A DNA stretch of 37,330 nucleotides from an uncultured Lachnospiraceae bacterium (GTDB lineage: Bacteria > Bacillota > Clostridia > Lachnospirales > Lachnospiraceae): contig CALWAW010000108.1 of NCBI GenBank assembly GCA_944375845.1, positions 1 to 37,330 of the forward strand. Direction: 5' to 3'. Below the pieces are notes generated by a model. It was not told where the DNA came from. It did no database searches and saw only the letters and a program-made list of their open reading frames with translations. Position 1 is the first letter of the stretch. Each line of letters starts with the position of its first letter. Shown here piece by piece: positions 1-37,330 of this stretch. The position numbers were made by a program, and so were the translations under genes.

Positions 1-2145
1 AGGCGCGGACGGCCCTGTCTGCCCGGAACCGGTCCGCTTTCGCCCCACAGGGCCGTAGGTGCGCACAAAAATCTCCTCCAGTTCCTTATCCTCCGCCCTT
101 CCGGCCGCGAAGCTCCTTCCGGCAGGCGCCTGCGCCGGCGGCAAAGCTTCTTCCTCTTTTTTCTCTTTTAAAAAGCACTCGGCGTGGGCGCGCTCCCGCA
201 CCTGATCCCAGGGCACTGTAAAGCCGGCCCCGTGGGAGCAGAAAACGGAGCCGGAGGGGTTCTCCGGATCGGCCTCCGGATCATACCCGGCCGTCTGAAT
301 GACCTCCTCCGCGTTATGGCAGGGCTCGTAGCCGCAGAGCGTGCAGAACAGATGGCCCCGCCCCCTGGTATAAGAGGTCACCTGGGTCTGGTAATCCCTC
401 ATGGAGGCCACCGGCGCTTTTCCCGTAAGGACCGCCGTATCCCCCTGCTGGATGGGCGGCGCGAAGCTCCCGTTCATCCGCTGGATATCGCTCAGAGCCC
501 TTCCCACCTGATCGGCGGGGATCTCCAGCCTGTATTCATAGACCGGCTCCAGAAGCAGCGACTCCGCCTGCATCAGCCCCTGACGCACGGCCCGATAGGT
601 GGCCTGGCGGAAATCGCCTCCCTCCGTGTGCTTTAAATGGGAGCGGCCGCCCACCAGGGTGATCTTCACATCCGTAAGCTCCGCCCCCGTGAGCACGCCC
701 CTGTGGCGCTTCTCCGCCAGATGGGTCAGAACCAGACGCTGCCAGTTTTTATCCAGCACATCCTGGCTGCAATCGGCGAAAAGCTGAAGGCCGCTGCCCC
801 GCTCTCCCGGCTCCATCAGAAGATGCACCTCTGCGTAATGGCGAAGGGGCTCAAAATGGCCGATCCCCTCCACGGTATTCTGAATGGTCTCTTTATAGAC
901 GATATTTCCGGCTCCGAAGGAGACCTCCGCGCCGAACCGCTCCTTTATAAGGGAACGAAGGATCTCCGTCTGCACCTCGCCCATCACCTGGGCGCGGATC
1001 TCGCCGGTCTCCGGCTCCCAGAGGATCCGAAGGAGCGGCTCCTCCTCTTCCAGGGCGGAAAGCTTTAAATACATCTGCCCCGGGTCACAGCCCTCCGGCA
1101 AAATAAGCCTGTATTCCAGAACCGGCTCCAGAAGCGGCTCTCCGGCGTCCGCCTCAAAGCCCAGGCCCTCCCCGCTGTAGGTCTTTTCCAGGCCTGTCAC
1201 CGCGCAGACTGTCCCGGCGGGGGCCTCGTTTACCGCAGTGTAGCCCGCTCCGGAGTAGAGGCGGATCTGGTCGGCCTTTTCCTCCCAGTCCTCCCCGTCC
1301 TTTTTGCTGCGGCCCGTAAGAAGCTGCTTCACCTTAAGGCTTCCGCCCGTGACCTTTATATGGGTCAGCCTGGTGTTCTGGCTGTCCCTGGATATTTTAT
1401 AGACCCGCGCTCCGAATTCCTCCGGGTACCGGGGACGGGGTCCGTAAAGGGAGAGCCCCTCCAGAAGGGCTCCGATCCCCTCCTGCTTAAGGGCCGATCC
1501 GAAATAGCAGGGAAAGACCCGACGCTCTGCCACAAGGCGCCTCACATCCTCCTCCGTGACCGTGCCGGTCTCCAGATACCGCTCCAGAAGAGCCTCGTCG
1601 CTGACGGCCAGGTTCTCCGAAAGGCCGCTGTCCGTGAGGGGGACCGTAAAATCCAGGCACCTGTCGGAGAGCCGCGCCCCCAGTTCTTTTAAAAGGGCCT
1701 GCTGATCGGTTCCCGGCTGATCCATTTTATTGATGAACAGAAAGACCGGCACGCGGTAGCGCTCCAAAAGCCTCCAGAGAGTCTCCACATGGCCCTGAAC
1801 GCCGTCGGCCCCGCTGATCACAAGAACGGCGCAGTCCAGCACCTGAAGGACCCGCTCCGCCTCCGCCGAAAAATCCACATGGCCCGGCGTATCCAGAAGC
1901 GTCACGGCCTGATCCCCCAGACGGAAAAGCGCCTGCTTGGAAAAGATGGTGATTCCCCGGTCCTTTTCCAGCGCGTGAGTGTCCAGAAAGGCGTCTCCGT
2001 GATCCACCCGTCCCGTCCTTCTGATGGCCCCGGTCTCGTAGAGAATGGCCTCGGCCAGCGTGGTCTTTCCCGCGTCCACATGGGCCAGAAGGCCCACCGT
2101 CATCGTTTTTGAAGGCTGCAATTTATTTTCAGACGTATTTTCCAT
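1..2145 (-). CDS. Tet(M)/EF-G-like ribosomal protection GTPase (3' end outside window)
   Basis: A translation-factor GTPase of the Tet(M)/Tet(W)/EF-G superfamily that would bind the ribosomal A-site region. 715 codons are open in the window and the frame leaves through base 1. The N-terminus shows G1 AHVDAGKTT, switch I RGITIFS, G3 DTPGH and G4 NKMD. Domains III-V follow, ending near residue 600 at a GYEPCHNAEE motif. ATG at 2145 is chosen because AGAGAGGGG lies 7 nt upstream. Known Tet(M) proteins are about 640 residues; this one continues at least 75 residues further, with EIFVRTYGP in the extension. The domain IV tip reads SHLKHTEGGDF instead of the YSPVST loop of Tet(M), so tetracycline resistance is doubtful and a housekeeping clostridial paralogue is likelier. 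It is codirectional with rplQ and has its own promoter and leader hairpin. Confidence 0.93.
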   Translation of the reverse strand, partial: MENTSENKLQPSKTMTVGLLAHVDAGKTTLAEAILYETGAIRRTGRVDHGDAFLDTHALEKDRGITIFSKQALFRLGDQAVTLLDTPGHVDFSAEAERVLQVLDCAVLVISGADGVQGHVETLWRLLERYRVPVFLFINKMDQPGTDQQALLKELGARLSDRCLDFTVPLTDSGLSENLAVSDEALLERYLETGTVTEEDVRRLVAERRVFPCYFGSALKQEGIGALLEGLSLYGPRPRYPEEFGARVYKISRDSQNTRLTHIKVTGGSLKVKQLLTGRSKKDGEDWEEKADQIRLYSGAGYTAVNEAPAGTVCAVTGLEKTYSGEGLGFEADAGEPLLEPVLEYRLILPEGCDPGQMYLKLSALEEEEPLLRILWEPETGEIRAQVMGEVQTEILRSLIKERFGAEVSFGAGNIVYKETIQNTVEGIGHFEPLRHYAEVHLLMEPGERGSGLQLFADCSQDVLDKNWQRLVLTHLAEKRHRGVLTGAELTDVKITLVGGRSHLKHTEGGDFRQATYRAVRQGLMQAESLLLEPVYEYRLEIPADQVGRALSDIQRMNGSFAPPIQQGDTAVLTGKAPVASMRDYQTQVTSYTRGRGHLFCTLCGYEPCHNAEEVIQTAGYDPEADPENPSGSVFCSHGAGFTVPWDQVRERAHAECFLKEKKEEEALPPAQAPAGRSFAAGRAEDKELEEIFVRTYGPVGRKRTGSGQTGPSAP

Positions 2146-2149
2146 GAAA

Positions 2150-2202
2150 ATACCCCTCTCTGTGCAATGATAACGATACTATCATAGCACAAAAAGGGGT
2201 AT
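2150..2202 (-). promoter_or_regulatory. Long hairpin sequestering the SD of the Tet-like gene
   Basis: Arms 2181-2202 and 2150-2171 pair over 22 positions with one mismatch (including two G-U pairs) around a 9-nt loop (2172-2180). The 3' arm contains the SD AGAGAGGGG (2153-2161), paired to CCCCUUUUU of the 5' arm. UAUUUUC follows the stem, so it could also act as a weak terminator for the alpha operon. The ATG is 4 nt past the stem. Confidence 0.8.
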
Positions 2203-2209
2203 AAGTCGA
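2181..2209 (-). promoter_or_regulatory. Promoter of the Tet-like GTPase gene
   Basis: Reading leftward, -35 TCGACT (2204-2209), a 17-nt spacer and -10 TATGAT (2181-2186), preceded by TGC as an extended -10. The expected start near 2174 lies in the hairpin loop, so transcripts from here lack the 5' arm of the SD-blocking hairpin. Confidence 0.6.
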
Positions 2210-2216
2210 TAAAGTA

Positions 2217-2753
2217 TTATACCAGCTCGATCAGCACTTCCATGGCTGCGTCGCCCTTCCTCTGTCCGATCTTCACGATCCTGGTGTAGCCGCCCTTGCG
2301 GTCCACATACTTGGGAGCGATCTCGTCAAACAGCTTCGCGGGCATATCCACGGCCTTGGTGTTTCTCTTGCGGCCGGCTACTGCCTTGGGAACCTCAGTC
2401 ACAGGGTTCAGCACCTTTAACATCTGACGGCGGGCATGGAGCCTGCTGGGCTTATCCTTCTTGATGGTCTTCTGGATCTCGTCGTAAACGGTAACCTTCT
2501 TGCCGTCCACAACTTCCTTGACCCTCTTGCCGTCCTTATCCTTGCGGGGCACCTTCGCCGTAACGGTGACCTCCTCAAAGTTGTCCTTTTCCTTCACTGC
2601 CAGAGCGATCAGGCCCTCGGCGATCTTTCTGATCTCCTTTGCCTTCGCCTCGGTGGTGCGGATCTTTCCGTGATATAAGAGATTGGTCACCTGGTTGCGA
2701 AGCAGGGCCTTTCTCTGACTGGATGTTCTTCCAAGCTTTCTGTAACCTGACAT
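2217..2753 (-). CDS. rplQ: 50S ribosomal protein L17 (bL17) with a large insertion
   Basis: L17 of the large subunit, the last ribosomal gene of the alpha operon. Starts MSGYRKLGRTSSQRKALLRN and ends with the usual YTRIVKIGQRKGDAAMEVLIELV-type tail. At 178 residues it is about 50 longer than E. coli L17 (127). The extra segment, roughly residues 62-95, is charged (KDKDGKRVKEVVDGKKVTV) and sits between the N-terminal helices and the RLHARRQ region. This ATG is chosen over one 36 nt upstream because of the conserved N-terminus and a GGAGG 10 nt before it. Such insertions are known in Lachnospiraceae L17. Confidence 0.97.
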   Translation of the reverse strand: MSGYRKLGRTSSQRKALLRNQVTNLLYHGKIRTTEAKAKEIRKIAEGLIALAVKEKDNFEEVTVTAKVPRKDKDGKRVKEVVDGKKVTVYDEIQKTIKKDKPSRLHARRQMLKVLNPVTEVPKAVAGRKRNTKAVDMPAKLFDEIAPKYVDRKGGYTRIVKIGQRKGDAAMEVLIELV

Positions 2754-2844
2754 GATTTCATTTCCTCCATTTGTGGAACAGGCGCCCACGCATCTTCGGG
2801 CTTACTGGACGTCTGCTTTCTAAGTCCATAATGTGTCGTTCACC

Positions 2845-2863
2845 GCCGGGTTCCGCGCCCGGC
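2845..2863 (-). other. Intergenic hairpin between rpoA and rplQ
   Basis: GCCGGG and CCCGGC pair around a 7-nt loop in the 130-nt rpoA-rplQ spacer. No U-tract follows, so it is not a standard terminator. Confidence 0.5.
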
Positions 2864-2883
2864 TGAATAGACGGCAAAGGCCG

Positions 2884-3843
2884 TCACTCGTCGCTGGGAT
2901 TCAGCTCAAGGCCCAGCTCCTTTAATTTGCCCAATACCTCTTCCAGGGACTTGCGGCCCAGGTTGCGGACCTTCATCATATCCTCGGAGGTACGGTTTGT
3001 CAGCTCCTGCACCGTGTTGATGCCTGCCCTCTTTAAGCAGTTGTAGGAGCGGACGGAGAGCTCGAGCTCGTCGATGTTCATCTCCAGAACCTTTTCCTTC
3101 TCATTGTCTTCCTTTTCCACCATGACCTCGGCGGTCTTGGCGTTTTCGGAGAGATCGATGAACAGGTTTAAGTGTTCGCTGAGCACCTTGGCCGCAAGGC
3201 TTACGGCCTCGTCGGGAGCAAGCGTCCCGTTGGTGTACACGTCAAGGGTCAGCTTATCAAAATCGGTGATCTGGCCCACGCGGGTATTCTCCACCGACAG
3301 ATTCACGCGCTCAATGGGCGTGTAGATGGAGTCGATGGCGATGACGCCGATGGGAAGATCCTCGCTCTTGTTTTTATCTGCGCTCACATACCCGCGGCCC
3401 CCGGTGATGGTAAGCTCCATATAGAGCTTGCAGTCGCTGCCGCCGCTTAAGGTGGCGATCACCTGGTCGGGATTGATGATCTCGATATCCTGATCGGCCT
3501 GGATATCAGCGCCGGTGACCACGCCCTCGCCCTCGAACTCGATGTAGGCGGTTTTGGGCTCGTTGGTCTCGCTGGTGTTTTTGATGGCCAGATTCTTCAG
3601 GTTCATGATGATCTCAGTCACATCCTCTTTGACGCCGGGGATGGAGCTGAACTCATGGAGAACGCCGTCGATCTTCACCTGGCTGATGGCCGCGCCGGGC
3701 AGGGAGGAGAGCATGATCCTCCGCAGAGAGTTGCCCAGGGTCGTGCCGTAGCCCCTTTCGAGAGGTTCAACGACGAATCTTCCATATTTTTTGTCTTCTG
3801 AGATTTCTGCTATTTCGATATTGGGCTTTTCAAAATCGAACAT
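2884..3843 (-). CDS. rpoA: DNA-directed RNA polymerase subunit alpha
   Basis: The alpha subunit, which nucleates RNA polymerase assembly and contacts activators and UP elements. 319 residues, normal length. The N-terminal dimerisation domain (about 1-230) contains [20 protein letters not shown]. An acidic linker leads to the C-terminal domain (about 250-310) with the helix-hairpin-helix region [15 protein letters not shown] at 3843 has AAGGAGG upstream. It lies downstream of rpsD and upstream of rplQ, the classical alpha operon order. Confidence 0.99.
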
Positions 3844-3871
3844 TGATTGAAGACCTCCTTATGGGTCCGGG

Positions 3872-3925
3872 CCGAAACGTTTCGGACACTCCTAATACAG
3901 CGCCTCCGCGGATAGCCGCAGAGGC
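3872..3925 (-). other. Two hairpins in the rpsD-rpoA spacer
   Basis: A 14-nt perfect palindrome CCGAAACGTTTCGG (3872-3885) and a 10-bp stem with one mismatch (3902-3911 with 3916-3925, loop ATAG) lie just upstream of the rpoA SD. Neither is followed by a U-tract in the direction of transcription. Confidence 0.5.
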
Positions 3926-3948
3926 ACGCTGAGCACTAAAGGTACGGA

Positions 3949-4542
3949 TTACTTGGAGTACAGCTCGACGATCAGCATCTCGTTTACCGGAACATCGATC
4001 ATTTCCCTGGTGGGAACCTGCTTTACGGTGGCGGTCAGGTTCTCCTGATCTGCCTCCAGCCATTCCGGAACAAGCCTTCCGCCTGTTACCTCCAGGATAT
4101 CCTTATATCTCTGAGAATCCTTTACCTTTTCCTTGATGGTGATCACATCACCGGCCTTTACAAGGTAGGAGGGGATGTTGACGCACTTTCCGTTTACCAG
4201 AACATGCTTGTGGTCAACGATCTGACGGGTCTCTCTTCTGGTTCTTCCGAAGCCGGCGCGGAACAATACGTTGTCCAGCCTGCACTCCAGCATGGCAAGA
4301 AGGTTCTCGCCCACCATGCCGCTCATCCTCTCGGCCTTGGCGTAATAATTTCTGAAGGGTTTCTCCAATACGCCGTAGATGAACTTTGCCTTCTGCTTCT
4401 CGCGAAGCTGTAAGCCGTACTCGCTCATCTTACGGTTGGATCTCCTTAACTGCCTCGTTGATTTCTTATCGATTCCTAAATATACCGGGTCAAGTCCTAA
4501 AGACCTGCATCTTTTAAGAACAGGAACTCTATCTACTGCCAC
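3949..4542 (-). CDS. rpsD: 30S ribosomal protein S4 (uS4)
   Basis: Primary 16S rRNA binder of the small subunit. 197 residues starting MAVDRVPVLKRCRSLGLDPV. It lacks the N-terminal zinc-binding cysteine cluster of C+ S4 forms, keeping one cysteine. The S4 RNA-binding fold around residues 90-150 includes RLDNVLFRAGFGRTRRETRQ. The start codon is GTG (4540-4542), set by AGGAGG 9 nt upstream. It follows rpsK after 17 nt. Confidence 0.98.
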   Translation of the reverse strand: MAVDRVPVLKRCRSLGLDPVYLGIDKKSTRQLRRSNRKMSEYGLQLREKQKAKFIYGVLEKPFRNYYAKAERMSGMVGENLLAMLECRLDNVLFRAGFGRTRRETRQIVDHKHVLVNGKCVNIPSYLVKAGDVITIKEKVKDSQRYKDILEVTGGRLVPEWLEADQENLTATVKQVPTREMIDVPVNEMLIVELYSK

Positions 4543-4559
4543 TTTTCTGCACCTCCTAA

Positions 4560-4961
4560 TTAAACTCTTCTACGCTTGGGCGGACGGCATCCGTTATGGG
4601 GAACCGGGGTGACATCCTTGATGCTGGTCACTTCCAGGCCGCATGCCTGAAGTGCGCGGATGGCGGCCTCACGGCCTGAACCGGGACCCTTTACCATAAC
4701 GTCAACAGTCTTCAGTCCATGTACCAGAGCTGCTTTGGCAGCAGTTTCCGCAGCCATCTGAGCTGCGTAGGGAGTAGATTTCCTTGAACCTCTAAATCCA
4801 AGACCGCCCGCACTCGCCCAGGACAGGGCGTTTCCCTGTGTATCCGTTAACGTTACAATGGTATTGTTAAAAGATGACTGGATGTGCGCTTGTCCCCGTT
4901 CAACGTTTTTCTTAACACGCTTTTTGGTCACTTTCTTTGCAGTGGACACTTTCTTAGCCAT
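4560..4961 (-). CDS. rpsK: 30S ribosomal protein S11 (uS11)
   Basis: Small-subunit platform protein near the E-site mRNA path. 133 residues, with the lysine-rich N-terminal tail usual in Firmicutes, the core motif [13 protein letters not shown], and the conserved C-terminus CRPPKRRRV. Encoded between rpsM and rpsD. The SD before this ATG is weak (TAGGTTAG), unlike most genes in this operon. Confidence 0.99.
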
Positions 4962-5018
4962 TTTAAACTAACCTACTTTCTTCTACTTGTTAACCTGTTG
5001 CTTAAATTTGCAGCCTAA

Positions 5019-5390
5019 TTATTTCTTCTTATTAGCCACAGTCTTCTTGGGACCCTTCCTGGTCCTGGCGTTGGTTTTGGTCTTCTGTCCGCGGACAGGC
5101 AGGCCTCTCCTGTGACGAATACCTCTGTAGCAGCCGATTTCCTGTAATCTCTTGATATTCATCGCCACTTCACGGCGCAGGTCACCTTCCACAAGCTGGT
5201 GATCGGCCTCGATGGCGGCGGAGATCCTTCTGACTTCATCATCAGTAAGATCACGCACACGAGTATCAGGGTTTACATTGGCTTCCTTAAGGAGACGGTT
5301 GGAGCTTGCCCTACCGATCCCGTAGATATAAGTCAATCCGATTTCAACGCGCTTTTCTCTAGGCAAATCGACACCTGAAATACGAGCCAT
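5019..5390 (-). CDS. rpsM: 30S ribosomal protein S13 (uS13)
   Basis: S13 of the small-subunit head, bridging to the 50S subunit and contacting P-site tRNA through its C-terminal tail. 123 residues from [20 protein letters not shown]; helix-two-turn-helix core and basic tail ([19 protein letters not shown]). The ATG at 5390 is preferred over an in-frame codon 42 nt upstream because GGAGG precedes it by 10 nt and the family starts here. Confidence 0.98.
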
Positions 5391-5541
5391 GTGTATTGTA
5401 CCTCCATAATTATTTGTGTTGACTTGCTGCATGGCGCAGCCTTTTGCATTTTATTGATGATCACCATGAACAACTCTGCCGGGTGTGTTCACAGTGCAGC
5501 CGCATAAACAAAACATCCTCGCGGATGACACAGGCAGGACA
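5391..5541 (-). other. rpmJ-rpsM spacer with a small GNRA-type hairpin
   Basis: This 151-nt gap carries CATCC-GCGA-GGATG (5514-5527 read leftward), a 5-bp stem capped by a GCGA tetraloop and followed by TTTTGTTT, and a weaker GAACA/TGTTC pairing nearer rpsM. It could be a weak attenuator or structural element. No conserved r-protein leader was recognised. Confidence 0.35.
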
Positions 5542-5655
5542 TCAACCCTGACGCTGTTTGTGCTTGGGATTCTCGCAGATGATCCTGATGCTTCCCTTTC
5601 TCTTGATGACCTTGCATTTCTCGCAGATCGGCTTTACTGAAGATCTAACCTTCAC
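5542..5655 (-). CDS. rpmJ: 50S ribosomal protein L36 (bL36), zinc form
   Basis: A 37-residue protein starting [15 protein letters not shown] and ending NPKHKQRQG. It carries the C-x2-C-x12-C-x4-H zinc ligand set (CEKC, then CENPKH). The start is GTG at 5655, set by GGAG 9 nt upstream. First gene downstream of the internal alpha-operon promoter and between infA and rpsM, its normal place in Firmicutes. Confidence 0.97.
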
Positions 5656-5692
5656 GGGTATACACTCCTTTCCCTAAAAAAGTCCGCAAACT

Positions 5693-5721
5693 ATTATAGC
5701 ACTTCCTGTTGTCAAAAGCAA
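5693..5721 (-). promoter_or_regulatory. Internal alpha-operon promoter (infA-rpmJ gap)
   Basis: Leftward -35 TTGCTT (5716-5721), 17-nt spacer and -10 TATAAT (5693-5698) with an extended TGC. Expected start near 5686, about 30 nt before the rpmJ start. The -35, spacer length and -10 are identical to those of the S10 promoter at 19060-19088. Confidence 0.8.
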
Positions 5722-5734
5722 GCGTTTATTTCGC

Positions 5735-5953
5735 TTATTTATCTCTCCAGATGATCCTTCCCTTGGACAGATCATAGGGAGAAAGCTCCAGCGTCACCTT
5801 GTCGCCGGGCAGGATCCGGATATAGTTCATACGGAGCTTGCCGCTGATATGGGCCAGCACCTGATGCCCGTTCTCCAGCTCCACCTGAAACATGGCGTTG
5901 GGCAGCTTTTCAATCACTGTTCCTTCAATTTCGATCACGTCGCTCTTGGACAT
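5735..5953 (-). CDS. infA: Translation initiation factor IF-1
   Basis: IF-1, a 72-residue OB-fold protein that occupies the ribosomal A site during initiation. Starts [20 protein letters not shown]; core [19 protein letters not shown]; ends [15 protein letters not shown] is 7 nt before the ATG. It lies between the KOW protein and rpmJ. Confidence 0.99.
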
Positions 5954-5964
5954 CCCGTTACCTC

Positions 5965-6228
5965 CTACTTGATGGGCTTTTTTGCTGACCGCAGCGTGAT
6001 GGCCCGTTTCACCTCTTCGTTCCTGAGCGGTTTCCCCGAAGGAAAGACGGGGCGCTCCCCGCAGATCATCCGCAGGTGCCTGCCCTTTTTCCTCTTGGGC
6101 CGTTCCAGGGTCTTAAGCCTTCCGTCGGCAAGAAGGTACGCGCCCTCCTGGTATCCGACGATCACATAAAGCCTTCCCCTGTCATGACCGGCCAGCGAAA
6201 CCGCAAAGCATCCGATCCTGTCTTCCAT
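5965..6228 (-). CDS. KOW-domain (L14e-like) RNA-binding protein
   Basis: A small basic protein of 87 residues resembling the KOW/L14e-type RNA-binding proteins that many Firmicutes encode between map and infA. The N-terminal segment [20 protein letters not shown] fits a KOW strand-loop-strand. The middle is very basic ([12 protein letters not shown]) and so is the C-terminus. Its exact role is unknown; a ribosome-associated function is inferred from the fold and the operon. It begins 9 nt after the map stop codon with only a weak SD, suggesting translational coupling. Confidence 0.85.
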
Positions 6229-6237
6229 GGGCCGTAC

Positions 6238-6987
6238 CTACAGCGACAGGATCTCGGGATCGCCGTCGGTGATCAGGATCGTATTTTCATAATGGGCGGA
6301 AAGTGAACCGTCCTCCGTCACCACAGTCCAGTCATCGTCGCACCAGGCCACGTCGGGGCGGCCGATGTTGATCATGGGCTCAATGGCCAGGGTCATGCCC
6401 GGTCTTAAGCGGACTCCCCGGCGGCCCGTGTCAAAGTTGGGAATCTCCGGAGCCTCGTGCATTTCCGTTCCGATCCCGTGGCCCACCAGATCGCGGACCA
6501 CGCCGTATCCGAACTGCTCGCAGTAGCTCTGGATGGCCGTTCCGATGTCGTTCAGATGATTTCCGGCCCTGGCGTACTTGATGCCTTCAAAGAAGCTCTG
6601 CTTCGTCACGTCGATCAGCTTCTGCGCTTCCGCCGTGATTTCGCCTATGCCGTAGGTCCTGGCGGCGTCCGACTGATAACCCTTGTAGATCAGCCCCGTA
6701 TCAAGGCTCACAATGTCTCCCTCATGGATGACCCGCGCGCTGCTTGGGATCCCGTGGACGACCTCATCGTTGACCGATACGCATACCGACGCGGGGAAGC
6801 CGTTGTAATTCAGGAAGGAGGGAACGCATCCGTAGCTCCGGATGATCTCCTCGCAGATGCGGTCCACTTCCTTTGTGGTCATCCCCGCATGGAGCGCTTT
6901 CGCAAGTTCCTCATGGGTTCTGGCAAGAAGCCGGCCGGCTTCCCTCATCAATTCAATTTCTCTTTCTGATTTGATGGTAATTGCCAC
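6238..6987 (-). CDS. map: Methionine aminopeptidase, type I
   Basis: Removes the N-terminal methionine from nascent proteins. 249 residues, the length of bacterial type Ia enzymes. The five metal ligands are visible: Asp in SLDTG, Asp in QSDAARTYG, His in GHGIGTEMHE, Glu in AIEPM and Glu in VTEDGSLSAHYENT. The start is GTG at 6987; its SD (GGAG) lies inside the last codons of adk, so the two are tightly coupled. No N-terminal SH3-binding zinc extension is present. Confidence 0.98.
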   Translation of the reverse strand: MAITIKSEREIELMREAGRLLARTHEELAKALHAGMTTKEVDRICEEIIRSYGCVPSFLNYNGFPASVCVSVNDEVVHGIPSSARVIHEGDIVSLDTGLIYKGYQSDAARTYGIGEITAEAQKLIDVTKQSFFEGIKYARAGNHLNDIGTAIQSYCEQFGYGVVRDLVGHGIGTEMHEAPEIPNFDTGRRGVRLRPGMTLAIEPMINIGRPDVAWCDDDWTVVTEDGSLSAHYENTILITDGDPEILSL

Positions 6988-6990
6988 TGT

Positions 6991-7635
6991 TTACTCTCCT
7001 AATATTGCGCAGATGTCAGTGAAAACCTCTTCCATGTCCTTTGTCCCGTCGACCTCTTTTAAGCAGCCCTTGCCGCTGTAGTAGTCGATGAGGGGCTGGG
7101 TCTGCTCGTGATAGACCGAAAGGCGCTTCTCCACCGTCTCCGGCTTATCGTCGTCCCGAAGGATCAGAGGCTCGCCGCAGCGGTCGCAGACCCCTTCTTT
7201 TTTTGACGGGGCGTGGACCACGTGATAGGTGGCGCCGCAGCCTACGCATGCCCTTCTTCCGGACATTCTGCGGACGATGTGCTCATCGGGCACCTCCACG
7301 TTGATGGCAAAGCCGATCTCCTGTCCCATGGAAGAGAGAACCTGATCCAGGCTTTCGGCCTGGGGAATGGTCCTGGGGAATCCGTCCAGCACGTAGCCCT
7401 TCTCGCAGTCGGGCTGCTTTACCCGGTCCGCCACCAGATCCACAACCAGCTCGTCGGGCACCAGGGCCCCCTGGTCCATATAGGCCTTCGCCTTTTTGCC
7501 CAGCTCCGTTCCGGCCTTGATGTTGGCCCGGAAAATGTCTCCGGTGGAAATGTGGGGGATCCCGTATTTATCGGCAATCTTCTTTGCCTGGGTTCCTTTT
7601 CCTGCTCCGGGTGCGCCTAACATGATGATCCTCAT
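6991..7635 (-). CDS. adk: Adenylate kinase, zinc-lid form
   Basis: Interconverts ATP and AMP with two ADP. 214 residues from [20 protein letters not shown]; the P-loop GAPGAGKGT is at residues 7-15 and DGFPRT marks the AMP-binding region. The lid carries four cysteines (CVGC and CDRC) for structural zinc, as in Gram-positive long-form enzymes. The ATG at 7635 is preferred to an upstream in-frame codon because GGAGG lies 7 nt before it. Confidence 0.98.
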
Positions 7636-7665
7636 AAAATTCCCTCCAATCCATTTAAAGTCCAG

Positions 7666-7709
7666 TTGACCGGCAGAGGGCCGCAAAGCGGCCGCCCTGC
7701 CGGAGTCAA
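7666..7709 (-). other. Strong hairpin in the secY-adk spacer
   Basis: Nested pairing of about 18 bp: TTGAC/GTCAA outside, CGGCAG/CTGCCG in the middle, GGCCGC/GCGGCC inside with an AAA loop and small internal loops. No U-tract follows in the leftward direction, so termination is unlikely; an mRNA stability or processing role is possible. Confidence 0.6.
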
Positions 7710-7726
7710 AGCTTCTGCCTCCAGGA

Positions 7727-9043
7727 TTAGTCGTTCAAAAAGCCCTTGTAATACCTTACAAGCATCAGGGATTCGATCTGCTTGAGCGTCTCCAGGATAA
7801 CACCTACGATAATGATGATGGAGGTGCCTCCGAAGGAGAGCTGGCTCACATTCAGAAGCCCTGAGAACAGAATCGGGATGATGGCCACGATAATGAGGCC
7901 CACAGCGCCCACAAAGACGATGTAATTCAGGATCCTGTTCAGATAATCCGATGTGGGACGGCCCGGACGGATGCCGGGGATAAAGCCGCCCTGCTTCTTC
8001 ATGTTGTCCGCGATCTCGATGGGATTGAATGTGATCGAGGTATAGAAGTACGCGAACGCGACAATCAGTAAAATATATACCAGCAGTCCGATGCTCAAGA
8101 TCGGATCCGAAGGCTTGCACCAGTTGGAGGAGGAAAGACCCATCAGGATCCGGCCTCCGATGGACGTGTAATCCACATCAAAGAACTGGGCGATTACCAC
8201 CGGGAAGGACATCAGGGACGATGCGAAGATGACCGGAATCACGCCGGCGGTGTTGACCTTCAGAGGGATGTTGCTGGACTGTCCGCCCACATAGCGGCGG
8301 CCCTGCATTTTCTTGGCGTACTGGACCGGGATCCTCCGCTCGCCGCCCTGAAGCAGCACCACGAAGACCACCAGAGCCAGGATCACCAGCAGGATAATCA
8401 CTGCCGCCAGAACGCCGATTGCTACGGAGTTTCCGGCGATGAACCGCTCATACAGCGACATGAAGTCGTCGGGAAGCCCGGAGAGGATGTTGATTAACAG
8501 GATAATGGAAATCCCGTTTCCGACTCCCTTTTCCGTGATCCTCTCGCCGAGCCACATGAGCATGGCGCTGCCGGCAGTCATGGTAAAGATGGCAACGATC
8601 ACGTTGTACCAGGTGAATTCCACCAGCATGCCGGAGCGGCCGAAGCCGATGGTCATGGCTGTGGATTCGATCAGGGCCAGAGCTACGGTCACATACCTTG
8701 TGATCTTGGCGATGACCTTGCGGCCCTCTTCCCCTTCCTTCTGCATCTCCTCCAGCTTCGGGATCGCGATGGTCAGAAGCTGAATGATAATGGAGGATGT
8801 AATGTAGGGAGTGATGCTCAGTGCAAACACGGAAAGCTGTGTAAAGGAGCCTCCGGTCATGGCGTCGAAGAAGTTGAACGCCGTGCCGGACTGACTCGCG
8901 AACCAGCTGGCAAAGTACGTCGTATTGACACCCGGAACCGGCAGCTGAGCGCCAATTCTAACAACAATCAAAATCAGAAAGGTGTAGAGGATCTTCTTCC
9001 TGACTTCTTTGATTTTAAATGCGTTCTGGAGTGTCTTCCACAT
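7727..9043 (-). CDS. secY: Preprotein translocase channel subunit SecY
   Basis: The pore subunit of the SecYEG translocon. 438 residues with ten hydrophobic segments expected, the first after [12 protein letters not shown]. The plug region [18 protein letters not shown], loop motifs [13 protein letters not shown] and GRPTSDYL, and the C-terminal [10 protein letters not shown] are typical. Its SD, GAGGTGATC, is formed by the last codons and stop of rplO, leaving only one base between the two genes. Confidence 0.99.
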
Positions 9044-9044
9044 A

Positions 9045-9485
9045 CTAGATCACCTCTGCTTTTCCACCAACCGCTTCAATTTTTGCCTTCGCGCCTTCGC
9101 TGAACGCGTTTACCTTAACCGTAAGCTTTTTGGTGAGTTCACCGTTTCCGAGGATCTTGACGCCGTCTCTGGGGTTCTTTACGATCCCGCTCTCGATCAG
9201 GCTCTCCACGGTCACGACCGCATCGTTGTCAAATTTCTCCAGGGCGCTTACGTTGATTCCTACGATCACCTTGGAATTCCTGTTTGTGAAGCCTCTCTTG
9301 GGAAGCCTTCTGTATAAGGGCATCTGACCGCCCTCAAAGCCGGGCCTGGGAGCGCCGGAACGCGCCTTCTGTCCCTTATGGCCCTTGCCTGCCGTCTTTC
9401 CGTTTCCGGATCCGTGTCCGCGGCCCTTTCTGAAAGCGTCGCTGTGCTTGGATCCCTCAGCCGGTCTTAAATTTGATAACTCCAT
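9045..9485 (-). CDS. rplO: 50S ribosomal protein L15 (uL15)
   Basis: Large-subunit assembly protein, 146 residues from [19 protein letters not shown]. The glycine/arginine-rich extended N-terminus ([20 protein letters not shown]) and the C-terminal globular part with [19 protein letters not shown] are diagnostic. The ATG at 9485 has GGAGG 8 nt upstream. An in-frame GTG three codons earlier overlaps the SD and is rejected. Confidence 0.98.
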
Positions 9486-9504
9486 CTCGTGCACCTCCTC
9501 TGAC

Positions 9505-9687
9505 TTAGACTTCTTCTACCTTCACCAAATGCTTAACGTGCCAGATCATGCCTCTGACAGCATCGTTGTCCGGAAGCTCTACAGTCTTATGAAGCTTGGA
9601 AAGGCCAAGGGCCTCAACCGTCTTCCTCTGCTTCGGAACAGCACCGATGGGGGACTTTACCAAAGTAACTTTTAATTTCTCTGCCAT
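9505..9687 (-). CDS. rpmD: 50S ribosomal protein L30 (uL30)
   Basis: A 60-residue large-subunit protein starting [20 protein letters not shown], with the conserved [19 protein letters not shown] core and [14 protein letters not shown] at the C-terminus. AAGGAGG precedes the ATG. Its position between rpsE and rplO is canonical. Confidence 0.98.
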
Positions 9688-9701
9688 TTTCGTTTCCTCC
9701 T

Positions 9702-10211
9702 TTAGCCGATCAGCTCTTCCACAGACTTGCCGCGGCTCTTGGCAACCTCTTCAGGAGTCTTAAGGCTCTTAAGGCCCTCCAGTGTGGCAAGCACTACGTT
9801 CTGCTTATTGTTGGAGCCCAGGGACTTGGTCCTGATGTTCTTGATTCCGGCCATCTCCACCACGCTGCGGACAGGGCCGCCGGCGATGATACCGGTACCT
9901 TCGGGAGCCTTCTTTAACAGCACGCTGGCGCTTCCGAACTTCCCGATGAAATCATGGGGGATGCTGTTGTTCTCGTCCACGGGGATCTCCACCAGGTTCT
10001 TGATGGCGTCCTCCTTGCCCTTGCGGATGGCTTCGGGGATCTCAGCCGCCTTGCCCATGCCGGCTCCCACGTGGCCGTTGCCGTCGCCGACTACCACCAG
10101 CGCGGTGAAGCGCATGGTACGTCCGCCCTTGACGGTCTTGGATACACGCTTAATGGCAACTACTTTATCGCTAAGCTCTAACTGGCTGGCGTCGATGATT
10201 GTACGTTTCAT
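9702..10211 (-). CDS. rpsE: 30S ribosomal protein S5 (uS5)
   Basis: S5 lies near the mRNA entry channel and affects decoding fidelity. 169 residues. The N-terminal double-stranded-RNA-binding-type domain includes [20 protein letters not shown] and GAGMGKAAE. The C-terminal domain includes [19 protein letters not shown]. Strong GGAGG upstream of the ATG at 10211. Lies between rplR and rpmD. Confidence 0.99.
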
Positions 10212-10227
10212 GTGTTCTCCTCCTCAC

Positions 10228-10596
10228 TTAGAATTCCAGACCAGCCTCGCGGGCTGCGTCTGCGAGCGCTTTGATCTTGCCCTGATAAATGAACCCGCCT
10301 CTGTCGAATACGACAGTGGTGATGCCCTTTTCCAGAGCCTTCTTTGCGATGACCGTTCCAAGATGAGCAGCAGCTTCCACATTGTTGGTCTTTTCCAGCT
10401 CTGCCTTCACGTCCTTCTGAAGGGTGGAGGCGGATACTAAGGTGTTTCCGACCGTATCGTCAATGATCTGAGCGTACATGTGGTTGTTGCTTCTGAACAC
10501 ACAAAGACGCGGCCTTTCAGCGGTGCCGCTGAAACGGTTGCGGATTTTTCTATGCTTATTCCGACGGATATCCGTTCTTGATTCCTTACTGATCAT
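10228..10596 (-). CDS. rplR: 50S ribosomal protein L18 (uL18)
   Basis: A 5S rRNA-binding protein of the central protuberance. 122 residues, normal for Firmicutes. Signature segments [29 protein letters not shown] and the C-terminal [25 protein letters not shown] lies 11 nt before the ATG. Gene order rplF-rplR-rpsE is conserved. Confidence 0.98.
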
Positions 10597-10618
10597 TCTT
10601 AGTCACTCCTCCTATTTA

Positions 10619-11161
10619 TTATTTCTTACCAGTCTTACCGACCTTACGCCTGATAACCTCGTCGGCGTACTTGATGCCCTTGCCCTTGTAAGGCTCAGGA
10701 CGTCTCTTATCCCGGATCTCGGCGGCATACTGTCCGACCTTTTCTTTGTCGATGCCCTTTACGACGATCTTATTCTGGCCGTCCACTGTGGACTCCAGAC
10801 CTTCGGGATCCTCCATTTCAACAGGATGGGAGTAACCCAGGGAAAGAATCAGCTTCTTGCCCTGCTTCTGGGCCCTGTAGCCAACGCCGTTTACCTCGAG
10901 GACCTTCTCGTAGCCCTCGGTAACGCCATGCACCATGTTGGCGATCAGGCTCCTGGTCAGGCCGTGAAGAGACTTCATTCTCTTCAGATCATTGGGCCTT
11001 GAAACCACGATATGACCGTCCTCCACCTTGATCTCCATCTCGGCGGGAAGGACTCTCTCAAGGGTACCCTTGGGTCCCTTTACGGTTACTTTGTTATTTT
11101 CTGCAATATCGACTGTCACGCCAGCCGGTACCGCGATTGGCATTCTTCCGATTCTAGACAT
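10619..11161 (-). CDS. rplF: 50S ribosomal protein L6 (uL6)
   Basis: Binds near the sarcin-ricin loop and the GTPase centre. 180 residues with the usual tandem pair of related domains: the first around [18 protein letters not shown], the second around [20 protein letters not shown]. The C-terminal motif [20 protein letters not shown] is the L6 signature. ATG at 11161 with a good SD. Confidence 0.99.
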
Positions 11162-11227
11162 GCCCGTACCTCCTTGAAATAGTTAATAGTTTTGTTTAAC
11201 CTTTTTTTCTGTTAATCGCGCGAGCAG

Positions 11228-11246
11228 ACGGCCCGGATCAGGCCGT
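11228..11246 (-). other. Hairpin in the rpsH-rplF spacer
   Basis: ACGGCC and GGCCGT pair around a 7-nt loop in the 136-nt gap. The same gap also holds a short copy of the TTAGCGA-type repeat next to the rpsH stop codon. No U-tract directly follows the stem. Confidence 0.45.
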
Positions 11247-11271
11247 TCACTCTTCACTATTAACATCTGCA

Positions 11272-11297
11272 GCTCGATTTCGCTAAGCTGCTTTCGG
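11272..11297. repeat. Short repeat copy C1, abutting the rpsH stop codon
   Basis: 26 nt that match 12043-12068 at 25 positions. Both copies lie at the 3' end of a ribosomal gene: this one touches the rpsH stop codon and the other is one base from the rpsN stop codon. On the mRNA strand it contains CTTAGCGAAATCGAG. Confidence 0.85.
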
Positions 11298-11699
11298 TCA
11301 CCACACGAAAGCAAGCACTTCTCCGCCTACGCCCTGGGCCCTGGCCTCTTTATCGGTCATAACGCCCTTGTTGGTGGAGATGATGGCAATTCCAAGACCG
11401 CCCAGCACCTTGGGAAGCTCCTCGGCGCCGGCGTACACGCGCAGGCCGGGCTTGGAGATTCTCTTTAAGCCGGTGATGATCTTCTCGTTCTTGTCCTTGC
11501 CGTACTTGAGGGTCACGCGGATGGTCTTGAACGCACCATCCTCTACTAAATCATACTTGGTGATGTATCCCTCGTCAACTAAAATATCTGCAATGGCCAG
11601 TTTCATTTTAGATGCAGGAATGTCTACTGTATCATGCTTTGCAGTATTTGCGTTACGGATTCTTGTAAGCATATCTGCAATGGGATCGCTCATAGTCAT
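11298..11699 (-). CDS. rpsH: 30S ribosomal protein S8 (uS8)
   Basis: Central-domain 16S rRNA binder and, in E. coli, translational repressor of the spc operon. 133 residues from [20 protein letters not shown]. The RNA-binding C-terminal half contains [20 protein letters not shown] and ends VLAFVW. AAGGAGG precedes the ATG. Unusually, both flanking spacers hold repeated sequence. Confidence 0.98.
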
Positions 11700-11738
11700 T
11701 TTGATTGCCTCCTTATACTTATTTGCATCTTATGGGAG

Positions 11739-11773
11739 CGGGTATGTTCCCTCCACTAACCTCGGCCTGCGCC
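11739..11773. repeat. 35-nt direct repeat, copy A1
   Basis: Identical over 35 nt to 11945-11979. Begins CGGGTATGTTCCCTCC on the plus strand. On the mRNA strand it includes GGGAACATACCC, a potential small hairpin. Confidence 0.95.
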
Positions 11774-11844
11774 GGATTGGAAGATACATCCTCGCTCTGC
11801 TCGGAGTATCCACTTTCGCACTAACCTCAGCCTGCGGCTGACGC

Positions 11845-11859
11845 CTTGGCTTCGCCAAG
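11845..11859 (-). other. Perfect hairpin inside the repeat cluster
   Basis: CTTGGC-GAA-GCCAAG on the mRNA strand, within an outer 5-bp pairing (11840-11844 with 11868-11872). It lies in the segment unique to the first A-B unit. No U-tract follows. Confidence 0.6.
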
Positions 11860-11870
11860 TGCTTAATGCG

Positions 11871-11943
11871 TCGCTAAGGGTCGGGAACGGCCTCGCACTA
11901 AGCTCAATCTTCGCCTGGCGGCTCGATTTCGCTAAGTTGCTTT
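11871..11943. repeat. 73-nt direct repeat, copy B1
   Basis: Identical over 73 nt to 11993-12065. It carries two TCGCTAAG motifs (plus strand), one at its start and one near its end. Confidence 0.95.
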
Positions 11944-11944
11944 A

Positions 11945-11979
11945 CGGGTATGTTCCCTCCACTAACCTCGGCCTGCGCC
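11945..11979. repeat. 35-nt direct repeat, copy A2
   Basis: Exact copy of 11739-11773. It starts one base after repeat B1 and is separated from B2 by only 13 nt, against 97 nt between A1 and B1. Confidence 0.95.
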
Positions 11980-11992
11980 TTTCGGCTTGCCC

Positions 11993-12065
11993 TCGCTAAG
12001 GGTCGGGAACGGCCTCGCACTAAGCTCAATCTTCGCCTGGCGGCTCGATTTCGCTAAGTTGCTTT
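11993..12065. repeat. 73-nt direct repeat, copy B2
   Basis: Exact copy of 11871-11943, ending just beyond the rpsN stop codon. Its last part is also the 26-nt element C2 (12043-12068). Confidence 0.95.
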
Positions 12066-12069
12066 CGGC

Positions 12070-12255
12070 CTACCAAGAAGCCTTCTTCACTCCGGGGATC
12101 TGTCCCTTATATGCCAGCTCACGGAAGCAGATCCTGCAAATTCCGTATTTTCTCAGATATGCGTGGGGACGGCCGCAGATCCTGCAGCGGCTGTATTCTC
12201 TGGTGGAGAACTTGGCCGGTCTCTGCTGTTTGATCTTCATTGAAGTTTTTGCCAT
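12070..12255 (-). CDS. rpsN: 30S ribosomal protein S14, type Z (zinc form)
   Basis: The short, zinc-binding S14 of the small-subunit head. 61 residues, starting [20 protein letters not shown] and ending [11 protein letters not shown]. Four cysteines in CRIC and CRIC pairs (C-x2-C-x12-C-x2-C) bind zinc. Encoded after rplE as usual. Its 3' end borders the repeat cluster. Confidence 0.98.
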
Positions 12256-12271
12256 TTGATTTTCCTCCTAA

Positions 12272-12811
12272 TTATTTCGCAAAAGGCATATTGAATAATC
12301 TCAAAAGTTCACGGGCTTCCTCATCGGTCTTGGCCGTCGTAACAAAAACGATGTCCATGCCTCTCACCTTGTCAACCTTATCGTATTCAATCTCAGGGAA
12401 AATCAGCTGTTCCTTGATGCCAAGGGCATAATTTCCTCTGCCGTCGAACGCGTTGGGGTTTACACCGCGGAAGTCACGCACACGGGGCAGCGCCAAATTT
12501 ACCAGGCGGTCAACGAACTCATACATTTTCTCGCCGCGGAGGGTCACCTTGCAGCCGATGGCCATGCCCTCACGGATCTTGAAGTTTGCGATGGACTTCT
12601 TGGCCTTTGTCAGAACAGCCTTCTGTCCGGTGATGGTCTCCATATCCTTAACGGCGGAATCCAGAAGCTTCGCGTTTTCCTTGGCCTCGCCAACGCCCAT
12701 GTTGACGATAACCTTCTCAAGCTTCGGGATCTCCATCACGTTCTTATAGCCGAACTTTTTCTGCATTGCGTCTTTGATCTCGCTGTTATATAAATCTTTC
12801 AGTCTGCTCAT
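12272..12811 (-). CDS. rplE: 50S ribosomal protein L5 (uL5)
   Basis: Binds 5S rRNA and contacts P-site tRNA. 179 residues, normal length. Signatures include [35 protein letters not shown] and the C-terminal [21 protein letters not shown] at 12811 with a clear SD. Lies between rplX and rpsN. Confidence 0.99.
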
Positions 12812-12828
12812 TTTCCTGACCTCCCTTC

Positions 12829-13143
12829 TTACTTATCGATGATCTCTCCGGTAGCCTTCGCTACGCGGACCTTCTTGCCGTCCTTCACGGTGAAGCCGAC
12901 CCTGGTGGCCTTGCCGTTTACCAGGACCATCACGTTGGAAGCGTCAATGTAGCCCTCGGCGTTCACAATGCCGCCCTGCTGGTTCTGGGCGCTGGGCTTC
13001 GTATGCTTTGTGAGCATGTTCACGCCCTCAACGATCACGCGCCTCTTCTCGTGGTCTACCTTAATGACCTTGCCTTCCTTGTCTTTATCCTTACCGGCGA
13101 TCACCTTTACCATGTCGCCTCTTTTGATCTTCATCATTGCCAC
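12829..13143 (-). CDS. rplX: 50S ribosomal protein L24 (uL24)
   Basis: Early assembly protein of the large subunit with an N-terminal KOW motif ([20 protein letters not shown]). 104 residues. GTG at 13143 is selected as start because AAGGAGG is 9 nt upstream. The in-frame ATG pair 6-9 nt later would be spaced too far. The middle part [20 protein letters not shown] is typical. Confidence 0.96.
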
Positions 13144-13157
13144 CCTTGCGCACCTCC

Positions 13158-13526
13158 TTATAATACTTCGGGAGCCAGGGAAACAATCTTCATAAACTGC
13201 TTCTCACGGAGCTCTCTCGCAACAGGCCCAAAGATACGGGTTCCTCTGGGAGTTTTGTCATCGCGGATGATGACGGCTGCATTTTCGTCGAAACGGATAT
13301 AGGAACCGTCCTTCCTGCGGGTGCTGTTCACAGTGCGGACCACAACGGCCTTCACCACGTCACCCTTCTTGACAACACCGCCTGGTGTTGCATCTTTAAC
13401 AGAAGCGACGATCACATCGCCAATCGCTGCATATCTTCTGGTGGAGCCGCCCATGACACGGATGCAGAGAAGTTCTTTTGCACCAGTATTGTCAGCCACC
13501 TTCAGTCTGGTTTCCTGCTGAATCAT
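13158..13526 (-). CDS. rplN: 50S ribosomal protein L14 (uL14)
   Basis: Intersubunit-bridge protein that also receives the silencing factor RsfS. 122 residues from [20 protein letters not shown]; the L14 signature [17 protein letters not shown] and the C-terminal [20 protein letters not shown] are present. AAGGAG upstream of the ATG. Confidence 0.99.
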
Positions 13527-13556
13527 GTCAATTCTCCTTTCAGTCGGATTAAAAGC

Positions 13557-13811
13557 TTATTTCGCTTTTTCGATAATCTCGACAAGTCTCCATCTCTTAT
13601 CCTTTGATAAGGGCCTGGTTTCCATTACTCTAACTGTATCGCCGATACCGCACTCATTCTTCTCGTCATGAGCCTTCAGCTTGTAGGTCCTCTTCACGAT
13701 CTTTCCGTACAGAGGATGCTTCACATGGTCCTCGATGGCAACCACAATAGTCTTATCCATCTTGTCGCTCACAACCTTACCGGTACGGGTCTTTCTTAAA
13801 TTTCTTTCCAC
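13557..13811 (-). CDS. rpsQ: 30S ribosomal protein S17 (uS17)
   Basis: OB-fold 16S rRNA-binding protein. 84 residues starting [20 protein letters not shown], with the strand motif [20 protein letters not shown]. The start is GTG at 13811, 8 nt after GGAG. The ATG 18 nt upstream overlaps that SD and is not used. Ends LVEIIEKAK. Confidence 0.97.
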
Positions 13812-13840
13812 GGATGGTTCTCCTTTCATAACGCCTTTGA

Positions 13841-14044
13841 CTACTTGGCAGCCTTAGCGGTAATCACGGTCTGAATCCTGGCGATGTTCCTGCGAACTTC
13901 TTTGATTCTGCTTGTGTTATCCAGCTGGTTGGTTGCATTCTGAAATCTCAGATTGAAAAGTTCCTTCTTAGCAGCTACTAATTCCTCATTTAATTCTGCA
14001 GCTGATTTTTTCCTCAAATCTTCCACATACTTATTAGTTTTCAC
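13841..14044 (-). CDS. rpmC: 50S ribosomal protein L29 (uL29)
   Basis: Two-helix protein at the polypeptide exit site, part of the SRP and trigger-factor docking area. 67 residues; contains [20 protein letters not shown] and [11 protein letters not shown]. The GTG at 14044 is chosen because AAGGCGGTGAT, a near-consensus SD, lies 8 nt upstream. The gene overlaps the rplP end by 11 nt, which implies coupled translation. Confidence 0.95.
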
Positions 14045-14471
14045 TGTTATCACCGCCTTCTAAGTCTGCGCGAGAAACGATCTTGCATTTTACGGGCAGC
14101 TTGTGCATAGCAAGACGCAACGCTTCTCTGGCTGTTTCCTCGGCTACACCTGCAATTTCAAACATAACGCGACCGGGCTTCACTACTGCTACCCAGTACT
14201 CCAGGGAACCTTTACCGGAACCCATACGGGTCTCAGCCGGCTTTGTGGTTACGGGCTTATCGGGGAAAATCTTGATCCAGACTTTACCGCCACGCTTGAT
14301 ATATCTTGTCATGGCGATACGGGCGGCCTCGATCTGATTGGACTTGATCCAGGCAGGCTCCACGGCCACCAGGCCGAACTCACCATTGCTGATTTTATTT
14401 CCTCTCATCGCTTTTCCGGTCATGGTACCGCGGAACTGTTTGCGACGTTTTACTCTCTTGGGCATTAACAT
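14034..14471 (-). CDS. rplP: 50S ribosomal protein L16 (uL16)
   Basis: Organises the A-site tRNA region of the large subunit. 145 residues, [15 protein letters not shown] at the start; [20 protein letters not shown] and RMGSGKG are the family signature. The start overlaps the rpsC stop in TAATG. A second in-frame ATG two codons later is an alternative start. Confidence 0.98.
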
Positions 14472-15121
14472 TATTTAGCTCCCCCTTCCTTTTTAGCTGG
14501 AAGAACTTCGCCTTTGTAGATCCACACCTTTACGCCAACCTTGCCGTAGGTGGTGTCTGCCTCAGCGAAACCATAATCGATGTCTGCTCTTAAGGTCTGA
14601 AGCGGGATGGTGCCGTCGCTGTAGAACTCAGCGCGCGCAATATCCGCGCCGCCCAGACGGCCGGAGGCGCAGGTCTTGATACCAAGGGCGCCGGCCTTCA
14701 TGGTCCTGGACATGGTGGACTTCATGGCACGACGGAAGGAAACACGGTTCTCAAGCTGAAGGGCGATGCTCTCAGCCACCAGCTGAGCGTCCTTGTCGGG
14801 CCTCTTCACTTCCTTGATGTCGATGAAAAGCTTCTTGTCGGTCATCTTCTGGACCTGAGCCTTCAGCTTTTCGATCTCCGCGCCGCCCTTGCCGATAACG
14901 ATGCCGGGCTTCGCCGTATGGATAACGATCTTAACGCGGTCAGACGCTCTCTCGATCTCGATCCTGGAAACGCCTGCGCTGTATAATTTCTTCTTCAGGA
15001 AGACCCTGATCTTGTGGTCCTCTACCAGATTGTCAGCAAAATCAGCCTCTGCGTACCATTTGGAATCCCAGTCTTTGATAATGCCGACTCTTAAACCATG
15101 AGGATTTACTTTCTGTCCCAT
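14471..15121 (-). CDS. rpsC: 30S ribosomal protein S3 (uS3)
   Basis: Forms the mRNA entry tunnel with S4 and S5 and has helicase activity. 216 residues from [20 protein letters not shown]. The KH domain has [13 protein letters not shown]. The C-terminal domain has [20 protein letters not shown] and [20 protein letters not shown]. The ATG at 15121, after AAGGAGG, is preferred over one 21 nt upstream. Confidence 0.99.
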
Positions 15122-15131
15122 ATTTTCCTCC

Positions 15132-15518
15132 TTATCTTTCATTCAGCACAACGGTGATGTGGCTCATTCTCTTCTCGATCCTGTAAGCCCTTCCCTGTGC
15201 CCTCGGTTTAATTCTCTTCATGGTAGGCCCCTTATTTGCATAGCACTCTTCCACGTAAAGCTTTGCAGGGTCTAAACCGTTGTTGTTCTCAGCATTCGCC
15301 CTGGCGGATTCCAGCAGCTTCTTGATTAAAGTAGAAGCGTACCTGGGGTTGTAGGTCACGATACCGAGAGCGGTATTGAGATCCTTGCCCCTGATGGCGT
15401 CTAATACGAAACAAGCCTTCTGAACAGATACCCTGGCGTAAGACAGCGTAGCTGAAGGTCTTGTATCTTTATTCTCATTTCTCTGTCTTTTAATCTGGCT
15501 TCTATGTCCCTTAGCCAT
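15132..15518 (-). CDS. rplV: 50S ribosomal protein L22 (uL22)
   Basis: Lines the nascent-peptide exit tunnel; its beta-hairpin is the site of macrolide-resistance changes. 128 residues, with an N-terminal basic extension ([20 protein letters not shown]). Core [20 protein letters not shown] and hairpin [20 protein letters not shown]. Lies between rpsS and rpsC. Confidence 0.98.
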
Positions 15519-15547
15519 GGATAAAACCTCCTTTCTCTATCTTCCCG

Positions 15548-15826
15548 TTACCTCTTGGACTTCTTCTCGTCCTTGCCATGGCCCCTGTAGGTCCTGGTGG
15601 CAACGAACTCGCCCAGCTTGTGGCCGACCATATCCTCGGTGATGTAAACCGGAACATGCTTTCTGCCGTCGTGTACTGCGATTGTATGCCCAACCATCTG
15701 CGGGAAAATAGTGGAACGGCGGGACCAGGTCTTGATGACCTGCTTCTGTCCTGCGGCGTTCATCTCATCTACCTTTTTTAATAAATGAGCGTCTGCAAAC
15801 GGTCCTTTTTTCAATGAACGAGCCAT
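15548..15826 (-). CDS. rpsS: 30S ribosomal protein S19 (uS19)
   Basis: Small-subunit head protein paired with S13. 92 residues; [20 protein letters not shown], then [20 protein letters not shown] and [18 protein letters not shown], the S19 signature. AAGGAGG before the ATG. Confidence 0.99.
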
Positions 15827-15849
15827 TTGGTGTACCTCCTTCTTATCGA

Positions 15850-16692
15850 TTACTTAATGGTCTTGCCGTCGCGTCTTCTTACGATCAACTTGTTGGACTG
15901 CTTATTCTTCTTCCTGGTCTTAAGACCCAGAGCAGGCTTGCCCCAGGGAGTGGAGGGACCGGGACGTCCGATTCCGGCCTTGCCTTCGCCGCCGCCGTGA
16001 GGATGGTCATTGGGGTTCATAACAGAACCGCGGACCGTAGGGCGGATGCCCATGTGACGCTTGCGGCCGGCCTTGCCGATGTTGATCAGGGAATGCTCGC
16101 CGTTTCCAACAACGCCGATGGTGGCGCGGCAGATGATGGGGACCATTCTCATCTCTCCGGAAGGAAGTCGGAGGGTTGCGTATTTGCCTTCCTTGGCCAT
16201 GAGCTGAGCGCTTACGCCGGCAGAGCGCACCATCTGTCCGCCTGCGCCGGGATACAGCTCAATGTTGTGCACCTGGGTACCGATGGGGATGTCCTTGAGC
16301 TCCATGCAGTTGCCGATCCTGGCCTCTGCGTGCTCGCCGCTCATGACCTTCATTCCATCCTTTAAGCCCTCAGGCGCCAGGATATATGCCTTCTCGCCGT
16401 CTGCGTAGCAGATCAGAGCGATGTTTGCGCTTCTGTTGGGATCGTACTCGATTCCGATCACCGTTGCGGGGATTCCGTCTTTTCTTCTCTTGAAGTCGAT
16501 GATCCTGTATTTTCTTCTGGAACCGCCTCCGCGGTGTCTCACTGTGATCTTGCCCTGATTGTTCCGTCCGGAATTCTTCTTCAGGGAAACGACTAAGGAT
16601 TTCTCGGGAGTCTTCTTGGTGATCTCGGAGAAATCAGAGCCGGTCATATTTCTTCTGGAAGGTGTATAGGGATTATAAGTCTTGATTCCCAT
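15850..16692 (-). CDS. rplB: 50S ribosomal protein L2 (uL2)
   Basis: Essential for subunit association and peptidyl-transferase-centre assembly. 280 residues from [20 protein letters not shown]. The conserved C-terminal loop [17 protein letters not shown] contains the histidine near the catalytic centre. ATG at 16692 follows AAAGGAG; an earlier in-frame ATG 24 nt upstream lacks an SD and the family's N-terminus. Confidence 0.99.
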
Positions 16693-16771
16693 TTCCTTAC
16701 TCCTTTCTCGTGTCAACTCTGTCGAGTGTGTTTTGTTATCACGGCATAGGGTTCGCCGTATAGGAATTCAT

Positions 16772-16798
16772 CGCGGCCGCTTCGATGCGCGGGCCGCG
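16772..16798 (-). other. Hairpin in the rplW-rplB spacer
   Basis: CGCGGCC and GGCCGCG pair around a 13-nt loop in the 137-nt gap upstream of rplB. It is GC-rich with no U-tract in the leftward direction. Confidence 0.45.
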
Positions 16799-16829
16799 CC
16801 GGGGTCAGGCAGCCTGCCTTCGGCAGATC

Positions 16830-17129
16830 TTACAGGCCCTCGAAAATCTCAATATCCTTGCTGTCCTCGGTCAGCTTTACGATCGCCTTCTTGGTTGCGG
16901 CGGTCCTGCCGACGGTCATGCCTCTCCTGCGCTTCTTTCCGTCGCAGTTCATGGTGTTCACGGAAGCGACCTTCGTGCCCGCGAACATTTTCTCTACAGC
17001 CTCTTTGATCATGGTCTTGTTGGCGTCCACATGGACCAGGAAGGTGTACTTCTTCTCGGCCATCTGATTCATGGACTTCTCAGTGATCACGGGCTTCAGG
17101 ATAACGTCATAATACTTAATGTCTGCCAT
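16830..17129 (-). CDS. rplW: 50S ribosomal protein L23 (uL23)
   Basis: Exit-site protein that docks trigger factor and SRP. 99 residues; [20 protein letters not shown] at the N-terminus, then [20 protein letters not shown] and the basic loop [20 protein letters not shown]. The ATG overlaps the rplD stop codon in TAATG. Confidence 0.98.
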
Positions 17130-17749
17130 TATGCGTACACCTCCTCGATCGCTGCCACAGCAGCCTTAGTCGTCACTACGGTATTGTATTTCAGAATGTC
17201 ATATACATTGATGGTGGATGTGAGGGCGGTCTTTACGCCGGGCAGGTTCGCCGCGGACTTGATGACCTTCTCATCCTTCTGATCCATGACCACCAGGGCC
17301 TTCTCGACCTTCAGGCTGTCAAGAACCTTCTTCATGGCCTTGGTCTTGTAGTCGTCCATCTTCAGCTCGTCAAGAACGATGAACTTGTTCTCGGCGACTC
17401 TGGAGGTAAGGGCGGACTTGAGGGCCAGCCTCTTCTCCTTCCTGTTGAGACGGATGGTGTAATCCCTGGGTTTAACGGCGAACACCATTCCGCCGCCGGT
17501 CCACTGGGGCGCTCTGGTTGAGCCCTGCCTTGCGTGGCCGGTGCCCTTCTGCCTCCAGGGCTTCTTGCCGCCGCCGCTCACCTCGGAGCGGGTCTTGGCG
17601 CTCTGGGTTCCCTGGCGCTTGTTGGCCAGCTGGCTCACCACAGCCAGATGCACCAGATGCTCATTTACTTCAACGCCGAAGACGGCGTCGTTAAGCTCCA
17701 TGGTGCCGACTTCATTGCCTTCCATATTGTAAACAGATACGTTTGCCAT
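17129..17749 (-). CDS. rplD: 50S ribosomal protein L4 (uL4)
   Basis: Extends into the exit tunnel and, in E. coli, represses its own S10 operon. 206 residues. The tunnel loop is [19 protein letters not shown] followed by [20 protein letters not shown]-terminal [20 protein letters not shown]. The structured leader upstream of rpsJ would be the candidate target if autoregulation exists here. Confidence 0.98.
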
Positions 17750-17779
17750 CTGTGTGTTCCTCCTTTCCGCGTAAAGCCA

Positions 17780-18412
17780 TTAAACTGCCTTCACAGTTTC
17801 CTTGATGGTAACCAGGCACTTCTTGGGTCCGGGAACAGCGCCCTTCACCAGCAGAAGATTCTTCTCAGCGTCAACCCTGACCACCTCCAGGTTCTGGATC
17901 GTGATCCTCTTATTACCCATCTGGCCGGGCATCTTCTTGCCCTTGAATACCTTGCTGGGATCGGAAGCCGCGCCGTTGGAGCCTGCGTGACGGTGGAACT
18001 TGGAGCCGTGGGCCATGGGGCCTCTGTGCTGTCCGTGACGCTTGATGGCGCCCTGGAAGCCCTTACCCTTTGAAATAGCCGTGGCGTCTACCTTGTCGCC
18101 CGCGGCGAAGATATCGGCCTTGATCTCGTCGGCTACCTTGTAGTCAGCCGCGTTCTCAAGCTTAAACTCGCGCACAAACCTCTTGCAGGCTGTGCCGGCC
18201 TTATCAAACTGGCCCTTCCTGGGCTTATTCACCAGCTTCTCGCGGATATCGCCAAAGCCAACCTGGACAGCGGCGTAGCCGTCGTTCTCAACAGTCTTGA
18301 CCTGGGTCACCACGCAGGGACCTGCCTGAAGGACCGTTACGGGGATGAGCGCGCCGTCTTCTGTGAAGACCTGAGTCATCCCGATCTTTGTTGCCAAAAT
18401 CGCTTTCTTCAT
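17780..18412 (-). CDS. rplC: 50S ribosomal protein L3 (uL3)
   Basis: One of the first proteins in large-subunit assembly. 210 residues, [20 protein letters not shown], then [20 protein letters not shown] and [17 protein letters not shown], the L3 signature. AGGAGG upstream of the ATG at 18412. Second gene of the S10 operon. Confidence 0.99.
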
Positions 18413-18439
18413 CTTTTAACCTCCTGTTATTCTACAGCG

Positions 18440-18468
18440 GATTGCCAGACGGCTTTCACCGGGCAATC
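18440..18468 (-). other. Hairpin in the rpsJ-rplC spacer
   Basis: GATTGCC and GGCAATC (7 bp) enclose a further CGG/CCG pairing. The 94-nt spacer has no U-tract after the stem, so it is not a typical terminator. Confidence 0.5.
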
Positions 18469-18506
18469 ATCCTAGAACAGGCCGAAACCAATTCCAGATT
18501 TTCCTA

Positions 18507-18824
18507 TTACTTTGTTTTCATCTTGATGTCAATGTAAACACCCGCGGGCATTTCCAGTCTTGACAGGGCATCTACGGTCTTCTGGGTGGGAGCCGTGATG
18601 TCGATGAGCCGCTTGTGGGTACGCTGCTCAAACTGTTCCCTGGAGTCCTTGTACTTGTGTACGGCACGAAGGATGGTGATAACCTCCTTCTTTGTAGGCA
18701 GCGGCACAGGCCCGCTCACCTGACTCCCGGTCTTTTTTACAGTTTCGATGATCTTGCCGGCGGACTGGTCTACCAGCTGATGGTCGTAAGCCTTCAGAGT
18801 GATTCTCATTACTTGACTTGCCAT
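18507..18824 (-). CDS. rpsJ: 30S ribosomal protein S10 (uS10)
   Basis: S10 of the small-subunit head, also the NusE transcription antitermination partner of NusB. 105 residues, [20 protein letters not shown]; loop [21 protein letters not shown]-terminal [23 protein letters not shown] at 18824, with GGAGG 11 nt upstream, is chosen. A longer reading of 29 more codons runs into the structured leader and lacks family similarity. Confidence 0.98.
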
Positions 18825-19053
18825 AAAAAAAGTCGCCTCCTTTTCGCACTTTTCCTTTAAGTACGACAAGCGGTGACTGTACACTCTCCCGTGTGTATCC
18901 TGTAGGATCACACGTCATTTCTACTTCTTGTCTTGTAGATGGTTCTGTTTGTACAGTGACTTGTCGCCAGTTTCCTAACTTGACATTCGCTCCACGGAAA
19001 ACCTGCCACTTTCGGGCAGCAACCTCACGCTTCACAGCTATCATGCCACAGCA
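18825..19053 (-). promoter_or_regulatory. Structured 5' leader of the S10 operon
   Basis: About 229 nt from the predicted start to the rpsJ ATG. A long-range stem pairs 18950-18966 with 18864-18883 (CTTGTCG with CGACAAG and TGTACAGT with ACTGTACA on the plus strand, with an internal loop). It encloses a strong hairpin (18890-18914: CGTGTG/CACACG plus ATCC/GGAT) and a smaller CTAC/GTAG hairpin (18921-18938). A separate 5' hairpin lies at 19003-19019. The shape suits an r-protein-binding leader, possibly for L4, but the family was not identified. Confidence 0.6.
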
Positions 19054-19059
19054 CGATAT

Positions 19060-19088
19060 ATTATACAGGAACCGTCTATAAAAAGCAA
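19060..19088 (-). promoter_or_regulatory. Promoter of the S10-spc-alpha operon
   Basis: Leftward -35 TTGCTT (19083-19088), 17-nt spacer, -10 TATAAT (19060-19065). Start expected near 19053. It lies just downstream of the terminator of the preceding gene. Confidence 0.85.
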
Positions 19089-19114
19089 GAACTTTTTCAT
19101 GTTCTTTTTTTGAT

Positions 19115-19167
19115 ACAAAAGGCCGGAAGGCCTCCGCCTCCCGGCGGACCTGCCTTCCGTCCTTTGT
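19115..19167 (-). terminator. Terminator of the 287-residue membrane protein gene
   Basis: Arms 19152-19167 and 19115-19131 pair over about 14-15 bp with one bulge and one mismatch, and enclose a perfect inner TCCGCC/GGCGGA hairpin. T-rich sequence (CCTTTTGTATC) follows. It separates the upstream gene from the S10 promoter. Confidence 0.75.
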
Positions 19168-19195
19168 ATCCCCCGCCCGCAGGCAGGTCTCCCTG

Positions 19196-20059
19196 CTATC
19201 TTCCCCTTATGAGGCGGCCCCGGAACTGCAAGATACTGATGTTCACGCAGAGCACTGCGCCGCAGTCCAGAACGGAGCGGATTACCCCCGCCATATCCGC
19301 AGGCGTTCCCAGTCCCCCTGTTCCCGGACCGTTCGCCGCATAATCAAAAATCCCGAACAGCGCCGCCGCAATCATAATAAAATTGACGACAACCACATAC
19401 ATGGAAAGCTTTTTGTCCGCCCAGCCTGTCCGGCAGACGGCGGCGGCCGTCCCCGCGGTGGTCGCCGCTTTCACATGGTAAACAATGAGTACTGCCAGCG
19501 CCAGCATACAAATTATAAGCGCCGCCGGAAGCAGGGCTCCTCCCAGAGCCGTTCCCAGATTGAGCCCGAAAAACCGGATACTGATCCAGCCGCCGCTGCC
19601 TGACGTGTAAAAAAGCACACAGATGAAGGCCCCCACAGCCATTATATAGTACAGAATATCCAGTACGATCCCCGCCTTGATGAAACCCAGCCCGGAAGGC
19701 GCAGGGCCCGCGCTTTTCCGGCAGGCGGCAAAAAACATCCAGAGGCCGGCAGAAATCAGCGCCCCCGCCGCCAGCACCAGGACATATTCCGCCACTGTGA
19801 GAACCCCCACAGGGACCTCCAGATACGCGTCAAGATACGGCCACAGCTCCATGGACTGATACAGCCGCACCAGAAAGGCCGCGCTGTAGAAGGCCGCTGC
19901 CAGAAGGAACACCACCGAGCCGCCGCAGTCCTTAAGGGCCCTGGCCGCAGGCGTAAGGCCAAAGCCCCGGCCGTATTCTCTGTCTGCCCGGCCGCCGTAC
20001 TGAGTCTGGTTCCCGTACCCGGCCTGTCCGCCATACTGATTCCGATTATCGTATTCCAT
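19196..20059 (-). CDS. Polytopic membrane protein of unknown function
   Basis: No family recognised. 287 residues: a hydrophilic Tyr/Gly/Gln/Asn-rich N-terminus (about 1-35, with repeated QYGG), then about six hydrophobic segments, the first near residues 48-68 and the last near 230-250. The QYGG tail is reminiscent of low-complexity cytoplasmic tails in DUF-type clostridial membrane proteins. A single-gene unit with its own promoter and terminator. The ATG has GGGGTGAAGAG before it. Confidence 0.75.
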   Translation of the reverse strand: MEYDNRNQYGGQAGYGNQTQYGGRADREYGRGFGLTPAARALKDCGGSVVFLLAAAFYSAAFLVRLYQSMELWPYLDAYLEVPVGVLTVAEYVLVLAAGALISAGLWMFFAACRKSAGPAPSGLGFIKAGIVLDILYYIMAVGAFICVLFYTSGSGGWISIRFFGLNLGTALGGALLPAALIICMLALAVLIVYHVKAATTAGTAAAVCRTGWADKKLSMYVVVVNFIMIAAALFGIFDYAANGPGTGGLGTPADMAGVIRSVLDCGAVLCVNISILQFRGRLIRGR

Positions 20060-20091
20060 CTCTTCACCCCGCCTTGCATCAATTTTGTCTT

Positions 20092-20121
20092 ATTATAACA
20101 TGACAGATCGGTCCGGCACAA
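20092..20121 (-). promoter_or_regulatory. Promoter of the membrane protein gene
   Basis: Leftward -10 TATAAT (20092-20097) with extended TGT; -35 TTGTGC (20116-20121), 18-nt spacer. It sits next to the AKR terminator. Confidence 0.65.
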
Positions 20122-20128
20122 TATAAAA

Positions 20129-20151
20129 GAAGGCTCCGCGGGGGAGCCTTC
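20129..20151 (-). terminator. Terminator downstream of the aldo/keto reductase
   Basis: A perfect 9-bp stem (GAAGGCTCC/GGAGCCTTC) with a 5-nt loop. T-rich tails lie on both sides, so it may be bidirectional; leftward it ends the reductase transcript. Confidence 0.85.
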
Positions 20152-20164
20152 TTTATTATAAACG

Positions 20165-21133
20165 TTACTTCGCAGGCTTGGGATTAGAGTTTCCGATCTG
20201 GGCGCGGCCCTCGTCGTAAAGGGTGGCGCTGTAGAGCTCGTACCACTCCAGTCTGGAAAGCTCCACGCCGGAGGCCGTGCAGATATCCTTCAGGCGCTCC
20301 TTGTTGGTGGTGCCGATGAGCGGCTGGATCTTTGCGGGATGGCGAAGGATCCAGGCAATGGCGATGGCGGAAGGGGATACGCCCTTTTCCTCGGCCATTC
20401 TGTTTACCGCCGCGTTCAGGCGGGGATAACCGTCGTCGTTCATGAAAACGCCGCCGTAGAAGCGAACCTGGAAGGGAGACCAGGCCTGGGCCGTGATCTT
20501 GTTCATTCTCATATAAGTGAGAACGCCGCCGTTGCGGTCCACATTGTCGATCTCATTGAGCTGGATGGAGGCGGTGGGATCGATTAACTCCGTATGAGCC
20601 ACGGACAGCTGCATCTGGTTGATGATAAGCCTCTGGTTTAAGCAGGACTGAAGGAACATCAGGTCCATGGTCTTGAAGTTGCTGACGCCGAAATAGCGGA
20701 CCTTGCCGCTGGAATGCAGGATGTCAAAGGCCTCGGCGACCTCCTCGGGCTCGATCAGGGTGTCGGCCCTGTGGAGCAGGAAGGTGTCCAGATAATCGGT
20801 CTTTAAGCGCTTCAGGCTGTTCTCCACGGATTCGATGATGTGCTCCTTGGAGGTATCGATGGCCAGTGTCTTTTCCGTATCGCGGATCAGGGCGCATTTG
20901 CTCTGGAGCTGGATATGGTTTCTAAGGCCGGGGTTTCTCTCCAGGATCCGGCCGAAATATTCCTCAGAAGCTCCGAAGCCGTATACGTCGGCATGATCGA
21001 AGAAGGTGATTCCCTCCTCGTAGGCCGTGAGGGTAAGCTTTTCCGCATCCTCAAACGGGATCCGGCAGTCTCTCATGCAGCCCAGGGCCATCTCGGAAGC
21101 TTCCAGAACCCCGCCAATCATAATATGTTTCAT
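20165..21133 (-). CDS. Aldo/keto reductase (YdhF-like)
   Basis: NADPH-dependent oxidoreductase of the aldo/keto reductase superfamily, TIM-barrel fold, cytoplasmic. 322 residues. The catalytic tetrad is visible: Asp in FFDHADVYGFG, Tyr in the same motif, Lys in QLQSKCAL and His in FLLHRADT. GVSNF and the C-terminal cofactor segment QPLIGTTNKERL fit the family. The physiological substrate cannot be told. AAGGAGG precedes the ATG. It is divergent from the methyltransferase gene. Confidence 0.93.
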   Translation of the reverse strand: MKHIMIGGVLEASEMALGCMRDCRIPFEDAEKLTLTAYEEGITFFDHADVYGFGASEEYFGRILERNPGLRNHIQLQSKCALIRDTEKTLAIDTSKEHIIESVENSLKRLKTDYLDTFLLHRADTLIEPEEVAEAFDILHSSGKVRYFGVSNFKTMDLMFLQSCLNQRLIINQMQLSVAHTELIDPTASIQLNEIDNVDRNGGVLTYMRMNKITAQAWSPFQVRFYGGVFMNDDGYPRLNAAVNRMAEEKGVSPSAIAIAWILRHPAKIQPLIGTTNKERLKDICTASGVELSRLEWYELYSATLYDEGRAQIGNSNPKPAK

Positions 21134-21171
21134 TTTGCTGCTCCTCCTTTTCAGATAGTTTTGCTATGTCA

Positions 21172-21207
21172 AGTATACCACAGCCTTCTGATTTTTCCTA
21201 TAGGAAA
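21172..21207 (-). promoter_or_regulatory. Promoter and candidate operator of the aldo/keto reductase
   Basis: -10 TATACT (21172-21177) with extended TGG. The -35 position (TAGGAA, 21195-21200) is weak and is covered by a perfect 14-nt palindrome TTTCCTATAGGAAA (21194-21207), a plausible regulator binding site. Confidence 0.5.
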
Positions 21208-21246
21208 TCATGCTCTGGGAATGTGAGTTTCTGCCCGCCTCCTCCG

Positions 21247-21275
21247 TTGACGCTCCGCAAAAACCATTATATAAT
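21247..21275 (+). promoter_or_regulatory. Promoter of the methyltransferase gene
   Basis: -35 TTGACG (21247-21252), 17-nt spacer, -10 TATAAT (21270-21275): near consensus. Start expected near 21282, about 27 nt before the ATG. Confidence 0.85.
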
Positions 21276-21308
21276 AGAGGGAACTTACTTGCAGAAAGGA
21301 TAACCGAT

Positions 21309-22175
21309 ATGTGGACTGCCGCTCATTGGAACGATTATGAGGTCATCGATACCTCCCAGGGAGAAAAGCTGGAGCGATGGGGCGAATACCTTCTCATCAG
21401 GCCTGATCCCCAGGTGATCTGGGATACGCCCCGGGCCCATAAGGGCTGGCGAAAGCCCAACGCCCACTATCACAGAAGCAAAAAGGGCGGCGGGGAATGG
21501 GAGTTTTTCAGCCTCCCCGAGCAGTGGACGATCCGGTACGAGCCCTTAAGCCTTTCCTTCCACTTAAAGCCCTTCAGCTTTAAGCACACGGGCCTGTTTC
21601 CTGAGCAGGCGGTCAACTGGGAATGGTTTTCTGAGAAAATCAAAAACGCCGGGCGTCCCGTGCGCGTTCTGAACCTGTTCGCCTATACGGGAGGGGCCAC
21701 CCTGGCCGCCGCGGCAGCGGGCGCCTCCGTCACCCATGTGGACGCCTCCAAGGGCATGGTCACCCGGGCAAGGGAAAACGCCAGGGCCTCGGGCCTGGAG
21801 GAGGCTCCCGTCCGCTGGATTGTGGACGACTGCGCAAAGTTTGTCCAGAGGGAGCTTCGCCGCGGAAGCCGCTACGACGGCATCATCATGGATCCGCCCT
21901 CCTACGGCCGCGGCCCCAGGGGCGAGATCTGGAAAATCGAGGAGGCCGTGTTCCCTCTTGTGAAGCTCTGCGCAGGGCTTCTTTCAGAGGAGCCGCTGTT
22001 TTTCCTCATCAACTCCTATACCACGGGCCTCGCCCCCTCCGTGCTCTCCTATATGCTGGGAACGGTCCTTAAGGGCCGCGGCGGCCGCGCAGAGGCCGAC
22101 GAGGTGGGCCTTCCCGTAACGGAAAGCGGTCTCGTGCTCCCCTGCGGAGCCTCCGGAAGATGGGCCTCGCTGTAA
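21309..22175 (+). CDS. Class I SAM-dependent methyltransferase, RlmI-like
   Basis: Predicted RNA methyltransferase of the RlmI/RlmK-type family. 288 residues from MWTAAHWNDYEVIDTSQGEK. The Rossmann core begins near residue 117 with motif I LNLFAYTGGATLAAAAAG, motif II DASKGMV, and motif IV DPPSYGRG; NSYTTG follows. The conserved N-terminal part with WGEYLLIRPDPQVIW suits the clostridial group and has no PUA domain. ATG at 21309 has AAAGGA upstream; a longer reading of 33 more codons would run through the promoter. The target nucleotide is unknown. Confidence 0.88.
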   Translation: MWTAAHWNDYEVIDTSQGEKLERWGEYLLIRPDPQVIWDTPRAHKGWRKPNAHYHRSKKGGGEWEFFSLPEQWTIRYEPLSLSFHLKPFSFKHTGLFPEQAVNWEWFSEKIKNAGRPVRVLNLFAYTGGATLAAAAAGASVTHVDASKGMVTRARENARASGLEEAPVRWIVDDCAKFVQRELRRGSRYDGIIMDPPSYGRGPRGEIWKIEEAVFPLVKLCAGLLSEEPLFFLINSYTTGLAPSVLSYMLGTVLKGRGGRAEADEVGLPVTESGLVLPCGASGRWASL

Positions 22176-22192
22176 CAAAAACATACGACATA

Positions 22193-22235
22193 CGCCGGGC
22201 TTTCCCGCTTTAGGCGGGAGGCCCGGCGTTTTTTT
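22193..22235 (+). terminator. Terminator of the methyltransferase gene
   Basis: CGCCGGGC (22193-22200) pairs with GCCCGGCG (22221-22228), with an inner CCCGC/GCGGG pairing, followed by seven T. The T-tract runs into the stop codon of the convergent gene. Confidence 0.93.
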
Positions 22236-22710
22236 ACTCCTGCGTTTTTTCCATCTCTCTTATGAGTCCCTCCAGGATCGCCCTGTTCTCGCTGTCGCCT
22301 GTGGAAGCGCAGGCATCCCGCACCTGCTCCTCATACTGTGCGGCCCTGATCTCATAGCCGTGGGCCAGATCCTCCCCGATGTCCGGAAGTTCCGCCGCGC
22401 CGTCGTAGAGCTTCCATTTCTGATAGGCCTCGTAGGCCTTTCCCATTTCCCAGTACCGGTCAAACTCCCCGCCGGTTTCCTCGTAAGCCTCCAGCGTATT
22501 TAACAAAGAGGCATACTCTCCGTTGTAATAATCATATTCGCAGGAATCCAGGGCCTCGGCCCGCTCTCTTTTTCCTCCGTCCGCCACCTCTCCGGCCAGC
22601 ACTCCCGCCATCATGAACAGCGGAATCATTCCGAACACCAGAAACACCAGCAGAACGACCCGGAAGGCGATCTTCCCCTGATACCCCTTAAAGCTTTTGT
22701 TATCTGCCAT
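22234..22710 (-). CDS. Single-pass membrane protein, third of a paralogous trio, no zinc ribbon
   Basis: Function unknown. 158 residues: a short cytoplasmic N-terminus, one membrane segment (about 15-40, RVVLLVFLVFGMIPLFMMAG) and an acidic, Tyr/Glu-rich helical outer domain. The segment DRYWEMGKAYEAY resembles DKYWEVGSAW and EEYWQLYEAY of the two upstream proteins, so the three look paralogous. It has lost or never had the zinc ribbon. Its start overlaps the previous gene by 11 nt, indicating coupling. Confidence 0.8.
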   Translation of the reverse strand: MADNKSFKGYQGKIAFRVVLLVFLVFGMIPLFMMAGVLAGEVADGGKRERAEALDSCEYDYYNGEYASLLNTLEAYEETGGEFDRYWEMGKAYEAYQKWKLYDGAAELPDIGEDLAHGYEIRAAQYEEQVRDACASTGDSENRAILEGLIREMEKTQE

Positions 22711-23467
22711 GGTCCGCCGCCCTCTCTTTCAGAAACTGCCCGAATTCCTCCTCAAGCTCATAGCTGTCCTCCGGCGAGGCAAGCCACCGGTCCAGCTCCT
22801 CCTCCGTCATGGAAAAATGAAGGCGGAGATACAGGTGCAGCTCCTCCTCCCATTTTTGGTACTGGGCCTCGTTCCCCTCCAGAAGGAGGTCCCATTCGTA
22901 CTGAGAATTTCTGTAGGCGGAAAGCGACAGGGCCGCCCTGGCCAGGGATTCGTACCGCCAGGTATCGGAGGCCGCCTCTTCAGAAGAAAGCCGCTCCGTC
23001 TCATCGGCCGCCTCCCAAAAGTTTCTCGTATCCCGGTACGCCTCATAAAGCTGCCAGTACTCCTCCATTCCCTCGTCGTACATGGAAAGGCTGTGCTCCG
23101 AAAGGTACTGCCCGATTCCCGCGAAATCCTCATTTTCCTTAAGCAGCTCAAGCTCCGCCGCGTGTTCTGCGAGGGACGCGCTTTCCTTTCTGGAAGCCCT
23201 CTGGTTTTCCTCCAGAAAGAACACCAGGAAAATGGCGCCGAAAACCAGGGCGCCGATCACCACAAGGGCGATGATGAGGCGGTTCAGCACCTGGATCGTG
23301 ATCCGGGGGCCCGCCTCCCTGAGGGTGCGCAGGCGGAACCGCCGCAGCAGCTGTCTCCGCTTCTCCTTATCCTTTTCCCGTCTTAAGGCGGCCTCGTTGA
23401 CCGTGCCGCAATAAGGGCACTTCGGCAGTCTGGCGGAATAATCCGCGCCGCAGCCGGAACATTTCAT
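22700..23467 (-). CDS. Zinc-ribbon single-pass membrane protein (trio member 2)
   Basis: Function unknown. 255 residues: N-terminal zinc ribbon (residues 3-20, CSGCGADYSARLPKCPYCG), a long Lys/Arg-rich stretch, one membrane segment (about 62-86), then an acidic alpha-helical outer domain with many Glu and Tyr. MTEEELDRWLAS near the end matches MTDEEIDAVMEM of trio member 1. The basic-before-TM layout predicts a cytoplasmic zinc ribbon. Middle gene of a three-gene operon. Confidence 0.82.
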   Translation of the reverse strand: MKCSGCGADYSARLPKCPYCGTVNEAALRREKDKEKRRQLLRRFRLRTLREAGPRITIQVLNRLIIALVVIGALVFGAIFLVFFLEENQRASRKESASLAEHAAELELLKENEDFAGIGQYLSEHSLSMYDEGMEEYWQLYEAYRDTRNFWEAADETERLSSEEAASDTWRYESLARAALSLSAYRNSQYEWDLLLEGNEAQYQKWEEELHLYLRLHFSMTEEELDRWLASPEDSYELEEEFGQFLKERAADHGR

Positions 23468-23485
23468 GCGCTCCTCTCCCTTCTC

Positions 23486-24208
23486 CTAAAGCCCAAGACG
23501 CTCCGAAAGCTTCGCGTCCATGGCGTCAAACTCTTCTCTCTCCTCCATCTCCATGACGGCGTCGATCTCCTCATCCGTCATCTGAAGATCTTCCCGGAAG
23601 AAGCCGAGAATCTCCGTCTCAAAGCCCCGGAGCACCTCCTCGTTTCCCCTTGTGACGCCGTCAGAAAGACCCTCCTCTATGGTCCTTAAGGCTTCCGCTC
23701 CCCCTGACAGCGCGTAGGAGATCCCGTAATAGGCGTAAGGCCCCTTTTCCGTGTCGAGGGCCTTTTGGGACTCCCGCACGAAGTCCATCCAACTCCAGGC
23801 GCTCCCCACCTCCCAGTACTTGTCGTCGGAGGGGCTGTGGCTTTCCAGGCTGTTATAATACTCATAAAGCTCTTCGTAGCTTCCGGCCTGGAAATATTCC
23901 TCCATGACCCGGGAGGCCTCCGCCTCCTGCCGGGCCTGCTGCCGCTCCCTGCGGCTGTCCGTAATCCGCGAGACGGCCGTCCAGATCACGATCCCGGCCA
24001 GAAGAAGCCCCGCCGCGGCCAGGGCGATCCTGGTGCGCTTCCTGGCCCTCTGCTTCGGGAGGGCTTTTACCTTCTGCCGTTCCCTTTCATATTCCAGCTG
24101 GTCCTCCCGCTCAATCCGCTGGCTCTCTCCCTCCCGGGAGGCGCCGCAGTAAGGGCACCGCTCCTCTGTATCGCTGTACTGCGCGCCGCAGTTTTTACAT
24201 ATTGCCAT
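23486..24208 (-). CDS. Zinc-ribbon single-pass membrane protein (trio member 1)
   Basis: Function unknown. 240 residues: zinc ribbon at 4-22 (CKNCGAQYSDTEERCPYCG), a charged linker ending ALPKQRARKRTR, a membrane segment at about 60-80 (IALAAAGLLLAGIVIW), then a helical outer domain with EEYFQAGSYEELYEYYNSLE and DKYWEVGSAW. First gene of the operon, 18 nt before the next gene. Divergent from the SDR gene, with only 57 nt between the two start codons. Confidence 0.82.
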   Translation of the reverse strand: MAICKNCGAQYSDTEERCPYCGASREGESQRIEREDQLEYERERQKVKALPKQRARKRTRIALAAAGLLLAGIVIWTAVSRITDSRRERQQARQEAEASRVMEEYFQAGSYEELYEYYNSLESHSPSDDKYWEVGSAWSWMDFVRESQKALDTEKGPYAYYGISYALSGGAEALRTIEEGLSDGVTRGNEEVLRGFETEILGFFREDLQMTDEEIDAVMEMEEREEFDAMDAKLSERLGL

Positions 24209-24242
24209 GGCTTCTTTCCTCTCCCTGTGCTATACTGGTTCT

Positions 24243-24250
24243 ATTATAAT
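24243..24250. promoter_or_regulatory. Overlapping divergent -10 elements (zinc-ribbon operon / SDR)
   Basis: TATAAT occurs on the plus strand at 24245-24250 and on the minus strand at 24243-24248, within a 57-nt divergent gap. Neither has a convincing -35. A TGCTATACT on the plus strand just upstream is an alternative for the SDR gene. If both are used, the promoters exclude one another. Confidence 0.4.
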
Positions 24251-24265
24251 TCCCAAGGAGGATTT

Positions 24266-24997
24266 ATGGAACCACAAAAAACGATCCTGATCACCGGCGC
24301 CTCAAGGGGCATCGGAAAAGCCGCCGCCCTGCGGTTCGCGAAGGAGGGCTTCCGCGTCGTCCTGTGCGCGCGGGGCGAGGCTGCCCTGATGCAGGCCAGG
24401 GACGATGTGCTGGCCCTGGGGGCCCCCTGCCTGGCGGTCCGGGCAGACGTGGGGGACCCCGCGGACTGCCGCCGCCTGTTTGACGCCTGCCTCGACGCCT
24501 TCGGCCCGCCGGAATTTCTCATAAACAACGCCGCAGTTTCCCATATCGGCCTTTTGCAGGACATGACCGACAGCCAGTGGGACAGCCTGCTGCGCACGAA
24601 CCTGTCCTCCCTGTTTTACTGCTGCCGTCTTGCCATCCCCCACATGATCCGCCGGGGCCGGGGAAGGATCTTAAACGTATCCTCCGTGTGGGGCGCGGCG
24701 GGCGCCTCCTGCGAGACCGCCTACTCCGCCTCCAAGGGCGGCGTCAACGCCTTTACCAGGGCCCTCGCCAAGGAACTTGCCCCCTCCGGCATCCAGGTAA
24801 ACGCCCTGGCCTGCGGAGTCATCGACACCGAAATGAACGGCTTTCTCGACGATAAAGAGCGGGCCGCGCTGACGGAGGAAATCCCCGCCGGCCGGATGGG
24901 CACCCCTGAGGAGGCGGCGGATACGGCCTTTCGCATTATGACGGCCTCCCCCTACCTGACCGGCCAGGTGATCACCCTGGACGGCGGCTGGCAGTAG
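24266..24997 (+). CDS. Short-chain dehydrogenase/reductase, FabG-like
   Basis: NAD(P)-dependent classical SDR. 243 residues. Cofactor motif TGASRGIGKAAALRFAKEGF at the N-terminus, NNAA, catalytic Ser in LNVSSVWG and the YSASK (Y-x3-K) motif, and a C-terminal YLTGQVITLDGGW. FabG-like or sugar/steroid SDR cannot be separated from sequence; there is no fab cluster nearby. ATG at 24266 follows AAGGAGG by 5 nt. Upstream in-frame extension is rejected because it crosses the divergent gene. Confidence 0.93.
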   Translation: MEPQKTILITGASRGIGKAAALRFAKEGFRVVLCARGEAALMQARDDVLALGAPCLAVRADVGDPADCRRLFDACLDAFGPPEFLINNAAVSHIGLLQDMTDSQWDSLLRTNLSSLFYCCRLAIPHMIRRGRGRILNVSSVWGAAGASCETAYSASKGGVNAFTRALAKELAPSGIQVNALACGVIDTEMNGFLDDKERAALTEEIPAGRMGTPEEAADTAFRIMTASPYLTGQVITLDGGWQ

Positions 24998-25000
24998 CGC

Positions 25001-25657
25001 TTATTGGTCGAAAAGCAAAAGCTCCCCGTTCTTGTCCGCGAAGTAGGGCGTTCCCAGAACCTCGATGGACGCCCTGCCGTTTGTGGCCTCGGTCACCTTT
25101 TTCACGAAGGACTCCGCCTCCTCCTCTTTTACGAGAACCCGGGCCGAGACGATGTCGGTATATTCCGTGTCAAGAATCCTGGCCCCCGTCTGGCCCGCCA
25201 GATACTGGAGCTTTCCGATCCCTGTGTAATCGCAGGTGATTCCAAGATTCGTTCCGGGAAGCTTTTCCAGAATCACGCTGTTTTTAAGCCCTTCCTGGAC
25301 CGCCCCCGAATAGGCGCGCACAAGGCCGCCCGTCCCCAGAAGGGTTCCCCCGAAATACCGGGTGACCACCACGCATACGTTGTGGATCTTTTTTCCCAGA
25401 AGCACGTCCAGCATGGGGCGTCCCGCGGTTCCCCCCGGCTCCCCGTCGTCGCTGCACCGGACCTGAGGGTTTGTAAGGCCGATGGAAAAGGCCGTGCAGT
25501 TATGATTGGCGTCCCAGTATTTTTTTCTTGTCTCCTCGATAAAGGCTGCCGCCTCCTCCTCTGATTTCACCGGGCGCACCGTGGCGATGAACCGGGACCG
25601 TTTCTCCGTCAGCTCGCCCTGTCCGCCCTCGTAAAGCTCCAGATAACTCTGCCTCAT
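25001..25657 (-). CDS. YigZ/IMPACT family protein
   Basis: Member of the UPF0029/IMPACT family, thought to act on translation stress in eukaryotes; the bacterial role is unclear. 218 residues from MRQSYLELYEGGQGELTEKR. The core has SRFIATV, HNCTAFSIG, CSDDGEPGGTAGRPML and VVTRYFGGTLLGTGGLVRAY. A C-terminal ferredoxin-like domain follows. ATG at 25657 has GGGGAGG upstream; an earlier codon 57 nt upstream overlaps the promoter. Its stop lies 3 nt from that of the convergent SDR. Confidence 0.94.
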   Translation of the reverse strand: MRQSYLELYEGGQGELTEKRSRFIATVRPVKSEEEAAAFIEETRKKYWDANHNCTAFSIGLTNPQVRCSDDGEPGGTAGRPMLDVLLGKKIHNVCVVVTRYFGGTLLGTGGLVRAYSGAVQEGLKNSVILEKLPGTNLGITCDYTGIGKLQYLAGQTGARILDTEYTDIVSARVLVKEEEAESFVKKVTEATNGRASIEVLGTPYFADKNGELLLFDQ

Positions 25658-25685
25658 AGCTTCCTCCCCTTGCTTTTTCCCTATT

Positions 25686-25714
25686 ATTGTAATATAAGTG
25701 GCGGAATAGGGCAA
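25686..25714 (-). promoter_or_regulatory. Promoter of the YigZ-family gene
   Basis: Leftward -35 TTGCCC (25709-25714), 17-nt spacer, -10 TACAAT (25686-25691). Close to the start of the divergent PBP gene. Confidence 0.6.
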
Positions 25715-25719
25715 CTTTA

Positions 25720-25728
25720 TGTTATACT
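25720..25728 (+). promoter_or_regulatory. Extended -10 of the PBP gene
   Basis: TGTTATACT (extended TG plus TATACT at 25723-25728) lies 19 nt before the ATG. No -35 match was seen at 17 nt. The short distance implies a start near 25735 and a leader of about 12 nt. Confidence 0.4.
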
Positions 25729-25746
25729 GTCTCCAGGAGGACTTTT

Positions 25747-28551
25747 ATGAATTACGGAAAAGAGAACCTGAAAAAGCAGATCCGCTTTTTTTCTTCCAAA
25801 GCTGTAAAGAAAAAGACCAGGGCGGCAGTGATCGCCTTCAAGGTTTTCCTGGCGGCGGCCGCCGGGCTTTTTGCCGTGGCCGTCTCCATCGGCGTCGGAA
25901 TGTTCCGCGGTATCTTAAGGTCCGCTCCGGATCTGGCCACCCTGAACATGTCGCCCACCGCCACGGCCACCATTCTTTACGATTCCGACGGCAACGAGAT
26001 CGAGACCCTGGTCATGGCGGGCTCCAACAGAAAGCCCGTGGACTACTCGGAGCTTCCCGAGGATCTCATCAACGCCTTCGTGGCCATTGAGGACGAGAGG
26101 TTCTGGACCCACAAGGGCGTGGACGTAAAGGGACTGGCCCGCGCCGTATACTCCGGCCTCACCTCGGGCAGCCTTGACGAGGGAGCCAGCACCATCACCC
26201 AGCAGCTCATTAAAAACGTGGCCTTTGACGGCGGCATGGAGCAGACCTTCGGCGACCGGGTGAAGCGCAAGATCCAGGAGCAGTACCTGGCCATACAGCT
26301 GGAAAAGATCATGGATAAGAAGATCATCCTCCAGAACTATTTAAACACCATCAACCTGGGGGCCAACACCCTGGGCGTGGAGTCGGCGTCCCAGCGCTAC
26401 TTCGCCAAGCATGTCAGCGATCTGACCCTTTCGGAGTGCGCCGTAATCGCCGCCATCACCCAGAACCCCACCCGCTACAACCCCATCACCAATCCGGAGG
26501 AGAACCAGAAGCGCCGCAGCATCGTCCTGGAGTATATGTACGACCAGGGCTATATTTCCATGGCAGAGCTCCAGGAGGCGGAGCGGGACGACGTGTACGC
26601 CCGGATCGCCGAGGTGGACCAGGCGCGCTCCAGCGAATCCTCCGTTTACAGCTACTTTGTGGACGAGACCATTGTCCAGGCCCTGAAGGATCTGGAAGAG
26701 CGGGCGGGCTACTCTCCGTCGGAGGCCCGGACCCTTCTTTACAGCGGCGGCCTGAAAATCTACACCACCCAGGATTCCAGTCTCCAGGCCATCATGGACG
26801 AGGAGATCTCGAACCCGGAAAACTACGCCCACAACGCCGTCCAGTACAGCTTCACCTACCGGCTCTCTGTCACCCATGCCGACGGGACCACGGAGCATTT
26901 CTCAGAGGCTGATATCCGCAGCTGGCTCCGGGGAGAAAACGGAGCCGCCCTGAAGCTGATCTTCGACACTGAAGAAGAAATCCGTCAGATCGTCAACGAA
27001 TACAGGGCCCTTACCATCCGGGAGGATGACGAGATCCTGGGCGAGACCCTGGACATCACCCTACAGCCCCAGGCCTCCTGCGTGCTGATCGATCAGGAGA
27101 CGGGGCATATCAAGGCCATCAGCGGCGGCCGGGGCGAAAAGACCGCGAACCTCAGCCTAAACAGGGCCACGGACAGCCTCCGCCAGCCCGGCTCCACCTT
27201 CAAGGTGCTGACCGCCTTTGCCCCCGCCCTGGACAGCGCGGGAGCCACCCTCGGCACCGTTTATTACGACGAGCCCTACACGGCCAACGGAAGGGCCTTC
27301 TCCAACTGGTGGGGCTCCCAGTATGTGGGCTACGCCAACATCCGGGACGGCATCACCTATTCCATGAACATCATCGCCCTGAAGGCGCTGATGAACACGG
27401 TAACGCCCCAGGTGGGCTATCAGTACGCCCTGGATTTCGGAATCACCTCCCTGGTGGAAACGGAAACGGACGAGACCACCGGGCGCGTCTATTCCGATAT
27501 CGGCCCCACCCTGTGCCTGGGCGGCCTCACCTACGGCGTCAGCAATCTGGAGCTTACGGCGGCCTACGCGGCCATCGCTGACAGCGGCACCTACACGGAG
27601 CCGGTCTACTATACAAAGATCGTGGACAGAAACGGCCGCATCCTCATTGACAATGAGACGCCGGAGACCCATACGGTCCTCAAGGAATCCACCGCCTGGC
27701 TCATAACGGACGCCATGGAGGACGTATGTGTCCGCTCCACCCTCTACGACAGGGGCAACATCGGGACCAGCTCCTTTGAGACAAAGGTGGAGGGGCTTCC
27801 CACCGCCGCCAAGAGCGGAACCACCACCGACGGGAACGACATCTGGTTTGTGGGCTACACCCCTTATTACACCCTGGGCGTATGGCAGGGCTACGACGAG
27901 AACAGCCCCATGGTGGAAAGCTCCGACGTGCGCTCCCTGTGGTACGGGATCATGTCCCGGGCCTGCGAGGGCCTTCCCGCGAAGGAATTCCCCGAGCGGC
28001 CCTCCAATATCGAGGAGGTCTCCATCTGCCACAAATCGGGCAAGCTGGCGGTGCCCGGCGTATGCGACGCCGATCCCGAGGGCAGCATGGTCTATACGGA
28101 ATACTTTGCCCGCGGTACGGCGCCCACCGAGGTCTGCGACCACCACGTGCAGGTGACGGTGTGCAAAGACAGCGGCGCTCTCGCCACGGAATTCTGTCCA
28201 AGCTCCTCAAGGGTGACCAGGGTATACCGGCTGATCACCGACGAGATCACGGGAAGCACCGACGATACGCCCTATGTGCTCCCGGATTCCTTAAGAAACA
28301 GCAGCTGCTATATCCACACCAGCTATCAGCCTCCTGTGCCGGAGACCACGGCGCCCCAGCCTTCCGAAAGCCAGACCGCTCCTTCCGGTACGGAGTCCAC
28401 GGCGCCCGGTGAAAGCAGCGGCGTCACGCCGCCAAGCGCCGGCTCCTCAGAGACCGCGGCGCCGGAGAGCGCTTCCGCCTCTCCAAGGAACGGACCCGCC
28501 GGAAACAGCACCCTTCCGGGAACCTCCGTAACCCCGGAGCCCTCAGGATAA
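25747..28551 (+). CDS. Bifunctional class A penicillin-binding protein (PBP1A type)
   Basis: Polymerises and cross-links peptidoglycan at the membrane surface. 934 residues. Cytoplasmic basic N-terminus, signal anchor (about 29-50), GT51 glycosyltransferase with catalytic Glu115 in VAIEDERFWTHKG and STITQQLIKN. The transpeptidase has Ser483 (PGSTFK), SMN at 539-541 and KSGT at 689-692. A Cys-rich segment (about 755-820, with CHKSG, CDHH and FCPSSS) and a Pro/Thr/Ser/Glu-rich tail of about 70 residues follow. AGGAGG precedes the ATG. Confidence 0.96.
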   Translation: MNYGKENLKKQIRFFSSKAVKKKTRAAVIAFKVFLAAAAGLFAVAVSIGVGMFRGILRSAPDLATLNMSPTATATILYDSDGNEIETLVMAGSNRKPVDYSELPEDLINAFVAIEDERFWTHKGVDVKGLARAVYSGLTSGSLDEGASTITQQLIKNVAFDGGMEQTFGDRVKRKIQEQYLAIQLEKIMDKKIILQNYLNTINLGANTLGVESASQRYFAKHVSDLTLSECAVIAAITQNPTRYNPITNPEENQKRRSIVLEYMYDQGYISMAELQEAERDDVYARIAEVDQARSSESSVYSYFVDETIVQALKDLEERAGYSPSEARTLLYSGGLKIYTTQDSSLQAIMDEEISNPENYAHNAVQYSFTYRLSVTHADGTTEHFSEADIRSWLRGENGAALKLIFDTEEEIRQIVNEYRALTIREDDEILGETLDITLQPQASCVLIDQETGHIKAISGGRGEKTANLSLNRATDSLRQPGSTFKVLTAFAPALDSAGATLGTVYYDEPYTANGRAFSNWWGSQYVGYANIRDGITYSMNIIALKALMNTVTPQVGYQYALDFGITSLVETETDETTGRVYSDIGPTLCLGGLTYGVSNLELTAAYAAIADSGTYTEPVYYTKIVDRNGRILIDNETPETHTVLKESTAWLITDAMEDVCVRSTLYDRGNIGTSSFETKVEGLPTAAKSGTTTDGNDIWFVGYTPYYTLGVWQGYDENSPMVESSDVRSLWYGIMSRACEGLPAKEFPERPSNIEEVSICHKSGKLAVPGVCDADPEGSMVYTEYFARGTAPTEVCDHHVQVTVCKDSGALATEFCPSSSRVTRVYRLITDEITGSTDDTPYVLPDSLRNSSCYIHTSYQPPVPETTAPQPSESQTAPSGTESTAPGESSGVTPPSAGSSETAAPESASASPRNGPAGNSTLPGTSVTPEPSG

Positions 28552-28561
28552 TACATGTATA

Positions 28562-28622
28562 AAAAAATCCATACTGCACAGACTTTTCATAAACAGAAAG
28601 GAATGTGCGGTATGGATTTTTT
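28562..28622 (+). terminator. Terminator-like hairpin covering the spoVAE start
   Basis: Arms 28562-28580 and 28604-28622 pair over 19 bp with one G-U. The right arm contains the spoVAE ATG (28612-28614) and ends in six T. The 23-nt loop holds the SD AAAGG, itself able to pair with CTTTT (28583-28587). It can end PBP transcription and block spoVAE translation in read-through mRNA. Confidence 0.8.
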
Positions 28623-28971
28623 AAAAGCATTTTTAGTGGGCGGAACCATCTGCGCCCTGGTCCAGCTTCTGATGGACCGGACGAAGCTGATGCCCGGAAG
28701 GATCATGGTGCTTCTCGTATGCTCCGGCGCCGTTTTAAGCTTTCTCGGCCTTTACGGTCCCTTTGCCCGGTGGGCGGGGACAGGCGCCACCGTGCCCCTT
28801 CTTGGCTTTGGAAACCTGTTGTTTGAAGGCGTCCGGAAAAGCGTGGACACGGACGGCGTGCTGGGCCTTTTTACAGGGGGCCTTCAGGCGGCCGCCGCCG
28901 GAATCAGCGCCGCTCTCATCTTCGGCTATCTGGCCTCCTTCATCTTTGAGCCAAAAATGAAGGATCAGTAA
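28612..28971 (+). CDS. spoVAE: Stage V sporulation protein AE (SpoVAEB type)
   Basis: Small integral membrane protein of the SpoVA channel family that moves dipicolinic acid into the forming spore and out at germination. 119 residues, MDFLKAFLVGGTICALVQLL, then DRTKLMPGRIMVLLVCSGAV, GTGATVPLLGFG and LFTGGLQAAAAGISAALIFG. About three or four membrane segments. ATG at 28612 follows AAAGGA by 9 nt. No spoVAC or spoVAD is adjacent. It overlaps the convergent hydrolase stop by 7 nt. Confidence 0.9.
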   Translation: MDFLKAFLVGGTICALVQLLMDRTKLMPGRIMVLLVCSGAVLSFLGLYGPFARWAGTGATVPLLGFGNLLFEGVRKSVDTDGVLGLFTGGLQAAAAGISAALIFGYLASFIFEPKMKDQ

Positions 28972-30308
28972 AAGACGTGGTTCCCGATGATGATGCCGTC
29001 GTAGCCCGGCGCCACCATGCGGAAGTGAAGGCAGTCCCCCACGTAGTTCTCAGAACCCGCCATGGCCACCTGGGCCGCCCTGGTACACTCCGAGGGCACC
29101 CCGTTCACCAGGGCCTGCTCATACTTGGGGTATCCCCAGGGGCTGAACTGATAAGGCTGCGACAGCACTCCGATGATGGTATTGGGATAGAGGCTGCTAT
29201 TCAGCCGGTTCATAATCACGTTCCCCACCGCCACCTTGCCCTCCCAGGGCTCCATATTGGCCTCCCGGTAGATCATGGCGGCCACCAGCTCCAGGTCGCT
29301 GTAGGCGGAATAGTCGAATTCCTCCTCTTCCGGCTCGGTGGGCGCTTCCGTCGGGGCCTCGGTAGGCGGCTCTGTGGGCGCTTCCGTAGGCGGCTCCGTG
29401 GGAGCCTCCGTGGGCGGCTCCGTAGGCGCTTCCGCGGACGGCTCCGCAGGCGTTACTGTGCCTTCGGACGAAGGCTCCTGCGGGTTCTGCCCTGTGGAAG
29501 GCTCCTCAGGCTGTCCCGCGCCGGTCTCTCCGGTCTCTCCGCCTCCGCCTTCCGTGGAAGGGGACGACGGAGACTGTCCGCCTGACTGGGGTCTTCCCTG
29601 CTCCATGGCGAGAAGCTCGGACTCTGCCTCCAGCTCCCTTTGCTGGAGCTCGGCCCTGTACTGGGCCAGGATTCCTTCGGCGTCCTCAAGATCGCCCAGG
29701 CTGTCCTCCATTCTCTGGGAGGTCTCCGCTATGGCTGCAAGGACTCCGTCCCGCCTGGCCGTAAGCTCCCCGGCCACCTGGTCAAGCTCCTCCTGCCTGG
29801 CCAGAAGCTCGCTTTCCTTCTGGGCCACCAGCTCCTTCGTCTCCTTGTAGGCCGTCAGCATCTTTCTGTAATAGCCGGCCATTTCCACGGCGTACTCAGC
29901 CCGGTTTAAAATGGAGGAAAGGTCGTCCTCCGAAAAGACAAGGCTGATAAAGCCGGCGTCCCGGTTCTCGTACATATATTGGATCCGCTTCTTCATACTC
30001 TCGTACTGCTTTTCCTCAGTCTCCTTTGCCTGGAAAAGCTGGCCGGAGGTGTCCGCGAGCTGGCTTTCCAGCTCCCCCCTCTGGACCTCCAGCTCCGCCA
30101 TCTCTGAAGTAAGCCGGTTCAGCTCCTCATTCAGTTCGTCAAGATATTCCGCGAAGCGCTGGCTGGCCTCGTTCAGGTCCTTCACCTGCCCTTCGGCGGA
30201 TTCGGCCCTGTCCCTGGCGTCGTCCAGCTCTCCGGCGGCAAGGACCGTCAGGGCGGACGCGGCAAAAAGGGCTGCGGCCAGAATCAGGCTCAAGGTTTTT
30301 CTCTTCAT
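28965..30308 (-). CDS. Secreted coiled-coil cell wall hydrolase, SleB-type catalytic domain
   Basis: Predicted exported peptidoglycan hydrolase. 447 residues. Signal peptide (1-24, LILAAALFAASALTVLAAG), a PcsB-like coiled coil (about 26-235), a Gly/Ser/Glu linker with a PTE-repeat block (about 294-327), and a C-terminal SleB/CwlJ-type hydrolase domain (LVAAMIYREANMEPWEGKVA, VGNVIMNRLNS, QFSPWG). The Glu in REAN is the likely catalytic acid. SleB enzymes cut cortex at germination, but the coiled coil suggests a vegetative division role. RBS and own promoter present. Confidence 0.9.
   Translation of the reverse strand: MKRKTLSLILAAALFAASALTVLAAGELDDARDRAESAEGQVKDLNEASQRFAEYLDELNEELNRLTSEMAELEVQRGELESQLADTSGQLFQAKETEEKQYESMKKRIQYMYENRDAGFISLVFSEDDLSSILNRAEYAVEMAGYYRKMLTAYKETKELVAQKESELLARQEELDQVAGELTARRDGVLAAIAETSQRMEDSLGDLEDAEGILAQYRAELQQRELEAESELLAMEQGRPQSGGQSPSSPSTEGGGGETGETGAGQPEEPSTGQNPQEPSSEGTVTPAEPSAEAPTEPPTEAPTEPPTEAPTEPPTEAPTEAPTEPEEEEFDYSAYSDLELVAAMIYREANMEPWEGKVAVGNVIMNRLNSSLYPNTIIGVLSQPYQFSPWGYPKYEQALVNGVPSECTRAAQVAMAGSENYVGDCLHFRMVAPGYDGIIIGNHVFY
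29330..29432 (-). repeat. Tandem coding repeat for Pro-Thr-Glu linker
   Basis: About four degenerate 24-nt units encoding alternations of EAPTEPPT. It forms the spacer between coiled coil and catalytic domain. Third-position differences make it imperfect at DNA level. Confidence 0.8.
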
Positions 30309-30347
30309 CTTACACCCTCTTTCAAAGCTTTTACAGTGAGCCCTTCC

Positions 30348-30376
30348 AGTATACTACAAAAAAGCCCCTTTTTCAA
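30348..30376 (-). promoter_or_regulatory. Promoter of the cell wall hydrolase
   Basis: Leftward -35 TTGAAA (30371-30376), 17-nt spacer, -10 TATACT (30348-30353), about 40 nt before the ATG. Confidence 0.75.
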
Positions 30377-30390
30377 CAAAGAGGGATAGG

Positions 30391-30416
30391 AAAAAGCCCC
30401 GGCGCACTGCCGGGGC
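30391..30416 (-). terminator. Terminator of the DUF6465 gene
   Basis: GCCCCGGC/GCCGGGGC, perfect 8-bp stem, 5-nt loop, followed by TTTTT on the leftward strand (30391-30395). Confidence 0.9.
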
Positions 30417-30429
30417 CCTCTGCTTCGTC

Positions 30430-30825
30430 TTAAATTGCCACGCTTCCTGTCTCTGTTCCGTTGATCACATAGTAGACCATATTCTCCTCAACCTTCACAT
30501 AAAGGTCCATGGTCTTAATGTCGCCCACCTTGTTCTTCTTCGCTGTCCAGTCCTTCTTTACCATGGCGATCATATCCTTCTCGGAAACATCCTTGCCCAT
30601 GTACTGAACGGAAAGGCTGGTCTTTACCTCCTGCTTCTTTGCGGTCTTTCTGGCGGCGGGCTTTTTCGCCTCCTTCTGAGGCTGCTTTGCCTCAGTCTCC
30701 TTTGCCTCGGGCGCCTTGACCTCAGGCTCCTTCACCTCGGGCGCTTTCACAGCCGCGGGCGCTGCCGCCTTTACCGCTTCGGCGCTCACAGCCTTCTGAG
30801 CCGTCTGCACTTTTTTCCTTGCCAT
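30430..30825 (-). CDS. DUF6465 family protein
   Basis: Lachnospiraceae-type protein of unknown function. 131 residues. N-terminal low-complexity Ala/Lys/Glu/Pro region (about 1-66) with repeated APEVKEPEVK-like units, then the conserved C-terminal domain starting TSLSVQYMGKDVSEKDMIAM and ending YYVINGTETGSVAI. The composition resembles histone-like tails, so nucleic-acid binding is possible but unproven. Single gene with its own promoter and terminator. Confidence 0.85.
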   Translation of the reverse strand: MARKKVQTAQKAVSAEAVKAAAPAAVKAPEVKEPEVKAPEAKETEAKQPQKEAKKPAARKTAKKQEVKTSLSVQYMGKDVSEKDMIAMVKKDWTAKKNKVGDIKTMDLYVKVEENMVYYVINGTETGSVAI

Positions 30826-30862
30826 AATTATTCTCCTCTTTCTTTCTCATTTTTGATTTCTG

Positions 30863-30913
30863 CAAAAGTTTTTACCGCTCTTATCATATAACTTTATGCG
30901 GACTTTTGCAACC
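30863..30913 (-). promoter_or_regulatory. DUF6465 promoter flanked by a 9-nt inverted repeat
   Basis: Leftward -35 TTGCAA (30908-30913), 17-nt spacer, -10 TATGAT (30885-30890). A perfect inverted repeat TGCAAAAGT (30863-30871)/ACTTTTGCA (30904-30912) frames it, reinforced by CCGC/GCGG (30877-30880, 30900-30903), overlapping the -35 and the start site. Confidence 0.65.
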
Positions 30914-30942
30914 CCTTCACAGAAACTGATGAAAAGAAAGTC

Positions 30943-32679
<1,737 letters not shown>

Positions 32680-32690
<11 letters not shown>

Positions 32691-32994
32691 CCTGTCCCTC
32701 CGTCATTGAAAGCGCGGCCTGAAGCACCCGGTCACCCCGGAGCATCCCGTAATCCGCCGGAGCCACCGCCTCCACCGGTTTTCCCGGTAACAGCGCCTTA
32801 AGCTTCTTTAACTCGTAGCGCACCTGAGGCCCTAAAAGGATGACGTCGGCGTCCTTCGCCTTCTCTCCCGCCTCCGATACGGAGCAGGCGCCGATCTGGC
32901 AGCTGATTCCCTGCGCTTCGGCGGCCTCCCTCATTTTCTTCACCAGAAGGCCGGTGGACATTCCGGCGTTGCAGCAAAGCATGATCTTTTTCAT
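32680..32994 (-). CDS. PTS cellobiose-type IIB component
   Basis: IIB phosphotransfer protein. 104 residues from MKKIMLCCNAGMSTGLLVKK. The phosphorylated cysteine is Cys8, directly before NAGMST; LGPQVRYELKKLKALL is typical. ATG at 32994 overlaps the IIC stop in ATGA. A much longer upstream reading lies inside IIC and is rejected. Confidence 0.94.
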
Positions 32995-34280
32995 GTGTTC
33001 TCTCCCTCCTGTTCTGCGAAAATCCTGTCCTGTCTTTTCATAAACGGATAGTAAAGGGCCGTGGATACCGCCAGGATCAGAAGCTGGATCACGGCGCCCC
33101 GCCAGCCTCCCAGAATGAATCCGGAAACCACCACAGGCGTGGTCCACGGAACCTGCACGCTCCCGAACACCGGAAGGAAGCCCACGGCCGCCGCCCCGTA
33201 GGTGATCACGAAGGCGATGAGCGGAACCAGGATAAAGGGGATCAGCAGAATCGGGTTATAGACGATGGGAAGGCCGAAAATCACCGGCTCGTTGATGTTG
33301 AAGATCCCCGGTATGAAGGACAGCCTGGAAATCTCCCGCATCTGCCCTGACCGGGCGGCCAGAAGGGCCGACAGCAGAAGGCCGATGGTGATCCCGGTCC
33401 CTCCCAGCTTCACAAAGCAGTCGATGATCTGGGGCGTCAGAATCCTTAAGCCCTCCGCGGCCGCCTGACCTCCGTCCATAAGCGCCTGGTTCGCCAGGGC
33501 GTTTGCCGTCAGCACCGGAGCCATAACCCCCATGACGATGTTGGGCCCGTGGAGCCCCGCCCAGAAAAGGGCCGAAATCAGAAGGACGATCAGGATTCCG
33601 CCCGCCCAGGTGCTGCTCACGTTCTGAAGGGGCGTCTGCACCAGGCGGAAGATCAGCTCCGTCAGGGAAGCGCCTCCGAAAACCATGCAGAGCTGATAGA
33701 CCGCCATGGAAAGGAGAATCACAATAAAGCCCGGTATCAGGGCGGAAAAGGCGTTCCCGACTCCCTCGGGCACGCCCGCGGGCATCCGGATCCTCAGCCG
33801 TTTCCTGTGGCAGAAGGAAAACAGCTTTCCCACAAGAAGGCCCACAAGGATCGCGGCGATCACGCCGTTCCCGCCGGTCCAGGTCTTGGGAATCACCCCG
33901 GTGACCACGGTTCCGCCTTCCGCAGGCGCCGACGAGGCCGATACGATGAGGAAGGAGATCAGGGAGAGTATCCCGCAGGAGATCCCGTCCGCCCCCTCGT
34001 TTCTAGCGTAGGCGTACCCGATTCCCACGGCGATGATCATGGCCAGAATATCGAAGGTGCAGGCCGACACCTGATCCAGGCCCACGCTCCAGTCCGGGCC
34101 GAAGAGCCGCGTCATAAAGGCCCCGTACCCCGGTATGGGGAGGTTGGCGATCAAAAGGAACAGGGAGCCGATGAGGGTGGCCGGCATGGTGAGCACAAAG
34201 CCGTCCTTCAGGGCTGTTACGGATTTTGACGAGGCAAAGCGCATAAAGCCGTCAAAGCCTCTTTCGATGATCTTTTTCAT
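32991..34280 (-). CDS. PTS cellobiose-type IIC permease
   Basis: Membrane transport subunit for cellobiose or a similar beta-glucoside. 429 residues with about ten hydrophobic segments; GLHGPNIVMGVMAPVL, GGTGITIGLLLSAL and FNINEPVIFGLPIVYNPIL match the Lac-family IIC. The ATG at 34280 is used, 6 nt after AGGAGG; the ATG two codons earlier touches that SD. First gene of IIC-IIB-IIA-glucosidase. No regulator gene is adjacent and no confident promoter was found. Confidence 0.94.
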   Translation of the reverse strand: MKKIIERGFDGFMRFASSKSVTALKDGFVLTMPATLIGSLFLLIANLPIPGYGAFMTRLFGPDWSVGLDQVSACTFDILAMIIAVGIGYAYARNEGADGISCGILSLISFLIVSASSAPAEGGTVVTGVIPKTWTGGNGVIAAILVGLLVGKLFSFCHRKRLRIRMPAGVPEGVGNAFSALIPGFIVILLSMAVYQLCMVFGGASLTELIFRLVQTPLQNVSSTWAGGILIVLLISALFWAGLHGPNIVMGVMAPVLTANALANQALMDGGQAAAEGLRILTPQIIDCFVKLGGTGITIGLLLSALLAARSGQMREISRLSFIPGIFNINEPVIFGLPIVYNPILLIPFILVPLIAFVITYGAAAVGFLPVFGSVQVPWTTPVVVSGFILGGWRGAVIQLLILAVSTALYYPFMKRQDRIFAEQEGENT

Positions 34281-34354
34281 GTTCATCCTCCTGCCGTTCG
34301 TTCATTTCCCCACTAGTATGCGCCGGGAACCGGACTTTGATACCGGGAGCGCAC

Positions 34355-34382
34355 TTGATTTTTGCGCTGTGCATTGTATAAT
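34355..34382 (+). promoter_or_regulatory. Promoter of rarA
   Basis: -35 TTGATT (34355-34360), 16-nt spacer, -10 TATAAT (34377-34382), 34 nt before the ATG. It lies in the divergent gap with the PTS operon. Confidence 0.65.
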
Positions 34383-34416
34383 TTTTATACAGACATGAAA
34401 AACGGGAGGGATGTTC

Positions 34417-35757
34417 ATGGAACAGATGACCCTTTTTGATTTTGACAGAGAGGCCGCCGCGCCCCTGGCCGCCAGGCTCAGGCCGGAAAGCCTGGACGAA
34501 TTTGTGGGACAGACCCACCTTCTGGGAAAGGGAAAGCTTCTGCGCCGCCTGATTGAGAGCGACCAGATCTCCTCCATGATTTTCTGGGGGCCTCCGGGAG
34601 TGGGAAAAACGACCCTCGCGCGGATCATCGCCAACCGCACAAAGGCCGCCTTTATTGACTTTTCCGCCGTTACCAGCGGCATAAAAGAAATCCGCTCCGT
34701 TATGGAGCGGGCAGAGGAAAACCGCCGCTTCGGCGAGCGGACGATCCTGTTTGTGGACGAGATCCACCGGTTCAACAAGGCCCAGCAGGACGCCTTCCTC
34801 CCCTTTGTGGAGAAGGGAAGCATCATCCTCATCGGCGCCACCACGGAGAACCCTTCCTTTGAGATCAACAGCGCTCTCCTTTCCCGGTGCCGGGTCTTTG
34901 TGCTCCAGAGCCTGAAAACGGAAGAGCTGACGGCCCTCCTTTCCCGCGCCCTCAAAAGCCCCAAAGGCTTCGGAAGCCTGAAGGTTTCCATTGACAAAGA
35001 GCTTCTTGAGGCCATTGCCGTCTTTGCCAACGGAGACGCCCGCTCCGCCCTGTCCACCCTGGAGATGGCGGTGCTCAACGGCGAGATGGAGGGGGATTCC
35101 ATCACCGTGACCAGAGAGACCCTGGAGCAGTGCATTTCCCGGAAATCCCTTTTATACGACAAAAAAGGCGAAGAACATTATAACCTGATCTCCGCCCTTC
35201 ATAAATCCATGAGAAATTCCGACCCCGACGCCGCCGTCTACTGGCTGGCGAGAATGCTGGAGGCCGGCGAGGATCCCCTCTATGTGGCCAGAAGGGTGAT
35301 CCGCTTTGCCAGCGAGGACGTGGGCCTCGCCGATCCCCGGGCCCTTCCCCTTGCCGTGGCCGCCTACGAGGCCTGCCATTATATCGGGATGCCCGAATGT
35401 ACGCTGAACCTGTCCCAGGCCGTGATCTATCTTTCCCTGGCGCCCAAGTCCAACTCCCTGGACCTGGCCTACAGCGCCGCGAAACAGGACGCCCTCCAGA
35501 GCCTGGCCGAGCCGGTGCCCCTTGTGATCCGCAACGCCCCCACCGGCCTTATGAAGGAGCTGGATTACGGAAAGGGGTATCAGTACGCCCACGATTTCAA
35601 GGACAGGCTCACCGCCATGCAGTGCCTGCCCGACTCCCTCGCGGGAAGGGAGTATTACCGTCCCGACGGCGAGGGAATGGAAAAATCCCTGAAGGAACGT
35701 CTGGAGCAGATCAAGGCGTGGAAGAAAGCCCAAAGCTCCCCTTCCCGCTCTTCTTGA
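34417..35757 (+). CDS. rarA: Replication-associated recombination protein A (RarA/MgsA)
   Basis: AAA+ ATPase of the clamp-loader family acting at stalled forks. 446 residues. Walker A GPPGVGKTT, Walker B LFVDEIHRFN, sensor ATTENPSFE; C-terminal tetramerisation domain with KSMRNSDPDAAVYWLARMLE and NAPTGLMKELDYGKGYQYAH. ATG at 34417 lies 7 nt after GGAGG; the ATG at 34411 is only 1 nt from it. The last 47 nt overlap the convergent GGDEF gene. Confidence 0.97.
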   Translation: MEQMTLFDFDREAAAPLAARLRPESLDEFVGQTHLLGKGKLLRRLIESDQISSMIFWGPPGVGKTTLARIIANRTKAAFIDFSAVTSGIKEIRSVMERAEENRRFGERTILFVDEIHRFNKAQQDAFLPFVEKGSIILIGATTENPSFEINSALLSRCRVFVLQSLKTEELTALLSRALKSPKGFGSLKVSIDKELLEAIAVFANGDARSALSTLEMAVLNGEMEGDSITVTRETLEQCISRKSLLYDKKGEEHYNLISALHKSMRNSDPDAAVYWLARMLEAGEDPLYVARRVIRFASEDVGLADPRALPLAVAAYEACHYIGMPECTLNLSQAVIYLSLAPKSNSLDLAYSAAKQDALQSLAEPVPLVIRNAPTGLMKELDYGKGYQYAHDFKDRLTAMQCLPDSLAGREYYRPDGEGMEKSLKERLEQIKAWKKAQSSPSRSS

Positions 35758-37033
35758 CCATGTAGAGCTTATCGTCCGCCTCTTTGAAAAGCTGGTCAAA
35801 GTTCCTGCTGCCGTCGCCCACGGCGATGCCCACGCTCACGGAAAGCTCCACCTTGTCATAGCCGGACACGTCCTCCCGGAAGGCGGTGCAGATGCTGTCC
35901 GCCCGCTCCCCAAGCACATCCTCCCGGACGCAGCCCGGCAGATACAGGAGGAATTCGTCTCCGCCGATCCTGGCGGCCACGTCGGCGCCCCTGGAATGGG
36001 TCTCCATGATCTTTGCCAGCCGGATCAGCACCTGGTCCCCCGTCTGGTGGCCATAGTTGTCGTTGAGCTGCTTGAAATTGTCGATGTCCATTAAAAACAT
36101 GGCTCCGGGCTGTCCCTTCATAAGGGACTCCTCAATGCTGGCGATGGCCCCCTTCCTGTTGAGGATCCCGGTGAGGGAATCCTCCATGGCCTCCCGGCGG
36201 AGGCGCTCCTGGAGCCGCATATCCTCGTTGATGTCCAGCATCACGCTGATCATTGCCCTTCTTCCGTCCTCCGTGACGATCTCATGTCCCTTGTCGTCCA
36301 CCCACAGCCTTGTGCCGTCCTTCCGGATCACCCGGTACTGGACGTCATATTCTCCGGTTTTTTCCAGGCTCTCATAAATGGTCTTTTCCACCCGGTCCCA
36401 GTCCTCGGGGTCAATGATCTTCTGCATCTTCTCCCCGGTCTCCTCCACAAGCTCCTCGTAGGTGTAGCCCAGATAATTCAGCATGGTGTCGTTGATGATA
36501 TAAAGGGGAAAGCCCTTTTCCAGGTATCCGCCCATGACGCCGCCCGGCAGCATGGACAGCATGATCTCCACCAGTTTTCTGCTGGCGGCGGCGTCCAGCC
36601 TTCCCACCGCGCCGCGGCTGTATTTGATGGGGAAGAACTCCCCGCCCTCCTGCTGGTCGGAAGGAGCCGACATGTGAAGGTTGACGATCCTCCAGTCCTC
36701 TCCGATTCTGGCCGCCGTCATGGTCAGGCGGGTCTGAAAGGTGAGCTCCACGCCGCCCTCGTCGGGCATGGAGGTATAGACGGTGCAGTAAACGCTGCAC
36801 AGATCCTCCCTGTGCCAGTTTTCCCGGTAATGCTCCAGCCTGTAGGAAAAGCCGCCCGGAAGGGTCTCAAACTCACGGCGCATCAGCTCTCTCAGCTGGG
36901 CCTTGTCAAGGGCCGTCTCCTGGGCTCCCGTGCCCAGGCTGATGACGCAGTCCGAAAGGAGGCCCAGCGCGGACTCCAGATCTCTTTTTACGAGATATGC
37001 GTCAAAAAACTGTGTGAGCAGCTGATGAATCAT
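35711..37033 (-). CDS. Diguanylate cyclase with NTF2-like and PAS domains
   Basis: Makes cyclic di-GMP. 440 residues. An N-terminal NTF2/SnoaL-like domain (about 1-125, with SVYCTVYTSMPDEGG and EDWRIVNLHMSAP), a PAS domain (about 165-280, with NYLGYTYEELVEETG and YRVIRKDGTRLWVDDKG), then GGDEF (about 285-440). The active site GGDEF is at 357-361 and an inhibitory RxxD site (RGAD, 348-351) precedes it by the standard five residues. No membrane segment, so a cytoplasmic sensor. ATG at 37033 follows GGAGG by 9 nt. Confidence 0.94.
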   Translation of the reverse strand: MIHQLLTQFFDAYLVKRDLESALGLLSDCVISLGTGAQETALDKAQLRELMRREFETLPGGFSYRLEHYRENWHREDLCSVYCTVYTSMPDEGGVELTFQTRLTMTAARIGEDWRIVNLHMSAPSDQQEGGEFFPIKYSRGAVGRLDAAASRKLVEIMLSMLPGGVMGGYLEKGFPLYIINDTMLNYLGYTYEELVEETGEKMQKIIDPEDWDRVEKTIYESLEKTGEYDVQYRVIRKDGTRLWVDDKGHEIVTEDGRRAMISVMLDINEDMRLQERLRREAMEDSLTGILNRKGAIASIEESLMKGQPGAMFLMDIDNFKQLNDNYGHQTGDQVLIRLAKIMETHSRGADVAARIGGDEFLLYLPGCVREDVLGERADSICTAFREDVSGYDKVELSVSVGIAVGDGSRNFDQLFKEADDKLYMVKKSGKGSFGLSSTP

Positions 37034-37070
37034 GAGTCCGTTCCTCCTGTAAACTCTTTGCAATATTTAG

Positions 37071-37079
37071 ATTATACCA
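37071..37079 (-). promoter_or_regulatory. Extended -10 of the GGDEF gene
   Basis: Leftward TGGTATAAT: TATAAT at 37071-37076 with extended TG. No clear -35 at 17 nt. About 38 nt before the ATG. Confidence 0.5.
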
Positions 37080-37150
37080 CATTTTTCACATTTTATGGGA
37101 CAATTTACCATATTTTTCCTTTGTCGGGAGAGCGGCATACTCGACCACGC

Positions 37151-37179
37151 AAAAAGGGCTCTCCCTTACGGGAAAGCCC
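37151..37179 (-). terminator. Terminator of tuf
   Basis: Leftward stem of 10 bp with one mismatch (GGGCTTTCCC/GGGAGAGCCC), loop GTAA, followed by TTTTT (37151-37155). Confidence 0.92.
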
Positions 37180-37197
37180 TTTGAAAGGTCAGCTTGA

Positions 37198-37330
37198 TTA
37201 CTCGATGATGGAAGCAACTCTTCCGGAACCAACGGTTCTGCCGCCCTCACGGATAGCGAAGGTAAGACCCTGCTCCATAGCGATGGGATGAATCAGCTCG
37301 ATGGTCATTTCAACGTTGTCGCCAGGCATG
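37198..37330 (-). CDS. tuf: Elongation factor Tu, C-terminal end (5' part outside window)
   Basis: Only the last 44 codons are present. They encode [20 protein letters not shown], then [20 protein letters not shown] and the terminal IIE, matching the third domain of EF-Tu that delivers aminoacyl-tRNA. Ends in TAA with a strong terminator downstream. Confidence 0.97.

Follow-up and report, generated by a model that had tools for sequence, protein, structure and literature searches.

Why should one spacer of the S10-spc operon, which is among the most conserved operons in bacteria, be filled with exact repeats? The window analyzed here, 37,330 nt in all, is an entire contig of a draft genome (1.94 Mb, 138 contigs) from the Lachnospiraceae, a family of major gut anaerobes. 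The operon lies on its minus strand in the order rpsN-(370 nt)-rpsH-(136 nt)-rplF, and the S10-Clostridia leader was recognized at its head. A sequence-only reading had described a pair of 35-nt repeats and a pair of 73-nt repeats, interleaved as A-B-A-B between rpsN and rpsH, and complementary GTTCCC and GGGAAC motifs. All of these were confirmed (Table 1).

Layout of the array

Read along the coding strand, the spacer runs a1-b1-linker-a2-b2 and then reaches the Shine-Dalgarno sequence of rpsH. Each unit has a hairpin a of ~62 nt and a hairpin b of ~45 to 59 nt, and a short linker separates one unit from the next. All of hairpin a and the 5' arm of hairpin b make up the 73-nt repeat, and the 35-nt repeat takes in the 3' arm of b and the first part of the linker. 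Therefore, the A-B-A-B pattern is a single tandem duplication of a ~122-nt unit. Hairpin a1 is directly 3' of the rpsN stop codon, and the final G of that codon opens its helix P0 (GGCC/GGCC). The inner part of b1 was itself matched by R1, our covariance model of hairpin a, at 46.1 bits. In b2, a nested module of ~96 nt takes the place of the short b1-type apical part, and congeners and one other genus have a comparable module (L011, L013, and L122).

The sequence-only reading had also proposed that the spacer folds into hairpins. Its coding strand folded better than all 100 shuffles (z of -5.4), and a separate run gave z of -3.9 for the sense strand and -0.4 for the antisense strand. The GAA or GAAA loops that it had proposed were found in b1 (GCC-GAAA-GGC) but not in hairpin a, which has a GCCA loop here. 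There was no terminator-like site (stem plus U-tract) on the minus strand within the spacer, and an intrinsic terminator was rejected as an explanation of the array.

Table 1. Positions of the array, its neighbors, and related features (window coordinates unless a locus is named)
Feature	Positions	Strand	Evidence or detail
rpsN (S14), upstream gene	12070..12255	-	Pfam PF00253; TAG stop 12070-12072
rpsN-rpsH spacer	11700..12069	-	370 nt
73-nt repeat, two copies	11871..11943; 11993..12065		100% identical; offset 122 nt
35-nt repeat, two copies	11739..11773; 11945..11979		100% identical
Hairpin a1: P0 and core with U-U mismatch and tandem G-A	12008..12069	-	R1 78.5 bits; covariation
Hairpin b1, closing stem GUUCCC...GGGAAC	11952..12010	-	GUUCNN/NNGAAC covariation across species
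GTTCCC motifs	12005..12010; 11883..11888
GGGAAC motifs	11952..11957; 11746..11751
Linker AUACCCGUAAAGCAA, unit 1 to unit 2, overlapping the 5' end of a2	11937..11951	-
Hairpin a2, second copy of a, core exact	11886..11947	-	R1 75.4 bits; exact 73-nt repeat
Hairpin b2, GUUCCC/GGGAAC stem as in b1, apex swapped for nested module	11746..11888	-
Nested module in b2: a3-like hairpin and GGAUAC...GUAUC hairpin	11775..11870	-
a3-like hairpin	11809..11870		R1 59.4 bits
GGAUAC...GUAUC hairpin	11783..11811
Shine-Dalgarno AAGGAGG of rpsH, outside the array	11708..11714	-
rpsH (S8), downstream gene	11298..11699	-	Pfam PF00410
Hairpin a 5' half, truncated, directly after rpsH stop (rpsH-rplF spacer)	11269..11297	-	93% over 29 nt
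rplW-rplB spacer	16717..16829		113 nt
rpsJ-rplC spacer	18413..18506		94 nt
Antisense hairpin a copies, rpsH-rplF spacers	L115 1972-2147; L113 1970-2116; L117 1980-2027; L183 1376-1423

A covarying RNA family in the Lachnospiraceae

The genome that the window comes from has hardly any of the repeat outside this spacer. Only one clear copy was found elsewhere, 3' of a gene on contig C109 that reads as pyruvate:ferredoxin oxidoreductase (named from the gene's sequence), along with the truncated copy behind rpsH. A search of that genome alone would therefore have wrongly refuted the idea of a repeat family. Relatives gave a different picture. The pattern TTAGCGA-N8-36-TTAGTGCGA was present in 43 of 299 Lachnospiraceae genomes, and a longer form of it was present in 55 stretches of named genomes. 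Cultured carriers of the element include Fusibacillus kribbianus, Faecalicatena contorta, and Mediterraneibacter agrestimuris. Of 120 Lachnospiraceae genomes sampled, 56 had R1 matches, numbering from 1 to 41 per genome, so the unit is not private to this site. When 196 Clostridia genomes were searched with R1, there were five matches inside the Lachnospiraceae and one weak match outside. The hairpin family is nearly restricted to the Lachnospiraceae within the Clostridia.

The structure of hairpin a is supported by compensatory changes. In a first alignment of 42 hairpins, 73 cells were doubly changed, compared with 18.7 ± 3.9 in shuffles; the TTAGCGA and TTAGTG letters are conserved by choice in this alignment because its sequences were picked with the TTAGCGA...TTAGTG pattern. 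We extended the analysis to 129 copies taken from R1 matches, a set that allows variation but is aligned to R1. It had 305 doubly changed cells, compared with 89.9 ± 7.3 in shuffles (0 of 500), and 11 of 13 base pairs were compensated with changes on both sides, whereas sliding controls were far lower. The noncanonical positions are constrained as well. The U-U mismatch was present in 127 of 128 copies, and the outer tandem G-A pairs were present in 126 and 125 of 129 copies while the adjoining pairs vary. The inner noncanonical pair covaries (G-A in 62 copies, A-C in 43, and A-U in 4), with a mutual information of 0.745 and a maximum of 0.132 in 2,000 shuffles. The loop is variable among copies.

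Hairpin b and helix P0 behave in the same manner. An exact 6-bp partner for the b stem was found in 56 of 66 cases, compared with 3.0 expected from shuffling and 12.1 from swapping, and the variants include GUUCGC/GCGAAC, GUUCUU/AAGAAC, and GUUCAC/GUGAAC, among others. In 47 strict copies, the P0 variants GACC/GGUC and GGCC/GGCC covary. The RNA family itself is well supported, and the intergenic repeat family that the sequence-only reading had guessed at is a set of covarying RNAs found across the Lachnospiraceae.

The array spacer had no match in Rfam 15, either at the gathering threshold or even at an E value of ≤5, and a search of 20 relatives returned nothing except an unrelated L10 leader. 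The papers searched for the core motif and for intergenic repeats of Lachnospiraceae, a set with few subscription papers, gave no description of the element, and the string TTAGTGCGAG was absent from them. The family, widespread in the Lachnospiraceae, is apparently undescribed.

Copies at different loci of the same genome were more alike (identity of 0.66) than copies from different genomes (0.55; 0 of 300 permutations). Therefore, duplication or conversion inside genomes is at work. The recent duplication or conversion that had been proposed for the window fits this difference and the exact copies. Draft contigs of congeners break near the arrays (G001:C38, G006:C23, and G006:C54), and copy numbers there are therefore probably underestimated.

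Stop codons and operon junctions

A spacer of a few nucleotides, which the sequence-only reading took to be normal at this position, is indeed the rule at most junctions of this operon. However, it is not the rule for rpsN-rpsH in the Lachnospiraceae, where the spacer ranges from 12 to 370 nt in 89 genera and the window has the longest. Among 21 S10-spc operons, the only junctions that were regularly expanded were rpsJ-rplC, rplW-rplB, rpsN-rpsH, and rpsH-rplF (medians of 119, 85, 134, and 136 nt, respectively), whereas the median spacers of the remaining junctions were ≤31 nt. The window's own rplW-rplB and rpsJ-rplC spacers are expanded and hairpin rich without an R1 match, and the rplW-rplB spacers of G004 and G008 contain the repeat.

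The element was found at rpsH in 33 of 90 genera (18 in rpsN-rpsH and 25 in rpsH-rplF). In these spacers the first copy mostly begins within 1 nt of the stop codon (-1 to +1), the second about +61 to 77 nt from it, and a third about +113 to 137. P0 starts within a stop codon in 37 of the 47 strict copies (TGA in 19 and TAG in 18). Stop anchoring is not universal, the figure being about a third of 40 copies sampled outside rpsH. Orientation is biased, with gene-strand and replication-strand bias taken together in these counts: 32 sense and no antisense copies in rpsN-rpsH and 32 sense and 9 antisense copies in rpsH-rplF. Eight of the nine antisense copies of hairpin a lie at least 68 nt from the stop codon.

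The element also recurs in other operons. It is present at seven pgk-tpiA loci (in four genera and at three more loci), and sampled copies lie at rpsG-fusA, ssb-rpsR, rplK-rplA, nusG-rplK, and grpE-dnaK. Others are 3' of rpsJ, a GGGtGRT gene, and an oxaloacetate decarboxylase beta gene. Because pgk-tpiA, ssb-rpsR, grpE-dnaK, and further nonribosomal contexts carry the element, we excluded an autoregulatory leader for ribosomal proteins. A diverged copy lies outside protein operons, between two tRNA-Ser genes with GGA and TGA anticodons (L019 270-403, G006:C54).

Genera without the family have unrelated hairpins in these spacers or have short spacers. Four rpsN-rpsH spacers without it (146 to 321 nt; L126, L148, L177, and L191) contain long, different hairpins, and both of their strands fold well. 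Expanded rpsN-rpsH spacers in family-free genera folded even better (mean z of -3.4, 15 spacers). It seems that hairpins of several unrelated kinds use the rpsN-rpsH slot. This strong folding suggests that structure matters at rpsN-rpsH. Folding on both strands means that other palindromes may simply be tolerated there.

Proposed operon punctuation and its rivals

Our best reading, to which we give about an even chance, is that the element acts as RNA-level punctuation of highly expressed operons and has spread through duplication or conversion within genomes. A role in shaping mRNA processing, which the sequence-only reading had suggested, is plausible. The hairpins would fold in the transcript right behind the terminating ribosome, halt 3'-to-5' exonucleases once the polycistronic mRNA has been cleaved, and impede ribosome run-on or reinitiation. 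The flanking genes would then be separately stable and separately translated, and copies would spread and be homogenized within a genome through duplication or gene conversion. U-tract-free hairpins inside E. coli operons guard the segment upstream of them against 3'-to-5' decay (PMC5927463). We infer that 3'-end protection, with separation of the segments, may be the main role, because the hairpins lie between stop codon and Shine-Dalgarno sequence, are tail-less, and are usually in abundant messages and because of the E. coli precedent. Punctuation is supported by the covarying structure, the stop anchoring, the sense bias, the recurrence at the same junctions, and the missing terminator tail. 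Counting against it are the patchiness of the family, the antisense copies in rpsH-rplF, the closer likeness of copies within a genome (as in a spreading repeat), and the element-free genera with unrelated hairpins or short spacers instead.

The main rival is a selfish or tolerated interspersed repeat (MITE or BOX-like) that survives behind the stops of codirectional genes as the least harmful place and needs its structure for mobility. This is possible, if doubtful. The patchy presence with variable copy number, the within-genome similarity, and the tandem, nested, and antisense copies would all be expected of such a repeat, and there is a precedent in the pneumococcal BOX, RUP, and SPRITE elements, which are considered parasitic (PMC3049150). 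However, it fits poorly with the same few junctions being used in many genera, with a stop codon drawn into the helix, and with the strong sense bias. Furthermore, we identified no mobilizing enzyme or target duplication for the element, and blastn searches of phages and plasmids gave no match to it. There was also no link to the Y1 tyrosine transposase (PF01797), which was found in 6 of 12 element-rich and 7 of 12 element-free genomes and not in the window's genome. This led us to reject a REP/RAYT system.

The helix that starts 0 to 1 nt from the stop codon, and pairs it, could also be a translation termination device like the stop-proximal REPs of E. coli, in which a hairpin ≤15 nt from the stop would stall the ribosome and lower or time synthesis of the upstream protein. 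There is a reported precedent: REPs <16 nt from a stop codon down-regulate translation and stall ribosomes (PMC12306157). However, copies 60 to 230 nt away cannot act in this way. Also, upstream genes such as rpsN, rpsH, pgk, and rpsG typically belong to the most heavily translated genes of a cell, and slowing all of them together seems costly. We consider this explanation unlikely. An RNA polymerase signal (processive antitermination or attenuation) inside long, heavily transcribed operons would agree with the position in long operons, the strongly structured RNA, and the lack of an intrinsic terminator tail, but the position follows stop codons, not promoters or leaders, and known antitermination RNAs work from the 5' end of the transcript, making such a signal very improbable. 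Finally, a simple local duplication or assembly error private to the window's genome, which the sequence-only reading had itself raised and which the exact repeats, 138-contig draft, and few other copies in that genome might suggest, is scarcely credible and as a full explanation is refuted by relatives, since congeners have related arrays at this position and G280, a single-contig genome of 3.5 Mb, carries three copies in tandem with a spacing of 113 nt, which shows that arrays are real.

More tentatively, punctuation might extend further. The U-U and tandem G-A signature might have its own dedicated reader, a protein or an RNase, and the element might be a general stop codon punctuation mark that sets core gene stoichiometry, a Lachnospiraceae-specific and so far undescribed class of structured cis-acting RNA. 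If so, the core genes concerned would be those for the ribosome, translation factors, and glycolysis. A shared element at selected junctions of S10-spc and other core operons points to a family-wide way of splitting polycistronic messages, one overlooked by annotation. With the conserved noncanonical pairs as a handle, a binding partner can be sought directly, and the stop codon pairing makes a termination-linked mechanism testable.

The family may resemble REP or BOX elements in its way of working, and we assign it to neither. Like the REP/BIME elements of enterobacteria, including stop-proximal REPs and the malE-malF stabilizer, it consists of intergenic hairpin repeats behind stop codons within operons, and REP/BIME elements can shield the mRNA upstream of them or influence termination. 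Unlike them, it is a larger modular RNA (a plus b, ~118 nt) with covarying noncanonical motifs, is mainly sense, is nearly limited to one bacterial family, and had no Y1/RAYT association that we could find. REP sequences are intergenic palindromes behind genes with many copies per genome; copies here number only 1 to 41. Its likeness to BOX of Streptococcus pneumoniae (and to RUP and SPRITE) is one of modular layout: BOX is modular, with variable tandem internal modules (boxA-boxB(n)-boxC), and is transcribed with neighboring genes, likely affecting their expression. However, hardly any bacteria other than a few streptococci carry BOX, whereas this family is in dozens of genera at the same core junctions. 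The Correia/NEMIS repeats of Neisseria are also small and cotranscribed with genes and are reported RNase III targets; inverted termini and target duplication were not seen in this family. Our proposed way of working is that of the protective structures in programmed mRNA decay of E. coli (PMC5927463), where hairpins without U-tracts lie at segment borders, but those are mostly in coding regions and form no repeat family, whereas here one homologous family is reused at many junctions. The TAACTGA repeats of Beggiatoaceae (PMC4679880) are likewise intergenic, overrepresented near translation genes, and found inside ribosomal protein operons, but they are heptamer direct repeats mostly ahead of start codons, with no covarying hairpin family.

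A short variant of the element (CUUAGCGAGGU...ACGAGCUUAGUGCGAG) occurs in strain UC5.1-2E3, Hungatella, and relatives (L061, L068, L073, L087, L090, and L098, among others). Its outer helix, GGTATAAT (or GGTATACT) with ATACC, places a -10 box inside the element, and judging from these letters, the short variant may double as a promoter.
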